Of a DNA stretch of 64,000 nt, positions 1-64,000 are shown one piece after another. Made by a program: the position numbers and the translations under genes. Origin of the DNA: Methylobacterium sp. AMS5 (GTDB lineage Bacteria; Pseudomonadota; Alphaproteobacteria; Rhizobiales; Beijerinckiaceae); the NCBI RefSeq assembly GCF_001542815.1, contig NZ_CP006992.1:4035501-4099500 (forward strand), written 5' to 3'. The notes beneath the pieces are model-generated. The model had not been told where the DNA came from. It worked only from the letters and a program-made list of their open reading frames with translations, and searched no databases. How positions within the stretch are numbered: the stretch's first letter is position 1; each line of letters opens with the position of its first letter.

Positions 1-336
1 CAGGCGCTCGCGAGCCGGCTCGTCGGCGAGGTCGGCGGTGTCGACCTCCAGCACCTTGCGGTCGATGATCCGCGACAGGCCGCCGAGCACGGCCCCCTTC
101 GAGGGGAACAGGTCGCGCAATTCGGCCAGACTCAGGTTCGCCTCGCGGGCGATGTCGCCGACTTCGATGTCGTTCCAGGGCTGCTCGGCCGCGAGCCGCA
201 TCAGCGCCTCGACCGCCGCCTCGCGCGGGTTGGGCTTGTGCGAGGCCGTGGCCTGCGCCGTGTCGGAGTTCGACGAAGCGGATGGCCCGCCGGTCTCGGG
301 CTTGCCGCCGGTGTTGGGCTCGGGGGCTGTTTCCAT
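1..336 (-). CDS. TetR/COQ9-like HTH protein, N-terminal part (cut by window edge)
   Basis: The first 112 codons of a leftward gene are present; the rest lies outside the window. After a polar, low-complexity stretch of about 35 residues comes a helix-turn-helix like that of TetR regulators: the segments DIEVGDIAREANLSLAEL and RDLFPSKGAVLGGL fit the recognition helix and the following conserved Phe/Lys/Gly pattern. It lies 70 bp downstream of proC on the same strand, so it may be co-transcribed with proC. Its ligand and targets cannot be inferred. A COQ9-type ubiquinone biosynthesis protein, which shares this fold, is the main alternative. Confidence 0.7.
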   Translation of the reverse strand, partial: METAPEPNTGGKPETGGPSASSNSDTAQATASHKPNPREAAVEALMRLAAEQPWNDIEVGDIAREANLSLAELRDLFPSKGAVLGGLSRIIDRKVLEVDTADLADEPARERL

Positions 337-406
337 GATCCGTGCTCCGCATTCGGTTCACGTCTCATGTAGGGCCGGAGCCGCCCGCTTGAAACCGCTG
401 GGCCTC

Positions 407-1231
407 TCAGCCGGACAATTCGCCCGCCCGCCGCCGCGCCGCATCGACCGCCTCCCGCATCAGATCGGGCAGCGCGCCCTCGCGCATCAGCACGGCGAGC
501 GCCGCCGCGGTGGTGCCGCCGGGCGAGGTCACGTCGCGGCGCAATTGCCCGGCCTCGCGGGCATCGGCGTCGAGCAGGGCACCGGCGCCCGCGACGGTGG
601 CGCGGGCGAGCTGCGCCGACAGGTCGGGCGGAAGCCCCGCCGCCATGCCGGCTTCCGCGAGCGCTTCCGCCAGCAGGAAGACGTAGGCCGGACCGGAACC
701 CGAGACCGCGGTCACCGCATCGATCAGCCCCTCGTCGTCGAGCCACGCGACAAGGCCGGAACGGGCGAGCAACGCCTCCGCACCCGCCCTTGCCTGCGGC
801 CCGACCTCCGGGCTGCCGACGGCGCCGGTCGCGCCCCGGCCGATGCTGGCGGGCAGATTGGGCATGGCGCGCACCACCGGGCGGGCCGTCGGCAGGCGGC
901 GCTTCAGGTCGGCGATGGTCTTGCCGGCCAGGATCGAGACGACGAGGGTGTCCGGGCCGATCCATCCGGCCAGCGCCGGTGCCGCCGCGTCGAGAACCTG
1001 CGGCTTGATGCCGAGCACCAGGGCTCCGGCCGGGGCGGCGGCCTCGGGGTTGAGGCGCAAGGCCCGCTCGGCACAGAGCGTGGCGATCTCCGCGGAGGGC
1101 TGCGGATCGACGACGGTTACGGCGGCAGGGTCGAGGCCGCCCGCCAGCCAGCCCCGCAGCAGCGCTGCCCCCATCTTGCCGGCGCCGGCCAGAACCAGGG
1201 GCGTGGGGAAGGGGGCTCGGTCTTGCGTCAT
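407..1231 (-). CDS. proC: Pyrroline-5-carboxylate reductase
   Basis: Cytoplasmic NAD(P)H-dependent reduction of 1-pyrroline-5-carboxylate to proline, the last step of proline synthesis. The 274-residue product has the usual family length. An N-terminal Rossmann motif AGAGKMG lies at residues 15-21, RAMPNLPA at 121-128, and the C-terminal dimerisation/substrate region has SGSGPAY at 177-183 and TSPGGTT at 235-241. The ATG at 1231 is chosen because the nucleotide-binding strand follows at the correct distance; the reading frame stays open further upstream, but that stretch shows no family similarity. The gene follows the YbjN gene by 32 bp and precedes a TetR-like gene, which suggests one operon. 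Confidence 0.95.
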   Translation of the reverse strand: MTQDRAPFPTPLVLAGAGKMGAALLRGWLAGGLDPAAVTVVDPQPSAEIATLCAERALRLNPEAAAPAGALVLGIKPQVLDAAAPALAGWIGPDTLVVSILAGKTIADLKRRLPTARPVVRAMPNLPASIGRGATGAVGSPEVGPQARAGAEALLARSGLVAWLDDEGLIDAVTAVSGSGPAYVFLLAEALAEAGMAAGLPPDLSAQLARATVAGAGALLDADAREAGQLRRDVTSPGGTTAAALAVLMREGALPDLMREAVDAARRRAGELSG

Positions 1232-1263
1232 GCTTCCTCGGTGTCCTCGAGCCGCCCCGCGGG

Positions 1264-1770
1264 TCAGGCCTCGCCCTCGGTCTCGAACAGCACGGCGTCG
1301 AGAGCCTCGCGGGCGCTCTTGCCGGCCCAGAGGACGAACTGGAAGGCCTGATAGTAGCGCTCGCAGGCGTCGGCGGCCGTCTTCATCATCATCGCGCATT
1401 GCCCCTGCGTCGGCGCGATGCCGTCGGTGAGCAGCAGGGAGTGGCGGAACATCACCACGCTGTCGGATGACCACAGGTCGAAATGGCCGATCCAGAGCTG
1501 CTCGTTCACCAGCGCGACGAGGCGCAGCATCTCGGCCCGGCGCCGCTCCGGCACCTTGAGGTCGAAGGCGGCGGCCACGTGCAGCGACTCGACTTCCTCG
1601 ATCCAGGTGAAGGCGACGTGGTACTCGGCCCAGCGGCCCGAGACGGAGACCGACATCTCGTCGGTCTCGATGCGATCGAAGATCCAGTCGCGCAGCGAGG
1701 CGAGGCGCTCGACGACATCGAGCGGGTGCTCCGGCCGGTCGCTGTCTTCGATGAGGCTAAGCTGGGTCAT
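1264..1770 (-). CDS. YbjN domain-containing protein
   Basis: The 168-residue product is a YbjN-family protein, a fold resembling type III secretion chaperones; the family has no settled biochemical function. Visible features are the N-terminal helix with HPLDVVERL, the central RWAEYHVAFTW strand region and a helix-rich C-terminus containing MMMKTAADACERYYQAFQ. The ATG at 1770 is preferred over the more upstream in-frame starts because the conserved block begins just after it. The gene heads a probable leftward operon with proC. No signal peptide is seen, so it is probably cytoplasmic. Confidence 0.8.
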   Translation of the reverse strand: MTQLSLIEDSDRPEHPLDVVERLASLRDWIFDRIETDEMSVSVSGRWAEYHVAFTWIEEVESLHVAAAFDLKVPERRRAEMLRLVALVNEQLWIGHFDLWSSDSVVMFRHSLLLTDGIAPTQGQCAMMMKTAADACERYYQAFQFVLWAGKSAREALDAVLFETEGEA

Positions 1771-1949
1771 GGCGATCCAAGTTGTCGGCCCGGTCGAGAG
1801 GCTCGATCGGGTCGGCGGGCAAAGCAGGGCCGTGACGGAAATCGAGGCAACGCCCGTCGATCTCCGTCCTGCGGAGGGGTTCAATCCAGATTTCGCCGCC
1901 CCGGGGTTTGGTTCCACCTTTCCGCCGGGGCGAATCAACTTCGGATCGT

Positions 1950-1978
1950 TTATAGCCCGCGCGCCCCGCGGGCTTCAA
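1950..1978 (-). promoter_or_regulatory. Sigma70-like promoter candidate for the YbjN-proC operon
   Basis: Reading leftward, TTGAAG (1973-1978) is followed after 17 bp by CTATAA (1950-1955), about 180 bp upstream of the YbjN start. The spacing is ideal and the two hexamers are close to consensus. The surrounding gene-free stretch 1771-2086 shows nothing else I can support. The call is based on sequence alone. Confidence 0.4.
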
Positions 1979-2086
1979 AGCGTCGCCCCGGCATCAGCGG
2001 TGGGCAACGCGGCTATCCACCGATGCTTCCTGTGCAAAGAAATTTGGATTCGCGCTTTCCCGCGAGGGTGAGTCCGGGCTGCCCGC

Positions 2087-2368
2087 TCAGACCGATTCCG
2101 TGCTGCCGGCGCTGCCCGCCTCGGCGCCGAGGCGGGTCTCCAGCGCGCTCACCCGGGCGGCGAGCGCGTCGTTCTGGCTGCGCAGGGCGGCGACGAGGTC
2201 GCGCAGCACGTCCACTTCCTCGCGCGTGGCGATATCCATGTCGCGGATCAGGCGCTCGATCTGGCCCTTGACCATCGTTTCCGCCTCGCGGCGCACCCCT
2301 TGGGCTGCTCCGGTGGCATCGGTGAACAGGCGGGCGGCATCGTCGAAAAGGCGGTTCGAGCCTTGCAT
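2087..2368 (-). CDS. UbiK/YqiC-type accessory factor (BMFP family)
   Basis: This 93-residue protein matches the small membrane-fusogenic BMFP/UbiK family, whose E. coli member assists aerobic ubiquinone synthesis. It has an N-terminal amphipathic helix region (RLFDDAARLFTDATGAAQ), then the TREEVDVLRDLVAALRSQ block and a C-terminal coiled coil of about residues 55-80 with a heptad pattern of Leu and Ala. The ATG at 2368 has a GGAGG ribosome site about 8 nt upstream, which decides the start over longer frames. It is divergent from the response regulator at 2612. Confidence 0.8.
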   Translation of the reverse strand: MQGSNRLFDDAARLFTDATGAAQGVRREAETMVKGQIERLIRDMDIATREEVDVLRDLVAALRSQNDALAARVSALETRLGAEAGSAGSTESV

Positions 2369-2611
2369 GGAAATCTCCTCCGGCGCCCGGACCTGTCGAG
2401 CACATGCCAACGACATAAGAATCGGCGGGCCGCAGGGCAATCGAGGGGCGCCGACGAAACGCTTCGGCCGCCGCGGCGGGCGGCGGCCGGACAATCCGCT
2501 CCGGATTGTTGCCGCACGTATCGGGGCAAGCTGCGGAAACCCGCGGTTACAATCTTGGCCAGCGGCCATACTTCCGGGCAGGAGGCGCGCGGGGTTAAGA
2601 CGGAGGCCGTC

Positions 2612-3337
2612 ATGACCGCCACCAACCTGCCGACACCCCACATCCTCGTCGTCGAGGACGACCGCGAGATCAGCGCCCTCGTCGCGCGCTACCTGCGCGC
2701 CAACGAGTGCCGCGTGAGCGTCGCGGGTGACGGACGCGAGATGGACCGGGTGCTGGCCGATGCCCGGGTCGATCTCATCGTCCTCGACCTGATGCTGCCG
2801 GGCGAGGACGGCCTGAGCCTGTGCCGGCGCCTCAGGGCCGCGTCGCAGGTGCCGATCCTGATGCTCACGGCGAAATCGGAAGAGATCGACCGGATCGTCG
2901 GGCTGGAGATCGGCGCCGACGACTATCTCGGCAAACCGTTCAACCCCCGCGAGTTGCTGGCACGCATCCGGGCGATCCTGCGGCGCAAGGGCGCCGAGCC
3001 GCAGGACGGGGACGGCGCGCGCCGCTTCCATTTCTCGGGCTGGACCCTCGATGTCGGCCTCCGGCAGGTCTTGAGCCCGGAGGGCGCACGCATCGCCGTC
3101 ACGGGGGCCGAGTTCGACCTGCTCCACGCTTTGTGCCTGCGGCCGGGGCGCGTCCTCTCCCGCGACCAGCTCCTCGATCTGACGCAGGGGCGGGCGGCGG
3201 GGCCGTTCGAGCGCAGCATCGACGTCCTCGTCTCCCGGCTTCGCCAGAAGCTCGAGCGCGATCCGCGCAACCCCGAGATCATCCGCACGATCCGCTCGGG
3301 CGGCTACCTGTTCGCGCCGGAGATCGGCCGCTCATGA
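2612..3337 (+). CDS. OmpR/PhoB-family response regulator
   Basis: The 241-residue DNA-binding response regulator has a receiver domain (residues 9-120) with the acidic pair EDD at 15-17, phospho-acceptor Asp59 in VLDLMLPGEDG, and LTAKSEE and GKPFNPREL toward its end. A winged-helix effector domain (about 140-235) follows, with the usual REL-type end IIRTIRSGGYLF. The ATG at 2612 lies just before the first receiver strand; a longer open frame to 2300 has no family similarity. The stop codon overlaps the start of the histidine kinase, so the pair is translationally coupled. It is probably an OmpR-like regulator acting with EnvZ-like kinase; the stimulus is unknown. Confidence 0.9.
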   Translation: MTATNLPTPHILVVEDDREISALVARYLRANECRVSVAGDGREMDRVLADARVDLIVLDLMLPGEDGLSLCRRLRAASQVPILMLTAKSEEIDRIVGLEIGADDYLGKPFNPRELLARIRAILRRKGAEPQDGDGARRFHFSGWTLDVGLRQVLSPEGARIAVTGAEFDLLHALCLRPGRVLSRDQLLDLTQGRAAGPFERSIDVLVSRLRQKLERDPRNPEIIRTIRSGGYLFAPEIGRS

Positions 3338-4833
3338 GTCCCGTGAGAACCACGGCGGAGCCGCCCGCCGCGGCCCCCGCACCGTCGCGAACTCGGCTTC
3401 GTTTGCCTTGGCTCCATCTGCCCTGGCCCCGCCCGAAAAAGGCCGCCGGGCAGATCGCGCTCCTCGTCGTGGCGGCCCTGCTCGCCGCGCATGTGCTCGC
3501 GGCGGTCATGCTGCTGGCCCTGCGCGAGCCGTGGCGGCCGGACGAGCGGCCCGGCGTCGCCGCGACCCGGCTCTCCACCGTCGCGCGGCTGCTCGATGCC
3601 GCCGAACCGAGCGAGCGCGACGGGATCCTCCGGGCGGCGGCGCGCGGCCTGCCGACCCTGCGCATCGCGCCGTGGGACGGCGCCGCGCCGTCGGCGGGGC
3701 AGGGGAACAAGGAGGACGAGATCGGCCAGCATCCCCTGATCGAGCGCCTGCGCGACGGCTTCGGGCGGGCGCTGCCGGTGACCGACCTCTCCCCCGGCCA
3801 CGACCGGGGCAAGACCGGCCTCCTCCAGATCGGCATCACGACGCCGGCCGGCGCCCGGCTGCGGGCGGTGCTGCCCGACGATTTTCCACGCCCGCCGGCG
3901 CAAGCGCCGATCATCTTCACGTTCGTCTTCCTAGGGGTCAGCCTCACGCTGCTCTCGTTCTGGGCGACGCGGGCGCTCACCGCGCCGCTCGCCGGCCTCG
4001 CCGCGGCGGCGGAAGCCTTCGGCACGGCGGAGGAACCGCCGCCCCTGCCCGAGCGCGGGCCGGAGGAGGTGCTCGCGCTCGCCCGCGCCCTCGACCGGAT
4101 GCGCACCCGCATGCTGCGCCTGCTCGACGACCGCACCCAGATGCTGGCCGCGATCAGCCACGACCTGCGCACCCCGATCACCCGCCTGCGGCTACGCGCG
4201 GAGTTCATCGAGGACGAGCGCGCCCGCGAGATGACCCTGCGCGACCTCGACCAGATGAACGGGCTCGTGGAATCCGCACTCTCTTATGTCCGGGACGGGC
4301 AGGGGGCGCCCGGCGAGGGCCAGACCACGCTGATCGACCTGGCCTCGGTGGTGCAGACGGTCTGCGACGGGTTCAGCGACATCGGCGCGGCGGTCAGCCT
4401 GGAACGGACCCGCCATGTTCTCGTGCGCGGCCGCCCCGACGACCTCCAGCGCGCGATCACCAACCTCGTCGACAACGCCGTGAAATATGGCGGCGGCGCC
4501 CGGCTCGTCATGGGGCCGGCGGGCCGGGGGGCAGGCGGCGACCGTCCCGGCGTGGCGGTGGAGGTGATCGACGACGGCCCCGGCATTCCCGACGCCGAGC
4601 GCAGTGCCATGCTCCAGCCCTTCGTGCGCGGCGACCGTGCCCGCAACCTCGATTCCGCGAGCGGCTTCGGCCTCGGCCTGTCGATCGTGCTCGCCATCGT
4701 CGAGGGCCATGGCGGGCGCCTCGCCCTGGAGAACCGCCCCGGCGGCGGCTTCTGCGCCCGCATCGAGCTACCGCTCGCCGCCGGACGCTCCGGCACGGCG
4801 CCCCGCGCGACGGGCGCCGTCCAGACCTCGTAG
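3334..4833 (+). CDS. EnvZ-type sensor histidine kinase
   Basis: This 499-residue inner-membrane sensor kinase is partner of the regulator just upstream (ATGA overlap at 3334-3337). It has a Pro/Arg-rich cytoplasmic N-terminus, TM1 at about residues 41-63, a periplasmic loop of about 125 residues and TM2 at about 192-210. Then come a HAMP-like linker, a phospho-acceptor His276 in AISHDLRTPITRL, and an ATPase domain with N-box NLVDNAVKYG, G1 VIDDGPGIP and G2 GFGLGLSIV. All catalytic motifs are intact. The architecture resembles EnvZ, but osmosensing is not shown by the sequence. Confidence 0.9.
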   Translation: MSPVRTTAEPPAAAPAPSRTRLRLPWLHLPWPRPKKAAGQIALLVVAALLAAHVLAAVMLLALREPWRPDERPGVAATRLSTVARLLDAAEPSERDGILRAAARGLPTLRIAPWDGAAPSAGQGNKEDEIGQHPLIERLRDGFGRALPVTDLSPGHDRGKTGLLQIGITTPAGARLRAVLPDDFPRPPAQAPIIFTFVFLGVSLTLLSFWATRALTAPLAGLAAAAEAFGTAEEPPPLPERGPEEVLALARALDRMRTRMLRLLDDRTQMLAAISHDLRTPITRLRLRAEFIEDERAREMTLRDLDQMNGLVESALSYVRDGQGAPGEGQTTLIDLASVVQTVCDGFSDIGAAVSLERTRHVLVRGRPDDLQRAITNLVDNAVKYGGGARLVMGPAGRGAGGDRPGVAVEVIDDGPGIPDAERSAMLQPFVRGDRARNLDSASGFGLGLSIVLAIVEGHGGRLALENRPGGGFCARIELPLAAGRSGTAPRATGAVQTS

Positions 4834-4952
4834 ACCGTTGCGCAAAGGATGCGGCTCGACCTTGCCGAGCCCGGCCCCGGAAACGATTGCGCCGCCTCAT
4901 CGCAAGATGCCGTTAAGCACATGTCCCGATGGGGATGGCGAACCGGGAAAGG

Positions 4953-5516
4953 CTATGCCGTCGGTATCGTTCCGGGTCGGAGATAGCCGAACATGTGCGG
5001 GACGTAATCCGCTTTCCCGACCTCAACCCCATGCCGGCGAAGGATCGCGTAGGCGGTGACGACGTGGAAATAGAATTGCGGCAGCGCCCAGTCGCGCACG
5101 TATTGCTCGCCCGTCATATCGAAGGTGATCCCGCCCGGAAGTTCGATCGCGATCGGCAGGGATGCTCCTGCATCCAAGGCAGCATCACTCAAAGTGTCGA
5201 GCATCGACAGCGCCTCATCGATCCGCACGCGGCTGTCGGCGATTGAGCCCGGCGCATCGCCCGCGTTGCGCCCCTCGGCCGCAACGGCATCGAGCCATTC
5301 GGGCGTCGGTTCGCCGCGAAGCCTGAACACCGCCTCCTGCGCCTGAAAGGCTGCGAAGCGGACTTGCGACGACAGTGGGAACATGTCGGCCGCCAAGCGG
5401 GCCGATAGCAGAGCTTCCGCCCTGTCGGCCATCTGCTGCTGTGCCCTGTCGAGCAATCCAGCCAGCGTCCGCAGCATGTTGCGGTAGGTCGGGGCCAGAA
5501 GACGGGTAGGGGTCAT
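4953..5516 (-). CDS. DUF1993 family protein
   Basis: The 187-residue helical protein resembles the DUF1993 family, a group related to DinB-like four-helix proteins with no established activity. The family-like blocks are RLLAPTYRNMLRTLAGLLDRA at the N-terminus, LSARLAADMFPLSSQVRFA after it, and a C-terminal FYFHVVTAYAILRRHGV followed by GKADYVPHMFG. It runs leftward, convergent with the kinase gene. No operon partner is evident, and no signal peptide is seen. Confidence 0.8.
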   Translation of the reverse strand: MTPTRLLAPTYRNMLRTLAGLLDRAQQQMADRAEALLSARLAADMFPLSSQVRFAAFQAQEAVFRLRGEPTPEWLDAVAAEGRNAGDAPGSIADSRVRIDEALSMLDTLSDAALDAGASLPIAIELPGGITFDMTGEQYVRDWALPQFYFHVVTAYAILRRHGVEVGKADYVPHMFGYLRPGTIPTA

Positions 5517-5672
5517 GGTCGCTCTCGTGGTTGGCCACGAGGCATGATCTACAAAGCTTGTGGTTGCAGAGCCACCATCCGCCTCCTGACGAATCCGGAT
5601 TCGATGGGCAGGCGGCGCCGGAACGATCGGCTACGGGATGCGGACCGTCGGCCAGGCCGCGCGGCGCCTGAG

Positions 5673-5743
5673 CGATGCTCTAGGCCCCTGTTTTCGCATC
5701 ATCTTTTTCAAAAGCCGGAAGCCACCTTTCGGGATGATGCTCT
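5673..5743 (+). repeat. Dispersed repeat R1, degenerate copy
   Basis: This stretch shares the R1 pattern: GATGCTCTA, then a T-rich stretch with GCATCATC, a GAAAGCCGG-like core and CACCTTTCGGG ending at GATGCTCT. Other copies lie near 8963, 15921, 34016, 41480 and 51135. This copy carries mismatches such as CAAAAGCCGGAA. It sits in the 307-bp gap 5517-5823 downstream of the leftward GST gene; the rest of that gap shows no gene. Confidence 0.7.
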
Positions 5744-5823
5744 CGCTGTCCCGAAGGGACCGGCCGCCTGCACCGCCACGACTGGGGTCAGCGCGGTCGG
5801 TGATCGGAAGTTTGTGCGGCACG

Positions 5824-6480
5824 CTAAAACTCCATGTCGAGTTCCTCGATCTCCTCCGGCTCGCTCTCGGCGAGCGCCGCCCATTCGCTCATGAGATCCC
5901 AGGCGAGGATCGTGTCGCGGTAGGTGGCCGACGTGAAGGGGAGGGCGACGTCGTAGGTGCGAAAGCGGGTGCAGACCGGGGCGTACATCGCGTCCGCCAG
6001 GCTGGGGCGCGCGCCGAACAGGTAGGGTCCGCCCGAGCGCGACAGGCAATCCTCGAAGATCGCGCAGATCCGCTCGATGTCGCCCTTGGCGCCGTTGAAG
6101 ATCTTGAAGCCGCGATGGAGGCTGCGCAGGTTCATCGGCAGCGCCGAGCGCAGGTTGACGAAACCGCCATGCATCTCCCCCGAAACCGCGCGGCAGCGGG
6201 CGCGCTCGGCGGGCGCTTCCGGCAGGAGGCCGGCTTCGGGCCGGATCTCGTTGAGATATTCGGCGATGGCGAGCACGTCCCACACCACGATCGCGCCGTG
6301 TTCGAGCCGCGGCACGAGGAAGGACGGCGAGAGATGCAGCAGTTCGGCCCGCGTCGAGGCGTCCGAACCGGACAGCACCTCCACCGAGAGATCGAGCCCG
6401 GCCATCCGGCACAGCAGCCAGCCGCGCAGGGACCAGGACGAGTAATTGCGGCTGGAGATCGTGAGCGTCGCCTCGGCCAT
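5824..6480 (-). CDS. Glutathione S-transferase family protein
   Basis: The 218-residue product has an N-terminal thioredoxin-like domain (about 1-80) with SSRNYSSWSLRGWLLCRM, where the Ser cluster is the likely glutathione-activating site, and the cis-Pro element FLVPRLEHG. An all-helical C-terminal domain ends with FGARPSLADAMYAPV, the N-capping/hydrophobic-staple region. The ATG at 6480 is used because the first beta strand starts at residue 5. It is divergent from the PHB depolymerase gene. The substrate is unknown, and conjugation activity is assumed from family only. Confidence 0.85.
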   Translation of the reverse strand: MAEATLTISSRNYSSWSLRGWLLCRMAGLDLSVEVLSGSDASTRAELLHLSPSFLVPRLEHGAIVVWDVLAIAEYLNEIRPEAGLLPEAPAERARCRAVSGEMHGGFVNLRSALPMNLRSLHRGFKIFNGAKGDIERICAIFEDCLSRSGGPYLFGARPSLADAMYAPVCTRFRTYDVALPFTSATYRDTILAWDLMSEWAALAESEPEEIEELDMEF

Positions 6481-6829
6481 GGCCCTCTCCCCGGATGCGC
6501 GTCGCCCGGGCCTGCTGCCCGTAGCCCGGCGTCCAACGCGTTTCATGGCAAGTCTCGTGCCGGATCTCGGGCCTTCTCCCGGCCCTTTCGGCAATAAAAT
6601 TCTTCTTCCCGCAGCTCCGATGCAAAGTGATGCGTCCGCACCACAGGCGCGCGATATATACTTTTGATCGGTTGCGCCCAATCCAGAACCGCTTAGCGTG
6701 TTCCGTCCGGCATCGTCACGTGGGGCGGCGTGGCAACCGGGAAAGCGAAGCGGGCGAATCCGGGCCGTTCGGGACGTTCGTGAGAGATGGATGCGTGCAG
6801 GCACCTTGCGCGCTTGGAGTTTGCGCCCG
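6481..6829. other. Divergent intergenic region between GST and PHB depolymerase genes
   Basis: The 349 bp hold no supported gene. A frame extends the depolymerase upstream to 6698, but its residues do not resemble the family. The section 6590-6670 is AT-richer than the rest (for example GCGATATATACTTTT) and is the likely promoter zone for the rightward depolymerase. I could not identify a convincing -35/-10 pair or operator. Confidence 0.4.
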
Positions 6830-8044
6830 ATGCTCTACCAAGCCTTCGATGTCCAATCGGACATCGCCCGGCAGACCCGCCAATGGGGCCGCCTCCTCCA
6901 GGAAGCCTCCGCGCCGTGGATGCGGACGCCGTGGCACGACGCCGCGAAATGGTGGTCGGCGGGTGCGCGCATGATGATGCGTGCCGGCCTCACCTTCGCG
7001 CGGCCGGCCTATGGCATCCACGCCGTCATGGTCGGCAACCGCGAGGTCCCGGTGATCGAGGAGCCGGTGCTCGCCACGCCCTTCGGCACGCTGCTCCGCT
7101 TCCGCAAGGACATCGACACCGTCCAGCCCAAGGTTCTGGTGCTCGCCCCCCTCTCGGGCCACTTCGCCACGCTGCTGCGCAGCACCGTGCGCACGCTGCT
7201 GCCCGACCACGACGTCTACATCACCGACTGGCACAACGCCCGCGACGTGCCGCTCTCGGAAGGGCGCTTCGGCTTCGACGACTACGTCGATCACGTCGTG
7301 CGCTTCCTCGAGACCATCGGCGAGGGCGCCCACCTCATGGCCGTGTGCCAGCCCGCGGTGCAGGCACTCGCCGCCACGGCGGTGATGGCGCACACCAAGA
7401 ACCCGGCGCAGCCCCGCAGCATGACCCTGATGGCCGGACCGGTCGATTGCCGCGTCAGCCCGACCTCGGTGAACCAGCTCGCCATCTCGAAGCCGATCGA
7501 GTGGTTCGAGAAGAACCTGATCGAGACGGTGACCGGACGCCACAAGGGGGCGGGGCGGCGGGTCTATCCCGGCTTCACGCAGGTCTCCGCCTTCGTCTCG
7601 ATGAATGCCAAGCGCCACAGGGACGCCCATACGGACCTGTTCTGGCACTATATCGATGGCAGCGCCGACAAGGCGCAGGCGATCGAGACCTTCTACGACG
7701 AGTATTTCGCCGTCCTCGACCTCACCGCCGAGTTCTACCTCGAGACGGTCAAGATCGTTTTCCAGGACTACACCCTGGCCCGCAACCAGCTCACCTATCG
7801 CGGCGAGCTCATCGATATGGGCGCGATCCGGCGCACCGCTCTGATGACGGTGGAGGGCGAGCGCGACGACATCTGTGCCGTGGGCCAGACCATGGCCGCC
7901 CACGACCTCTGCTCGAGCCTGCCGCCGCACATGAAGACCCACCACCTCCAAACCGGGGTGGGTCACTACGGCGTGTTCTCCGGCCGCAAGTGGGAGGCGC
8001 AGACCTATCCGCTCGTGCGCAACTTCATCGCCTCGCACGCCTGA
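6830..8044 (+). CDS. phaZ: Intracellular polyhydroxybutyrate depolymerase
   Basis: This enzyme mobilises PHB granules in the cytoplasm by thiolytic or hydrolytic cleavage of 3-hydroxybutyrate chains. The 404-residue product begins MLYQ, the standard start of the intracellular PhaZ family, which decides the ATG at 6830. The nucleophile elbow is AVCQP with Cys173 in place of the usual lipase Ser, as in PhaZa1-type enzymes. An Asp lies in the VEGERDDICA segment and a His in GVGHYGVFSGRKW. No signal peptide is present, consistent with granule association. It stands alone, with rpsU next downstream. Confidence 0.9.
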   Translation: MLYQAFDVQSDIARQTRQWGRLLQEASAPWMRTPWHDAAKWWSAGARMMMRAGLTFARPAYGIHAVMVGNREVPVIEEPVLATPFGTLLRFRKDIDTVQPKVLVLAPLSGHFATLLRSTVRTLLPDHDVYITDWHNARDVPLSEGRFGFDDYVDHVVRFLETIGEGAHLMAVCQPAVQALAATAVMAHTKNPAQPRSMTLMAGPVDCRVSPTSVNQLAISKPIEWFEKNLIETVTGRHKGAGRRVYPGFTQVSAFVSMNAKRHRDAHTDLFWHYIDGSADKAQAIETFYDEYFAVLDLTAEFYLETVKIVFQDYTLARNQLTYRGELIDMGAIRRTALMTVEGERDDICAVGQTMAAHDLCSSLPPHMKTHHLQTGVGHYGVFSGRKWEAQTYPLVRNFIASHA

Positions 8045-8388
8045 GGCCGTCTCTCGACCCTTGTTGCGGGACGAAGCCGGCGCCATCCGTGGCACGGCGT
8101 TTCCGGATCGGATAACGCCTTGGATGACTTCGGCTTCGCCTCGCGAGGGCGGGGCAGGGAGAAACGGCGCGGCGGCTTTGCAAGAGGCTTTCCTGCACTT
8201 CCAACACGAACCTGTTTCGTGTATGCCGCGCGCTCAGGTGCAATTCTTTCGCACCGATTCGGCTGCCGTCACGACGCCTCCTCCGGAATGCAGCCCGGAG
8301 ACAGAGGCGCCCGACGGCTTTTTTCCCGGTTCAGCCGGGAATCCGGGGCCGGTGCGGTTCGAAACGACAAATCTAGGGGTTGATTCCG
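8045..8388. other. Intergenic region upstream of rpsU
   Basis: The 344 bp carry no supported gene. It ends with a ribosome-binding stretch AGGGGT at about 8375-8380 that serves the TTG start of rpsU. Several short open frames cover it, but none has family similarity or a good ribosome site. Confidence 0.4.
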
Positions 8389-8706
8389 TTGCAGGTACTC
8401 GTTCGCGATAACAACGTCGATCAGGCGCTCCGCGTCCTCAAGAAGAAGATGCAACGCGAGGGCATCTTCCGCGAGATGAAGCAGCGCAAGGCCTACGAGA
8501 AGCCCTCCGTGCGCAAGGCGCGCGAGAAGGCCGAGGCTGTCCGCCGCGCCCGCAAGCAGGCCCGCAAGACCGCGATCCGCGAGGGCTTGATCGCCGCTCC
8601 GAAGCCGAAGCCCCGTACCGGCGCCCCGCGCCGCCCCGGCATGCCGAGCTTCTCGCAGCAGCCCGCCGCGGCCCCCGCCGCCGCCCCGGTGCCCGCCGCT
8701 TCCTGA
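8389..8706 (+). CDS. rpsU: 30S ribosomal protein S21
   Basis: Small-subunit protein bS21, which promotes base pairing of the 16S 3' end with mRNA. The first 65 residues match the family: [19 protein letters not shown], then [20 protein letters not shown] and a basic [18 protein letters not shown] helix. A TTG start at 8389 is chosen because it gives the conserved MQVLVRDN start; an in-frame TTG three codons upstream would add IPL. AGGGGT lies about 8 nt before it. The 105-residue product carries an Ala/Pro-rich C-terminal tail common in alphaproteobacterial S21. A strong terminator follows. Confidence 0.93.
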
Positions 8707-8745
8707 TCCGCGCCGGCCGCCGCGCGCGGCCCGCAGCTTCGCGAT

Positions 8746-8786
8746 ACGAAAAAGCCCCACCGGCTCGACCGGTGGGGCTTTTTCGT
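8746..8786. terminator. Rho-independent terminator after rpsU
   Basis: An 18-bp perfect stem (ACGAAAAAGCCCCACCGG paired with its complement) surrounds a 5-nt loop. A-tract and T-tract flank the GC core, so it could act in both directions. It ends the rpsU transcript. Confidence 0.9.
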
Positions 8787-8885
8787 CGTCAGCAGATCCG
8801 CGTCAGGCAGCGACCAATGCGCGAAGCCGCTTTGGCGGCTTGGCGGTGCGAAGAGCGCCGCGCGGAGCGGAAGCCTAATGTATCG

Positions 8886-8952
8886 CTCACAAAACTCCCG
8901 CCGCGCTGTCGTCGCCAGAGCGAGAACGGTCAGAGACCGGGAGTTTTGTGAG
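8886..8952 (+). repeat. Dispersed repeat R3 (67 bp, 15-bp inverted ends), copy 1
   Basis: It begins CTCACAAAACTCCCG and ends with the exact complement CGGGAGTTTTGTGAG. Near-identical 67-bp copies are at 25434-25500 and, inverted, at 56598-56664. Only a few central bases differ. The flanks also share GCACTC after the end. It resembles a REP/MITE-like element and lies between convergent genes in the 380-bp gap 8707-9086. Confidence 0.85.
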
Positions 8953-8962
8953 GCACTCCTAG

Positions 8963-9013
8963 GGCATCATCCCGAAAGGTGGTTGCCGGCCTTCGGAAAA
9001 GGACGATGCTCTA
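8963..9013 (-). repeat. Dispersed repeat R1, partial inverted copy
   Basis: GGGCATCATCCCGAAAGGTG then GTTGCCGGC, a GGAAAAGG stretch and GATGCTCTA: the reverse complement of the 3' half of R1 seen at 34016 and 41480. It lies directly after R3, between rpsU and the leftward response regulator, so two repeat families are stacked between convergent genes. Confidence 0.75.
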
Positions 9014-9086
9014 TCCCGCGCAGGCGGGCGCCGGCGACTGAGGCCGGCCGATAACCAGAGCGATCGCCTTCGAGCGATTGTCCCAG

Positions 9087-9476
9087 TCAGGCGGCACTGG
9101 CCGTCAGGGTGGCGCGCTCGGCCTGACGCAGCAGTTCCAGCGGCAGCCAGGGCTTGCGCATGTAGACCGCGTGCGGCGGGATCTCGGTCCGACGCTCCTC
9201 GCGGGCCCCGGAGGTCACCACGAGCCGCACTTCCGGCCAGCGATCCTCGACGGTGCGCGCCAGGGCGGCGCCGTCCATCTTGCCCGAGAGATGCGTGTCG
9301 GCGATCACCATCGCCACCGTCACATCCCCGCGTTCGAGCACGGCCAGCGCGTCCTCGGCGCTCGAACAGGCGATGACGTCGAGGTCGGTCTCTTCGATCA
9401 GGACGGTCGCGAGGTCTCGGGCGGCCTCGTCCTCCTCGACGACGAGCGCGACCGGGCTGTCTCCGGAATGAGCCAT
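9087..9476 (-). CDS. Single-domain response regulator (CheY-like receiver)
   Basis: The 129-residue protein consists of a receiver domain only: acidic residues EED at 14-16, phospho-acceptor Asp60 in VIADTHLSGKMDG, the switch residue in VVTSG and the conserved Lys in YMRKPW. The last 15 residues are Ala-rich and carry no output domain. It could act as a phosphate relay or by protein contact. No kinase gene is adjacent. It is divergent from the amidotransferase gene, with 279 bp between the two starts. Confidence 0.88.
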   Translation of the reverse strand: MAHSGDSPVALVVEEDEAARDLATVLIEETDLDVIACSSAEDALAVLERGDVTVAMVIADTHLSGKMDGAALARTVEDRWPEVRLVVTSGAREERRTEIPPHAVYMRKPWLPLELLRQAERATLTASAA

Positions 9477-9755
9477 GATGTCTCCCTGAAGCTGTGCGAG
9501 CGGTTCGGAAACGGCAGCCCATGGGCGCGCCGCGGCGGCATCGGCGGCGCCGACGATGCTTGCCCTGCGACAACAAGTTCGGGGATGATCGGTTCAGCGA
9601 AATTGTGCCCGCCTGAACCCTTCCGATCGATCCCTCTCTTAACGGGCTGTTCACCACACGGAACGAATTGTTACAGTCCGGCGACACGCAGCGGTTCGAG
9701 CGGACCGATGCTTGCATAGCTCGCCCTGGGCCGCAAAGGAGGCTCTCGTCCCGCC

Positions 9756-10541
9756 ATGTGCCGCTTCCTCGCCTATCTCGGTGAGCCGGTCTTCCTGAAC
9801 GAGCTGGTCTGCGCCCCGACCCATTCGCTGGTCCATCAATCGCTGCACGCCTCCGAGGCGAAGACCGAAACCAACGGCGACGGGTTCGGGATCGGCTGGT
9901 ACGGCGAGCACGCCGAGCCCGGCCTCTACCGCGACATCTGCCCCGCCTGGTCGGACGAGAACCTCGTGAACCTCTGCCGGCAGGTGCGGGCGCGGACGTT
10001 CTTTGCCCATGTGCGCGCGGCGACCGGCACGGCGACGACGCGGGCCAACTGCCACCCCTTCGCCCATGGCCGCCACCTGTTCATGCATAACGGCCAGATC
10101 GGCGGCTATCACCGCATCAAGCGGCGCCTGGAGGCGATGATCCCCGACGAGTTGTACGACACCCGCCGCGGCTCGACGGATTCGGAGGCCCTCTTCCTGC
10201 TGGCGCTCGCCAGCGGCCTCGACTCCGATCCCGTCGGCGCCATGGAGACGACCTGCACCACCGTGCGCGCCCTGATGCAGGAGGCCCGCATCGCGGAGGC
10301 CTTCCGCTTCACCGCCGTGCTCACCGACGGCGAGAACCTCACCGCCTTCCGCTGGGCCTGCGACGGGCGCCCGCCGAGCCTGTATTACCGGGAGAGCGAG
10401 CGCGGCCTCACCGTCGTCTCCGAGCCGATCGACGGCTGCAAGGAGGGCTGGAAAGTGGTGCCGAAGGGCGGCACGCTGCGGGCGAGCCGCGGCAGCCGCG
10501 CCACCGTCAGCCTGCCGCGCGCGGAGCGGGCTGCCGCCTGA
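9756..10541 (+). CDS. Class II glutamine amidotransferase (EgtC/YafJ-like)
   Basis: The 261-residue protein has the N-terminal nucleophile fold: Met1 is followed directly by Cys2 (MCRFLAYLGEP), the catalytic cysteine after Met removal. Further family blocks are ETNGDGFGIGWY, the FFAHVRAATG segment with the ammonia-channel region, HPFAHGRHLFMHNGQIGG and GSTDSEALF. The length and motifs fit stand-alone class II amidotransferases such as YafJ and EgtC. No ergothioneine genes adjoin it, so EgtC function is not supported by context. Substrate unknown. Confidence 0.85.
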   Translation: MCRFLAYLGEPVFLNELVCAPTHSLVHQSLHASEAKTETNGDGFGIGWYGEHAEPGLYRDICPAWSDENLVNLCRQVRARTFFAHVRAATGTATTRANCHPFAHGRHLFMHNGQIGGYHRIKRRLEAMIPDELYDTRRGSTDSEALFLLALASGLDSDPVGAMETTCTTVRALMQEARIAEAFRFTAVLTDGENLTAFRWACDGRPPSLYYRESERGLTVVSEPIDGCKEGWKVVPKGGTLRASRGSRATVSLPRAERAAA

Positions 10542-10611
10542 AGGCTTGCCCGGACGACACAGCCATGGTCAAGCTTTCGAAAGGACGAGTCCTTTCGCGG
10601 GTGCGGGGCAG

Positions 10612-10690
10612 GGCCCTGGAAATCGGCTTCGCCGGCTTCAGGGCGCTGCCCTGAAAACCCGCCAAAGGGCCTCAAGGCCCTTTGGGATCC
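10612..10690 (+). repeat. Dispersed hairpin repeat R4
   Basis: It contains CAGGGC/GCCCTG inverted parts and a second hairpin, CCAAAGGGC...GCCCTTTGG, ending 4 bp before the next start codon. A related stretch is at 41424-41474 in inverse order. Such hairpins between amidotransferase and exporter genes could attenuate or terminate transcription. Confidence 0.6.
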
Positions 10691-10693
10691 CCC

Positions 10694-11485
10694 ATGAGTA
10701 TTGCGTTCGAGACCGTGGCGGGGCTGTTCGGCGTGGCCGTGGTGGCGGGCGCCGTCGATGCCATTGCCGGCGGGGGCGGGCTGATGACCCTGCCGGCCCT
10801 GCTGCTCGCCGGGCTCGACCCCGTCAGCGCGATCGCCACCAACAAGCTTCAGGGCAGCGCCGGCTCGGTCTCGGCCACGATCGCCTTCGCCCGGCGCGGG
10901 CTGATCCGCTGGCGCGAGGCCGGGCCGGCCGCGCTCGGGGCCGGTCTCGCCTCGGTGGGCGGCGCGCTCTGCGTCAGCCTGCTGCCGCGCCCGGTCCTCG
11001 ACGCGCTGGTGCCGCTGATGCTGGTCGGCATCGCGCTCTACTTCGCGACCGCGCGGCGGATGAGCAACGAGGACGCGGCGGCGCGGATCACCCCCGGCCT
11101 GTTTGCCGTGACGCTGGCGCCGGCGGTCGGCTTCTACGACGGGGTGTTCGGGCCCGGTGCCGGCTCGTTCTATATGATCGGCTTCGTCACCCTGCTCGGC
11201 CTCGGCGTGGTGCGGGCCACCGCCCACACCAAGCTCTCGAACGCCGCGAGCAACCTCGGCAGCCTCGCCCTGTTCACGCTCCAGGGCGCGGTGATCTGGC
11301 CGGTGGGGCTCGCGATGGCCGTCGGCGCCTTTCTCGGCGCCCAGGTCGGCTCGGCGCTCGCCGCGCGCCTCGGCGCCCGGCTGATCCGCCCGCTCCTCGT
11401 CGTCATCGCCTGCGCGATGGCGCTCCGCCTGCTGTCGAACCCGGCCAACCCGTTGCGTCAGGCCGTGGCCGGGTTCTTTTCGTAG
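10694..11485 (+). CDS. TSUP-family (TauE/SafE) membrane transporter
   Basis: The 263-residue integral membrane protein has two homologous halves, each beginning with a glycine-rich motif: AGGGGLMTLPALLLAGL near residue 27 and GVFGPGAGSFYMIGF near 155. About eight hydrophobic segments are visible. The family exports sulfite, sulfoacetate or other organosulfur anions; the substrate here is unknown. The ATG at 10694 is preferred to an upstream in-frame ATG because the first membrane segment starts directly after it. It is convergent with mesaconyl-CoA hydratase. Confidence 0.85.
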   Translation: MSIAFETVAGLFGVAVVAGAVDAIAGGGGLMTLPALLLAGLDPVSAIATNKLQGSAGSVSATIAFARRGLIRWREAGPAALGAGLASVGGALCVSLLPRPVLDALVPLMLVGIALYFATARRMSNEDAAARITPGLFAVTLAPAVGFYDGVFGPGAGSFYMIGFVTLLGLGVVRATAHTKLSNAASNLGSLALFTLQGAVIWPVGLAMAVGAFLGAQVGSALAARLGARLIRPLLVVIACAMALRLLSNPANPLRQAVAGFFS

Positions 11486-11488
11486 AGG

Positions 11489-11511
11489 CGTCAGCCACTT
11501 ATAGGCTGACG
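11489..11511. terminator. Hairpin between convergent genes
   Basis: CGTCAGCC and GGCTGACG form an 8-bp stem around a 7-nt AT-rich loop, immediately between the convergent stops at 11485 and 11514. The T-tract is short, so it is a modest bidirectional terminator candidate. Confidence 0.5.
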
Positions 11512-11513
11512 TT

Positions 11514-12560
11514 TCAGCGCGGGATGAAGGCCCAGTAGTCGAGATCGAGGATCACCGACGGGTCGTAGCCCTCGCCCTGCCTGTCCGGATGGGCGCCGCA
11601 GGGCTGGTTCTTGGTCGCCACCGTGCGCAGGCGAAGCGCGCCGATATCGCTGCGGCCGGGCAGTTCCGCCGTCTCCAGCACCTCGGACCACGCATAGACC
11701 GTGTCGCCGGCAAACAGCGGCGCGACGTGGCGGCCGGCATTGATGCCGCCGATGGCGAAGGCGTTGGCGAGTCCGTTGAAGCTGAGCGCACGGGCAAGCG
11801 AGATGACGTGGCCGCCATAGATCAGGCGCTTGCCGAACTTGGTCTCCCGCGTCGCCACCGCGTCGAAATGGACCTTGGCGGTGTTCTGGAACAGGCGGGT
11901 GGCGATCTGGTGCTCGGCCTCCTCGACGGTCATGCCATCGACGTGGTCGATCTTCTCGCCGACCGCGTAATCCGCGAAGCGGTGCGGGCTGCCGGCCAGC
12001 GCATTGTCGTAGGCGGCCGGATCGAGCGGGGGCAGGGCGCGGGCGAGGTCGGCCGGGTTCACCACCTTGGCGAGGCTCGGCACGTGCTCCTCGGCGATCT
12101 TGGCCTCCGGGTCGCGCTTGCGCACGAGAACCCAGCGGCAATAGCTCAGCACGGTCCGCCCAGAGGCGTCGGAGCCGGTGGAGCGCACGTAGACCACGCC
12201 GGTCTGGCGGTTGGAACTCTCTTTCAGGCCGATCACCTCGGAGACGGTGGAGAGCGTCTCGCCGGGATAGACCGGGCGGTGGAAGCCGCCCTCGGCGTAG
12301 CCGAGATTGGCCAGCGCGTTGAGGGAGACGTCCGGCACGGTTTTGCCGAACACCACGTGGAAGGTAAGCAGATCGTCGAGCGGGCTCGCCGGATAGCCGA
12401 TCGCCTTGGCGAAGGCGTCCGAGGACTGCACGGCGAAGCGCGGGCCGTAGAGGGCGGTGTAGAGGGCCACGTCGCCCGTGGTGACGGTGCGCGGCGTGGC
12501 GTGGCGGATGGTCTCCCCGAGGCGGAAATCCTCGAAGAAGCGGCCCGGATTGGTCTTCAT
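11514..12560 (-). CDS. meaC: Mesaconyl-CoA hydratase (ethylmalonyl-CoA pathway)
   Basis: Reversible hydration of mesaconyl-C1-CoA to beta-methylmalyl-CoA, a step of the ethylmalonyl-CoA pathway for glyoxylate regeneration in methylotrophs lacking isocitrate lyase. The 348-residue MaoC/hot-dog protein starts MKTNPGRFFEDFRLGE, very similar in my recollection to the Rhodobacter enzyme (Mch). It has two hot-dog halves, with FHVVFGKTVPDVSLNALANL in the first and RLIYGGHVISLARALSFNG in the second. The ATG at 12560 starts this conserved block. The gene stands alone; other pathway genes are not in the window. Confidence 0.9.
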   Translation of the reverse strand: MKTNPGRFFEDFRLGETIRHATPRTVTTGDVALYTALYGPRFAVQSSDAFAKAIGYPASPLDDLLTFHVVFGKTVPDVSLNALANLGYAEGGFHRPVYPGETLSTVSEVIGLKESSNRQTGVVYVRSTGSDASGRTVLSYCRWVLVRKRDPEAKIAEEHVPSLAKVVNPADLARALPPLDPAAYDNALAGSPHRFADYAVGEKIDHVDGMTVEEAEHQIATRLFQNTAKVHFDAVATRETKFGKRLIYGGHVISLARALSFNGLANAFAIGGINAGRHVAPLFAGDTVYAWSEVLETAELPGRSDIGALRLRTVATKNQPCGAHPDRQGEGYDPSVILDLDYWAFIPR

Positions 12561-12757
12561 GGCGCGCGTCGCTCCCTTCACGGCTCTTGCTGGCCGAGCG
12601 GGCCTCGTCTTGAATATCGTATTCAGGACGCGGCCCTAAACTTCTGACATCGCATCGGCTTTTCGGCCGAGCCGGTGCGCGACCGCCTTAGCAACGAGCC
12701 CGGCGCCCACGCAATGCCGCGCTTCGTGCCGGGGGAGGAGGGGCGCCGGGGACGGGC

Positions 12758-13048
12758 TCAGAAGGCGACCCAGCCGTAGAACTCGCCTGCGAGCCTTTGC
12801 GCGAACAGCAGCAGCAGGATCAGGATGATCGGCGAGATGTCGACGCCGCCGAGATTGGGCAGCAGGTTCCGGATCGGCCGCAGCACCGGCTCGGTGACGC
12901 GATAGAGGAACTCGCCGATCTGCGAGACGATCGGATTGCGCACGTTGACCACGTTGAAGGCCACGAGCCAGCTCAGCACGGCGCTCGCAACGAGCACGTA
13001 GATGTAGAGCTGGATGATGGTGTTGAAGAGCCAGAGCAGGGCGTTCAT
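12758..13048 (-). CDS. YggT family membrane protein
   Basis: The 96-residue protein has two hydrophobic segments (about 5-30 and 66-87) flanking a loop with [20 protein letters not shown], the YggT signature. Members affect osmotic tolerance or cell division in some bacteria, but the mechanism is not known. The ATG at 13048 starts at MNALLWLF; an upstream in-frame start adds seven polar residues. It is divergent from the tRNA gene. Confidence 0.88.
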
Positions 13049-13125
13049 GCGGGGGGTATCGGTCCTCATCGCCCCGCACGGAGACCCGGCGTGAGGGACG
13101 CGGGTGCGGCGGGAAATTTCCGGAA

Positions 13126-13155
13126 TTGACAGGCCGAAGCGGACAAGCCTACAAG
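13126..13155 (+). promoter_or_regulatory. Promoter of tRNA-Ala
   Basis: TTGACA (13126-13131) is followed after 18 bp by TACAAG (13150-13155), 15 nt before the mature tRNA. This is a consensus -35 with an acceptable -10 and correct spacing. Confidence 0.65.
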
Positions 13156-13170
13156 GCCCTCGCCTCGGAC

Positions 13171-13246
13171 GGGGCTGTAGCTCAGATGGGAGAGCGCCGC
13201 AATCGCACTGCGGAGGTCAGGGGTTCGATTCCCCTCAGCTCCACCA
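13171..13246 (+). tRNA. tRNA-Ala (anticodon CGC)
   Basis: The 76-nt cloverleaf has acceptor GGGGCTG paired with CAGCTCC, D-arm GCTCAGATGGGAGAGC, anticodon stem CCGCA/TGCGG with loop ATCGCAC (anticodon CGC), T-arm GGGGTTCGATTCCCC, discriminator A and an encoded CCA. It reads GCG codons. The gene marks the boundary between the conserved left part and the repeat- and IS-rich region to its right. Confidence 0.95.
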
Positions 13247-13982
13247 GGTTTTCCTCGCTAGGAAAGCCGAATGGTGGCAATGGGTTATGGGAGCGGCAAA
13301 GGACTGCTCTCCCCGACAATTCTTGTCAAGGGAACGGTTTTCTTCCCGAGCGTCCGGGCAGCACAGCCTCACTCTCGAAGGCCGCTTCGTCTTCTCTGCG
13401 GCAGGCCACGCTCGGCGCGCAAACCCGAAGAGCGACGGACCGAGCCAGAAGGCACTGATCTGTCGGACGTCAGCCCGTCTCGAAGCCATGACGGCTGTCT
13501 TCACGTCGTCACACGCCGCGCCACTTCTCGGTGTCCCTGAGCCGCTGCAGAGCCGCGCCAACCTTCCGTTCGATATCTGAACGCCCAAGTCGACAGGACT
13601 TGAATGGAGTCGGAGGCTTGCGCCCTCGGCGTTCCGATATGGGCCTTCCAGGCCTTCGGCCAAAGCCGCCAAGCGAGCCGCTCGCCCCGACCCCGTAGAC
13701 CTTCCGGAAACCTCGTTCACGGGCTGTCGTCCGCGCACGTTTCGGTGCTCCCGCCACGAAGGCGGCCAGGGTGCGCTCGACTCCCGCACCCGGAAAGGCA
13801 CAGCCTGCCCGTGAGCACCCCAGACAGGCGCCGAGCGATGCGCTCAACGTCGCTTCGGAGATCGCGGTCGCGTTATCGATTGCGATCCCAGCATGGTCGG
13901 GAGCAAAAGCCTGCCCTTGTATGACACCGCAACCGCACCATCTCAGGACCATCCAACGGGATGGTTTGGGGATGGTACCAAG
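13247..13982. other. Gene-free stretch downstream of tRNA-Ala
   Basis: The 736 bp directly after the tRNA carry only overlapping open frames without recognisable families, ribosome sites or sensible composition. No terminator, tRNA remnant or integrase is visible. It may be decayed coding DNA at an old integration site. The end near 13900-13982 presumably holds the promoter of the CopG gene. Confidence 0.4.
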
Positions 13983-14402
13983 ATGGCCGATGACGTTCCG
14001 GACCTCCGACCGAGAGCACCCGACAGTGAGAAACTGACGATCAACCTCGGCTTTGTCGATCTCGGCCGTATCGATCTGCTGGTTCGAGACGGCTTCTATG
14101 CCAATCGCGCCGACTTCATCCGAACGGCCGTGCGCAACCAGCTCGACCGTCAGGGCGATGCCGTCACCCAGTCGCTGGCGCGTAAGAAGCTGAGCCTGGG
14201 CCTCTCGCACTACACCCGGCAGGACCTCGAAGCGGCAAGAGACGCGGGCGCTCCGCTCCACATCCAGGTTCTCGGCCTCGCCAGCATCGCTCCCGATGTG
14301 ACACCGGAACTCGCCCGTGCCGCCATCGCCTCCGTGCAAGTGCTCGGCGCCTTCCACGCCAAACCGGCAGTCAAGGCAGCCTTGGCCGACCGTACGGCCT
14401 GA
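13983..14402 (+). CDS. CopG-like ribbon-helix-helix regulator
   Basis: The 139-residue protein has a ribbon-helix-helix region at about 20-60: a beta strand (KLTINLGFVDLGRIDLLV) followed by DGFYANRADFIRTAVRNQL, whose last part fits the second helix. The C-terminal half is helical, with VTPELARAAIASVQVLGAF. The start at 13983 (MADDVPDL) follows a GGGGATGG stretch; an upstream in-frame start is possible. It is 74 bp upstream of an esterase gene on the same strand and probably forms an operon with it, perhaps regulating it. Confidence 0.75.
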   Translation: MADDVPDLRPRAPDSEKLTINLGFVDLGRIDLLVRDGFYANRADFIRTAVRNQLDRQGDAVTQSLARKKLSLGLSHYTRQDLEAARDAGAPLHIQVLGLASIAPDVTPELARAAIASVQVLGAFHAKPAVKAALADRTA

Positions 14403-14476
14403 TCTCTCGCCTCAACGCCTTCGCGGCGCGTCCGGACACGCGCCCCGGCCCGTCGACCTCATTCAGGATCGTGATC

Positions 14477-15736
14477 ATGAACGCATTCTCCGGCATCGAC
14501 ATGGGTGAGGTGACCCGTCTCACCCGCGCCGGCCAGCTCACCGAAGCCATGGCTCTCCTTCAGGGGCGCTCGGCCTCTGCCAAGCCGCAAGCGAGCCCGC
14601 AGGAGGGTGTGCCCGGCAAGGACGCCAGCACCGCGCGACACGGGTCGACCATCGACATGGTCGCGCCTCGGACCCCGGGCGGAGCGTGGACCGCACCGGG
14701 TTTCGGCAAGGGGACGGCCGGGGAAGCGCCCGCCGACAGGACAAGCGCCTCAGAACGGCAAGGGCTTGCAGAGACCCTGCGGTCCTTGCGCGAGCGCTTT
14801 CCCAAGATGGGCGGGATCTCCGGCCTCGGGGATGGTCTCGGATCGCCTCAGCAATCTCCGATCCCGGTCCCGGATGGGGCTCGATACGAGGAGCGGACAT
14901 TCTCCAACGCGGCGGGCAGCCGGACGTACAAGGTCTATGTCCCGAGTGGCTATACCGGCCAAGCTCTTCCTCTCGTCGTCATGCTGCACGGCTGTACCCA
15001 GTCGCCCGATGACTTCGCGGCCGGGACGCGGATGAACGCGCTTGCCGAGGAGCAGACCTTCTTGGTGGCCTATCCCGGCCAGCCCCAATCGGCCAACATG
15101 CAGAAATGCTGGAACTGGTTCAACGCTGGCGATCAGCAGCGCGGCTCGGGCGAGCCTTCGCTGATCGCGGGGATTGCCCAGGACGTCATCCGCGAGTTCT
15201 CGGCCGATCCCAGACGGGTCTACGTCGCGGGACTGTCAGCCGGCGGAGCGGCCGCAGCGATCATGGCGGCGACCTATCCCGATCTGTTCGCGGCAATCGG
15301 CGTCCATTCCGGCCTTCCCTATGGTGCGGCCAAGGATATGCCCTCCGCCTTTGCTGCCATGAACGGCGGCGGGACGGCTCAGCCGCTGGGAGCACGCGCT
15401 TCGGTCCCGACCATCGTCTTCCACGGTGATGCGGACCGCACCGTCAACCCAGCCAACGGCGACCGCATCATCGCTCAATCCAAGCCGGAGGGAGCCTTGG
15501 GGACGGTCGTCACCCACGGGGAGAGCCCGGGTGGCATGACTTACACCCGTCGCGTCCAGTCCGATCCTTCGGGCCGAGAGGTGGTGGAGCAGTGGGTTCT
15601 GCATGGAGCGGGTCACGCCTGGTCCGGCGGAAGCCCGAACGGCACCTACACGGATCCGCGCGGTCCAGACGCCAGCCGCGAGATGGTGCGCTTCTTCATG
15701 GCGCACACAGCCGGAAGCGATACACGACAACAATAA
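14477..15736 (+). CDS. PHB-depolymerase-family esterase (LpqC-like)
   Basis: The 419-residue alpha/beta hydrolase belongs to the esterase PHB family. Residues 1-130 are an atypical N-terminal extension without a signal peptide. The catalytic domain starts near 137 with YEERTFSNAAGSRTYKVYVP; the oxyanion motif HGCTQSPDDFAAGT is at 171-184, nucleophile Ser254 in AGLSAGG, an Asp in FHGDADRTVNP and His in HGAGHAWSGG. Family enzymes hydrolyse short-chain polyesters or aromatic esters. ATG at 14477 is used; a GTG two codons upstream is also in frame. The CopG gene precedes it. Confidence 0.85.
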   Translation: MNAFSGIDMGEVTRLTRAGQLTEAMALLQGRSASAKPQASPQEGVPGKDASTARHGSTIDMVAPRTPGGAWTAPGFGKGTAGEAPADRTSASERQGLAETLRSLRERFPKMGGISGLGDGLGSPQQSPIPVPDGARYEERTFSNAAGSRTYKVYVPSGYTGQALPLVVMLHGCTQSPDDFAAGTRMNALAEEQTFLVAYPGQPQSANMQKCWNWFNAGDQQRGSGEPSLIAGIAQDVIREFSADPRRVYVAGLSAGGAAAAIMAATYPDLFAAIGVHSGLPYGAAKDMPSAFAAMNGGGTAQPLGARASVPTIVFHGDADRTVNPANGDRIIAQSKPEGALGTVVTHGESPGGMTYTRRVQSDPSGREVVEQWVLHGAGHAWSGGSPNGTYTDPRGPDASREMVRFFMAHTAGSDTRQQ

Positions 15737-15738
15737 GG

Positions 15739-15905
15739 CGGCTGCCCAGGCGCTGCGTCGTGGAGCGCTCCCTCGCCTGGGCCCATCCTTCCGCCGGCTC
15801 GTCGAAGACGACGAGCGCTATGCCAGCACGCTGGCTGACCTGCCTCTCGTCGCCTTCGTCTGCCTCAAGCTCAGAAAGGCCGCTCGACTCGGAGCCGGCT
15901 CATAA
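15739..15905 (+). pseudogene. IS5-family transposase relic (C-terminal end, frameshifted)
   Basis: Two neighbouring frames together give the conserved C-terminus of IS5-type transposases. One frame reads RRCVVERSLAW, and a second frame continues RLGPSFRRLVEDDERYASTL then ADLPLVAFVCLKLRKAA to a stop at 15905. The normal protein would read both parts in one frame, so a frameshift lies near 15775. Only about 55 codons remain. It begins 2 bp after the esterase stop codon, which suggests that insertion or deletion shaped this junction. Confidence 0.7.
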
Positions 15906-15920
15906 CAGCCCCCAGAGGAT

Positions 15921-15960
15921 AAAGCATCGTCCTGGATCCGATCTCCAGGACGATGCTTTA
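15921..15960. repeat. R1 hairpin only
   Basis: AAAGCATCGTCCTGGA pairs perfectly with TCCAGGACGATGCTTT around a 7-nt loop. It is the 5' hairpin of the R1 repeat seen at 34016 and 41480. Its last three bases are the stop codon (TAA, leftward) of the amide hydrolase gene. It separates the rightward IS5 relic from that leftward gene and may work as a terminator. Confidence 0.75.
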
Positions 15961-17064
15961 TCGCGGCAGTCCGGCAAAAGGAAAAGGCTTCGACTCGCGA
16001 TAGGACCGTGCCGCATTCCCGGCGAAGACGTTGGCCTGATCGACGCCGAGATCGAGTTTCAGCACGTTCCCCGATTCCCTGGAAAAACCGATCTGATTCA
16101 GGTCGGTCCAGAACGTGTTGGGCGAAAGCGCCGGCTCGAAAAAATAGAGGCGGCGCTTGTGATCGAAGACCGTGCGCCAGCGTGTGGACGATATTTCCGG
16201 TTTCTCCGGCGTCGAAAGCCCAAGCGGCACGGAAACATTGCGTATGATGCCGGATACGCTGGCCAAGAGGTGATCCGGGTCTCCATCCGGCGGGATCGAT
16301 TTGACGTAGGAGGCGCGGGCGAAGCGATCGGACGCGCGGTTCGTACCGGGCAGCATGACCGTTCCGCCGATCTGTGACCCGTAGGAGGCAAGGGCAAGCT
16401 GCTGTCCGTAGGTCGGCGAGTTCGTCATCACTTAGTATTGACGTCGATGGTGAATGACCTGCTGGCCGTCGATATATTCGATGATGGCACTGTCTCCGCC
16501 GGAATCGGACAGGGACATATGGATACTTGCTATGACCTGAGTGCCGGGAATCGTGCGCGTCACGAGCGTGAAGGGCTGTTTCTCGAGGGCGGCAACGGCC
16601 TCATCGACAGTCGCGAAGTTGTCGAGAGCGTATTGCGCCCAGACTGAGATCGCCAATCCAGGCGTGCCCTTGCCGTCGAAGGCCGGGTACTGCGATTCTT
16701 CAAGCGAGAGGACATTGGCCGTAAGGCCCTCTTCGTTAACGCCGTCCGACGTCGAATTGTCGAACGCTGTCGCGACCAAGGATCCATATTTCGACGTCCA
16801 CCGGATCGAATCAGGCCCGACCTCACCATTGCGCACCATCCCTCGCGGCAGGATGTAGAGGTTGGTTCCGATGGGCTTTTCCCAGTCCATCGACCGGGCC
16901 GTGAAAATCTTGCCGTCTCGCCCAAGGCAACCGAAGCGGGAACAGGCGCCTGCGGGCTCAACAACGACTTGGAGCACGGCCAAAACCGTCACGACCGACA
17001 CGAACACCGAGATCGGTGGAAGCAGGCCGGCGCTGACAATTATAGGCCGGTCCTTTTCCAGCAA
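15958..17064 (-). pseudogene. Choloylglycine/linear amide C-N hydrolase gene split by an in-frame stop
   Basis: The upstream part (16432-17064, 210 residues) has a hydrophobic signal segment and then ACSRFGCLGRDGKIFTARSM, giving the N-terminal Cys nucleophile after cleavage, plus DGVNEEGLTANVL. It stops at TAA (16432-16434) just after IEYIDGQQVIHHRRQY. The same frame continues at once with VMTNSPTYGQQLALASYGSQ and GTVMLPGTNRASDRFARASY, the normal second half of the family. A single C-to-T change (CAA to TAA) explains the break. Without it the protein would be 368 residues and secreted. Whether read-through occurs is unknown. Confidence 0.85.
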
Positions 17065-17141
17065 TGACTTGAATCAAATATCACGATGAACACGACTTCA
17101 GGCCGGATCAATTCGCTCGGACCGGGCCCAAAACATTCCGG

Positions 17142-17243
17142 GGCGCATTCCGATGACGTGGTCACCGGTTCGTCGAAAGAATGCGTGTTGAAGCAAAGAC
17201 CGAGAGACGCCGGCCTGATGCAATCAGGTCGGGTGGGCTCTCG
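17142..17243 (+). repeat. Dispersed repeat R2, copy 1
   Basis: It shares the order TCCGATGACGTGG, GGTTCGTCGAAAGAATGCG, AAGCAAAGACCGAGAGACGC and CCTGATGCAATCAGGTCGG with 20971-21080 and, inverted, with 33905-34015. It lies between the split amide hydrolase gene and the IS407-type element. Confidence 0.65.
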
Positions 17244-17387
17244 CGACAGCCGAATCATCCTCGTATCCGGCAGCTTCTCGGTGACTTCGGCACCCTGCAG
17301 GCTTGAACCGCTCGAAGGCATCTGATCCGCCCCCACTGAAGTGGTCCGCCCTGAGGTATGGCTTTTGAGCCAGATGAGGACGGACAG

Positions 17388-17663
17388 ATGGGAACGAAGC
17401 GGCACAAGCCGGAAGACGTGGTCGCCAAGCTGCGGCAGGTGGATGTTCTGGTCTCGCAGGGCCAGAGCGTGGCGGAGGCGATCCGGGCCATCGGCGTGAC
17501 GGAAGTGACCTACTACCGCTGGCGCAAGGAGTACGGCGGCCTGAAGAGCGATCAGGTTCGACGGATGAAGGACTTGGAGGTTGAGAACCAGCGGCTGCGC
17601 AAGGCGATTGCGGATCTCACCCTCGACAAGCTGATCCTGCAGGAGGCCGCTCGGGGAAACTGA
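17388..17663 (+). CDS. IS3-family transposase OrfA
   Basis: The 91-residue protein has a helix-turn-helix region ([20 protein letters not shown] followed by [20 protein letters not shown]) and a leucine-zipper-like helix, [18 protein letters not shown]. It binds the element ends and partners OrfB. The start at 17388 has an AGGACGG stretch before it; an upstream in-frame ATG at 17358 is possible. Confidence 0.9.
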
Positions 17664-17701
17664 CCAGCCCCGCGCGCCGACGCGCCTGCATCGCGCATGT
17701 C

Positions 17702-18571
17702 ATGAACGTCCTAGACGTCTCCGAGCGCCGCGCCTGTCGGGCGCTCGGGCAGCATCGCTCGACGCAGCGCAAGGTGCCGCGGGGAAGAGAGGATGAGGCC
17801 GCGCTGACAGCCGACCTCGTGGAACTGGCTCGCCAGTACGGGCGCTACGGCTACCGGAAGATCGGTGCATTGCTGAAGGCGGCGGGCTGGTTCGTCAACG
17901 ACAAGCGGGTCGAACGGATCTGGCGGCGCGAGGGGCTGAAGGTCCCGTCTCGGCAGCCCAAGCGCGGCCGCATCTGGGACGGGGATGGTTCCTGCCTGCG
18001 ATTGCGGGCGGAGCGTCGCGATCACGTCTGGTCCTACGACTTTGTCGAAGCCCGCACGCACGAGGGCCGCAAGTTCCGGATGCTGAACGTGGTCGATGAG
18101 TTCACGCGGGAGTGCCTGGCGATCCGCGTCGCACGCAAGCTGAAGGCGGTGGACGTGATCGACGTGCTGTCCGACCTGTTCATCCTGCGCGGCGTGCCCG
18201 GCCATATCCGCTCGGACAACGGTCCGGAGTTCATCGCCAAGTCCGTGCAGGCCTGGATCACCGGTGTCGGCGCCAGAACAGCCTACATCGCACCCGGCTC
18301 GCCATGGGAGAACGGTTACGTCGAGAGCTTCAACGCACGACTACGGGACGAGCTTTTGAACGGTGAGATCTTCTACACGCTCAAGGAGGCGCAGATCGTG
18401 ATCGAGAGTTGGCGTCTACACTACAACAGCGTGCGCCCGCACGCCTCGCTCGGCTACCGACCACCGGCCCCGGAGGTGTTCGTGCCGGCCTTCACCGCTT
18501 GGCCGGCTGCGCTCACCCGGTCGGCTCCGCCGGCCAAGCGACCCGTGGAGCAAAGGCCGACCCTGCACTAA
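17702..18571 (+). CDS. IS3-family transposase OrfB (DDE integrase)
   Basis: The 289-residue catalytic subunit has an HTH_21-type N-terminus ([19 protein letters not shown]) and a retroviral-integrase-type core. The catalytic DDE residues are visible in [21 protein letters not shown] and [14 protein letters not shown]. In this family OrfB is usually made as an OrfAB fusion by frameshifting; OrfB overlaps no codons of OrfA here but its frame is open upstream of 17702, compatible with that. Confidence 0.92.
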
Positions 18572-18764
18572 CTTAGAACTTGGACCACCGCGTGGGGGCC
18601 GATCACATCAAGGATGGCAATGCGTCGCGTTTGCCGACGCCGCTCCTTGGCCTGGACGAACGGCTGGAAGCAGGGCCCTTCGCAACACTTTCTTGAGCCG
18701 TTGCGTTTCGCGGGGCCGGTTCTCTCGGCGCTTCGTTCGAGAGGGCTTTGGCTGAAACGGGAAG

Positions 18765-19679
18765 GTGCGTGTGTCCCTGCGGTGGATCGTTGTGACGGCT
18801 GGCGCAATCCTGGTTCGTCTACCCCTGGTGAGCTTCGCGACTCGACGGTGCGCCAGTCCGGATCACGGCCACCATCTCGGCCGGCTCGCGGCAAGGCACA
18901 CCCGCGTCAACGGTCGGACGATGCATGCCCGTGTCTCGGCCGATCCCGCACCCGATGACCGCCTGCCCGTGATCCTGGTCCACGGGCTCGGAATGTCGAG
19001 TCGCTACATGATCCCGCTCGCGCGGCAACTCGCCCCTTACCGACGGGTCTACGCGCCTGACCTGCCCGGCTTCGGCTTGAGCGAAAAGCCTCGCCGCGTG
19101 CTCACGGTTCGCGAGCTGGCCGATGCGCTGGCGGCCTGGATGGACGCGATCGGGATCGATCGCGCGGCCTTTATCGGCAATTCGCTCGGCTGCGAGGTGT
19201 TGGTCGAATTGGCACTCGTTCATCCGCAACGCGTCGACCGCCTTGTCCTGCAGGGGCCGACGCCGGACCCGGAGTCACGCGGCCTCGTCCGGCAAGCGAT
19301 CGGCTTCTTTGCCATTGCACCGTTCGAGCGCTGGTCGCTCGCATGGGTGGCGCTCGCCGATTATGCCCGCGGTGGGATCAGGCGCTACATCCTCACCTTA
19401 CGCAGAATGGTCGGCAACCGCATCGGAGAGAAGGTACTCCGAGTCACGCAGCCGACGCTCGTGGTTTGGGGAACGCGTGACTACATCGTCCCCTATGCAT
19501 TTGTGACGAGCCTCGCAGCGGCCCTGCCTCGCGGCCGTCTTGCTGTCATCCCGGGCGCAGCCCATGGGATCAACTACTCGCATCCGAAGGCGTTTGCGGC
19601 GGTTTTACTCCCATTTCTCCTTGCGACAGGAGAGATGCCGGCCGCACAGAGCCTAACCCCGGCGCCCGGTGCAAGCTAA
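18765..19679 (+). CDS. Alpha/beta-fold hydrolase
   Basis: The 304-residue hydrolase has the oxyanion motif VHGLGMSSRYM, nucleophile Ser in IGNSLGCEVLVEL, an Asp in WGTRDYIVPY and His in GAAHGINYSHP. The N-terminal 60 residues include a short hydrophobic stretch of uncertain role. A GTG start at 18765 is used, preceded by GGGAAG; an internal ATG near residue 53 would give a shorter protein that keeps the whole core. The gene lies 156 bp after the IS407-like element. The substrate is unknown; C-C bond hydrolases and esterases share these motifs. Confidence 0.7.
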   Translation: MRVSLRWIVVTAGAILVRLPLVSFATRRCASPDHGHHLGRLAARHTRVNGRTMHARVSADPAPDDRLPVILVHGLGMSSRYMIPLARQLAPYRRVYAPDLPGFGLSEKPRRVLTVRELADALAAWMDAIGIDRAAFIGNSLGCEVLVELALVHPQRVDRLVLQGPTPDPESRGLVRQAIGFFAIAPFERWSLAWVALADYARGGIRRYILTLRRMVGNRIGEKVLRVTQPTLVVWGTRDYIVPYAFVTSLAAALPRGRLAVIPGAAHGINYSHPKAFAAVLLPFLLATGEMPAAQSLTPAPGAS

Positions 19680-19784
19680 CGCTTCCGCCCCACCCATTGG
19701 TTTGCTTTTGCTTCTGGCATTTCGGCCGATGCGCTCGGCGGCCGCCCCAGGGACGTGCGGCGCGGTGCCCGACCTCGAACGACG

Positions 19785-20657
19785 TCACGCTTCGGGAACG
19801 GATTGAAGCTCCGCCATGCTTGCGAGGATCGCCTCCTGTAACGCCGTCGCGGCGGGATGCTGTCGGCCCGAGCCGAGCACCACGAACTCGACCTCGCCGA
19901 TCGGCGGCAATCCGGCCGTCTCCGGGATCGGGGCCAGTCCCGGCGGCGTCACCCTGGCCGAGTGCGGCGCGATGCCCAGACCGGCTTCGACGGCCGCGCG
20001 CAGCCCCATCAGGCTGCCGCTGGTGCAGGCGATCCGCCAAGAACGCCCCGCCGCTTCGAGGGCATCGAGCGCCAGGGTGCGCGTGATCGAAGGCGGCGGA
20101 TAGAGCACCAAGGGCAAGGGCAATGCCGGATCGGGAACGAAGCCGGGCCGGCCCACCCAGACCAGCTCTTCCGCCCAGGCCAATTCACCGCGCGGATCGC
20201 CGCCTCGGCGCTTGCAGAAGATCACGTCCAGTTCGCCCGCATCGTAGCCCTGGTAGAGGGCCCGGCTGAGACCGACCGTCAGCTGCAGATCGACGGAAGG
20301 GTGGCCATCCGCGAAGCGCGCCAGAACCTGGGCCAGGGCCGACAGCGTATAGTCCTCGGAGACGCCGAGGCGGATGCGGCCGCGCAGGCCGCCCGGCGAG
20401 AAGAAGGCGCGAAGCCGGTCGTGCGCCGCCAGCACGTCGCGCGCAAAACCGATCATGGCTTGACCGTCCGGCGTCAGGGCGACCCGATGGGTGTCCCGCA
20501 TGAGGAGAGAGCGGTCCAGTGCCTGTTCCAGCCGTGCGATATGCCCGCTGACCGTGGATTGCCGCAGGCCGAGGGCCTGCGCAGCGGCCGTGAAGCTGCC
20601 GCTTTCAAGGACGGCCAGGAAGGAGCGGATCTGCTCGACGTTGAGGTTGCTCATCAT
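19785..20657 (-). CDS. LysR-family transcriptional regulator
   Basis: The 290-residue regulator has an N-terminal winged helix (NVEQIRSFLAVLESGSFTAA then AQALGLRQSTVSGHIARLEQ) at residues 5-65 and a periplasmic-binding-like effector domain from about 90, beginning LRGRIRLGVSEDY. It is transcribed away from a small membrane protein and a YoaK-type gene; LysR regulators usually control a divergent neighbour, so those are candidate targets. Two adjacent ATG codons (20657, 20654) are possible starts. Confidence 0.9.
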   Translation of the reverse strand: MMSNLNVEQIRSFLAVLESGSFTAAAQALGLRQSTVSGHIARLEQALDRSLLMRDTHRVALTPDGQAMIGFARDVLAAHDRLRAFFSPGGLRGRIRLGVSEDYTLSALAQVLARFADGHPSVDLQLTVGLSRALYQGYDAGELDVIFCKRRGGDPRGELAWAEELVWVGRPGFVPDPALPLPLVLYPPPSITRTLALDALEAAGRSWRIACTSGSLMGLRAAVEAGLGIAPHSARVTPPGLAPIPETAGLPPIGEVEFVVLGSGRQHPAATALQEAILASMAELQSVPEA

Positions 20658-20753
20658 GGTTCGTGATAGCCGATATCCTTACCGCTCCGGAGCCCGGCAG
20701 GCTTAGGGTCCAGGCCGAACCCGCTTCGCCGCATCATCGCCGAGTCTCGCTCA

Positions 20754-20972
20754 GTGACCGCTCCCGCTGCCATCACCATGATCTTCATCGGCGGCTTCGT
20801 CGCAATCCCGGCTGCCGGCCGATGGGCGCATCAGGTCACGGAAGCGCTCGCCTTCCTTCTCGCGACCGTCGTGCTGGTCATTGCGGTCATGCTCCTTTGC
20901 AATACTTGGCCGGACGACTACGCCAACCCCCGGATTCCGGCTGTCATGACGGAAACACCATTCGACGATTAG
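20754..20972 (+). CDS. Small hydrophobic protein, unknown
   Basis: A GTG-started frame of 72 residues has two hydrophobic segments (about 5-22 and 31-50) and a polar C-terminus, and would be a small membrane protein. I recognise no family. It lies divergent from the LysR gene. Its stop codon is the first TAG of repeat R2, so the natural C-terminus may be lost. An overlapping frame exists, so this call is tentative. Confidence 0.4.
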   Translation: MTAPAAITMIFIGGFVAIPAAGRWAHQVTEALAFLLATVVLVIAVMLLCNTWPDDYANPRIPAVMTETPFDD

Positions 20973-21080
20973 AGCGCTTTTCGACGAAGTGGATGCCGAT
21001 TCAGCGAAAGAACGCGGTCTAAAGCAAAGATCGAGAGACGCCGACCTGATGCAAACAGGTCGGATACGGCTCTAGCGCAT
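20971..21080 (+). repeat. Dispersed repeat R2, copy 2
   Basis: It begins AGAGCGCTTTTCGACGAAG and contains GCGAAAGAACGCG, AAGCAAAGATCGAGAGACGC and CCTGATGCAAACAGGTCGG before ending GGCTCTAGCGC. It is homologous to 17142-17243 and to the inverted copy 33905-34015. It separates the small membrane protein from the YoaK-type gene. Confidence 0.7.
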
Positions 21081-21119
21081 GGCATCGCCTCCGCCCTCCT
21101 ACAAATCAGGGAAAGCCTC

Positions 21120-21827
21120 GTGAAGCCGCAGATCACGGATGGCGGCACGTCCGCTGGAACCGCTCTCGCCTTCGTCGCCGGCTTCGTGGATGCGGCGGCT
21201 TTCATCGCGCTGACAGGCCTGTTCACGGCCCATGTCACCGGAAACTTCGTCCTGATCGGTGCTGAATTGGTCGCGAGTTCAACCGGCGTGCTGGCGAAGC
21301 TTCTGGCGCTGCCCGTCTTCATGGCGGCCGTGGCGGGGACCCGTGTCCTTGGGTTGCTCCTGCAGCGGCGGGATGCCGATCCGCTGCCTTGGCTGCTCGC
21401 CGTAGAGGCTGTTCTCCTCGCGGGTTTCGGCTTGTGCGGGGCCCTATGGGCGCCACTCGATGCGCCGGACGGTGCCCCGGCTCTGATCGTTGGCATGCTC
21501 GCCGTCGCGGCCATGGGCGTGCAGAACGCGATCGGTCGCCTCTCACTCGGCCACCTCGCTCCGACCACGGTGATGACCGTGAGCGTCAGTCAGGCGGTCA
21601 TCGATGCCATGGATCTTGCCCTGAGAACGTCATCGAACCCCGCACAGACGCGCGCGCGGCTGCGGCGGGTGTTGCCGGCCATTGTGACCTTCGCCGCGGG
21701 CGCCCTGTGCGGAGCCTTCGGGATCGCCCATCTGGCCTTCGGCTGCATCACGCTGCCGATCATGGTCTTGATCGGCTTGATCGCCCTTGTTGCGATGACG
21801 CCCGCCGAAGCGAACGCCGCGACGTGA
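21120..21827 (+). CDS. YoaK family (DUF1275) membrane protein
   Basis: The 235-residue protein has about six hydrophobic segments and the DUF1275 opening FVAGFVDAAAFIALTGLFTA then HVTGNFVLIGAEL. A mid-protein MLAVAAMGVQNAIGRLSLGH then TTVMTV block is also typical. The function of the family is not established. A GTG start at 21120 is chosen because the family block begins 15 residues later. It follows R2 and is rightward, opposite to the LysR gene. Confidence 0.82.
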   Translation: MKPQITDGGTSAGTALAFVAGFVDAAAFIALTGLFTAHVTGNFVLIGAELVASSTGVLAKLLALPVFMAAVAGTRVLGLLLQRRDADPLPWLLAVEAVLLAGFGLCGALWAPLDAPDGAPALIVGMLAVAAMGVQNAIGRLSLGHLAPTTVMTVSVSQAVIDAMDLALRTSSNPAQTRARLRRVLPAIVTFAAGALCGAFGIAHLAFGCITLPIMVLIGLIALVAMTPAEANAAT

Positions 21828-22078
21828 GCGACGCCAGAGATGTCCTCACTCGATAGAACGGCCACGACGACCGTATGCCCGAACGCCCACTCCCGAGCGA
21901 TGCGGCAACCTTCGCTTCCACCCCGCTCCAGTACGCCAGGATACGCCGCGGCGCTGTCCGGTGCCGAAGATTTGATTTCCGGCAGCGTTTCGAGACAATC
22001 GCCGGATGGCTCTTGGTTGCACCTGGAGCGCATCCCGACGCAGTGGCCACTGGTTCGTCGAAAGACCGCTCCACAGCG

Positions 22079-22492
22079 AAGCTGAAGGACGCCGCCGCGT
22101 CGATGAACGGCGTCGTCGAACTGATCCAGGGTGTCGGTCGGCAGATCAATCTTCTGGCCCTCAATGCGACGATCGAGGCGGCGCGGGCGGGAGAGGCCGG
22201 GCGCGGTTTTGCTGTGGTTGTCGGCGAGGTGAAGAACTTGTCGAACCAAGTGACGCAGGCGACGACGCGGATTGCACAGGACATCCATGGGATGCAGGGA
22301 ATCGCGGAAGAAGCGGTGGGTGCCCTGCTCTCGATCGTACAGGCGATCGGGTCGGTACGGGAGACGGTGACCGGTATCGCCTCGGCCGTCGAGGAGCAAA
22401 GCGCCATCACCCGGGAGATTTCGCCCAGCATGCAGACGGCCGCACACGGCGTCGGTGAGATTAACACCAGTTTGCAGGCTCTCACGGGCTGA
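22079..22492 (+). pseudogene. Chemoreceptor (MCP) signalling-domain fragment
   Basis: About 137 codons encode the tip of a methyl-accepting chemotaxis protein: INLLALNATIEAARAGEAGR followed by GFAVVVGEVKNLSNQ and a final IASAVEEQSAITREIS coiled coil. Sensor, membrane and HAMP parts are missing. Upstream, 22028-22075 is a partial R2-like sequence (CGACGCAGTGG...TTCGTCGAAAG), so a repeat abuts the truncation. An open frame continues to 21875 but shows no family similarity. It is most likely a non-functional remnant. Confidence 0.75.
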
Positions 22493-22819
22493 GAGGCTTG
22501 GCGCCTCGCGGTCGCGATGGGATCCGCCCAGGCGTGGTCCGCCGTCATGTACGGCCTGCGGGCCAGCTTGCCGGGTCAGGGTCACTCGCATGGAAGGCGG
22601 GCTAGCAGGCAGAATTCAAGTCATTCCTCTCGTGCGGGGAGCCAATCCGTCTCGAATCTTCTGACGGCGAATAGCTTGCGCCGCGCGGGTTCGATCTACG
22701 ACTTCTTTGATCAAATGATCGGACGGCACAACCTACACTTTCGTTCATTGTCTCATAGTCCGGCCGCGTTCCGGCGCAGTCGGGCGGCAGGCTCCCGTGA
22801 TTGGTGTTCGGAGATTTCC
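22493..22819. other. Region upstream of the DegP-type gene
   Basis: The 327 bp contain an AT-richer part (22650-22760) that probably holds the protease promoter. GATCAAATGATC is a short palindrome near 22710. A long upstream extension of the protease frame covers it, but that peptide lacks a signal sequence and family similarity. I cannot assign a sigma factor or operator. Confidence 0.35.
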
Positions 22820-24301
22820 ATGCCCCTGACTGTCTGCCGCCGCCCCATCGCCTCCGTCGCCGCAGCCGCCCTCGTCGCGGGCGGCTGCGGCTTGGCCGAG
22901 CCTATGGCCCCGGCTTACGCCCAGGCCCTGCCCAAGACCCCGATCGAGGCGCCCGATCAGCCGCCGGGCTCGTTCGCCAACGTCGTCGACAAGGTGAAGC
23001 CGGGTGTCGTCGCCGTGAAGGTGAAGCTCGACGACGGCGCCGACGATGACGACGACAGCCCCGGCGGCCCCAACCTGCAGCAGGTGCCGCCGCAACTGCG
23101 CGAATTCTTCAAGCGCTTCGGCCAGGGCGGTCCCGGCGGGCGCGGCATGCCGCCGCGGGGCGGGGTCGGGTCCGGCTTCATCATCTCGGCGGACGGCTAC
23201 GTGGTGACCAACAACCACGTCGTCGACAAGGCCAAGACGGTTCAGGTCACACTGGACGACAGCCGCACCCTCGATGCCAAGGTGATCGGCAAGGACGCCA
23301 AGACCGACATCGCCCTCCTCAAGATCACCGAGAGCGGCAGCTATCCCTATGTCCAGTTCGGCAAGAGCGCGCCGCGTGTCGGCGACTGGGTCTTGGCCAT
23401 CGGCAACCCGTTCGGCCTCGGCGGCACGGTCACGGCGGGCATCGTCTCGGCCCGCGGCCGCGACATCGGCGCCGGCCCCTACGACGACTTCCTCCAGATC
23501 GACGCGCCGATCAACAAGGGCAATTCCGGCGGCCCGACCTTCAACGTCAACGGCGAGGTCGTGGGCGTGAACACGGCGATCGCCTCGCCGTCCGGCGGCT
23601 CGGTCGGCCTCGGCTTCGCGATCCCCGCCGAGACCGTGCAGACGGTGGTCGATCAGCTCCGCACCGATGGCAAGGTGGTGCGCGGCTATCTCGGCGTGCA
23701 GGTTCAGCCTGTGACCAAGGACATCGCCGAGGGGCTCGGCCTCGACAAGACCAAGGGTGCGCTCGTCAATGACGCCGAGAGCGGCACGCCGGCGGCCAAG
23801 GCGGGCCTGAAATCGGGCGACGTGATCGAGTCGGTCAACGGCGTGCCCGTGAACAACGCTCGCGACCTGTCGCGGATGATCGCCGGCCTCAAGCCCGGCA
23901 CCGAGGTGAAGCTCGCCTATCTGCGGGGCGGCAAGAGCGAGGTGGCCACCGTCGAACTCGGCACGTTGCCGGGCGATAGCAAGGTGGAGCGGCGCGGCGA
24001 CGACGCGCCGAGCGGTCAGGCCCGGCTCGGCCTCAGCCTCGCGCCGGCGAACGATGCCGGCCTCGGCGACGAGGGCGTGGCGGTGATGGATGTCGATCCC
24101 GACGGCCCGGCTGCGGCCAAGGGCATCGCGCAGGGCGACGTGATCCTGGATGTCGGCGGCACCAGCGTCTCGAAACCCTCCGACGTCCAGGCACAGATCC
24201 GCGCCGCCGAGTCGAGCGGCCGCAAGGCGGTGCTGATGCGGGTGAAGAGCGCCAGGGGGCAGACCCGCTTCATCGCCGTCCCCCTTTCCAAGGAGGGCTG
24301 A
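22820..24301 (+). CDS. Do-family periplasmic serine protease (DegP/HtrA-like)
   Basis: The 493-residue protein has a signal peptide (cleavage likely after AYAQA, near residue 36), then a trypsin-like domain with His133 in TNNHVVD, Asp163 in KTDIALLK and Ser236 in NKGNSGGPTF. Two PDZ domains follow, at about 275-375 (GYLGVQVQPV start) and about 400-485 (RLGLSLAPA start). This is the full DegP/MucD layout for periplasmic protein quality control. ATG at 22820 begins the signal peptide and has GGAG 8 nt upstream. No partner kinase or sigma gene is adjacent. Confidence 0.93.
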   Translation: MPLTVCRRPIASVAAAALVAGGCGLAEPMAPAYAQALPKTPIEAPDQPPGSFANVVDKVKPGVVAVKVKLDDGADDDDDSPGGPNLQQVPPQLREFFKRFGQGGPGGRGMPPRGGVGSGFIISADGYVVTNNHVVDKAKTVQVTLDDSRTLDAKVIGKDAKTDIALLKITESGSYPYVQFGKSAPRVGDWVLAIGNPFGLGGTVTAGIVSARGRDIGAGPYDDFLQIDAPINKGNSGGPTFNVNGEVVGVNTAIASPSGGSVGLGFAIPAETVQTVVDQLRTDGKVVRGYLGVQVQPVTKDIAEGLGLDKTKGALVNDAESGTPAAKAGLKSGDVIESVNGVPVNNARDLSRMIAGLKPGTEVKLAYLRGGKSEVATVELGTLPGDSKVERRGDDAPSGQARLGLSLAPANDAGLGDEGVAVMDVDPDGPAAAKGIAQGDVILDVGGTSVSKPSDVQAQIRAAESSGRKAVLMRVKSARGQTRFIAVPLSKEG

Positions 24302-24863
24302 TCCCTTCCGGACCGCCCTGTTCGGCGGCGTTCGCCTCAATGCCGACAGCATTGCAAGTGAGCGGGAGCGTGATTTTCCATCCCGCCCGTCAGCAGGACA
24401 GTATACCGATGGTCACGGGACGCTGCTTCCGACAGGGCGAGGCTATCCTGCACTCAAACCGAATCGGCGATCTGACCGCTCTTGCCATGCAATCCGGCGC
24501 GGTTCATATCTTTTAAGTTGCAACCGCCCGGAACCTCGCCAAGCGACGGCCGTTCGATCTATAGTTGGGACGTCAATTTTCGACGGCATGCTCGTCCCGG
24601 GAATCCCCTCACATAAGAGGGCTCCACTTATCTTCGTGTTTGGCCCGGTTGACCCTGCCGATTTGGTTTATGGGCCTCAATCAAACGACCAAGACGATCT
24701 TCAAGCCGCATCAAATCACAAGTCGCCATCATTTGACATTGGCACGACCGGCGATCGGCCCATCGCACCGAGATCTGCTGGCCGGTCAGATCGCCAGACC
24801 TCGGCATTCCGAAGTTCGACGAGAGACCGTCGATAGCATCAAGCTAAGGCAAAGGAGTTCATC
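24302..24863. other. Gene-free, AT-richer stretch upstream of the HdeA-like gene
   Basis: The 562 bp hold no supported gene. The overall composition is lower in GC than neighbouring DNA (for example 24500-24760). Short open frames are present but lack ribosome sites and family similarity. The last 20 bp include GGCAAAGGAG, the ribosome site of the HdeA-like gene. Confidence 0.4.
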
Positions 24864-25223
24864 ATGCGCACAGGATCTTTGAAAACCTACCTGCTGCCTG
24901 CCATTGCGGTCGTCCTATCCGCCGGTCTCGTTCAAGCCGAAACCTCCAGCGGGAAGAGCGCCGATAAGAATCAAGAAAAATTGGCGAGCAAGCCGCTCGA
25001 GAAAGTGACCTGCGAGGAGTTCAACGGGTTCGAAGACACGTTCAAACCAAAAGTCGTCGCATGGGCCGCAGGCTACAAACAGGGTCAGAAGAAGCCCGAT
25101 GTGGTGGCGATCGACATCGCCGGGGTCGAGAAGGTCATACCCCTGATCGCTGAAGAGTGCAGGAAGGCGCCGGCCGCTTCCTTGTGGTCGAAGATCGATG
25201 GAGAGCTGAAGAAGGTATTCTGA
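24864..25223 (+). CDS. HdeA/HdeB-like periplasmic acid-stress chaperone
   Basis: The 119-residue precursor has a signal peptide with cleavage after VQAE-like residues near 25. The mature part has the HdeA pattern: Cys50 in VTCEEFNGFEDTFKPKVVAW, AAGYKQGQKKPDV, then GVEKVIPLIAEECR with Cys99 and a final Ser-Leu-Trp. The two cysteines form the family disulfide. These chaperones become active when the periplasm turns acidic. The gene has AAGGAG 7 nt before its ATG. It is monocistronic as far as can be seen, in a lower-GC stretch. Confidence 0.88.
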   Translation: MRTGSLKTYLLPAIAVVLSAGLVQAETSSGKSADKNQEKLASKPLEKVTCEEFNGFEDTFKPKVVAWAAGYKQGQKKPDVVAIDIAGVEKVIPLIAEECRKAPAASLWSKIDGELKKVF

Positions 25224-25433
25224 TGCAGATCGGACGGCATCATTGAATGACCTCGGCGAGCGGGTACTTCGACAGCGCTCAGCCGTCGATCATTCGGCCG
25301 ATCGACCCGCTTCATCCCTTCTGCAGCGGGTCAAGTGCCGATGTCGGGGACCGACATCGATCCGCTCGATACTCAGACCCGTCCCGTCCAGGCCGCCGGA
25401 CCGGCAGGCCTTGGACGGGGCCGATGAGTGTCT

Positions 25434-25500
25434 CTCACAAAACTCCCGCCGCGCTGGCATCGCCAGAACGAGAACGGTCAGAGACCGGGAGTTTTGTGAG
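25434..25500 (+). repeat. Dispersed repeat R3, copy 2
   Basis: This 67-bp copy has exact 15-bp inverted ends (CTCACAAAACTCCCG and complement) and differs from copy 1 at only a few central positions. GCACTC follows the end as in copy 1. It lies in the 405-bp gap 25224-25628 between the HdeA-like and poly-proline genes; the rest of the gap shows no gene. Confidence 0.85.
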
Positions 25501-25628
25501 GCACTCTGAAAGGGTCCACGGGGACCAGAGGAGCCGAGGATGAAGCGCGGTTCGAACGATCCTCCTTCCGTCGTTTCAGTCTCGTCCGAAGTGCCGCACA
25601 GGTTGGCAAGCGCGATGGAGGTTCGCCC

Positions 25629-25829
25629 ATGATGAAGCGATTGATCATCCTTACTGCGGCGCTTGCGACCAGCACGGTGACGCTCGCGCAGCCCCTCCCG
25701 CCGCCGCCCGGCCCTCCGCCGCCACCCTTGGTCTTGCCACCGCCGCCCCCGCCGCCTCTGTCCCCGCCGCCGCCACCGCCGGTATTGCCCCTGCCGCCTC
25801 CACCACCGCCTCCGCCGCCACCCGTATGA
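25629..25829 (+). CDS. Small secreted poly-proline protein, unknown
   Basis: The 66-residue precursor has a clean signal peptide (MMKRLIILTAALATSTVTLA) and a tail of about 45 residues that is nearly all proline, with runs of five to ten Pro broken by Leu, Val, Ser and Gly. GGAGG lies 8 nt before the ATG, supporting translation. Consecutive prolines normally require elongation factor P. No homologous function can be named; an extracytoplasmic, extended polyproline-II structure is inferred. It sits between repeat R3 and the interrupted CLC gene. Confidence 0.6.
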   Translation: MMKRLIILTAALATSTVTLAQPLPPPPGPPPPPLVLPPPPPPPLSPPPPPPVLPLPPPPPPPPPPV

Positions 25830-25918
25830 CATGCCTGTGGTCTGACGAGGCGTTCACCCCCGCGCAGCACGACCAACCCGAGGGCGCCAGAGTTCATCCG
25901 AGGTCCTCGCGGACAGCA

Positions 25919-25955
25919 AACCATGCCGGCGCGGTTGTCCCGCGCCGGCATGGTT
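25919..25955. other. 15-bp inverted repeat in a gene-free region
   Basis: AACCATGCCGGCGCG-type arms flank a 7-nt loop (CCATGCCGGCGCG at 25921-25933 and its complement at 25941-25953, extended by two A-T pairs). No T-tract follows on either strand. It lies within 25830-26216, a 387-bp stretch with no supported gene between the poly-proline gene and the 3' end of the CLC pseudogene. It may end one of the two converging transcripts. Confidence 0.5.
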
Positions 25956-27148
25956 CGTGCGGACCGGCTTTCCCGCACGCATCCATCGGCCGTGTTGCGG
26001 ACCCGCAGGCCGTGCGCCGTTGGAACCGGCCGCGATCTCCCGAAATGGCAAACCGGGCCGCGCCTTGCTCGGACTTCCGCGGCGATTGCGGCCAGCCTCG
26101 GCCCCCCTCCCGACGCGCCGCCCTCGAACGCCGGCGGCCCGACACCCGGACGGCAACGCGGGAAGAGGTGCGGCTGCGCGCCTCCCACGAGCGCCTTGCA
26201 GGCCTTGGGGCGGACTTCAGTGTGTCGCACGATCCCGATCGGCAGCCAGACCGATATCCGAGCCCTTGACCGGCCCCCTGCCGGCCTGGGCAAGGGCGCG
26301 CTCCAACATCTGTCCATAAATCGGACGGCCGCCGAGCCATTGGGCCACGAGGCAGGCGGTCAGGCAGGCCGTCAGCATGGGCAGGACGAGCGCGTAGGCG
26401 GTCGTGAGTTCAAGCACCAAGACCACGCCCACGGCCGGTGCGTGCACCGTTGCGCTGAAGAGCGCGGCCATCGCCACGATGCCGAAGGAAACGGGCGTCA
26501 CCCCGAGGCCGGACAAGGCTTCAGGGAACACCATCTGCGCGAGCAGGCCGAAGGCCAGACCGATGCAGGTCGCCAGGGACAGGATCGGCGCGAAAATGCC
26601 ACCCGGCGTGCCGATGGAATAACAGACAGCCGACGTGAAGAGCCGGGCGGCCGCCAGCATCAGGAGCACGCCCGCACTCGGGGTCAGAACGGCGATCTGT
26701 GAAATCACCTGCTCCCCGCCCGTCGCGGTGCGCGGGGCGAGGATCAGCAGAACGCCCACGAGCAGTCCGACCAGGGCAGGCCAGACATACGGGGCACGCT
26801 TCTGCCATGCGGCGGCGATGTCCAGCATCGCCAGGATGCATCGGTTGAAGAGCACGCCCACGGCACCCAGGATGATGCCCAGCACGGCGAAGGCCGGCAA
26901 CGAAGCCAGCGCAGCCTCCCCGGCGGACAGCGGCAGGTCCGGTCGTTCGCCCGAAATGATCTGGGTCACCGCCGTTCCGGTGATCGCGGCCGCGAACACC
27001 CCCATGTAGTTCCGGAACGTGTAGGGGAACTGCTTGCGCGTTTCCTCGATGACGAACAGCACGGCCGACATCGGGGCATTGAAGGCGCAGGCGAGGCCCG
27101 CCCCCGCGCCGGCCGCCAGCAGAGCCCGCCGATCGACCTCCCGCATCC

Positions 27149-28442
27149 GGACACCTCGAAATACCCCTTCCGCGCGGGGCGGTGTCGTGATTCCCTGACC
27201 TTATCGACGTCGGGGAGGCTCGGATGGGTCAGCCAGGGTTCTTCGATTTGGATGAGCGCTATCAGCGTCTGTCGGAGTACGGGGATCCGCTGGTGAAGCT
27301 CGCGGCGCTGATCGACTTTGAGGCGTTCCGGCCTAAGCTGGCCTCCGCACTGAAGCGGTCCGATGGATCGAAGGGTGGCCGCCCGCCCTACGACCCAGTG
27401 CTGATGTTCAAAATCCTGATCCTCCAGACGCTCTACACGCTGTCGGACGACGCCACCGAGTTCCAGATCCGGGACCGGCTCTCGTTCATGCGCTTCCTCG
27501 GGCTGGGGTTCGAGGATGCGGTGCCGGATGCCAAGACCGTTTGGCTGTTCCGCGAACAGCTCACGCGGGCCGCCGCCATCGACGATCTGTTTGCCGCCTT
27601 CGACGCCTGGCTGAAGGGCAAGGGGTATCTGGCGATGTCGGGGCAGATCATCGACGCTTCGATCATCGCGGCTCCGCGTCAGCGCAACACCGATGCGGAG
27701 AAGGCGGCTCTCAGGGAGGGCAAGATCCCAGACGCATGGGCGGCCAAACCGAAGAAGCTGTCGCAGAAAGACAGGGACGCCCGCTGGACGTTGAAGCGGG
27801 CCAAGGCGCGGCCCGCCAAGGCGGACGGTGCGAAGGCCAAGGTTGAGATCGCCATCCCGGTGTTCGGGTACAAGACGCATGTCTCGATCGACCGGAAGCA
27901 CGGGTTTGTCCGCCGCTTCACCGTCACCAGCGCGGTCGCCCACGACGGGGCGCAACTGGCCAACGTCCTCGATCCGGCCAACACGGCGAGCGAGGTCTGG
28001 GCCGATACCGCCTATCGCTCGAAGACCAACGAAGCTCATCTGGCAAAGCATGGCCGGCGCTCGAAGATCCACTTCCGGCGGCAGCCCGGCCTCGATCTGA
28101 CGCCGGCGCAGCGCAAGGCCAACCGCGCCCGCTCCAAGGTCCGCTCGGCCGTCGAGACGGTGTTCGCCGGGCAGAAGCACCGCTTCGGCCTGTTCGTGCG
28201 CACCATCGGCCTGGCCCGAGCCCGGACCAAGATCGGGCTCGCCAACCTCGCCTACAACCTCAAGCGCTTCCTCTGGATCGACGGCCGGCCAGTGGCGGCC
28301 TGAGGCACCCTCGGGATGGGCCCCTGAGCCCGCTCACGACCATCGTCAGCCTGCCAGAACGCCGGTCCGATCACGTCAGAGCCGCGAGCGGCATCGAATC
28401 GACGGCCAAAGCCGCGCAACTGCATGGTTCTTCGAGGTGTCC
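27149..28442 (+). mobile_element. IS5-family insertion element inside the CLC gene
   Basis: The 1294-bp element ends in inverted repeats: GGACACCTCGAAATACCC at the left and, as reverse complement at the right, GGACACCTCGAAGAACCA. It is flanked by the direct repeat ATCC (27145-27148 and 28443-28446), the 4-bp duplication typical of the IS5 group. It carries one rightward transposase gene, opposite in direction to the disrupted CLC gene. The element is complete and appears mobile. Confidence 0.9.
27224..28303 (+). CDS. IS5-family transposase
   Basis: The 359-residue DDE transposase opens with MGQPGFFDLDERYQRLSEYG, followed by the DUF772-like block GGRPPYDPVLMFKILILQTL. The catalytic Asp residues lie in IIDASIIAAPRQ and in VWADTAYRSK, and the C-terminal Glu in VRSAVETVFAGQKHRFG, followed by NLAYNLKRFLW. 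All three are present and the frame is uninterrupted. It is the only gene of the element. Confidence 0.92.
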   Translation: MGQPGFFDLDERYQRLSEYGDPLVKLAALIDFEAFRPKLASALKRSDGSKGGRPPYDPVLMFKILILQTLYTLSDDATEFQIRDRLSFMRFLGLGFEDAVPDAKTVWLFREQLTRAAAIDDLFAAFDAWLKGKGYLAMSGQIIDASIIAAPRQRNTDAEKAALREGKIPDAWAAKPKKLSQKDRDARWTLKRAKARPAKADGAKAKVEIAIPVFGYKTHVSIDRKHGFVRRFTVTSAVAHDGAQLANVLDPANTASEVWADTAYRSKTNEAHLAKHGRRSKIHFRRQPGLDLTPAQRKANRARSKVRSAVETVFAGQKHRFGLFVRTIGLARARTKIGLANLAYNLKRFLWIDGRPVAA

Positions 28443-29010
28443 ATCCGGAACATCTGGCAGGCAGCGAGCGCCGCCGAACCGCCCATGTGAATGGTCGGTC
28501 CCTCGCGGCCAAGCACCAGGCCCGAGCCGATCGCCGCGATGCCGGCGATGAACTTCACCGGCAGCACGCGCTCCCAGCGCACATGCCGGATGCCGGCGAT
28601 GGCCCCCTCGATCTCCGGAACCCCGCTCCCGCTCGCTTCCGGGGCGAAGCGCCGGGTGATGAACACGGCAAAGACCGTGGCCGCCATGGTGATGGCGGCG
28701 CTCGCCGCGACCAACCGCCAACCGGCGGTATGGCCGGCCAGCCATGCCGGCCAATCGACGATCGTGTCGATGGCGAGGTGGAAGAGGCCGCCGAACACGC
28801 CCGTGAGGGCACCGGTGATCAGGGCCACGGCGACGAAGCGTGCCTGTTGCCAGGGCGTGGCGGGTTGATCTGCCGGCTTCATCCTCGCCCATTCCTCTCG
28901 CTGATCGCCGGCAAACCCTGGACTTCACGCGGTCCGTCCCCGGAACGGATGTCTCGGCGGGACTCACCAAAGTCCCACGGAGGCGGTTTCGTGGGCGCCC
29001 GGACCACCGG

Positions 29011-32000
29011 TCAGGCGGGCTGACCCTGCTTCGCCTTCCCCTGTCTCGCGCGCTCGCGCAGGGTCTGGACCGTGACGTAGAGCATCGGCACGAGGAAGAT
29101 GCCGATCGAACTGGCCGCGATCATCCCGCCGAAGACCGCGGTGCCGACGTCGCGCCGGCTGATCTGGGCCGCACCGGTCGCGATCACGAGAGGGACGAGG
29201 CCGAGGATGAAGGCGATGGAGGTCATCATCACGGCGCGGAACCGCTGCTCGGCGCCGCGGATCGCGGCCTCCCGGATCGGCACGCCCGTCTCGCGCTGAT
29301 CCTTCGCGAACTCGACGATCAGGATGCCGTTCTTGGCGGCAAGCGCGATCAGCACCACGAGGCCGATCTCACTGTAGAGATCGAGCGAAAGGCCGGCGAG
29401 CTTGACGGCAAGGTAGGAGCCGAAGGCGCCGACCACGACGGACAGGAGAACCGGAATGGGGATCGTCCAGCTCTCGTAGAGGGCAACGAGGAACAGGTAG
29501 GCGAACAGGAAGGCGAGGCCGAGGACGATCCAGGTCTGGCCGGAGGCCTGCTGCTCCTGATAGGCGGTCCCGGTCCACTCGTAGCTGTAGCCTTCCGGCA
29601 GGGTCCGGTCGGAGATCTGCTCCATCGCGGCCATCGCGGCGCCGGAGGAGATGCCGGGCGCCGGGCTGCCGTTCACGCTCACGGCGCGGACGTTGTTGTA
29701 GCGGGTGAGCACCTGCGGTCCGAGCACGATGCGCTCGCTCGCGACCGAACGCACCGGCACCATCTGGCCCGAGGCGCCGCGGACATAGATGTTCCAGATG
29801 TTGCGAATGTCGCCCCGGTTGTCCGCCTCGCCCTCCACGTTCACCTGCCAAGTGCGGCCGTAGAGGTTGAAATTGTTGACGTAGACCCCGCCGAGCGTGG
29901 CTTGGAGCGAACTGAAGACGTCGCTCATCGCCAGCCCGAGCACCTGTGCCTTGGTGCGGTCGATGTCGAGGAAGATCGAGGGATTCGACGCCGTGAAGGT
30001 GGAGAAGACGCGGGCGAGTTGCGGGTCGCGGTTCGCCGCCGCAGCGAGGCCCCGCACGACCGCATCGATCGCAGCCGGGTCCTGCCCCTCTCGCGCCTCG
30101 AGCACGTATTCGAAGCCGCCGCTCGTCGAGAGCCCGACGATGGGCGGAAGATTGAAGGGCCGCACCGTTGCCTGCCCGATCGTCGCGGCCGCCGCGTAAG
30201 CGCGCCCGATCAGGGCCTGGGCGGATTCCGCCGCGCTCCGGCGATCGGCGAAGGGTTTGAGCTGCGCCACCAAGAACGCGGAATTCGGCTCGGCCGCCCC
30301 GTCCAGAAGCGAGTAGCCGACGATCGCAAGCACCTGATTGACGCCGGGCATGTCCTTCAGGAGCCTCTCGACCTCCGCCGCGACCGCACTCGTGCGGGCC
30401 ACCGAGGCGCCGTCGGGCAGTTGGACCGAGACGAAGAAGGCGCCCTGATCCTCCTCCGGGAGGAAACCGGCCGGCGTGACCCGCGAGAGGCCGAAGATGC
30501 CACCCGCGAACAGGAGAACCAGCACGAGCGAGAGAGCGGACACGCGGACGAGGCGGCGGACGCCCGCCGCATAGCGGTCCCGCACCCAGTCGATTCCGCC
30601 GAGCACCCGGCCCATGATGCCCCGCCGCGCGCGCGTGGGACGCAGGAACACCCCGCAGAGCGCGGGCGAAAGGGTCAGCGCGTTGATCGCCGAGATCAGC
30701 ATCGCGGCGCTGATCGTGACGGCGAATTGCCGAAACAGCGTTCCCGACACGCCGGGGATGAAGGCGATCGGAACGAAGACGGACAGCAGGACGAGCGTGA
30801 TGGCGATGATGGGGGCCGTGATCTGCGTCATGGCGAGCTTCGTCGCCTCGGCCGGCGACAGCTCCGGATGCTCCTCCATCACCCGCTCGACATTCTCGAC
30901 GACCACGATGGCGTCGTCGACCACGATGCCGATGGCGAGCACCATCGCCAGGAGCGACACGGTGTTCGCCGAGTAGCCGAGCACGTAGAGCACCGCGAAG
31001 GTGCCGATGAGGCTCACCGGCACGGCGATGGCGGGGATCACCGTCGCCCGCAGGTTCCCGAGGAACAGGAACACGACGAGGACGACGAGGACGAAGGCCT
31101 CGGCCAGCGTCCGCAGCACCTCGGAGATGGTATCCTTCACGAAGGTCGTCGAATCGTGCACGACCACGTATCGCAGTCCTGCCGGGAAGCGCGCCGAAAG
31201 CTTTTCCAGGGTTGCCTTCACGGCGGTTGCGGTCCGCACCGCGTTGGCGCCGGGCACGAGATAGATGGCGACGGGAACGCCGGGCCGACCGTCGAGCCGG
31301 GATTCGCTGTCGAAGCTCTGCGCGCTGAGCTCCACCCTGGCGACGTCGCGGATTCGAACCACGGAGCCGTCGGGGTTCGTCCGCAGGACGATCGCGCCGA
31401 ACTGTGCAGGTGTCGACAAGCGCCCCTGCGTCTGCACGTTCATCTGGATCTGCTGCTCGCTTGTGATCGGCGGCGCGCCGATGCGACCGACCGGCGCCTG
31501 AACGCTTTGCGCCCGGATGGCATCCACCACGTCCGACGGCGCGAGATTCAGGCTCGTCAGGCGATCCGTGTCGAACCAGATGCGCATCGAGTAGTTCATC
31601 CGCGCGAACAGGTTGGCCTGGCCCACTCCGGCCGTGCACGAAATCTCGTCGAGTATGTTGATGATGGCGTAGTTCGTGATGAAGAGCGGGTCCTGCGCGC
31701 CCGTCTCGCTGTAGAGGACGGCAAACAGCAGGATCGCGGAAGACTTCTTCTGCACCTTGAGCCCCTGCAGCTGCACCTCGGACGGGAGCTGCGACAAGGC
31801 CGACTGGACGCGGTTGTTGACGCTGACCGTGTTGATATCCGGGTCGGAGCCGAGGTCGAAACTCACCGCCAGGCTGTAGCTGCCGTCATTGGCACTCGTG
31901 GACTTCATGTAGATCATGCGGTCGACGCCGATGACCTGCGCCTCGAGCGGCTGGGCGACGCTCGCCTCGACGACCTCGGCCGAGGCCCCCGGATACATCC

Positions 32001-32142
32001 CCGACACACTCACCTGCGGCGGCACGATGTCTGGAAACTGCGCGACCGGGATCCGGAGCAGCGCCAGCCCCCCCGCGATCGTGATGATCAGCGCGATGAC
32101 GATCGCGAGCCGGGGGCGGTCCACGAAGATTGCTGAGATCAT
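29011..32142 (-). CDS. RND multidrug efflux permease (AcrB/HAE1 type)
   Basis: The 1043-residue inner-membrane pump has the standard RND layout: TM1 near 10-30 ([20 protein letters not shown]), a first periplasmic loop, TM2-6 with the relay Asp pair in [22 protein letters not shown]7, a second loop and TM8-12 with [20 protein letters not shown]. The length equals AcrB. ATG at 32142 begins the TM1 block; the longer frame to 32250 is Pro/Arg-rich and runs through the tandem repeat, so it is rejected. The membrane-fusion gene is 131 bp upstream on the same strand. No outer-membrane channel gene adjoins. Confidence 0.93.
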
Positions 32143-32207
32143 GACACGCCTCGGGCTCGGTCGCCTGGGACAAACGAAGTGCGATCCGGGACGGGGGGCC
32201 GCGGAGC

Positions 32208-32255
32208 GGGGCAAGGGACGGGGCCAGGGACGGGGCCAGGGACGGGGCAAGGAAG
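32208..32255. repeat. Tandem repeat, four 12-bp units
   Basis: The unit GGGGC(A/C)AGGGAC occurs four times head to tail, the last one diverged. It lies in the 131-bp spacer between the efflux adaptor and pump genes, about 66 bp before the pump start. On the mRNA it forms a cytosine-rich tract. Confidence 0.85.
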
Positions 32256-32273
32256 GCGGCGTCCCATGCTGCG

Positions 32274-33602
32274 CTAGCGCCGGCGGCTCGGGCTGCCGCT
32301 CGCGTTCGGGCCGGCGCCGCTGGCTTCTCCGGTCGGAGCTTGTCCGGTCGGCGGCGAAACGGACGCAGCCGGGGCTGTGCGGCCAGCCGGCCCCGCGCCG
32401 TCCTCGTTCACGGCCGAATTCCGCATCATCCTCTGCAGAAGGGCGTCGGCGGGTTTGGGCAAGACCGTCTCGCCCGCGCGGACCCGCTGCAAGCCTTCGG
32501 CGATGACCTGCTCTCCGACCTTGAGGCCGCTCGTCACAGCCGCGAGCGTCGTGCTCGACTGGCCAAGCTGGATCCGACGCTCCTCGGCCTTATTCCCTTG
32601 CCCGATCACGTAGACGTAGCTGCCCCGCTGGTCGGCCAGGACGGCGGCGCGGGGAATCGCGACCACCTCGACCGGCTCGACGCCCTCGAGGAACACGGTG
32701 ACGAACTCGCCATCCGTGAGTTCACGAAGGGTGACCGAGTCGCGGGTTTGACCGAAGATCGGGGGATTCGGCAGCACGCCGCGAAGCAGGATCGTGTCCG
32801 TATTCGTCGCGATGGTGTTGTTGACGAAATTGAGCTTCCCGGTGTGGTCGTAGAAACGGCCGTCCGGCAGTTGCGCCCGGATCAGGACAGCGCCGAATCC
32901 GCCCGTCGGCCCATAGCGCGCTCTCAGATTGATCGCTTCGCGGACCGGCACCGGAAACGTCACGAACATCGGGTCCTGGCTGATGATCGTCGTCAGCACC
33001 CCGGAGCTCGGCCCGACGACGTTGCCGATCGTCAGGGACGTGCGCCCGATCTGGCCCGCAATCGGCGCTCGGATCTCCGTGTAGCCGAGATTGATTTGCG
33101 CCGTGTCGAGCTGGGCTTGTGCGGCTTGGAGCTGCGCCTCCAAGGCAAGCTCGTTCGCGAGGGCCGCGTCGTAGGTCGATTGCTGCCCGGCCGGCCCGCC
33201 GAGCAGGGTTCTGGCGCGCTGCGTCGTGAGACGCGCGTTTCCCAATTGCGCCTCAACCTGCGCAATCTGCGCCTTCTGAGCGGCCACGGCCGCCTGGAAC
33301 GGGCCCTGCTCGAGACGGTAGAGGAGCGTTCCTTCCTCGACGTCCGTGCCCTCGACGAAGAGCCGCTTCTCGATGAACGCCGTCACTCGGGCAACGATGT
33401 CGACACGCTGCTTCGCCTCGATGCGGCCGATGAACTGCTCCGTCTGCGTGATCGGCTCCTTGCGCGCGGCGATGATGCCGACGACCGGTGGGCCCGTCGG
33501 CTCGGCCTGCGCAAACGCCGTCGAAATGGCGGGCGGGCACGAGGCGGAGAGCGTCGCAGCGGCCACCCAGACCCGGAGCTTGAACATGCCGGTCATCGTC
33601 AT
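32274..33602 (-). CDS. RND efflux periplasmic adaptor (membrane-fusion protein)
   Basis: The 442-residue protein joins the pump at 29011 to an outer-membrane channel. It has a signal peptide (cleavage near TAFAQA, residue 33), a lipoyl-like half with [20 protein letters not shown], an alpha-helical hairpin of about residues 100-165 rich in Ala/Gln, and beta-barrel parts with [20 protein letters not shown]. The C-terminal 50 residues are Pro/Ala/Gly-rich. The start at 33602 has GGAGG 6 nt upstream. It probably heads an operon with the pump; the substrate range is unknown. Confidence 0.92.
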
Positions 33603-33904
33603 GTTCGCCTCCAGGGGATCGTCCACCGACGCCCGACGAGCGGCCGAAAGCCCTGACCGCCGCGACCCGTCGTCGGCGACGTGCCGGGGGGGCGGGGCGG
33701 GGCCGTTGGCGCGGCACGCTCGGAGCCTTGCACGGCCCGATGCCCGTCGCGCGCATCCTCAATGGCGGAAGGCCCCAGGCTCGAACCCTGTGCCTCTTCG
33801 CAGACACGGACACCGAATGTGCCGCCCCGAACGCGTGATCCGGGACGACACGAGGGATGCGCGCGCTGCATCATCTGTCCAGACATCAGCGAATGTGTTT
33901 TCAA

Positions 33905-34015
33905 GCGATGCTCGAGCCTTATCCGGCCCGATTGCATCCGGCCGGCGTCTCTAGGTCATTGTCTCAACGCGCTTTCTTTCGCAGAACCGGCGTCCACTTC
34001 GTCGGAAAGCGCTCT
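33905..34015 (-). repeat. Dispersed repeat R2, inverted copy 3
   Basis: Read leftward it gives AGAGCGCTTTCCGACGAAGT, a CGAAAGAAAGCGCG core, GAGACGCCGGCCGGATGCAA and a final GGCTCGAGC, matching 20971-21080. It lies immediately beside R1 (34016-34120), within the gap 33603-34117 that otherwise has no gene. Confidence 0.7.
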
Positions 34016-34120
34016 CAAGCATCGTCCTGGATACCTGATCCAGGACGATGCTTGAGGCTCCTGTTTTTCGCATCATCTTTTTTCCGAAAGCCGGCAACCA
34101 CCTTTCGGGCCGATGCTCTA
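34016..34120 (+). repeat. Dispersed repeat R1, full copy
   Basis: It starts with a perfect hairpin (CAAGCATCGTCCTGGA, 7-nt loop, complement, 34016-34054), then AGGCTCCTGTTTTTCGCATC, a T-tract, CGAAAGCCGGCAACCACC and TTTCGGGCCGATGCTCTA. The full copy at 41480-41583 is nearly identical. Its final CTA supplies the stop codon of the leftward cysteine-rich peptide gene. Confidence 0.85.
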
Positions 34121-34351
34121 GAACGACGGCTTATTGCCGATGCATTTGCATCGCTTCGATTTCAGAATCTGGCAGCGGCCGCTGCAGCAATCCCTCGCAC
34201 TGCGTCCGACCCATCCATTGCCGCGACACTCGATATTCATGTCGCGCGTCGTCATGATCTGTCCCGGCCGGCTCAGCGCCATCGTGGATGTATAGATACT
34301 TACTCCCATCATCATCGCTGGAATAGCGACGAGCATTGCAACGCTTCGCAT
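34118..34351 (-). CDS. Small secreted cysteine-rich peptide, unknown
   Basis: The 77-residue precursor starts with a hydrophobic signal-like segment (MRSVAMLVAIPAMMMGVSIY) ending near residue 27. The basic mature part has six cysteines at 42, 55, 56, 60, 68 and 70, a C-x12-CC-x3-C-x7-C-x-C pattern around DCCSGRC. GGAGG lies 8 nt before the ATG at 34351. Local composition (34130-34480) is clearly AT-richer than the surroundings, suggesting a foreign origin. The adjacent CC-x3-C recalls disulfide-rich knottin-type peptides, but one of the usual spacings is missing, so function is not assigned. The stop codon belongs to R1, so the original C-terminus may have been longer. Confidence 0.6.
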   Translation of the reverse strand: MRSVAMLVAIPAMMMGVSIYTSTMALSRPGQIMTTRDMNIECRGNGWVGRSARDCCSGRCQILKSKRCKCIGNKPSF

Positions 34352-34529
34352 GGCGCATCCTCCATCAAGATTGATCGATTGGCGGCCGTTGATTTGGATT
34401 GGCTACCAATTTTTATACAATACGATATTTATGAACTATAAAACACTATCCATTGACATGAATGACTTCGTACCGCGCCGGATGTTCACGGAATCCTGAA
34501 CGCCGGTCGAAGGAGGAAAGCGGACCGGG

Positions 34530-34622
34530 TCAGGGTTTGAACCGGGCCTCTTCGTCAGGATGGGCGACGACGGCGACGTGGCTATCCATGTCGGTGCCGG
34601 GGAACGAATCGAATTGAGGCAT
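34530..34622 (-). CDS. Possible 30-residue peptide gene
   Basis: The frame MPQFDSFPGTDMDSHVAVVA continues for ten more residues to a TGA. It has GGAGG 6 nt before the ATG (GCGGAGGTTGACC) and lies 61 bp downstream of the dehydrogenase stop on the same strand. The strong ribosome site argues for translation. No family is recognised; it could also be the start of a truncated gene. Confidence 0.4.
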   Translation of the reverse strand: MPQFDSFPGTDMDSHVAVVAHPDEEARFKP

Positions 34623-34683
34623 GGTCAACCTCCGCAAGACCCGGAGTATAGCCGAGACGGGCAGGCCAGCACCTTGATGGTGA

Positions 34684-35451
34684 TCAATCCAATTCCTGCA
34701 CGCCCCCACCCGAGATCGTCAGGATCTGACCGCTGATCCAAGAGGCCGCGGGCGAGCAAAGGAACTGGGCTGCTCGGGCAATGTCCTCGGGCTCGCCGAG
34801 ACGCCCCAGCGGCGTGTGCCGCAGCATGAGCGTTTCGGCTTCAGGCGTCAGGACGCTGGCCAAGGCATCGGTGCGGATCGCTCCCGGTGCGATGGCGTTC
34901 ACCCGAATACCCTGCGGGCCGAGGTCGAACGCCATGTTCCGGGTCAGGTGGTTCACCGCCGCTTTCGACGAGCCGTAGGAGGTCATCCGGACGTTCCTGT
35001 TCTCACCGGCCATGGACGAGATGTTGAGGATCGCGCCACGTCCCTCGGCTGCCATCGGCTGTGCAGACAGTTGCGACAGGCGGAAGGTCGAGAAGAGATT
35101 CAGCTCGAAAGCCCAGCGGAAATCCTCCACGGGCATGTCGAAGGGTTTCGGTCCTCCACCGCCGGCATTGTTGACCAGGATTGTAAGCGCACCGAAATGG
35201 CCGATCGCAGCCTGCACGGCGGCCTTCAGGTCCTCCTCCTTCGTGACGTTGCAGCCGATCCCGACGGCCCTCCCGCCCGCCTTCACGATGCCAGCAGCGA
35301 TGGTCTGGGCCGCATCAATGGCGATGTCGCTGACGACGACGGCCGCGCCGGCAGCGGAGAAGGTCTCGCAGATCGCCCGGCCAATGCCGGCGCCGCCTCC
35401 CGTCACCAGAGCGACCTCACCCTCCAGGCCGAAACATCTGAGGTTGTCCAT
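34684..35451 (-). CDS. Short-chain dehydrogenase/reductase
   Basis: The 255-residue NAD(P)-dependent oxidoreductase has the cofactor motif TGGGAGIG at 17-24, NNAGG near 94-98, catalytic Ser145/146 in ILNISSM, Tyr159 and Lys163 in SYGSSK, and the IRVNAIAPGAIRTD tail of classical SDRs. It resembles 7-alpha-hydroxysteroid dehydrogenase-like members, but the substrate is not deducible. The ATG at 35451 is used; an upstream in-frame ATG lacks a ribosome site. It lies between a gene-poor AT-rich region and the cytochrome oxidase operon. Confidence 0.88.
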   Translation of the reverse strand: MDNLRCFGLEGEVALVTGGGAGIGRAICETFSAAGAAVVVSDIAIDAAQTIAAGIVKAGGRAVGIGCNVTKEEDLKAAVQAAIGHFGALTILVNNAGGGGPKPFDMPVEDFRWAFELNLFSTFRLSQLSAQPMAAEGRGAILNISSMAGENRNVRMTSYGSSKAAVNHLTRNMAFDLGPQGIRVNAIAPGAIRTDALASVLTPEAETLMLRHTPLGRLGEPEDIARAAQFLCSPAASWISGQILTISGGGVQELD

Positions 35452-35707
35452 GTATCGCCTCTCGCGGCGGGTCATTCTTTGCGAGTCTCACGCCCGGCAC
35501 GATCAATACGTGCCGGCACCCCGCACTGTCCGGACGGAAGAATCGAGAGACAGAATTGCAGCGTGTCGATGGGCCGATGGGCGCGATGCTCACGTCATCC
35601 TGCCCACGACCGTGGTTGCCGCCGCACAGCTCCGGCGTGCCGGTCAGCCCCCGTGCCCTTCATCGCAGAGGACCGTTCCCGACGGGGCATGTCCGACGAA
35701 GCGCCGA

Positions 35708-35887
35708 TCAGGTCGATTTCAGCAGCCATCGAAGCGGGAGGGCGATGAGCGTCAGGCTGACGACACTCATCGTCCAGAGCAGAACGAACCAGCCGATCCG
35801 ACGGAACTTGCCGGTTATCGTCGCCCTGCGAACCCGTGCGGCGTCGGGCACGAAGGCAGGCTCCGCCGTCGGCTGATGACGACCCAT
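35708..35887 (-). CDS. DUF2474 small membrane protein of the bd-type oxidase
   Basis: The 59-residue protein has one hydrophobic helix (IGWFVLLWTMSVVSLTLIAL then PLRWLLK) after a basic stretch. Its start overlaps the cydB stop by one base (TGATG), so it is translationally coupled. Small single-helix proteins of this family accompany CioAB/CydAB oxidases, as CydX does in E. coli; a structural or assembly role is inferred. It ends the operon. Confidence 0.82.
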   Translation of the reverse strand: MGRHQPTAEPAFVPDAARVRRATITGKFRRIGWFVLLWTMSVVSLTLIALPLRWLLKST

Positions 35888-36897
35888 CAATGATACCCGG
35901 ATTCCGGTGTGACCTTGCCGCGGAACAGCCAGTAGACGTAGGCCGTGTAGCCGAGCACCATCGGGACCAGCACCACCGCACCGGCGAGGAGAAAGGCCTG
36001 GCTGCTCGGATGCGTGGCCGCAGCCCAGATCGAGATGTCCGGGGGCACGATCATCGGCCAAAGGCTGATGGCGAGCCCGATGTAAGAGAGCAGGAAGAAG
36101 CCGAGCGCGCAGAGGAAGGGCATGATCTCCTCCCGCCGCTCCAGTGAGCGCTGGAAGCGGAGCGCCAGCAGCCCGACGAGCACGGGCACCGGCGCACCGA
36201 CGAGGATGCCGGGGAAGGAGAGCCAGCGCTCGCGGAAGGGAGCGCTGAGGACGAGCATCGTGAGCGAGATGACGGCGATCAGGAGCAAGGTCGCCAGGCC
36301 CAGAGGGCGGGCGAGGCGGTAAGCGCGGATCTGCAACGCGCCCCCCGTCTTCCAGATGAGCCAGCATGCGCCCAGGAGCGCGTAGCCCACCACCAGCGCC
36401 ACGCCGGTCAACAGAGAGAAGGGGGTGAGCCAGTCCCACCAGCCGCCGGCATAGGCCCGCCCCTCGACGCGGATGCCCTGGACGAGGGCACCGAGCGCGA
36501 TGCCCTGGCAGAAGGCCGCCACGTAGCTGCCCCAGGAGAAGGCCCGGTCCCACCAGAGCTGCCCCCGAACTGTCACCATGCGGAAGCGCATCTCGAAGGC
36601 GACGCCGCGGAAGACGAGGGCGAGCAGCATCAAGATCAGCGGTATGTAGAGCGCCGGCAGGATCGTCACGTAGGCCAGCGGGAAGACCGCGAAGAGCCCG
36701 CCGCCGCCGAGGATCAGCCAGGTCTCGTTGCCGTCCCACACGGGGGCGACGGAGTTCACCATCACGTCCCGATCGGCCTTGGCGGACATGGCCGGGAACA
36801 GGATGCCGATACCGAGATCGAACCCGTCCATCGCGACATAGAGGAACACGGCGGTCGCGATCAGGAAGGCCCAGATCAGCGTGAGGTCGAGAGACAT
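35887..36897 (-). CDS. cydB: Cytochrome bd/cyanide-insensitive quinol oxidase subunit II
   Basis: The 336-residue membrane subunit opens with LDLTLIWAFLIATAVFLYVA then MDGFDLGIGIL, the CydB/CioB signature, and has PVWDGNETWLILGGGG, plus the typical final HPSSQAFLLAGAVVL segment. About eight or nine membrane helices are seen. ATG at 36897 has AAGGAA 9 nt upstream and fits the family start; a GTG at 36915 overlapping the cydA stop is an alternative. It pairs with subunit I upstream for quinol oxidation by O2. Confidence 0.93.
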   Translation of the reverse strand: MSLDLTLIWAFLIATAVFLYVAMDGFDLGIGILFPAMSAKADRDVMVNSVAPVWDGNETWLILGGGGLFAVFPLAYVTILPALYIPLILMLLALVFRGVAFEMRFRMVTVRGQLWWDRAFSWGSYVAAFCQGIALGALVQGIRVEGRAYAGGWWDWLTPFSLLTGVALVVGYALLGACWLIWKTGGALQIRAYRLARPLGLATLLLIAVISLTMLVLSAPFRERWLSFPGILVGAPVPVLVGLLALRFQRSLERREEIMPFLCALGFFLLSYIGLAISLWPMIVPPDISIWAAATHPSSQAFLLAGAVVLVPMVLGYTAYVYWLFRGKVTPESGYH

Positions 36898-36911
36898 CGA
36901 AACGGCTTCCT

Positions 36912-38336
36912 TCACTCAGCGGGCTGGGCATTCGGACCGGCGGCGAGCGCCGGGGCCGGGGTAATGCCGGCGGTGCGCACCGGCTGACCGGTGGGCAGAC
37001 CCGTCTCGTGCGGTCGCGGTGGCTGATTGAAGAGATGCAGAAGGAACCAGATGCCGGCCCCGAACACGACGAAGTAGACCACGGCGAACGCGGCCAGCGA
37101 GGTCGCGACCGCGGGGGCGGCGATGGGTGAGACGCTGTCGGCGGTGCGCAGCAGCCCGTACACCGTGAAGGGCTGACGCCCGGATTCCGTCACCACCCAG
37201 CCCGCCGTGACGGCAACGAGGCCGGACGGGCCCATCGCGACCGCGCAGCGGTGCAGCCATCGCGACGTGTAGAGCCGTTCTTTCCAGCGCAGATAGAGGG
37301 AGGCCACGCCCAAGGCGATCATCAGGAAGCCGAGCCCGACCATGACCCGGAAGGCCCAGAACACCAGGGGCAGGTTGGTCGGCCAGGTGTCGCGGGGCAG
37401 GGCCTTCAGCCCGCGCACCTCGGCGTTCAGGTCGTGGGCGAGATACAGGCTCGCGAGCCCCGGTATGCCGACCGCCCAACGCGTCGTCTCGGCCTGCGCG
37501 TCCGGCCAGCCGAACAGGATCGAGGGCGCGCGCCGCTCGCTGTCGAAATGGCCTTCCATCGCCGCGACCTTGGCGGGTTGGTAGTGGTAGGTGTTGGCCC
37601 CATGCAGATCGCCCAGGACGAGTTGGACGGGGGCGACGATGGCCGCCATCCACATCGCCATCGAGAACATCAGGCGGGCGCGCGGGTTCGAGCGGTCGCG
37701 CAGGAGATGCCACGCCCCCACCGCGCCCACGATCATCGCGGTGGTCAGGTAGGCGGCGGTGACGGTGTGGGCGAAACGGTAGGGGAAGGACGGGTTGAAG
37801 ACCGCCGCCCACCAGTCCTGAGGGGCGAAATGGCCGTTGGCGTCGAGCACGTAGCCCGCCGGCGTCTGCATCCAGGAATTGGCCGACAGGATCCAGAAGG
37901 CCGAGGTCAGCGTGCCCACCGCGACGAGGCAGGTGGCCAGGAAATGAAGGCGCGGGCCCACGCGCTCCAGACCGAACAACATGACTCCGAGAAAGCCCGC
38001 CTCCAAGAAGAAGGCCGTCAGAACCTCGTAGCCCAGAAGAGGACCGAGAATCGGCGCCGTCTTGTCGGAGAAGACCGACCAGTTGGTGCCGAACTGGTAG
38101 CTCATGACGAGACCGGAGACGACGCCCATGGCGAACGCGATGGCGAAGATCTTGAGCCAATACCGGTAGGCATCGAGATAGATGCCGCGCCCGGTGGCGA
38201 GCCAGAAGGCTTCGAGCACGGCAAGGAAGCTCGCCAGCCCGATGGTGAAAGCCGGAAACAGGAAATGCCAAACGACCGTAAAGGCGAATTGGGTCCGAGC
38301 GAGATCGAGTGCGCTGGGGAGGTAATGGTCCGGCAT
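36912..38336 (-). CDS. cydA: Cytochrome bd/cyanide-insensitive quinol oxidase subunit I
   Basis: The 474-residue haem-binding subunit starts near the family block DLARTQFAFTVVWHFLFPAF (axial His24), followed by SYQFGTNWSVFSDKTAPILG, a GHFDSERRAPSILFGWPDAQ segment and the FWAFRVMVGLGFLMIALGV helix. The hydrophilic Q-loop is short, as in the cyanide-insensitive CioA subgroup. ATG at 38336 starts the conserved block. The order is cydA-cydB-DUF2474. No CydDC genes or redox regulators lie near. Confidence 0.93.
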   Translation of the reverse strand: MPDHYLPSALDLARTQFAFTVVWHFLFPAFTIGLASFLAVLEAFWLATGRGIYLDAYRYWLKIFAIAFAMGVVSGLVMSYQFGTNWSVFSDKTAPILGPLLGYEVLTAFFLEAGFLGVMLFGLERVGPRLHFLATCLVAVGTLTSAFWILSANSWMQTPAGYVLDANGHFAPQDWWAAVFNPSFPYRFAHTVTAAYLTTAMIVGAVGAWHLLRDRSNPRARLMFSMAMWMAAIVAPVQLVLGDLHGANTYHYQPAKVAAMEGHFDSERRAPSILFGWPDAQAETTRWAVGIPGLASLYLAHDLNAEVRGLKALPRDTWPTNLPLVFWAFRVMVGLGFLMIALGVASLYLRWKERLYTSRWLHRCAVAMGPSGLVAVTAGWVVTESGRQPFTVYGLLRTADSVSPIAAPAVATSLAAFAVVYFVVFGAGIWFLLHLFNQPPRPHETGLPTGQPVRTAGITPAPALAAGPNAQPAE

Positions 38337-38891
38337 CTCTGAAACTCGATCGGCGGAAGTGAAGTACGAGTCACATTTGAAACGACGCACCCACGGCGGC
38401 TCACGCTACGGCGTCAAGTGCAACCCCGTCGGGATCGATTTTATGTTTTCGTCTGCTTGCGCGCCGTGATCATGAAACACGGTCCCATCAGCGCACATCC
38501 TCGATACCTCCTTAATAGGAGGCACCCGCAAAGTACGCCCCAACAGGGAAGCTCATCACGCTGAAGGCCGCATTGATCGAGATCAGGCGGGAGCGTCGCG
38601 GCCTCGATGATGGGTCCGCGCTGCGAGCCCCTCCCACAAGGGCCGCTCGAACGACGGCCAATCGGGCCTCCACGTCACGAGGCGTCGTGCTACCGCGCTT
38701 TTCAAAAGTACGCACTGGGGTGGAAAATCGTCAGTCCGCATCGGAAGAATCGGCTTACGCAAGGGGAGGCAGGTTCGTTGCCGCCATCGTGGACAATCGG
38801 AAGGCTGTCCTGGCGCTTCGGCAAGGTCGCTTTCGAGACGGATGGTCTGCGGTGCCCGACGTCAGAACCAGCCCATCGCCTGCTGAGGCCT
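38337..38891. other. Gene-free stretch upstream of the oxidase operon
   Basis: The 555 bp show no recognisable gene. Several overlapping frames (for example on the plus strand from 38573) lack ribosome sites and homologous motifs. The part nearest 38337 must hold the leftward promoter of cydA; I found no FNR-like site or other operator. The stretch beyond 38500 may be decayed coding DNA. Confidence 0.4.
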
Positions 38892-39638
38892 TCAAGCACG
38901 CCAGTTTGCAGGCGCGGTTCGCCGATCCCCGTCGAACAATCGGCCGCCGTGCGGGGCCAATTCACTCTCCGCCAAAGCGATCACGGGACCTGGCTGACCG
39001 GCTTCGAAAAGCGCTCGAAACGCGGTATCAAAGCGATCCCCGAGTGCTTGGTCATTCTTCGCCAGCAGCCGCGGCACCCACTTTCCTGCGCCGCTCCAGT
39101 GGCCTCGGCCCCGTAACGCCAGCTCGGCCAGCTTGGGATAGAGCATGATGCCGATGGCCAGACGTTCGGGCACGTTCCGTTCCCCTCGCAGATCATCGAC
39201 CGCATCCGTGATCTCGTAGCGAAGCGCGTCCAGCTCGGCCTGCATCAACGCCGGTGGGCCAGCTCTCAACCTTATCGAGACGGATTCCCGGAGCGTTTCG
39301 GCCCGATCAAGGGCTCTACCGATGGCATGACCTTCCGCGATCATGTTGAGGATCGAGGGACGGCCCCGCGCGGCGTCATCGTTGACGAACCAGGCCAGCG
39401 TACCGGGATCGTGAATGAAGGCTTCCACCGGGACGCCTCTGGAGGTGAAGGACTCGCGGCGCGCGGCCTCTAGTGCGTCGAAGACGATAACGAGATCGAT
39501 GTCGGACAGGTTCGTGCCCTCGCCTCGCATGATCGACCCGGCGACAAAGGCGAAGCAGGCGCTCGGATATCGCTCGCGTACTATGGCTCCGGCGATCGTC
39601 AGGGCTTCGGAAGGCGAGGGGCACGGGCGAACGCTCAT
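38892..39638 (-). CDS. Nucleotidyltransferase-domain protein
   Basis: The 248-residue protein has the minimal nucleotidyltransferase motif at about 32-53: FVAGSIMRGEGTNLSDIDLV, i.e. G-S followed by D-x-D, the metal-binding pair. The remainder is helix-rich, as in the substrate-binding parts of aminoglycoside-type or MNT-like transferases. The substrate is unknown and no HEPN partner gene adjoins. The start at 39638 (MSVRPCPS) precedes the domain. It abuts the truncated oxidoreductase on the other strand. Confidence 0.72.
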   Translation of the reverse strand: MSVRPCPSPSEALTIAGAIVRERYPSACFAFVAGSIMRGEGTNLSDIDLVIVFDALEAARRESFTSRGVPVEAFIHDPGTLAWFVNDDAARGRPSILNMIAEGHAIGRALDRAETLRESVSIRLRAGPPALMQAELDALRYEITDAVDDLRGERNVPERLAIGIMLYPKLAELALRGRGHWSGAGKWVPRLLAKNDQALGDRFDTAFRALFEAGQPGPVIALAESELAPHGGRLFDGDRRTAPANWRA

Positions 39639-39701
39639 GCCCTGGTTTATGTCCGCTTTCGAGCCGGCGACAATATGCCTGGGGCGGTCGCAGGGGGACC
39701 C

Positions 39702-40089
39702 GGCGAGTCTGCGCCACAAGCGCTTCGCCGACGTCTACGGGCTGGGCGACGCCTGCAGCGCGCCGAACGCCAAGACCGCCGCCGCGGCGCGCAAGCAGGC
39801 GCCGGTGGTGGCGCACAACCTGCTGCGCGACATGGGCTTTATCGAGGGGCCGGATGCCATCTACGACGGCTACGGCTCGTGCCCGCTCACCGTCGAGCGC
39901 GGCAAGATCCTGCTTGCCGAGTTCGGCTATGGCGGCACGCTTCTTCCCAGCTTCCCGTCCTGGCTCCTCGGCGGCACGAAGCCGAGCCGGGCCGCGTGGC
40001 TGCTCAAGGAGCGCATGCTCCCGCCCCTCTACTGGCACGGCATGCTCAAGGGGCGCGAGTGGATGGCCAAGCCCAAGCGGGCGGTTTGA
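39702..40089 (+). pseudogene. FAD-dependent oxidoreductase, C-terminal fragment (sulfide:quinone reductase-like)
   Basis: About 128 codons match the C-terminus of sulfide:quinone-reductase-like flavoproteins: RFADVYGLGDACSAPNAKTA, then APVVAHNLL, YDGYGSCPLTVERGKILLAE and FPSWLLGGTKPSRAAWLLKE before the end. The N-terminal FAD- and NAD-binding halves are absent, because homology begins near 39702, right beside the start of the leftward nucleotidyltransferase gene. An upstream frame to 39415 reads the antisense of that gene. The fragment is thus a truncated relic. Confidence 0.8.
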
Positions 40090-40334
40090 GCGGGCATCAC
40101 CAAGGGGTCATCAAGGCCGTCGCTTGCGTCGATGCGTAGACCGCTCCCGGCTTCAGAGCCAAGTTGTGAAGTCACCATAGAACACGCAAGACGTCATTTG
40201 CGCGAAATAGCTAAGCTTGCTCGCACAAATCAATCCGCAGACGGCCATCGGACTTTTTCCGATCACGCATCTTTTTGCAGAACCCTTTTGTCATTTGCGA
40301 CGTTTCGAGCGTCTCAAGTTTCGGAGGGAACGCC

Positions 40335-41414
40335 ATGAAGACGATTGCAATGGGTCTTGCCGCGCTGCTGATGAGCACGTCGGTCTATGCTCAAAGCGCC
40401 GCGACCGGTGGGTCCGAGCGCGGCGGCATGCGGGCCGGTGCCGAGCAGTCCGGCGGGCAAACCGGGATGTCGGGCGGCGAGCGCGGCGGCATGGGCGCCA
40501 AGGGCAGCGAGGCGCGCTCGGGTGGAAACGCCATGGGCGGTGAGCGCAGCGCCGCCCGGAACGACCGGGACGGCGGCGAAGCCGGCCGGGGTGGGGCGGA
40601 TCGCGGTGAGATGGCGCGCGGCGAGCGTGGTTCGGAGCGCGGCATGAGCGGCCGAGCCGGCCGCGATACGGCCGAGCGCGCCGAGCGGAGCGACCGGATC
40701 CAGGATCGCAGCCACGACCGCACGCATGTCAGCAGCCGCACCGATGTGCGCTCCACCACCGTCGATGGCGGCTATCGCCGCGAGGGCCGGTACGTGTTCA
40801 TCGGCGGCCGACGGGTCGTGTACGGTTCGCCCGAGTATCGCCGCCTGATCGTCACCGAGCGCCGCAGCACCGGCCCGCGCCGCTACGTCACCATCCGCGG
40901 CCAGCGCGTGATCTACGGCTCGCCGGAATATCGCCGCCTCGTCAGCGTCGGCGAGACGCGCCGCTATGTGACGATCCGGGGCCAGCGCGTTGTGTACGGC
41001 TCGCCCGAGTACCGCCGCCTCTCCACCACCGTCTCGACCCGCGAGCGGCGCGGCGGCACGGTCAATGCGGGCTTCCGCGAACGCACCGAGGTGCGTGGGT
41101 CGGAGACCCGCACCGATCTGCGCAGCCGCAGCAGCGAGACCCGCGGCAGCGAGCGCAACGCGATGCGTGCCTCGGATCAGGCGCGCGGGGCCGAGCGCGG
41201 CGGTCGCTCGATGGAGCAGGGCCGCAGCGGCGAGGGCACGCGCAATGTCGGCATGCGCGGCGAGGGGAACGAGCGCGGCGGCGTCCGCAACGCCTCCGAG
41301 CAGGGCGGCGGCATGGGCAACACGGGCGGCAACCGCGGCAGCGCGCAGCGCGACGGGATGCCATCCGGCGCGCGCGGCGGCACCGAGGGCGGCGCCGGCA
41401 TGAGCGGCCGCTGA
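40335..41414 (+). CDS. Secreted Arg/Gly-rich protein with three YGSPEYRRL repeats
   Basis: The 359-residue precursor has a signal peptide (MKTIAMGLAALLMSTSVYAQ) and GGAGG upstream of its ATG. The mature part is low-complexity, rich in Gly, Arg, Ser, Glu and Met. In the middle (about 150-235) are three near-identical modules: YVFIGGRRVVYGSPEYRRL, YVTIRGQRVIYGSPEYRRL and YVTIRGQRVVYGSPEYRRL, separated by short linkers. The modules probably form beta-rich units. I recognise no characterised family; an extracellular or periplasmic structural or adhesive role is a guess. It is monocistronic. Confidence 0.7.
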   Translation: MKTIAMGLAALLMSTSVYAQSAATGGSERGGMRAGAEQSGGQTGMSGGERGGMGAKGSEARSGGNAMGGERSAARNDRDGGEAGRGGADRGEMARGERGSERGMSGRAGRDTAERAERSDRIQDRSHDRTHVSSRTDVRSTTVDGGYRREGRYVFIGGRRVVYGSPEYRRLIVTERRSTGPRRYVTIRGQRVIYGSPEYRRLVSVGETRRYVTIRGQRVVYGSPEYRRLSTTVSTRERRGGTVNAGFRERTEVRGSETRTDLRSRSSETRGSERNAMRASDQARGAERGGRSMEQGRSGEGTRNVGMRGEGNERGGVRNASEQGGGMGNTGGNRGSAQRDGMPSGARGGTEGGAGMSGR

Positions 41415-41423
41415 TAGGCGGGA

Positions 41424-41474
41424 TTCCAAAGGGCTCATCCCTTTGGCGAGGTGCCGGGGCAGAGCCCCGGCAAT
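41424..41474 (-). repeat. Dispersed hairpin repeat R4, second copy
   Basis: CCAAAGGGCTCATCCCTTTGG and GCCGGGGCAGAGCCCCGGC-like hairpins follow one another, as in 10612-10690 but in reverse order. It directly follows the three-repeat gene and precedes R1, so it probably terminates that transcript. Confidence 0.6.
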
Positions 41475-41479
41475 GTTCA

Positions 41480-41583
41480 AAAGCATCGTCCTGGATACCT
41501 GATCCCGGACGATGCTTGAGGCTCTTGTTTTTGCATCATCCTTTTTCCGAAAGCCGGCAACCACCTTTCGGGACGATGCTCTA
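41480..41583 (+). repeat. Dispersed repeat R1, second full copy
   Basis: AAAGCATCGTCCTGGATACC opens a slightly imperfect hairpin, followed by the same T-rich stretch, AAGCCGGCAACCACCTTTCG and GATGCTCTA. It lies between the convergent three-repeat gene and the epoxide-hydrolase-like gene. Confidence 0.85.
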
Positions 41584-41590
41584 AGATTGT

Positions 41591-42457
41591 CTACGACCGT
41601 CCCAGAAAGTCGATCAGCGCCGCATTGACCGCCTCCGGCGCGTCGTGCTGCACCCAATGGGTCGCCCGCGGAAAGCGCTGCAGGCGGCCCCGCTCGCACA
41701 GGTCCAGGCTCGCCTCGGCAAGGCCCGTCTGGAGCGCCTGATCGCGCTCGCCCCACAGGATCAGCGTCGGCGCCGTGACCTTCGGCGGGTGCCGCTCGCG
41801 GGGCAGCTGAGCGAGCGCCCGATACCAGTTCAGCATCGCGGTGACCGCGCCGGGGCGCAGCCATTCGCGCGCGTAGACGTCGAGGTCGGCCTCGGTGAAG
41901 GTGCCGGGCGCGCTCGAGCGGCGCATCAGGGCCCGCAGGAGGCGGCCCTCCCGCGCCGTCAGCACCCGTTCGGGCAGCAGGGGAAGCTGGAAGAAACCGG
42001 CATAGGCGCTGCGCAGGGCCTGCCCCGGATGGCGCCGGAGATAGGGGCCGAACACGCCGGGATGGCAGGCGTTCAGCACGGCGAGCCGCTCGACCCGCTC
42101 GGGGTGGAAGCTCGCGACCCAGAACGCGACGAGCCCGCCCCAATCGTGCCCGACGAGGTTGAAGCGCGCGAGCCCGCAGGCATCGGCGAGCGCGATCACG
42201 TCCTGGGCGAGCCGGTCGAGGTGGTAGGCGGCGATGCCCTTGGGGCGGTCGCTCAGGCCGTAGCCGCGCTGATCGGGGATGAGGAGGCGCAGGCCGCTGC
42301 CCGCGAGCGGCCCGATCTGATGCCGCCAGCCGAACCAGAATTCGGGAAAGCCGTGCAGCAGGATCGTCGGCGCCCCGTCCGCCGGCCCCGCCTCGGCGAC
42401 GTGGAGGCGCAGACCGCGGAGGTCGATGTGGCGATGACTGACGGCCGGATCGGGCAT
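41591..42457 (-). CDS. Alpha/beta hydrolase, epoxide hydrolase/dehalogenase type
   Basis: The 288-residue enzyme has oxyanion motif HGFPEFWFGWRHQI, nucleophile Asp in LVGHDWGGLVAFWVA, a lid domain of about residues 140-220 and the catalytic His in FPRATHWVQHDAPEAVN. An acidic residue lies in LILWGERDQAL. The Asp nucleophile (not Ser) places it with soluble epoxide hydrolases and haloacetate dehalogenases; which of the two cannot be told. ATG at 42457 precedes the first strand. It is divergent from the ABC transporter operon. Confidence 0.85.
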   Translation of the reverse strand: MPDPAVSHRHIDLRGLRLHVAEAGPADGAPTILLHGFPEFWFGWRHQIGPLAGSGLRLLIPDQRGYGLSDRPKGIAAYHLDRLAQDVIALADACGLARFNLVGHDWGGLVAFWVASFHPERVERLAVLNACHPGVFGPYLRRHPGQALRSAYAGFFQLPLLPERVLTAREGRLLRALMRRSSAPGTFTEADLDVYAREWLRPGAVTAMLNWYRALAQLPRERHPPKVTAPTLILWGERDQALQTGLAEASLDLCERGRLQRFPRATHWVQHDAPEAVNAALIDFLGRS

Positions 42458-42598
42458 GGGTGCAGGGATACTCGCGCAGGGTTGATGGAGATTCCGGTGC
42501 TTGGCCAACCCGGCAGGGCCGGCGCGGTTCGGGCGCGGCGCCAACCGGGGCGGAAGCGGCTATAGGTAGCGTCCGATCACGGGAGACGCCCTTCCCCG

Positions 42599-43648
42599 AT
42601 GCCGCTGCTTCGCTGCCTTCTCGCGCTCGCCTGCCTGTGGCCGGCCCTGCTGTGGTCCTGCCTCGCGGCGGCACGGCCCTTCACCGACGCCGCCGGGCGC
42701 CGGGTCGAGGTGCCGGAGCGCGTGCTCCGGGTGCTCGCAGCCGGCCCGCCCGCGGCGGTGCTGCTCTCCACCCTGGCGCCCGACCGGATGATCGGCTGGC
42801 CGCGGGCGCCGAGCCCGGAGGAGCGCGAATTCCTCAACCCCGCCCTGCGCGACCTGCCCGCCACCGGGCGGCTGACGGGGCGGGGCGGCAGCGCCAATAT
42901 CGAGGCGGTGCTGGCGCTCAAGCCGGACCTCATCGTCGATGTCGGCAGCACCGCGGCGACCTACGCCTCCCTGGCCGACCGGGTGCAGGCGCAGACCGGC
43001 ATTCCCTACGTACTGCTCGACGGGCGCTTCAAGGCGACGCCCGAGACCTACCGCACCCTCGGGGCCTTGATCGGCGCACCGGAAGAAGGCGAAGCGCTCG
43101 CGGGCGAGTCCGAAAAAATCCTGAAGGGGGTGGCCGCAGCGGTGGCCGCGGTGCCGGAAGACAAGCGCCCGCGGGTCTATTACGGCCGTGGCCCCCGCGG
43201 GTTGGAGACGGGCCTGTCCGGCTCGATCAACACCGAGATCATCGAGGCGGCGGGCGGCCGCAACGTGGCCGGCGCCGGGGCGGGCGGGCTCGCCGCGGTC
43301 TCGCCCGAGCAGGTGCTGGTCTGGAATCCGGACGTGATCATCGCCCTCGATCCCGATTTCCCGAAGCTCGCCGCCGCCGACCCGCTCTGGAACGGGCTGA
43401 AGGCGGTGCGCGAGGGGCGCGTCCACGCGGTGCCGACGCTGCCCTTCGGCTGGGCCGATGCGCCGCCGGGGGTCAACCGCCTGATCGGCCTGCGCTGGCT
43501 CGCCGGCCTGTTCTTCCCCGAGCAGTTCCCGCAGACGCTCGGCGACGCCGTGCGCGACTTCTACAAGCGCTTCTACCGGGTCGAGCTCACGCCCGAGCAG
43601 CTCGACCGCCTCCTGCGCGACGCCGCCGGACCGGGGCCGACCCGGTGA
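42599..43648 (+). CDS. FecB/BtuF-type ABC substrate-binding protein
   Basis: The 349-residue precursor has a signal peptide (cleavage near LAAARP) and the two-lobed chelate-binding fold: RPFTDAAGRRVEVPERVLRV start, NIEAVLALKPDLIVDVG, then VLVWNPDVIIALD. The fold binds siderophores, haem or cobalamin, among others; the ligand is unclear. The stop overlaps the permease start (GTGA). It is the first gene of a three-gene operon. No TonB receptor gene or riboswitch is visible upstream. Confidence 0.85.
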   Translation: MPLLRCLLALACLWPALLWSCLAAARPFTDAAGRRVEVPERVLRVLAAGPPAAVLLSTLAPDRMIGWPRAPSPEEREFLNPALRDLPATGRLTGRGGSANIEAVLALKPDLIVDVGSTAATYASLADRVQAQTGIPYVLLDGRFKATPETYRTLGALIGAPEEGEALAGESEKILKGVAAAVAAVPEDKRPRVYYGRGPRGLETGLSGSINTEIIEAAGGRNVAGAGAGGLAAVSPEQVLVWNPDVIIALDPDFPKLAAADPLWNGLKAVREGRVHAVPTLPFGWADAPPGVNRLIGLRWLAGLFFPEQFPQTLGDAVRDFYKRFYRVELTPEQLDRLLRDAAGPGPTR

Positions 43649-44694
43649 GCGAGGCCGCGAGCGCCGCTCAGGCCCGACCCGTATGGCGCCGCCTCCTCCC
43701 GCTGGCGGCCCTGGCCCCGGTCGCGCTGATCCTCCTCGTCCTGGTCTCGCTCGGCATCGGCCGCTACCCCGTGCCGCTCGCCGACGTTTTCGGGGTGCTC
43801 GTTGCCAAGCTCTTGGGCCAAGCGCCCGCCCTCGATCCCGCCGCGCAGACCGTGGTGCTGAACGTGCGCCTGCCGCGGGTGTTCGGCGCGCTCGTGGTCG
43901 GGGCCGGGCTCGCGGCGGCGGGAGCGACCTATCAGGGATTGTTCCGCAATCCCCTCGTCTCGCCGGACATCCTCGGGGTTTCGGCGGGGGCGAGCCTCGG
44001 CGCGGTGCTCGGCATCGTGCTCGCCCTGCCGGTGGCGGCGATCCAGGGGCTCGCCTTCGCCGGAGGGCTCGCGGCGGTCGGCGCCGTCTACGCCGTCGGG
44101 CTGGCGGTACGACGGCACGACCCGGTGCTGACGCTGGTGCTCGCGGGCGTCGCCGTGGGGGCGCTGCTCGGGGCCGGGATCTCCCTGCTCAAGGTGCTCG
44201 CCGACCCCTACAACCAACTCCCCGCCATCACCTTCTGGCTGCTCGGCAGCCTCGCCTCCGTGACTGCGAGCGACATCGCCGCGATCCTGCCGGCGATGGC
44301 CCTCGGCCTCGCCCCCCTGGTGCTGCTGCGCTGGCGCGTGAACCTGATGAGCCTCGGCGACGAGGAGGCGCGGGCGCTGGGACTGGAGACGCGCCGGCTC
44401 CGCCCGGTTCTGGTGGCGGGCGCGACGCTGGTGACCGCCGCCGCGGTCTCGGTGACGGGCGTCATCGGCTGGATCGGGCTGATCGTGCCGCATGTCGCCC
44501 GCCTGCTGGTCGGGCCGGATTTCCGCCGCCTGCTGCCGGCCTCGATGCTGCTCGGCGCGGGCTACCTCACCGCCGTCGATCTCCTGGCCCGCACGGTGGC
44601 CACCATCGAGGTGCCGCTCGGTATCCTCACGGCGCTCGTCGGTGCGCCGTTCTTTCTCTGGCTGCTGGCCGCGGGAAAGCGGGGCTGGGCATGA
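43645..44694 (+). CDS. FecCD-type ABC permease
   Basis: The 349-residue membrane subunit has about nine to ten hydrophobic segments and the family blocks RLPRVFGALVVGAGLAAAGA then TYQGLFRNPLVSPDILGVSA, and GWIGLIVPHVARLLVGPDFR near the C-terminus (the ATPase-contact region). GTG at 43645 overlaps the binding-protein stop, so translation is coupled. It transports a metal chelate into the cytoplasm together with the neighbours. Confidence 0.92.
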   Translation: MSEAASAAQARPVWRRLLPLAALAPVALILLVLVSLGIGRYPVPLADVFGVLVAKLLGQAPALDPAAQTVVLNVRLPRVFGALVVGAGLAAAGATYQGLFRNPLVSPDILGVSAGASLGAVLGIVLALPVAAIQGLAFAGGLAAVGAVYAVGLAVRRHDPVLTLVLAGVAVGALLGAGISLLKVLADPYNQLPAITFWLLGSLASVTASDIAAILPAMALGLAPLVLLRWRVNLMSLGDEEARALGLETRRLRPVLVAGATLVTAAAVSVTGVIGWIGLIVPHVARLLVGPDFRRLLPASMLLGAGYLTAVDLLARTVATIEVPLGILTALVGAPFFLWLLAAGKRGWA

Positions 44695-45464
44695 TCCTGG
44701 AGATCCGCGATCTCGCCTTCGGCTACGGCGCCCGCGCGGTCGGCTCCGGCGTCAGCCTGACGCTTCGGGACAGCGAGGCGCTCTGCCTGCTCGGGCCGAA
44801 CGGCGGCGGCAAGACCACCCTGTTCAAGACCCTGCTCGGGCTGCTGCGCCCGCTCGCCGGCCGCGTCCTGTTGGACGGCACCGACCTGTCGGAGCTACCA
44901 CGCCGCGAAGTTGCAAAAAGAATCGCCTACGTGCCGCAGGCGCATGCCGCCTTCTTCCCCTTCACCGTGCGCGAGGTGGTGTTGATGGGCCGCGCCAGCC
45001 GGCTTGCCACCTTCGCCAGCCCCGGCCCGGCCGACCGCGCGGCGGCCGAGCGGGCGCTGGCGGCGCTGGGCATCGGCCACTTGGCCGAGCGCATCTACAC
45101 CGAGATCAGCGGCGGCGAGCGCCAGCTCGCGCTGATCGCCCGCGCCTTGGCCGGCGAGCCGCGGCTCCTCGTGATGGACGAGCCGACGGCGAGCCTCGAT
45201 TTCGGCAACCAGGCGCGGGTGCTGACCCAGGTGCGGCGCCTCTCTGCCGCCGGCATCGCCGTGGTGCTCTCGACGCACGACCCCGGCCACGCCTTCCTCT
45301 GCGCCGACCGGGTGGCGCTGCTGCATGGCGGGCGCCTCGTCGCGCTGGGCCCTCCGGCGGAGACGGTGACGCCGGAGACCCTGCGGCTGCTCTACGGGGT
45401 CGAGGTCGCGGTGGTGCCGCTGCCGGGGCAGGGGCGGACGGTCTGCACGCCGCTGATCGGGTGA
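44691..45464 (+). CDS. ABC transporter ATPase (FecE/BtuD type)
   Basis: The 257-residue ATPase has Walker A GPNGGGKTT at about 34-42, Q-loop in AYVPQAHAAFFPFTVREVVL, signature SGGERQLALIARAL, Walker B LLVMDEPTASLD and the H-loop His in STHDPGHAF. ATG at 44691 overlaps the permease stop (ATGA). It completes the three-gene uptake operon and is convergent with the molybdopterin oxidoreductase gene 9 bp away. Confidence 0.93.
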   Translation: MILEIRDLAFGYGARAVGSGVSLTLRDSEALCLLGPNGGGKTTLFKTLLGLLRPLAGRVLLDGTDLSELPRREVAKRIAYVPQAHAAFFPFTVREVVLMGRASRLATFASPGPADRAAAERALAALGIGHLAERIYTEISGGERQLALIARALAGEPRLLVMDEPTASLDFGNQARVLTQVRRLSAAGIAVVLSTHDPGHAFLCADRVALLHGGRLVALGPPAETVTPETLRLLYGVEVAVVPLPGQGRTVCTPLIG

Positions 45465-45473
45465 GCCGACCTC

Positions 45474-46217
45474 TCAGATCCCCGCGTACCAGGAAAATCC
45501 CATCTCCGAGACCATGCTGCCCCGGCCCTGGCCGAGCCCGTCCACCCGGTCGGTGGCCTCGATGCTGGCGAGGTATTTCAGCGACTTGTAGCCGAGCTGG
45601 CGCTCGACCCGCAGGCGGACCGGCGCACCGTGGGCCACGGGCAGGGCGCCGCCGTTCATGCCGTAGGCCAGGATCGTCTGCGGGTGCAGGGCGTCGAACA
45701 GGTCGTAGCTGTCCCACCAGCCGTCCACCGTGCGGATCACGATGAAGCGCGCCTCCGGTTTCAGCCCGACGCTTGCCAGAACGTGGGAGAGCGGCACGCC
45801 GGTCCAGCCGCCGATAGCCGACCAGCCCTGCTCGCAACTGTGCAGGGTCACCTGCGTGCGGGCCGGCATCGCCCTCAGCGCGGCGAGCGTGAAGGCGGCG
45901 GGCCGCTCCACGAGCCCGCTCACCGGCAGGCGCCAGTCGGAGAACCCGGACGCCTTCGAGCGCCGGTAATCGGGGTTGTCCGGATCGGTGGTGTTGATGG
46001 TGGGAAACACCGCCGAGATCGCCTCCGGCCCGAACTCCCGCACCAGCGGCTGGTCGCGCAGCAGGAGGCGCTGGGTGGCGAGGGTCAGGGTGTCGCTCAA
46101 GCCGTAGAGGCCCGGCCGGCGCGGGCCGTTCTCGATCAGCTCGCAGCCGCCGAGAAGGCCGCCGACCCCCATGGCCGAGGAGCCGAGCATCAGCCGGCGG
46201 CGGGTGAGATCGCTCAT
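45474..46217 (-). CDS. Molybdopterin-dependent oxidoreductase (YedY/MsrP-like), Tat lipoprotein signal
   Basis: The 247-residue protein has a twin-arginine start (LTRRRLMLGSSAMGVGG) followed by LLGGC, a lipobox with Cys25, so it is probably exported folded and lipidated. The sulfite-oxidase-type domain has the molybdenum-ligating Cys128 in LHSCEQGWSAIGGWTG and FIVIRTVDGWWDSYDLFDAL. The start overlaps the cytochrome b stop (ATGA), so its electron partner is likely that membrane cytochrome, as in YedYZ. The substrate is unknown. Confidence 0.87.
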   Translation of the reverse strand: MSDLTRRRLMLGSSAMGVGGLLGGCELIENGPRRPGLYGLSDTLTLATQRLLLRDQPLVREFGPEAISAVFPTINTTDPDNPDYRRSKASGFSDWRLPVSGLVERPAAFTLAALRAMPARTQVTLHSCEQGWSAIGGWTGVPLSHVLASVGLKPEARFIVIRTVDGWWDSYDLFDALHPQTILAYGMNGGALPVAHGAPVRLRVERQLGYKSLKYLASIEATDRVDGLGQGRGSMVSEMGFSWYAGI

Positions 46218-46942
46218 CGCGGGTCCTCCTCCGGCGCCGCCGGCCCGGATTTCGGCCGGGCGGAGCGCCCGGTGATCATGCCCCGCATCAGGTCGAGCGG
46301 CCCGTTGGCGAGCACCTGCCAGACATGGATGAGGAGGAAGCCGACGAGTCCGGCCGCCGACAGGAAGTGGATCGTGCGCGCCGATTGCCGCCCACCGAAC
46401 AGGGTGAACAGCTCGGGGTAAGCCGCCGTGACGCCGGGCGACATGGTGAGGCCGGAGAGCAGCATCACCGGCGCCAGCACGAGGATGACGGCGAGATAGG
46501 CGAGCTTTTGCAGAACGTTGTAGCGGTCGGCTCCTGCGGCACCCGAACCGGTGAGCCGCCAATGCACGCGGATATCAGCCGCGATGTGCCGGGGGTGGAG
46601 CTGGTCCCGGTCCGGGGTCAGGCGGCGCAGGAGATGCCCGCTCGCCAGGGCGACGAGCCCGTAGAGCGCGCCGTTGAGGACGAAGATCCAGGCGGCGAGG
46701 AAGTGGAGATTGCGGCCCCAGCCGGTCTGTTCGAGGTTCACCGGCAGCGGCAGGACGATCCAGGCCGGGGCGTCGTTGGCCCCGGTCTCGCCCCAGAACA
46801 ACCGGGGCAGGGCGAGCAGGATGGCGAGTCCGCTGACGAGGAGCGCCAGGAAGGCGCCGGTGTTCACCCAATGGGTCAGGCGCACCCAGAGCGGATGGCG
46901 CGGGACGGCCTTTTCCGCACGCGCCGTCATCGCGTTCGTCAT
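46214..46942 (-). CDS. Di-haem cytochrome b membrane subunit (b561-like)
   Basis: The 242-residue protein has four or five membrane helices with paired histidines: RLTHWVNTGAFLALLVSGLA, GRNLHFLAAWIFVLNGALYG and RTIHFLSAAGLVGFLLIHVW. It probably carries electrons between quinone and the periplasmic molybdoprotein whose gene overlaps it. Two ATG starts (46942, 46930) are possible. It follows a methyltransferase gene within 13 bp; the spacer is part of a 17-bp tandem duplication. Confidence 0.85.
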   Translation of the reverse strand: MTNAMTARAEKAVPRHPLWVRLTHWVNTGAFLALLVSGLAILLALPRLFWGETGANDAPAWIVLPLPVNLEQTGWGRNLHFLAAWIFVLNGALYGLVALASGHLLRRLTPDRDQLHPRHIAADIRVHWRLTGSGAAGADRYNVLQKLAYLAVILVLAPVMLLSGLTMSPGVTAAYPELFTLFGGRQSARTIHFLSAAGLVGFLLIHVWQVLANGPLDLMRGMITGRSARPKSGPAAPEEDPR

Positions 46943-46971
46943 GGCCTGTCCGCCGTCATGGCCTGTCCGCC
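46938..46971. repeat. 17-bp tandem duplication at a gene junction
   Basis: GTCATGGCCTGTCCGCC occurs twice head to tail without mismatch. It covers the end of the methyltransferase gene and the start of the cytochrome b gene. It appears to be a recent slippage duplication that alters the end of the upstream protein. Confidence 0.85.
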
Positions 46972-47552
46972 CGCCGCAGCACGTCGAGGCGGTAGGCATC
47001 CGTGCGGGCGCCGGACAGCACCCGGCAGAACGGGGCCGTGCCCGCGATGAAGCCCTCCGCCGCCGCGTCGCCGGAGAGGGGATAATCGGTCTCGCCGAGC
47101 CAGTGCACGAGGACGCAGTCGCCCCCCGGCGCCAGGCTCGCCTCCACCCGTGCGACGAGCCGGGCCAGATCGTCCGTGCTGAGGAAGTAGAGCATCTCGC
47201 CGAAGATGATGAGGTCGAACCGGCCCTCCGGCCAGACCTCCGGCACCGCGCCGCGGACGAAGCCGACTTGCGGGTATTCCGCGCAACGCGCCTGCGCGGC
47301 ATCGAGCGCCGCCTGCGCGACGTCGAGGGCGGTCAGCGCCCCGCAGCGAGGGGCGAGCGCCCGGGTGAAGACGCCGATGGAGCAGCCGACCTCCAGAGCC
47401 CGGTCGTAGCGCGCCCGTGGCAGGGCCTGGAGCGTCGCGGCGTATTTCTCCGCCTCGTAGGCGCTGGAGGTGAAGCGCCAGGGATCGGAATCGGAAGCGT
47501 AGATCTCCGAAAAGTAGCGCTCCGGCAGCGTCTCCGTCCGACGGCCGCTCAT
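46956..47552 (-). CDS. SAM-dependent methyltransferase (NodS-like)
   Basis: The 198-residue class I methyltransferase has motif I ALEVGCSIGVFTRALAP at about 51-67, the acidic ribose-binding residue in LTALDVAQAAL, and FDLIIFGEMLYFLS. The N-terminal RYFSEIYASDSDPWRFTSSA and YEAEKYAATL resemble NodS N-methyltransferases. Its start overlaps the acyl-CoA dehydrogenase stop (ATGA). The substrate is unknown; an N-methylated amide or amine is possible by analogy. Confidence 0.85.
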   Translation of the reverse strand: MSGRRTETLPERYFSEIYASDSDPWRFTSSAYEAEKYAATLQALPRARYDRALEVGCSIGVFTRALAPRCGALTALDVAQAALDAAQARCAEYPQVGFVRGAVPEVWPEGRFDLIIFGEMLYFLSTDDLARLVARVEASLAPGGDCVLVHWLGETDYPLSGDAAAEGFIAGTAPFCRVLSGARTDAYRLDVLRRADRP

Positions 47553-48691
47553 CCCACACGCTCCGCGGCGCGCGGGGTGGCCTCGTCGGGCCACAGGGCG
47601 TGGAGCGGCTCATCGGCCGCCAATGCGTGCGCGGCCATGCCGGTCAGGGCGAAATCCGGGGCCGGCTGGCGCAGATAGGTTGCGAGGTCGCGCATCAGGC
47701 GCTCCAGGGGATGGCTTTCGAGGAACCCCGCGAGCCCGATCGAACGCTGCGCCAGGGTGATCACGTCGAGGCCCGCCTGCTCGACTGCGGCGCGGGCGAG
47801 GTTGACGTAGGCGATGACCCGCTCGGGGTGGCCGGCTTCCGCGGCAGCGAGGCGGGCGGCGCGGGCGACGAGCAGGCGGCTCGTCTCCGCCGCGACCATG
47901 GCCCGCCCGAACCGGGCCTGCTGGTGCGGGTCGTCGGCCCGGCCGGTGGCGGCGAGATGCGCCCGGTGGGTCTCGAGCACCGCCTCGATCCCGCCGAGCT
48001 GGACCGCGAGGAAGCGCCACGCCCCGGCGAAGAAGAAGGGCTGGCGCCCATAATCGTCCGGCGCGCCGATCACCTCGCCGTCGCGCAGGCCGAGCCCGGA
48101 GAAATCGACCGTACCGGTCGCGGTCGCCCGCATGCCGTGGACGCACCACTCCGACAGGTCGGCCCGTTCGCCAGGTTCGAGGCGCAGCACCAGCATCAGC
48201 CGGCGCCCGTCGGCGATCCGCGCCGTCACGAGCGGGCGGGTGACGAAGCCCGCCCCCGAGGCGTAGGTCTTCACGCCTTCGAGGCCGTCCGCACCGTCGA
48301 GGACGAGGCCGCCCTCGGCCGGCTCGGTGTTCCAGACGCCGAAGAGCTGGCCCTCCGCCGCATCGCGGGCGAGCCGCTCGGCGACGGCGGTGTCGGCGTA
48401 GCGCAGCACCAGGGCCAGCGCGTTGACGTGCCCTTCGTAGAGCCGCCCGACCGCGAGGTCGTCGCGGCCGATCTCCGTCAGCAGGGCCCGCAGAGCGTCG
48501 ACTCGGGCGGGCTCGCACAATCCGGCGCCGCCGAGCGCTTCGGGCAGGGGCGCGGCGAGATGCCCGGCCCGACGCAGCCGGGCGATGGCCTGCGCGGGAA
48601 AGCCGCCCTGCGCATCCGCCGTCTCGTCGCACGCGCCGGCCCGGGGCACCCTAGGCGACCGCGCGAGAGAAAGGAGCGAATGGGGCGACAC
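47549..48691 (-). CDS. Acyl-CoA dehydrogenase-like flavoprotein
   Basis: The 380-residue protein resembles the acyl-CoA dehydrogenase superfamily: AGHLAAPLPEALGGAGLCEP, a beta domain with WCVHGMRATATGTVDFSGLG, and a helical C-terminus with RSIGLAGFLESHPLERLMRD. The usual catalytic Glu cannot be located with confidence. The start is uncertain; GTG at 48691 is chosen because upstream codons lose family similarity, but a start further in is possible. It heads a four-gene operon. The 315-bp gap to 49007 holds no other gene I can support. Confidence 0.72.
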   Translation of the reverse strand: MSPHSLLSLARSPRVPRAGACDETADAQGGFPAQAIARLRRAGHLAAPLPEALGGAGLCEPARVDALRALLTEIGRDDLAVGRLYEGHVNALALVLRYADTAVAERLARDAAEGQLFGVWNTEPAEGGLVLDGADGLEGVKTYASGAGFVTRPLVTARIADGRRLMLVLRLEPGERADLSEWCVHGMRATATGTVDFSGLGLRDGEVIGAPDDYGRQPFFFAGAWRFLAVQLGGIEAVLETHRAHLAATGRADDPHQQARFGRAMVAAETSRLLVARAARLAAAEAGHPERVIAYVNLARAAVEQAGLDVITLAQRSIGLAGFLESHPLERLMRDLATYLRQPAPDFALTGMAAHALAADEPLHALWPDEATPRAAERVG

Positions 48692-49006
48692 AAGCGGCTC
48701 GGGGTTCGATGAATCGGAAAAGACATCCCACGAACGGTCCGACACCCCTGCGCGGGCGCACTGGCCTGACGGGAAAGCCCTACCGGAACAAAACCTAGAG
48801 CGGCAAGGCGCGTCTTCCCATGCGGCGCAGTCGCGGGGGGGGCGATTATCCCCGGCGGTGTCAGGGGCGGAACCGCGGGGCGCCTCACGGGCGTTCACGT
48901 CTTTGGCCGGACCGCACAAGCGGCCGGGACGACATCCGGAGGGAGCGATGGCGGACGACACCGAGCGGCTCGGCCTTCTCATGGGCGTGTAGAGAGGGTG
49001 CAGACC

Positions 49007-49243
49007 GTGAGCGAGACCGAACGTGACACCGATCCGGCGCCCGAACCGAAGCTCGCCGGCATCCTGACCTTCCCGCCGGAGGTCGTGGCGGCGCTGGACG
49101 AGCATTGCGCGGTCGAGCGCCTGCCGCGGGACCGGGCAATCTGCGAGATCGTCGCCGAGTATCTGCGCTTCAAGGGCTATCTGCGCACCCGCCCGGTGCA
49201 CCCGCATCGCACGCCCCGGGGCGAGAAGCCGGAGGGTCCCTGA
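49007..49243 (+). CDS. Small protein with possible ribbon-helix-helix fold
   Basis: The 78-residue protein has a short strand (LAGILTFPPEVVAALDEHC) followed by helical VERLPRDRAICEIVAEYLRF, which fits a CopG-like DNA-binding fold. GTG at 49007 is preferred to GTG at 48998 because GAGAGGG lies at a better distance. It is followed after 2 bp by another small gene. I recognise no named family. Confidence 0.55.
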   Translation: MSETERDTDPAPEPKLAGILTFPPEVVAALDEHCAVERLPRDRAICEIVAEYLRFKGYLRTRPVHPHRTPRGEKPEGP

Positions 49244-49245
49244 CG

Positions 49246-49458
49246 ATGGCGACCTCGTTCAAGGGCCTCTTCCTCTGCCCGCCGAAGCAGCCGCGCCCGA
49301 GCCATGTCCGGGTTCGGGACGGGGAGGGCGGTGAGACCACCCTGCCGCTGGAGGAATACGAGGCCCGCGCCGGCCAGCCGCCCTGGCAGAGCCTGCCCTG
49401 GGAGGGCGAGGCCGGGCCGGACGACGGCGACAGGCACGGGCCCGAACTCAGCATGTGA
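49246..49458 (+). CDS. Small acidic protein, unknown
   Basis: The 70-residue protein MATSFKGLFLCPPKQPRPSH continues to an acidic, Pro/Gly-rich C-terminus with a WQSLPW motif. It starts 2 bp after the preceding stop and has GGAGGG 7 nt upstream. It is probably co-transcribed and ends at the terminator 49499-49528. No function can be given. Confidence 0.6.
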   Translation: MATSFKGLFLCPPKQPRPSHVRVRDGEGGETTLPLEEYEARAGQPPWQSLPWEGEAGPDDGDRHGPELSM

Positions 49459-49498
49459 GGCCGTTCACGGCTCACCGGGTCGATTGCGGAGGCATCCC

Positions 49499-49528
49499 CG
49501 CTCCCCGCATGCGGGGAGCGAGTTTTTC
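49499..49528 (+). terminator. Rho-independent terminator of the small-gene pair
   Basis: CGCTCCCCGCATGCGGGGAGCG is a perfect palindromic hairpin followed by AGTTTTT. It ends the rightward two-gene transcript and faces the leftward aldo/keto reductase gene. Confidence 0.85.
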
Positions 49529-49545
49529 TGCGAACCCGTCCCGCC

Positions 49546-50580
49546 TCACCAAGCCGTCGGCTTGGGGTTACGCTCGTCGAAGCCGGTCTGGTGCCAATAG
49601 GGATAGATCGGATTTTCCCGGCTCGCCGCGTCGAGGCGGGCGATCTGGTCGGCCGTGAGCGACCAGCCCACCGCGCCGAGATTCTGCTTCAGCTGCTCCT
49701 CGTTGCGCGCGCCGATGACGATGTTGCACACGGTCGGGCGGCTGAGCAGCCAGTTCAGCGCCACCTGCGGCAGGGTCTTACCGGTCTCGGCGGCGACCGC
49801 ATCGAGGGCATCAATCACATCGTAGAGGTACGCGTCGGAGACGATGGGACCGCCCTCCGCGCCGCCCGCCGTGGCGAGGCGCCCGCCCGAAGCCGCCTGC
49901 CCCCGCCGGATCTTGCCGGTGAGCCGGCCCCAGCCCAGCGGGCTCCACACCATCAGGCCGACACCCTGGTCGAGGCCGAGCGGCATCAGCTCCCACTCGT
50001 AGTGGCGGCCGATCAGCGAGTAATAGCCTTGATAGACGACGTAGCGGGCGAGCCCGTATTTCTCCGAGGTCGCCAGCGCCTTCATCAATTGCCAGCCGGA
50101 GAAGTTCGAGGCGCCGATATAGCCGATCTTGCCCGAACGGGTGAGGTCGTCGAGCGCCCGCAGGGTCTCCTCGACGGGCGTCAGCGCGTCGAAGCCGTGC
50201 ATGAAGTAGACGTCGATATGGTCGGTCTGGAGCCGCTTCAGGCTCGCCTCGCAGGCGCGGATCAGGTGGTGGCGCGACGAGCCGACCGCGTTCACGTCCT
50301 CGCCGACCCGGAACGTCGCCTTGGTGGAGATCAGGAGCCGGTCGCGGCGGCCCTTGATCGCCTCGCCGAGGATCTTTTCGGAATCGCCGCTCGAATAGAG
50401 GTCGGCGGTGTCGAGGAAGTTGACGCCTGCATCGAGGCAGAGATCGATCAGGCGGCTCGCCTCGGCCACGCCGGTGCTGCCCCAGTTCTGGAAGAACGCG
50501 TCGGTGCCGCCGAAGGTGGCGGTGCCGAGGCTGAGCACCGGCACCTTGAGGCCCGAGCGTCCGAACTGCCGGTATTCCAT
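49546..50580 (-). CDS. Aldo/keto reductase
   Basis: The 344-residue NADPH-dependent reductase has the catalytic tetrad Asp57 and Tyr62 in NFLDTADLYSSG, Lys87 in LISTKATF and His128 in DVYFMHGF. The phosphate-binding IVIGARNEEQLKQNL near the C-terminus fits family 12/11-like members. ATG at 50580 starts the conserved EYRQFGRSGLKVPVLSLGT block; the longer frame to 50805 has no similarity. It is leftward, monocistronic as seen, and has no signal peptide. Confidence 0.9.
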   Translation of the reverse strand: MEYRQFGRSGLKVPVLSLGTATFGGTDAFFQNWGSTGVAEASRLIDLCLDAGVNFLDTADLYSSGDSEKILGEAIKGRRDRLLISTKATFRVGEDVNAVGSSRHHLIRACEASLKRLQTDHIDVYFMHGFDALTPVEETLRALDDLTRSGKIGYIGASNFSGWQLMKALATSEKYGLARYVVYQGYYSLIGRHYEWELMPLGLDQGVGLMVWSPLGWGRLTGKIRRGQAASGGRLATAGGAEGGPIVSDAYLYDVIDALDAVAAETGKTLPQVALNWLLSRPTVCNIVIGARNEEQLKQNLGAVGWSLTADQIARLDAASRENPIYPYWHQTGFDERNPKPTAW

Positions 50581-50896
50581 GTCCGTCACTCCGCTGTGGC
50601 TGTCGGGAAACGGCCCCGAGAGGCCGCCTGTCCCCGTCTTGAAGAGCCCGGCGCGCCCCGGCAATGCGGCGGACCGGGCGGGCACCCTGCGAGGCGCGAA
50701 TGGCGCCGCTGCCATCATACCGCCATCGGACGCCCCTGGTTCCGCCACCGAAAGGGGCTGGTTTCGCAAAGACTTCGTCAACCAAGAGCCACTATTAAAG
50801 CTCAAGTTTTAGGAACCCCGATCGGGGCTGCCTCTTCTTTCATCAGATCCGGCGGCAGCGTCGCCAGCCGGTCTTAAACATTGGGAATGTCGTCTC

Positions 50897-51124
50897 GTGA
50901 GTTTCACCGTCAGCGCCGGCACCGCATCCCGCGTCTATTCCTGGCAGCACGGCTCCCTGCTGAGCGCCCTGGAGCAGGGCCTGTCGCTGACGACCTCCGG
51001 CATGAGCGACGTCCGCATCGTCGATTCGGAAGGCCGCAGCCACAGCCCCGCCGCGCTCTACCAGCGCGTGTTCGGGCAGCAGCCGACGGACGCAGCCGCG
51101 CAGCCCCGCGCCCGCGCGGCCTGA
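50897..51124 (+). CDS. Small conserved-looking protein, unknown
   Basis: The 75-residue protein begins MSFTVSAGTASRVYSWQHGS and ends in an Ala/Arg-rich tail. GTG start at 50897; TCGTG-type ribosome context is weak. The central LTTSGMSDVRIVDSEGRSHS segment looks like a beta-rich small domain. It sits alone between two leftward genes. No family is recognised. Confidence 0.5.
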   Translation: MSFTVSAGTASRVYSWQHGSLLSALEQGLSLTTSGMSDVRIVDSEGRSHSPAALYQRVFGQQPTDAAAQPRARAA

Positions 51125-51134
51125 TCCCCCCTTC

Positions 51135-51186
51135 GCGCATCCTCTGTTTCCGAAAGCCGTAACCCGCCTTTCGGGACGATGCTCTA
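51135..51186 (+). repeat. Dispersed repeat R1, 3' half
   Basis: GCGCATCCTCTGTTTCCGAA then AGCCGTAACCCGCCTTTCGG and GATGCTCTA match the end of R1. The final CTA is the leftward stop codon of the cysteine-hydrolase gene. It lies between convergent genes. Confidence 0.8.
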
Positions 51187-51783
51187 CCCCCGGATCGCCG
51201 CCGCATCCGGCGCCACCACCGCGAACAGGTCACCGAGCGCCGCGAGGCTTGCGGCCTGCACCGCGGCCGCCGGTACGGTCGCACCGTCCGGCCCCGGCAG
51301 GGCGCGGGTGGCGGTGGCCGAGGCCACCACGGTCGGGCGGAAGCCGAGGTTGAAGGCGCTGCGCGCGGTCGAATTCACGCACATATGCGTCATGAAGCCG
51401 GCCAGGATCACGTCCTTGATGCCGGCTGCCTCCAGTTGCGCCTGCAGGTCGGTCCCGACGAAGGAACTCGGATAGGCCTTGGTGATGACGGGCTCCCCAT
51501 CCCGCGGGGCGACCTCGTCGCTGATCTGGCCGATGGCCGCGGTGAGATCGTAGGGCGAGCCCGGCCCGGCATCGTGGCGCACGTGGAAGACGGGGATCCC
51601 CGCCGCCCGCGCCCGTTCCAGCAGCGCCTGCGCCTCGCGGATCGCCGGCTCGACGCCCTCCAGGCGCATCACGCCCTCGCGGTAGGTGTTCTGCAGGTCG
51701 ATCATCACCAAGCCTGAGCCCGACAGGGAAGCGGGCTCCGGCGGCAGCCCGGACAGGCTGCGAAGCGTTTTGAGGTCGGTCAT
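51184..51783 (-). CDS. Isochorismatase-like cysteine hydrolase
   Basis: The 199-residue enzyme has the family's Asp29-Lys102-Cys135 triad: GLVMIDLQNTYREGVM, VITKAYPSSFVGT and FMTHMCVNSTARSAFNLGF. The cis-peptide region before Cys is conserved. Members include nicotinamidases, N-carbamoyl hydrolases and isochorismatases; the substrate is not determined. It is leftward, with its stop codon taken from an R1 repeat. Confidence 0.9.
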   Translation of the reverse strand: MTDLKTLRSLSGLPPEPASLSGSGLVMIDLQNTYREGVMRLEGVEPAIREAQALLERARAAGIPVFHVRHDAGPGSPYDLTAAIGQISDEVAPRDGEPVITKAYPSSFVGTDLQAQLEAAGIKDVILAGFMTHMCVNSTARSAFNLGFRPTVVASATATRALPGPDGATVPAAAVQAASLAALGDLFAVVAPDAAAIRG

Positions 51784-51950
51784 GGCTGGCCCTTCTCGTG
51801 GGATGCGTTTCCGGGCGGGATGTGAGCCGAGTGGGGCCGCCCGCGCAACCTGTCGATCAGGCCAACAGACACGAAGGCACCGATCCCCCCGTCATCCCGA
51901 GGCCTCCGCTTCGCTGCGGCAGCTCGGGATGAGGACGAGGATGGGATCGG

Positions 51951-52018
51951 CGCTGCCCGAAAGCCTTAGCGCTGCCCGAAAGCCTTAGCGCTGCGCGAAA
52001 TCCTCAGCGCTGCGCGGC
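51951..52018. repeat. Tandem repeat, 19-bp units (about 3.5 copies)
   Basis: The unit CGCTGCCCGAAAGCCTTAG occurs twice exactly, followed by a diverged third copy and a partial fourth. The array reaches the last codons and stop of the efflux adaptor gene, so the protein's end (MQAAQR) is within the repeat. Confidence 0.85.
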
Positions 52019-53329
52019 TTGCATCGGCTTGTCCGACTTCGGCGCCTGGGGAGCGATGCGGCCGCCGTCCTTGAGATCGGCCGGGGGGCTCAGCACGAGG
52101 CGCTCGCCGCCGGAGAGACCCTTGTCCACCTCGACCACCGTGCCCTTGTCGCGGGCGACGTGGACCTCGACCCAACCCACGCGGTCGTCCTCGCGGGCCA
52201 CCGCCACGCGGGTGCCGGACTGGTTGAACACCAGGGCCTCGGCCGGCACCGCCACCGTGGCGCCGCCGGTGCGGGGAATCGCCAGGGTCACGTAGACGTA
52301 GAGGCCCGGCCGCAGGGTGCGGTCGGGGTTCGGCACGTCGACCTGCGTCGTCAGGGTGCGCGAGGAGGCGAGCAAAGCCACCGAACTGCGCTCGACCACG
52401 CCGGCAAAGCTGCGGTCGGGCATTTGCGGCACCTTGATCTGGGCCGGGATGCCGGGCTGCACGCCCACCGCCGCGTTCTGCGGCACGTTGACCGAAATGC
52501 GCAGCACGTCGTCCCGGTCCATCGACAGGAGCGGCGAGCCGGAGCCGGCATCGGCCTGGACGAGGTCGCCGACATCGACGTTGCGGGTGGTGATCACGCC
52601 GTCGAAGGGGGCGGTGACGATCTCGAAGCCGGTCAGCGCCTTGAGGCGGCCGACGGTCGCCTGCTGCGCCTTGATGTTGGCCTGGGCCACCTTCACGTCG
52701 GCCTCCGCCGAGGCGAGGTTCGCCTGCTGCGCCAGAACGCCGGCCTGGGTGTTGTCGGCGGTCTGCTTCGAGGCCCAGCCCTGGCCGGCGAGCGTCGAGG
52801 TGCGCGAATTGGTGGCCTGGGCGAGGTTCGTATTGGCCTTGGCCTGATCGACCATGGCCCGGGCCCGCAGGAGCTGGGCCTCGAGCTGCCCGAGCTGCGC
52901 CTCGGCTTGCGCGAGTTGCTGGTCGAGATCCGGGGCGGCGATGCGCAGGAGCACGTCACCCTTCTTCACCCGCGAGCCGAGATCGACGCGCCGCTCGGCG
53001 ATGTAGCCGGTGGCGCGGGGATAGATCCGCGCGGTGGCGAAGGGCTCGGTCTGGCCCGGCAGGGTCAGCTCGATCGGCCCGTCGAGGCGCTTGGCCTCCT
53101 CGGTGCGCACTTTCGGCACGAACTCCATCTGCCGGGTTCGCGTCGCCTCGGCCCGTGCCGCGCGCTGCCAGTGGCCGTAGCCGCCGTAAGCCAGCAGGCC
53201 AAGCGCGATCAGCCCGGCCAGCGCGAAGCCGCCCTTGCCCGGCGGCGGCGGGGCTTTTTTGTCGTCCCCTGTCCGGTCGGGCTGGCTCACGGAACGATCC
53301 TTCTCTCGATACCCACGCGCATCAGACAT
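52004..53329 (-). CDS. RND efflux adaptor, MdtA/NolF-like
   Basis: The 441-residue periplasmic adaptor has an N-terminal membrane anchor (GGFALAGLIALGLLAYGGYG at about 33-52) instead of a cleaved signal, a lipoyl region with RATGYIAERRVDLGSRVKKG, a long Ala/Gln coiled hairpin (about 130-230) and a barrel part FEIVTAPFDGVITTRNVDVG. It overlaps the pump gene upstream by 8 bp and is translated after it. Pump first, adaptor second is the reverse of the order seen at 29011-33602. Confidence 0.92.
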   Translation of the reverse strand: MSDARGYREKDRSVSQPDRTGDDKKAPPPPGKGGFALAGLIALGLLAYGGYGHWQRAARAEATRTRQMEFVPKVRTEEAKRLDGPIELTLPGQTEPFATARIYPRATGYIAERRVDLGSRVKKGDVLLRIAAPDLDQQLAQAEAQLGQLEAQLLRARAMVDQAKANTNLAQATNSRTSTLAGQGWASKQTADNTQAGVLAQQANLASAEADVKVAQANIKAQQATVGRLKALTGFEIVTAPFDGVITTRNVDVGDLVQADAGSGSPLLSMDRDDVLRISVNVPQNAAVGVQPGIPAQIKVPQMPDRSFAGVVERSSVALLASSRTLTTQVDVPNPDRTLRPGLYVYVTLAIPRTGGATVAVPAEALVFNQSGTRVAVAREDDRVGWVEVHVARDKGTVVEVDKGLSGGERLVLSPPADLKDGGRIAPQAPKSDKPMQAAQR

Positions 53330-56300
53330 AATCCTCGAGCGGCTTGGCCTCGCCCCGCCGCAGCAGGCTGTAGAGGAACGGCACGAACAGCAGCGTCGAG
53401 GGCGTGCCGAGCGCGATGCCGCCCATCACCGCGCGGGCGAGCGCCGCGTTCTGCTCGCCGCCCTCGCCGGTGCCGAGCGCCATCGGCACGAGGCCCAAAA
53501 ACATCGCGCTTGCCGTCATCAGCACCGGCCGCAGCCGCGTCTCGCCCGCGACGATGGCCGCCTCGTGGGCCGAACAGCCCGTCGCCTCCCGGTGTTCCTT
53601 GGCGAAGGTGACGAGCAGGATCGAGTTGGCCGACGCGATGCCCACCGACATGATCGCCCCGAACAAGGAGGGGATCGAGAAGGTGGTGCCGGTGATGAAC
53701 AGGCTCGCCACGATACCGCAGAAGGCGATCGGCAGGGCGGCCAGCACCACGAAGGGGTCGCCCCAGCTCTGATAGTTCACCGCCATCAGGAGGTAGACGG
53801 CAATGACCGCGATGCCGAGCCCGATGCCGAGCCGGAAGAAGGCGGCGCGCATGTTCTCGATCTGCCCGCGCACGGAGATCTTGTCGGGGGCCGGCAGGGT
53901 CTTCTGCTCCTCGGCGACGATCTTATCGATATCCCCGGCGACCGCGCCGAGGTCGCGGTCCTGCACCGCCGCATAGACGTTGAAGGTCGGCTGCGTGTTG
54001 ACGTGGTTGATCACCGTCTGCGTCGGCTGGCGGGTGATCGTCGCGATGCTCGACAGCAGCGTCAGCGCGCCCGGCCCGTTTCCGGCATTGGCGCGGGCAA
54101 AGAGCGGGGTGTTCTGCAGCGCGGTGAGCGAGGCGTTGCGGTATTCCGGCGTCTGCACCCAGAGCTGGTAGGGGATGCCGGTCTTCGGGTCGGTCCAGAA
54201 GTTCGGGTTCACCTGGAAGGAGCCCGAGAGCGACACGTTGAGGCTCTGGGCCACCTGCTGCTGGGTCAGGCCGAGTTCGGAGGCCAGCCGCCGGTCGACA
54301 TCGACGAAGAATTGCGGCTGATCGACGATCTGATGCAGATGCACGTCGACGAGGCCGGGCGTCTCCTTCAGCCGCGCCTCGATGCGCCGGGCGGCCGCCA
54401 GATCCTTCACCGTGTTGCGGCCCGAGACCTGCACGTCGATCTGCGCGATCACGCCGAAATTGAGAATCTGCGTGATGATGTCGGAGGGCTGGAAATAGAC
54501 GATCATGTCGGGGAAGCGCTCGCGCAGGGTCTCGCGCAGGCGGCGCTGGTACTCGACGACCGGGCCGTGCTCGTCCTTCAGGTCGATGAGCATCTGCCCG
54601 TCGTTGTAGGAGACGAAGGAGCCGTCGGAGAAGGCGAAGTTGTAGTTGTTCGAGGGCAGGCCGATGTTGTCGAGGATCTGGTCGATCTCGCCCTCGGGGA
54701 TCACCTCGCGCACCACCTTCTGAACCTCGGCGAAGGTCTGCTCGGCGGTCTCGATGCGCATGCCCGGCCGGGTGCGCAGGTGCATCGTCATCTGGCTCGA
54801 TTCGACCTGCGGGAAGTAGTCCTGCCCCGTGAACACGAAGAGCCCGCCGGTGCCGGCAAACAGCAGGACGACGCCTGTCACCGTCGCGACCGGGTGGCGC
54901 AGGACGGCGTGCAACAGCCCGACATAGCCGCGGTGGAAGCGGTCGAACCGCACCTCGAAGCCGCGGCGGAAGGCGCCCGCCAGCCGGAAGACGGGGGAGA
55001 GCAGCCAAGCCAGCGCCCGCTCGATCCGGCCGCGGCGCGGGGCCTCGCCCTCGCCGCCGTGGTGCTGGAGGTATTCGCGCGCCACCAGCACGTCGATCAT
55101 CACCGGCACCAGGGTGCGGGTGAGGAGGTAGGAGGTCAGCATCGCGAACACGACCGCGAGCGCCTGCGGCGTGAACAGATACTTCGGGGTGTCGGTGAGC
55201 GCGAAGACCGAGACGAAGGCGGCGCAGATCGAGAGCGTCGAGATCAGCGCCGGCTTGGCGATGCCCGCCGCGCCCTCGACCACGGCGTTGCGGAACGGCT
55301 TGCCCTCCTCGAACAGGCGGTAGGTGTTCTCGATCGCCACCGTCACGTCGTCGACGAGGATGCCGACCGCGAGCGCCAATCCGCCGAGCGTCATCACGTT
55401 GATGGTGTGACCGAGCGCGGCCAAGAGCGCCAGCGAGGTCATGAGGCAGAGCGGGATCGAGACGAGCACGATCAGGGTCGAGCGCCATGAGCCGAGGAAC
55501 AGCAGGATGGTCAGGCCGGTCAGCGCGGCGGCGATGACGGCCTCGTGCCACACGCCCTCGATCGCGTTCGAGACGAAGACCGACTGGTCGAAGAGCGGCT
55601 TGATCTCCATGCCCTCGGGGGCCGCCGCGCGGATGTCGGGGAGCGCCGCCTTGACGTTGTTGACCACATCCAGCGTCGAGGCGGTGCCGTTCTTCAACAC
55701 CCGCATCAACACCGAGGCGGCGCCGTCGGCGCGCACCACGTTGACCTGCGGCGGGCCGCCGTCGCGGACATAGGCCACGTCGCGCACCAGAACCGGCTGG
55801 CCGTTGACGACCTTGATCGGGATCTCGTTGAGCGCCGCGATCGCGTCCGGCGTCGCGTTCATCTGCACCGGGTATTGCTGCTCGCCGATCTTGGCGAGGC
55901 CCGAGGGGATCGTCAGGTTCTGCGAGGTCACTGCGTTGGTGACCTCCAGCGGCGTCATCCCGAGCGCCTGGAGCGCGTGCAGGTCGAGATCGACCATGAC
56001 CTGGCGCGGGGCGCCGCCGAACGGGGAGGGCAGGGTCGAGCCCGGCACCTGGGTCAGGCGCTGGCGGATGCGGTACTGTGCGTAGTCGTAGACCTTGTTG
56101 AGGCTGTCCTTGGCCGAGGTCAGCGCGAGCTGGATCACCGGCACCGAGGAGGCGGAGAAGCGCACGATCACGGGCGGCTGCACGCCGGGCGGCATCAGCG
56201 CGCGGATCGAGTTCGTGGAGGAGACGACCTGGGCGATGGCCAGATCGATGCTGACGCTCTGGTCGAAATAGATCTTCATCACCGACGTGCCTTGCAGGCT

Positions 56301-56552
56301 CGTCGATTCCATTCGGGCGATGTTGTTGACGTTGTTGGAGATACCGAACTCGGAATAGGTCGTGATCCGCTTCTCCATCTCCGGCGCGGACAGGCCCGTA
56401 TAGGTCCAGACCACGACGACGACAGGGATATCGACCGCCGGCAGCACGTCCTTCGGGGTCACGACGATGGCGCTGATGCCGCCGAGCATCATCAGCACCG
56501 CGAGGACGTAGGTCGTGATGCGGAACTTGAGGGCGTACTGGACGAGTCCCAT
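53322..56552 (-). CDS. RND efflux permease (MMPL/HAE-type, second system)
   Basis: The 1076-residue pump has TM1 in ALKFRITTYVLAVLMMLGGI, relay Asp pair in LALAVGILVDDVTVAIENTY, and TM10-12 with LFGAIMSVGIASANSILLVT near the end. All segments are continuous. ATG at 56552 begins at MGLVQYAL; a longer frame into repeat R3 is rejected. It shares few residues with the pump at 29011, so it is a separate paralogue. Substrates may be drugs, solvents or metals; the sequence gives no clear clue. Confidence 0.92.
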   Translation of the reverse strand: MGLVQYALKFRITTYVLAVLMMLGGISAIVVTPKDVLPAVDIPVVVVVWTYTGLSAPEMEKRITTYSEFGISNNVNNIARMESTSLQGTSVMKIYFDQSVSIDLAIAQVVSSTNSIRALMPPGVQPPVIVRFSASSVPVIQLALTSAKDSLNKVYDYAQYRIRQRLTQVPGSTLPSPFGGAPRQVMVDLDLHALQALGMTPLEVTNAVTSQNLTIPSGLAKIGEQQYPVQMNATPDAIAALNEIPIKVVNGQPVLVRDVAYVRDGGPPQVNVVRADGAASVLMRVLKNGTASTLDVVNNVKAALPDIRAAAPEGMEIKPLFDQSVFVSNAIEGVWHEAVIAAALTGLTILLFLGSWRSTLIVLVSIPLCLMTSLALLAALGHTINVMTLGGLALAVGILVDDVTVAIENTYRLFEEGKPFRNAVVEGAAGIAKPALISTLSICAAFVSVFALTDTPKYLFTPQALAVVFAMLTSYLLTRTLVPVMIDVLVAREYLQHHGGEGEAPRRGRIERALAWLLSPVFRLAGAFRRGFEVRFDRFHRGYVGLLHAVLRHPVATVTGVVLLFAGTGGLFVFTGQDYFPQVESSQMTMHLRTRPGMRIETAEQTFAEVQKVVREVIPEGEIDQILDNIGLPSNNYNFAFSDGSFVSYNDGQMLIDLKDEHGPVVEYQRRLRETLRERFPDMIVYFQPSDIITQILNFGVIAQIDVQVSGRNTVKDLAAARRIEARLKETPGLVDVHLHQIVDQPQFFVDVDRRLASELGLTQQQVAQSLNVSLSGSFQVNPNFWTDPKTGIPYQLWVQTPEYRNASLTALQNTPLFARANAGNGPGALTLLSSIATITRQPTQTVINHVNTQPTFNVYAAVQDRDLGAVAGDIDKIVAEEQKTLPAPDKISVRGQIENMRAAFFRLGIGLGIAVIAVYLLMAVNYQSWGDPFVVLAALPIAFCGIVASLFITGTTFSIPSLFGAIMSVGIASANSILLVTFAKEHREATGCSAHEAAIVAGETRLRPVLMTASAMFLGLVPMALGTGEGGEQNAALARAVMGGIALGTPSTLLFVPFLYSLLRRGEAKPLEDYV

Positions 56553-56597
56553 GGTTCTCCGGTGGATGTCCGGTGATCCTGCCGGAGCTAAGAGTGC

Positions 56598-56664
56598 CTC
56601 ACAAAACTCCCGGTCTCTGACCGTTCTCGCTCTGGCGATGACGGCGCGGCGGGAGTTTTGTGAG
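56598..56664 (-). repeat. Dispersed repeat R3, inverted copy 3
   Basis: The 67-bp element has the same 15-bp inverted ends as at 8886 and 25434, in reverse orientation. It lies 45 bp upstream of the leftward efflux pump start, i.e. in its 5' untranslated or promoter region. Confidence 0.85.
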
Positions 56665-56853
56665 AGACGCTGAGGCACGGGCGTTGACCCGGCCGATACC
56701 GCACGATCACTGTTTCTGTTCTATGTCCGATGATTGCCGGAAACACACGCGTGCTGCGATGCCGCATCACGGTCTTTCCACGACCGGCGCGTTCGTCACA
56801 TCCGCCGGGCGGAAACAGGGTTAGATTAAAAATAACCTTTGCAACAAGGCGCC

Positions 56854-58188
56854 TCAGTCCGCGCCGGTTGGCAGCGGCGGCGATGTGTCGTCCGTTTCCG
56901 CCGCCTTCTGCCGCCGCGCCTGCGCCCGGCCGAGCCAGAGCGCGTTGAGGAGCCATGCGGCCGAGAGCGGCACCGCCACCACGGCCGCGGCGTGGCCGCC
57001 GAAGCCGAGCGCGGAGAGGCCCGTATAGGACCACGCGCCGACCTGATCGCCGAGGCGGTAGACCACCGTGTCGATGAAGCTTTTCGCCTTGTAGCGATCC
57101 TCGCGCGGCACCACCGTGAACAGCACCTCGCGCACCGGCCGGGCGATGGCGAAGTTGCCCGCGCGCCGCAGCACGTAGATCATCACCACCGAGGCGACGC
57201 TCGGCGAGAGCGCGAGCGCGGCAAACCCGATGACGCTTGCCGCCGGCAGCAGCGCGAGCGTCACGCCGACCCCGAGCCAGCGCGTGATGCGCCCGGTGAG
57301 GAAGAGCTGCACGCCGAGCGTCAGGGCGTTCACGGCGAGATCGACATTGGCGAAGAAGGCCGTCTGCGCGCCCCGGCTGGGGAAGTTGTTCTTGGCCACC
57401 GCCGCCTGCTCGAAATACAGGAAGGTCGCCGTGACCGAGAACAGCGCCAGGAACAGCGCGATGTTCAGGAGGTAGGGCGAGGCGAATGTGCGCCGGATGC
57501 CGGCCCACACGTCGCCGCCGATGACCTCGCCCGCCCGCGAATCCTCCGGCACCTCGTGGAGGCGCCCGATCAGGCGGGCGAGGCCGCGCATGGCGAAGAC
57601 CGCCGCCTCCAGGAGCACGGCGGCGGCGACGAGCAGCGCCCAGGTCGGCACGTCGCGGGCGAGCGTCGCCGTCACCGCCGAGCCGCAGATGGCGCCGAGC
57701 GTGGCACCCGCGGCGATGAAGCCGAACAGGCGCTTGCCTTGGCTCGTCGAGAACACGTCCACCACCGTGGCCCAGAAGATCGAGACCACGAACAGGTTGA
57801 AGACCGAGAGCCAGACGAAGAAGGCCCGCCCCACCCAGACCGCGGTTTCGCCCTCGGCCACCGCGATGAGAGCGGCAAAGATCAGGATGTTGAGGATGAA
57901 GAAGCGGTAGGTGAGGGGCACGAAGCGCGCCCGCGGCAGGCGCTTGACCAGCCACGCGAAGGGCAGGTTCAGCGCGAGCATGCCGACGAGGGTCGCCAGG
58001 AACAGCCAGGGCAGGTTTTCCAGGCCGCCCGCCACGCCCATCTGGTCGCGGATCGGGCGCAGCACGTAGTAGCTCGCGAGCAGCGCGAAGATGTAGGCCC
58101 AGGACCATGCCAGCGCCGGGCCCTCGCCCGGCCTCACATCGACGAGGCGGGCAAGGCGGTGCGTGAGTGAGGCCGGGGCCTCGCTCAA
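56854..58188 (-). CDS. Npt1/Npt2-like nucleotide transporter
   Basis: The 444-residue, roughly 12-helix carrier resembles the TlcC/Npt family of nucleotide transporters. Family-like segments are ASYYVLRPIRDQMGVAGGLE at about 39-58, ALNLPFAWLVKRLPRARFVP, VSIFWATVVDVFSTSQGKRL and FGFIAAGATLGAICGSA. The Arg/Asp pair in PIRDQ matches the substrate-contact region of ADP/ATP translocases. In free-living bacteria the substrate is unknown. Start overlaps the upstream reductase stop (ATGA). It ends a three-gene operon. Confidence 0.8.
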   Translation of the reverse strand: MSEAPASLTHRLARLVDVRPGEGPALAWSWAYIFALLASYYVLRPIRDQMGVAGGLENLPWLFLATLVGMLALNLPFAWLVKRLPRARFVPLTYRFFILNILIFAALIAVAEGETAVWVGRAFFVWLSVFNLFVVSIFWATVVDVFSTSQGKRLFGFIAAGATLGAICGSAVTATLARDVPTWALLVAAAVLLEAAVFAMRGLARLIGRLHEVPEDSRAGEVIGGDVWAGIRRTFASPYLLNIALFLALFSVTATFLYFEQAAVAKNNFPSRGAQTAFFANVDLAVNALTLGVQLFLTGRITRWLGVGVTLALLPAASVIGFAALALSPSVASVVMIYVLRRAGNFAIARPVREVLFTVVPREDRYKAKSFIDTVVYRLGDQVGAWSYTGLSALGFGGHAAAVVAVPLSAAWLLNALWLGRAQARRQKAAETDDTSPPLPTGAD

Positions 58189-58922
58189 GGCTTCACCCCG
58201 AGCTTCTGCTTCAGCTCCGGCGCCGAGAGGTCGTGGCCGAAGCCGGGCGAGCCCATGGCGAAGGTGTCCGCCGCCTTCAACTCGCCGACCACGACGGGGT
58301 CGAAGCCGGCATCCGAGACCAGGGTGCGGGCGGTCTCCAGCGCCTTCGGATCGTTGCCGGCGATCGGCACGGCCATGCGCGGCTCGGGCCGGCCGGCATT
58401 CTTCTGGAAGATCTTGTAGTTGGCCGCATTGAAGGCGCGCACCACGCGGGCGCCGGCCAGATACTTGGCCGAGACCGCACCGATGCCGTCGCGCTCGACC
58501 TCGTCGGCAACCGCCCCGTCGCGGGCCTTCACCGCATTGCCGGCATCGATCACGACCTTGTTCTTGAGCGCGGCGGTGTTCTCACGCCCCAGCTCCGGAT
58601 AGGCCTTGTAGGGCACCGCGATCAGCACGGCGTTGCCGAAGGCGATCGCCTCCGCCGGGGTGCCGGCCCGCGCCTTGGGCCCGAGTTCCTCGACGAGCGC
58701 CTTCAGCTCCTCCGGGTGGCGGGAGGCGAAGAACACCTCGTAGCCTGCCTTGATCCAGAGCCGGCCGAGCGTGCCGCCGATATTGCCCGCCCCGATGATC
58801 CCGATTTTTTTGGGATTTTCCGATTGAGCGAGAGCGGGCAGGGCGGGGAGCAGAAGCGTGCCGGCAAGCAGGGCCAGCACCCCGCGTCGAACGGAAGAAA
58901 TCTCAAAAAAGTCAGACCGCAT
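58185..58922 (-). CDS. NADPH-dependent F420-reductase-like oxidoreductase, secreted
   Basis: The 245-residue protein has an N-terminal hydrophobic signal (VRRGVLALLAGTLLLPALPA) and a Rossmann domain with IGIIGAGNIGGTLGRLW. Later blocks VVIDAGNAVKARDGAV and VVRAFNAANYKIF match NADP-binding reductases of the F420/ketopantoate type. Export of such an enzyme is unusual; the signal may reflect a misassigned N-terminus, but no later start preserves the first strand. It overlaps the aldo/keto reductase gene by 11 bp and is the middle gene of the operon. Confidence 0.75.
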   Translation of the reverse strand: MRSDFFEISSVRRGVLALLAGTLLLPALPALAQSENPKKIGIIGAGNIGGTLGRLWIKAGYEVFFASRHPEELKALVEELGPKARAGTPAEAIAFGNAVLIAVPYKAYPELGRENTAALKNKVVIDAGNAVKARDGAVADEVERDGIGAVSAKYLAGARVVRAFNAANYKIFQKNAGRPEPRMAVPIAGNDPKALETARTLVSDAGFDPVVVGELKAADTFAMGSPGFGHDLSAPELKQKLGVKP

Positions 58923-59841
58923 CGATGAAGGCCTCCATCTTGCGCCGCTCGGCGGCATCCGGCAGCCGCCCGGTCGCGGCGGCGAGGTTGTCCTCGACGT
59001 AACTCGCCTTGGCCATGCCCGGGATCGGGCAGGTCACGGCCTCGTTGGCGAGCACGTATTTGAGGAAGAACTGCGCCCAGCTCTTGCAGCCGAATTCGGC
59101 GGCGAACGCGGGCAGGGGCTTGTCCTTCACCGCCTTGAACAGGCGGTCGCGGCCGAAGGGCACGTTGACCATCACCGCCACGCCGCGCTCAACGGCCAGC
59201 GGCAGGACGCGTTCGGCCGCCGCCCGGCTATCGAGGGCATAGTTCACCTGCACGAAGTCGAGCTTTTCCCGCTTCATCACCGTCTCGAGTTCGGGGAACT
59301 GCTCGTCGCGCCAGACCGTGACGCCGACATAGCGGATGCGGCCCTTCTCCTTGAGCGCGCGCAGGACCGCGAGGTTCACTTCCGTGTCGATCAGGTTGTG
59401 CACGGCGATGAGATCGATCTTGTCCGTGCGCAGGCGCTGGAACGAGCGCTCGGTCTCCGCCTGCGCCGCCTCCCGGCCGCGGGCCGCGACCTTGGTGGCG
59501 AGAAAGACCTTTTCGCGCAGGCCTTGGAGGATCAGGCCGAGGACGTCCTCGGCGGTGCCGTAGCTCGGGGCGGTGTCGATCACCTGCCCGCCGAGCGCGA
59601 CGAAGCGCTCCACCGCCTCGCGCAAGGGCGCCGTCGCCTCGGGCGTCGCCGCCACCTCGTAGCGGCGGGAGGTGCCGATGCCCATGGCCGGCAACCGCTC
59701 ACCGGAGGAGGGGATCGGCCGGGTGATCAGGGCGTCGGCGGCGCGGGCCGGGCGCAGGAGGGCCGGCGCGAAGCCCGCTCCGGCGGAGAAGGCCGCGCCC
59801 TGCAACAGGGTTCGGCGGGAAAGCGGCAGGACGGGCGGCAT
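58912..59841 (-). CDS. Aldo/keto reductase with Tat signal
   Basis: The 309-residue precursor has a twin-arginine signal (LSRRTLLQGAAFSAGAGFAP) with cleavage near ARAADA. The reductase core keeps Asp and Tyr in VIDTAPSYGTAEDVLG, Lys in VFLATKVAARG and His in LIAVHNLID. Folded export with bound cofactor fits Tat use. It is first of the three-gene operon with the reductase and nucleotide carrier, all leftward. The function of the set is unknown. Confidence 0.85.
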   Translation of the reverse strand: MPPVLPLSRRTLLQGAAFSAGAGFAPALLRPARAADALITRPIPSSGERLPAMGIGTSRRYEVAATPEATAPLREAVERFVALGGQVIDTAPSYGTAEDVLGLILQGLREKVFLATKVAARGREAAQAETERSFQRLRTDKIDLIAVHNLIDTEVNLAVLRALKEKGRIRYVGVTVWRDEQFPELETVMKREKLDFVQVNYALDSRAAAERVLPLAVERGVAVMVNVPFGRDRLFKAVKDKPLPAFAAEFGCKSWAQFFLKYVLANEAVTCPIPGMAKASYVEDNLAAATGRLPDAAERRKMEAFIDAV

Positions 59842-59913
59842 GGAGGCGGGCTCCTCTCGCGGACGGGCGTGGCCCGAGCGAGATAGGGCAACCTCACGGC
59901 GCGGGCGAAGGGC

Positions 59914-60468
59914 TCAGCCCTCGTAGCGACCGAAGGTCACCGTCGTCTCGCCGTAGCTGCGCCGCTCCAGTTCCTCGAAACCCGGCGGCAGGACCGGTCC
60001 GGCCTCCGCGGCCTCCTCGACGAGGACCAGCGCGCCGGGGCTGAGCCAGCCGCCCCCGGCCGCCGCCGTGAGGGCCGCGGGTGCAAGGTTCTTCCGGTAG
60101 GGCGGGTCGCAGAAGGCCAGCGTCGCGGGCCGGTCCAGGGCAGGCCCGAGCCGGGTCGCGTCGCGCTGGATCAGCCGGGCGCGGTCCTCGCAGCCAAGGG
60201 CGGCGATCGCGGCGCGGATCAGGGTGCCGGCCTGGCGCCCGTCGTCCACGAAGACAGCATGGGCCGCGCCGCGGGAGAGCGCCTCGAAGCCGAGGGCGCC
60301 GGTGCCCGCGAACAGGTCGAGCACCACCGCATCCTCGACCGCGTCGTCGTAGGCGTGGGCGAGCACGTTGAACAGAGCCTCGCGCAGGCGCTCGGAGGTC
60401 GGGCGGATGCCCTCCGCCTTCGGTCCGACCAGCCTGCGCCCGCGCCATTCGCCGCCGACGATCCGCAC
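59914..60468 (-). CDS. rsmD: 16S rRNA (guanine-966-N2)-methyltransferase
   Basis: The 184-residue enzyme methylates G966 of 16S rRNA. It opens with MRIVGGEWRGRRLVGPKAEG, has the SAM-binding VVLDLFAGTGALGFEALSRG and the catalytic motif CDPPYR, all typical of RsmD. ATG at 60468 is directly before the family block. It lies 12 bp after rluB, in the same direction, forming an rRNA-modification operon. Confidence 0.93.
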   Translation of the reverse strand: MRIVGGEWRGRRLVGPKAEGIRPTSERLREALFNVLAHAYDDAVEDAVVLDLFAGTGALGFEALSRGAAHAVFVDDGRQAGTLIRAAIAALGCEDRARLIQRDATRLGPALDRPATLAFCDPPYRKNLAPAALTAAAGGGWLSPGALVLVEEAAEAGPVLPPGFEELERRSYGETTVTFGRYEG

Positions 60469-60480
60469 GCGCGAGGCCCC

Positions 60481-62475
60481 TTAGCCCTCGCCGCGCGGCG
60501 GACGGCTCGGACGTCCGCCGCGCGGTCCCGCCTTGCCACCACCACCGGGGCGTCCCCCAGGAGCACCGCCGGGCTTGCCGCCGGGACGCCCGCCCGGGCG
60601 CCCGCCGGGCCGACCGCCACCACCGGGCTTGAAGTCGCCCCGCGGGCCACCTTTCGCGCCGCCCTTGAAATCGCCTCTGGCGCCGTCGCGGTCACCGCCC
60701 TTGAAGCCGGGCTTGCCGCCGAAGCTCTTGCCTGCACCACCGCCGGGCCCCTTAGCGGGTCCCTTGCGGAAGGCGGGACGATCGGACGCCTCGGCGCCGC
60801 GCGGCGGGCGGGCCGGCCGCTCGCCCTCGGCGGCACGGGGCCGATCGCGCGGGGGGCCGCGACGCTCGGGCGGGCGCCCTTCGCTCGGCCGCTCGCGGCG
60901 GGGTGCGCCCTCGCCGCGCTCATGGGAGCCACCATAGGAGTCACGCTGAGGCCGGCCCTCGCTCCGCTCGCGCGGCGGACGCCCCTCGAAATCGGACGGA
61001 CGCTCGCGGGGCGGCCCGCGCCGCTCGGCCGGTGCGGCCTCCCCGGCCTCACGGCGGCGGGGAGGGGCATCGCCCGCGGGGGCGCCGCGGCGGAACTCGT
61101 CCCGGCCCGGCCGCTCGTCGCGGGCGCGGTTCTCGCGCGGTCCCTGGCTGCGTGGCCGGTCCTCACGGGGGCGATCCTGGCGCGTCCTGTCTTCGCGCGC
61201 CCTGTCGCGGGGGGCGGAGCGCTCCTCCTCGTTGCGGAAGCGGACCCGGCGATGCGGCTCGGGCGCGGGCGTCTCGGGGGAGGGCTGAAGCCGCTCCACC
61301 AGCACCCGGCGGTCGCCGGCCGCCTGGATCGCGCCGATCCGCTCGCGGCCGCGCTCGGCCGCCGCCGCGCGGGCGGTCTTGGGGTCCATGCCCCGGCGCG
61401 GCACCTTGGAAGCGCGGGGCCGCGTCTCCTCGTCGGCACGCCACACGGTCGGGGAAGGGGGACGCGGTGCCGGGCGTGCCCCGGCGCGGGGGGCGGCAGG
61501 GCGGGCGGGATCGCGCGGCGGACGGCCGGCCGACCCGCCGCGAGACCCCGAGCGGGCCTCCGAAGCACCCTCGTCGCGCGCGCCTTGACGGCCCCGCCCC
61601 GCGGGCGCCGCGGCCTGCGTGGCGCGGGTTGCCTTCTTCGGGCTGCCGAAGGGGGCGATCGTCTCGCGCACCGGGCTCTCGAAATCGACGCCCGCCTGCT
61701 CGGCGAGGTTCTTTCCGAGCTGCTCCTTCAGAACCTTGGTGCGGATCTCCTCGACGAGGCCGACTTCGAGGTCGCCGAGCTGGAACGGCCCGAACGAGAG
61801 CCGGATCAGCCGGTTCACCGAGAGGCCGAGATGTTCGAGGATGCGCTTGACCTCGCGGTTCTTGCCCTCGCGCAGGCCGAGCGTCAGCCAGACGTTGTCG
61901 CCCTGCGCCCGGTCGAGGGTCGCCTCGATCGGGCCGTATTCCATGCCGTCGACGGTCAGGCCCTTCTTCAGCTTGTCGAGATCGGGCTGGGTCACGTCGC
62001 CGAAGGCGCGCACCCGGTAGCGGCGCAGCCAGCCGGTATCGGGATGGGCGATCACCTTGGCCAGCCCCCCGTCGTTGGTGAGGAGCAGCAGCCCTTCGGT
62101 GTTGATGTCGAGCCGGCCGATGGCGACGACCCGCGGAAGCTCGTCGGGCAGGCCGTCGAAGACGGTCGGGCGGCCTTCCGGGTCGCGGGCGGTCGTCACG
62201 ACACCGCGCGGCTTGTGCAGGAGCCAGAGCCGGGTCCGCTCGCGGGCGGGCAGGGGCTCGTCGTCCACCGTGATGCGATCGGAATCGGTGACGTTGATCG
62301 CCGGCGAGGTCAGGACCTTGCCGTTGAGGGTGACGCGGCCGGCCTCGATCAGCGCCTCCGCGTCGCGGCGGGAGGCGATGCCGGCGCGGGCGATGGCCTT
62401 GGCAATGCGCTCACCCTCGGGCGCGGCGGGTTGGTCCGCGGGCACGGCCGGGGAGGTGTCTGGAATGTCGGTCAT
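60481..62475 (-). CDS. rluB: 23S rRNA pseudouridine synthase with long disordered tail
   Basis: The N-terminal 280 residues form an RsuA/RluB-type pseudouridine synthase: S4-like RNA-binding region (about 20-70), catalytic Asp123 in GRLDINTEGLLLLTNDG, and EGKNREVKRILEHLGLSVNR. The total of 664 residues is more than twice the family norm. The tail (about 280-664) is Arg/Gly/Pro/Glu-rich with many RGG-, RPPRE- and GGRPGG-type units and is surely disordered. RluB modifies U2605 in E. coli; RluB versus RsuA cannot be settled here. rsmD follows. Confidence 0.9.
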   Translation of the reverse strand: MTDIPDTSPAVPADQPAAPEGERIAKAIARAGIASRRDAEALIEAGRVTLNGKVLTSPAINVTDSDRITVDDEPLPARERTRLWLLHKPRGVVTTARDPEGRPTVFDGLPDELPRVVAIGRLDINTEGLLLLTNDGGLAKVIAHPDTGWLRRYRVRAFGDVTQPDLDKLKKGLTVDGMEYGPIEATLDRAQGDNVWLTLGLREGKNREVKRILEHLGLSVNRLIRLSFGPFQLGDLEVGLVEEIRTKVLKEQLGKNLAEQAGVDFESPVRETIAPFGSPKKATRATQAAAPAGRGRQGARDEGASEARSGSRGGSAGRPPRDPARPAAPRAGARPAPRPPSPTVWRADEETRPRASKVPRRGMDPKTARAAAAERGRERIGAIQAAGDRRVLVERLQPSPETPAPEPHRRVRFRNEEERSAPRDRAREDRTRQDRPREDRPRSQGPRENRARDERPGRDEFRRGAPAGDAPPRRREAGEAAPAERRGPPRERPSDFEGRPPRERSEGRPQRDSYGGSHERGEGAPRRERPSEGRPPERRGPPRDRPRAAEGERPARPPRGAEASDRPAFRKGPAKGPGGGAGKSFGGKPGFKGGDRDGARGDFKGGAKGGPRGDFKPGGGGRPGGRPGGRPGGKPGGAPGGRPGGGGKAGPRGGRPSRPPRGEG

Positions 62476-62514
62476 CCGCGCCCCTTATCAGACCGGAGGG
62501 GCGCACAAAAGGAA

Positions 62515-62540
62515 AAGGCGGCCCGCGAAGGGCCGCCTCG
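62515..62540 (-). terminator. Terminator of the DUF1328 gene
   Basis: Read leftward, AGGCGGCCC and GGGCCGCCT form a 9-bp stem with a 5-nt loop, followed by a TTTTCCTTTT tract. It separates the DUF1328 gene from rluB. Confidence 0.85.
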
Positions 62541-62582
62541 TCCGTCAAGTCCCGCGAAATGCCTCGCGAAACGGCCGTATCG

Positions 62583-62759
62583 TCACAGCCGCGGGGAGCG
62601 CCCGCGCACCGCGCCCATCACCGCCGAGATCAGGAACAGGGCGATGGCGACGAAGAAGACGATCTTGGCCGCTTCCATGGCGGTGCCGGCGATGCCGCCG
62701 AAGCCGAGCAGCGCAGCGATCAGAGCGACGACGAGAAAGGTAACAGCCCAACCGATCAT
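62583..62759 (-). CDS. DUF1328 small membrane protein
   Basis: This 58-residue protein starts [20 protein letters not shown], continues [20 protein letters not shown] and ends in a basic tail. Two membrane helices with the central GFGGIAGTA motif are the DUF1328 (YtjA-like) signature. A GGAGGAT ribosome site lies 6 nt before the ATG. Family function is not known. A terminator follows directly. Confidence 0.85.
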
Positions 62760-63020
62760 GGTATCCTCCTGACGGCCGTCTCAGACGGTGTCTTGCGGTG
62801 TCTTCGAAGTCTGTCCTGGCTGTGAAATTGCCAAGCTGCCGGAATCGTTCCGTCCCTGGCGCTGAAAACGGCCGCCGAGGCCGCGCGTTCCCGTCCCCGG
62901 ATCCGTGCGCCCGGGCCCGCTCGCACGGGAGGAGGGTGGCGGAGCAGCAAGGGCTGCGCGCGCGGGACCGGCGGGCGGGATGGCCCCGCGCGCGAAAAAA
63001 ACGTCCGCCGAAGCGTGGTG

Positions 63021-64000
63021 TCAGGCCGCGAGCGTCCCTGCCGCCGGCGTTCCTGCCGACAGTCCCTCGGACCGCGTCGAGGTTTCGAGCAGGGCGGCGA
63101 TCTCGTGGATCGGCCGGGGCGGGCTGAACAGGTAACCCTGGACCTCCTGCGCACCCTCCGCCCGGACGGTGGCCAGCTGCGGCTCGGTCTCCACGCCCTC
63201 GACCAGCGTGGTGATGCCGAGGCTCGCCCCCAGGCTCACGATGGCGCGGATGATGGCGCCGGCCTCCGACTGCGCGGCGCAGTCGCGCACGAAGGAGCGG
63301 TCGATCTTGATCTTGTCGAACGGGAAGCGCCGCAGGTAGCTGATCGAGGAATAGCCCGTGCCGAAATCGTCCATGGAGATGCGCACCCCGAGCTTGCGCA
63401 GGGTATGGAGCGTCTCGAGATTCGCCTCGGTGTCGTCGAGCAGCACGCTCTCGGTAATCTCCAGTTCCAGCCGCGCCGCCTTGAGGCCGCTGCCCGCGAG
63501 CGCGCCGAGCGCGCTCTGGACGAAGCCGCGGTGGCGCAGTTGCAGCGGCGAGACGTTGACCGCGACGCTGATGTCGTCCGGCCAGGCGGCGGCATCACGG
63601 CAGGCCTGGCGCAGCACCCATTCGCCGATCGGCACGATCAGGCCGGTCTCCTCGGCCAGCGGGATGAACACCATCGGGCTCATGAGACCGCGCTCGGGAT
63701 GGCGCCAGCGCACCAGCGCCTCCATCCCGGTGATGCGGTTGTCGGACAGGTCCACGAGCGGCTGGTAATGCAGCTCGAACAGGCCCTGCTGGAGCGCCTC
63801 GCGCAGCTCGCGTTCGAGGTCGAGCCGCTCGCGCAGGGTCTCGTCCATCTGCGGCTCGAACAGGCGGCAGGTGCCGCGCCCCTCGGCCTTCGCCTCGTAG
63901 AGGGCCATGTCGGCCTCCTTGAGGAGGCGCTCGATGTTGTGCGGGACGCCGTCCTCGGACGCGGCGAGGGCGATGCCGGCGCTCATCCCGATCTCGACGG
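63021..64000 (-). CDS. GGDEF-EAL protein, C-terminal part (cut by window edge)
   Basis: The frame runs in from the right edge. About 45 residues of a GGDEF domain end (IERLLKEADMALYEAKAEGR) precede a full EAL domain: EALVRWRHPERGLMSPMVFI, then FVQSALGALAGSGL, LEITESVLLDD, MDDFGTGYSSISYLRRFPFD and KIDRSFVRD, with VEGVETEPQL and GAQEVQGYLFSPP. The EAL catalytic and metal residues are present, so it is probably an active c-di-GMP phosphodiesterase. Whether the GGDEF half is active cannot be seen. Confidence 0.92.
   Translation of the reverse strand, partial: VEIGMSAGIALAASEDGVPHNIERLLKEADMALYEAKAEGRGTCRLFEPQMDETLRERLDLERELREALQQGLFELHYQPLVDLSDNRITGMEALVRWRHPERGLMSPMVFIPLAEETGLIVPIGEWVLRQACRDAAAWPDDISVAVNVSPLQLRHRGFVQSALGALAGSGLKAARLELEITESVLLDDTEANLETLHTLRKLGVRISMDDFGTGYSSISYLRRFPFDKIKIDRSFVRDCAAQSEAGAIIRAIVSLGASLGITTLVEGVETEPQLATVRAEGAQEVQGYLFSPPRPIHEIAALLETSTRSEGLSAGTPAAGTLAA

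Follow-up and report, generated by a model that had tools for sequence, protein, structure and literature searches.

The 77-codon reading frame at 34118-34351 on the minus strand of the window (the whole 64,000-nucleotide stretch of the Methylobacterium sp. AMS5 chromosome analyzed here) is a real gene, far beyond chance, because full-length relatives were found in other genomes and substitutions among eight copies were concentrated on the third codon positions of the mature part: 110, 54, and 467 on positions 1, 2, and 3, respectively. The gene is restricted to one lineage of related methylotrophs, and the predicted mature part of its product, which carries six cysteines, is under strong purifying selection. 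The interpretation that we favor, tentatively, is an exported mini-protein with an ICK-like hairpin. The following features (window coordinates) are referred to below.

34118..34351, minus strand: six-cysteine peptide gene of 77 codons, stop codon 34118-34120 (ORF, homologues, dN/dS, codon-position bias)
34352..34375, minus strand: conserved leader with the GGAGG ribosome site, abutting the ATG on its 5' side (alignment)
34277..34351, minus strand: predicted signal peptide, residues 1-25 (hydrophobic run, -3/-1 residues, dN/dS 0.41)
34121..34276, minus strand: mature peptide as predicted, 52 residues (26-77) with six cysteines (sequence features, dN/dS)
34229..34273, minus strand: N-terminal arm (residues 27-41), under the strongest constraint among the stretches compared (dN/dS 0.007)
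34142..34228, minus strand: cysteine domain, residues 42-70, with an invariant G49 where ICK peptides have cysteine 2 (alignment, pattern counts)
34014..34056, no strand assigned: R1, a perfect 19-base inverted repeat and dispersed genome repeat, 3' of the gene, with a terminator-like shape on the plus strand

The preliminary description had proposed this frame and was silent on its strand; the frame was borne out, with an ATG start codon at 34351 of the minus strand in the ORF list. The cysteine pattern given there, C-x12-CC-x3-C-x7-C-x-C, agreed exactly with the ORF translation (C42, C55, C56, C60, C68, and C70 of the 77-residue protein). The strong ribosome site was likewise found: GGAGG, 7 bases 5' of the ATG, was kept in 10 of 10 aligned copies, and the leader (ATCAATC...GGAGGATGCGCC) was conserved among relatives. 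When up to three mismatches were allowed in four genomes, this leader pattern gave a single match each in the window's own genome (G000), G018, and G009, and none in G087. Other reading frames over the gene (those of the plus strand and a 75-codon minus frame) were set aside because the substitutions sat on the third positions of the 77-codon frame. No sigma-70-like promoter site was detected in 33900-34700, where two terminator-like sites were both on the plus strand, and no RNA family matched in 33600-34700.

The dN/dS values, calculated from 28 pairs of eight copies (one with a stop codon in the signal part), were 0.046 for the mature part, 0.41 for the signal part, and 0.007 for residues 27-41; given the non-independence of the pairs, they are to be read as descriptive. 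The protein P0006, the degenerate second copy of G106, and the second copy of G063 were left out of this calculation. Constraint was uneven over the family: the mature part was 82% identical in G087, and 57-59% identical in a divergent second-copy type (the G063 second copy and P0007).

Relatives of the peptide were found in 8 of the 111 genus genomes, including its own (E <= 1e-4), and all eight belonged to one tight Methylorubrum-type clade; the main copies of the seven others were 66-92% identical to the window's protein. When cydB was used as a marker, nine genus genomes carried a cydB >=93% identical to that of the window (the next best, 85%), and the eight peptide-bearing genomes were all among these nine. 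Members of the clade included Methylobacterium sp. Leaf123 (G099), sp. R2-1 (G106), Methylorubrum aminovorans (G063), sp. B4 (G103), M. thiocyanatum (G009), and M. rhodesianum (G087). Run as a query against 5.8 billion proteins, an 11-row alignment retrieved six, every one of the peptide family; two carried source names, both "hypothetical protein" (P0005 and P0007, the latter from Methylorubrum populi), and one, P0006, was apparently frameshifted, judged from its protein sequence alone. All six cysteines and 29 of the 77 columns were invariant in the 11-row alignment. Relatives with conserved cysteines thus exist in other genus genomes, and a peptide lacking homologues, which had been considered at the outset, is not what was found.

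More distant searches added no credible member. In a search of 61 genomes, matches at E <= 10 were obtained in 55; only those in the window's own genome, G018, and G009 had E values below 1e-38, all others exceeding 0.001. In an order-level search (397 genomes, an even sample of a larger group), ten other genomes gave matches at E 0.001-0.01, with no further credible member. Twelve weak loci (L004, L006, and L044-L053) were considered as distant relatives and taken as chance matches because CC-X2-5-C lay within 300 bases of the center in two, neither of which fitted the family.

An intact copy of the gene was located downstream of cydAB in seven of the nine clade genomes, and all seven of these syntenic copies were intact. 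In six of them (the window's genome, G018, G099, G106, G063, and G009), the order was cydA, cydB, a DUF2474 gene, the peptide gene, an RND adaptor, and an RND pump, with the peptide gene 0.5-1.5 kb after cydB; in the window, approximately 490 bases separate it from the adaptor ORF. In G087, the peptide gene was located 0.35 kb after cydAB, and the DUF2474 gene, adaptor, and pump were undetected in the 8 kb downstream that were examined.

The two remaining clade genomes differed from these. G084, sister to G009 in the cydB tree (support 0.96), carried cydAB and a DUF2474 match followed, approximately 90 bases on, by a fragment of the RND pump (L084, 7717-8661). Since the pump fragment adjoins the DUF2474 match and the best peptide match of this genome was weak (E 0.035) and at another place, a deletion apparently removed the peptide gene and the adaptor; G084 is thus a possible natural null strain for comparison. 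G103 had no copy at the syntenic site; its sole copy was located beyond the pump and a ClC gene and carried TAA at codon 7. In the peptide tree, this copy formed a long branch apart from the group that contains the window's peptide (support 0.80), and it may therefore be an independent copy and not a relocated one. Additional copies were found in G063 (49% identical, near a contig end) and in G106 (degenerate). Loss in G084 and the presence of only a stop-bearing copy in G103 indicate that the peptide gene is dispensable in at least some strains. A broken equivalent in close relatives, named earlier as evidence against the gene, was thus seen only among off-site or unplaced copies (the stop in G103, the degenerate second copy in G106, and the frameshifted-looking P0006), and not among the seven syntenic ones.

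The neighboring genes were assigned by a Pfam scan of ten frames in 26217-38390, which gave cydA, cydB, DUF2474, SDR, the RND adaptor, the RND pump, and two ClC channel parts; two of the ten frames had no Pfam family, namely a 59-residue ORF and one overlapping a transposase-like ORF. The small DUF2474 gene (35708-35887, minus strand) is located directly after cydB, with a one-base overlap with its end, and was detected in eight of the nine clade genomes (all except G087); we take it to encode a putative small bd-oxidase subunit. A complete SDR gene (34684-35475, minus strand) lies between the cyd genes and the peptide gene. Since the corresponding place in relatives contained no more than short pieces of its C- or N-terminal end (L085, L040, and L041), or nothing of it, this gene represents either an insertion in the window's genome or decay in the relatives, as suggested by the comparison of loci. 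Between the SDR gene and the peptide gene is the 59-codon ORF (34530-34709, minus strand), for which no Pfam match was obtained and tblastn matches were found in 5 of 11 related loci, two of them short. Farther away, the ClC chloride-channel gene was split within 26217-28882 into an N-terminal part (28376-28882) and a C-terminal part (26217-27146), and a 359-codon, transposase-like ORF on the plus strand (27224-28303), presumably resembling an IS5-type transposase, lies between them. In five related loci, ClC was undivided, as a single ORF at the same place.

The peptide gene was described earlier as lying in an AT-rich patch, and this was confirmed: the twelve 250-base windows of lowest GC in the 64 kb (step 10) all start at 34201-34311, with 46.8-49.2% GC against a mean of 68.4%, such that no part of the window is richer in AT than the gene and the region upstream of it. 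On the other hand, the accompanying suggestion of acquisition by transfer received no support as regards a recent event. The eight main copies all had a GC content of 0.55-0.58 and a third-position GC of 0.58-0.75, compared with third-position values of 0.91 in the cydB and 0.85 in the adaptor gene of the window; because low GC is common to all eight, the bias is old and gives no sign of recent arrival. The chromosomal place was the same in seven of the nine clade genomes, and no mobile-element relatives were found: the plasmid collection gave one partial Rhodococcus match (E 0.6), the phage collection none, and in viral contigs eight stretches matched the pattern and none was confirmed, in searches that may omit records very near the window's genome.

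The patch was also said to be bordered by R1, which holds for the downstream side of the gene (34014-34056), and not for the other side. The palindrome, AAGCATCGTCCTGGAT-N5-ATCCAGGACGATGCTT, occurred at 43 places in the window's own genome at <=3 mismatches, with a variable 5-base loop; three of these are in the window (34014-34056, 15921-15959, and 41480-41518). A shorter form was found without mismatches in only 2 of 97 loci, both from the window's own genome, and hence the palindrome does not travel with the gene. R1 is no part of the gene family and is uninformative about the peptide.

The signal-like N-terminus noted earlier was evident in 11 of 11 aligned members as a hydrophobic run near the N-terminus, A at -1, T or A at -3, and a cysteine-free first part; one of these 11 (from G087) had no positive charge in the first four residues. 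Sec export and cleavage to approximately 52 residues are therefore predicted from these features. The predicted 52-residue product of the window had a net charge of +8 and a computed pI of 9.9 (members, +4 to +9). Since the number of cysteines in this predicted exported product is even, they likely form three disulfides. Searches of 11 members against Pfam and NCBIfam profiles gave best E values of 0.12 and 0.13, each such family in one or two members only; PHROGs and PADLOC, each searched with three proteins, gave no matches; and among the matches listed in the open literature, there was no description of this peptide. The proposal of an undescribed bacterial disulfide-rich peptide is supported by the absence of a family in these four libraries and by the cysteines conserved in relatives, with export and disulfides as predictions.

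Cysteine spacing was compared with that of known peptides using 14 sequences: nine genome copies (including the stop-bearing G103 copy and the second copy of G063) and five database proteins, among which are near-duplicates such as P0004 with G009 and P0005 with G087; P0006 and the degenerate second copy of G106 were left out. None of the 14 fitted the ICK consensus CX3-7CX3-8CX0-7CX1-4CX4-13C, as given in an excerpt of PMC4942781, or the scorpion ICK consensus CX6CX4DCCX2-4[KR]CX3GX4-6C[KR], as printed in the available part of PMC3694633. When the latter (from the same part of PMC3694633) was relaxed at cysteine 2, at the position preceding CC, and in the length of the hairpin, all 14 fitted; this relaxed pattern was composed after the family had been seen, and 14 of 14 is thus a description and no independent test. 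The place of ICK cysteine 2 was occupied by glycine, and an additional cysteine was located two residues past the last ICK position, in 14 of 14. The likeness to the scorpion ICK peptides, as far as these are described in that part of PMC3694633, therefore lies in a small, signal-bearing protein with CC followed by X2-[KR]-C and a later C-[KR], and in a distance from the first cysteine to CC equal to that of the consensus. The peptide differs from the ICK described there in its invariant glycine for cysteine 2, an extra cysteine near the end, a shorter hairpin loop, and an added, near-invariant 15-residue N-terminal arm. Two bacterial ICK peptides, KrICK and HoHP-ICKD, are proposed in the same part of PMC3694633, and are likened to the present peptide by description only. 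The related hairpin fold shares a hairpin with few disulfides, and differs in having two mandatory disulfides against the six cysteines of the peptide. Judged from spacing, an ICK-like pairing of C42-C56, C55-C68, and C60-C70 is likely.

Neither the bacterial cis-defensin expression CX(2,18)CX3CX(2,12)CX(4,17)CXC (excerpt of PMC11561630) nor the C6 defensin spacing C-X5-12-C-X3-C-X9-10-C-X4-5-C-X-C (excerpt of PMC6989792) was found in any of the 14 sequences. The cis-defensins and CS-alpha-beta classes I-V, AdDLP, and actifensin, as described in the available parts of PMC11561630, PMC5116183, and PMC6989792, respectively, resemble the peptide in being small and cysteine-rich, with CX3C, CXC, and GXC. 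A CS-alpha-beta defensin was rejected on spacing, since seven residues separate CX3C and CXC in the peptide versus the 14-16 required by the C6 spacing in the excerpt of PMC6989792. A gamma-core-like stretch, G-X-C-X7-C, was present in 14 of 14; unlike in defensins, its cysteine is the second of CX3C. The laterosporulin-type class IId bacteriocins are also bacterial peptides of 5.6-6.0 kDa with conserved cysteines (excerpts of PMC3293901 and PMC6989792); these are made by Brevibacillus, unlike the peptide, and were compared by description only, from the excerpt of PMC3293901. Although the peptide would act in the manner of small cystine-stabilized peptides, it was kept out of the ICK and defensin families, since none of the spacings that define these families was found when tested. 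Structural predictions, considered with regard to the knotted ICK fold with I-IV, II-V, and III-VI disulfides, were of low confidence: the mean pLDDT values of two AF2 models were 58.9 and 65.6, and both placed a helix at residues 35-44 and short strands at 60-62 and 67-70. Fold searches with these low-confidence models gave no credible match, and the best match in a sequence search of the PDB (E 0.45) covered residues 5-52, mostly outside the cysteine domain, with no ICK chain among the matches listed.

Regarding function, our preferred reading, to which we give somewhat less than an even chance, is an exported three-disulfide ICK-like hairpin mini-protein that binds a conserved envelope partner through its near-invariant arm and cationic hairpin. 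The 77-residue precursor would be exported by Sec and cleaved to a product of approximately 52 residues, three disulfides would lock a cut-down ICK-like hairpin, and the arm and hairpin would then grip a constant partner in the cell envelope or at the cell surface. A binding role is suggested because the signal part drifts whereas the mature sequence, and above all its cysteine-free arm, changes little. Slow change of a mature part with a drifting signal is the expectation for a ligand of a constant target, not for an arms-race weapon, and a ligand is also preferred because none of the family-assigned neighbors looks like a gene for immunity or for the dedicated export of a peptide. A more specific version, which we regard as unlikely, is that a cystine-knot-type scaffold, with cysteine 2 replaced by glycine and a new end cysteine, was turned into a constant extracellular ligand whose 15-residue arm docks one conserved receptor, either of the bacterium or of its plant host.

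The main rival to the ligand reading, doubtful in our view, is that the peptide is secreted as an antimicrobial, of a defensin-like or class II bacteriocin-like kind, and would harm competitors through the cationic hairpin. A small product of this charge and pI with six cysteines and the gamma-core-like stretch would suit such a role, defensin-like bacteriocins are known (excerpt of PMC6989792), and the next downstream gene in six clade genomes is the adaptor, with an HlyD-family Pfam match in the window, whose partner is an RND pump. However, in that excerpt of PMC6989792, the actifensin gene afnA has ABC transporter and protease genes beside it, whereas the Pfam scan of the ten neighboring frames (26217-38390) gave no ABC transporter or protease. 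Among the family-assigned neighbors, none was a processing protease, an immunity gene, or an exporter dedicated to peptides, with the family-less 59-residue ORF at 34530-34709 as a remaining candidate. Furthermore, a Sec-type signal fits periplasmic rather than outside delivery, the dN/dS of the mature part is unlike that of a diversifying weapon, and the defensin spacings were absent from all 14 sequences. A eukaryotic target, such as a plant host in whose apoplast the peptide would serve as a signal or inhibitor during leaf colonization, is quite unlikely. These bacteria are known leaf dwellers and disulfide-rich mini-proteins commonly act as signals or inhibitors in eukaryotes, but the search of 5.8 billion proteins gave members of the peptide family only.

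A role of the product as a small cysteine protein of the periplasm with metal or redox activity, or as an accessory to the neighboring cytochrome bd oxidase or RND pump, is very unlikely in our view. The vicinal cysteines, and the constant position of the gene in six clade genomes, with cydAB-DUF2474 on one side and the RND adaptor on the other, point in this direction; however, G087 has kept the gene although RND genes went undetected over the 8 kb downstream, and G103 has cydAB and RND with no intact peptide copy, and thus neither cydAB nor RND is needed for the gene to persist. Moreover, of the 99 genus genomes in which cydB was matched, 90 are not members of the clade and gave no match to the peptide, and the distance of approximately 490 bases to the adaptor ORF also argues against an accessory role. 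A decaying relic with no present function would account for the TAA at codon 7 in G103, the degenerate second copy in G106, the apparent frameshift in P0006, and the apparent deletion in G084, but is extremely unlikely given seven intact syntenic copies of seven and strong purifying selection on the mature part.

The gene can be studied in a methylotroph amenable to laboratory work. Bacterial ICK-like peptides have barely been described, the open literature yielding two proposed examples (in the available part of PMC3694633). With its natural variants, constrained mature part, and stable chromosomal place, the present family provides a clean test case for mini-proteins in a Gram-negative cell.
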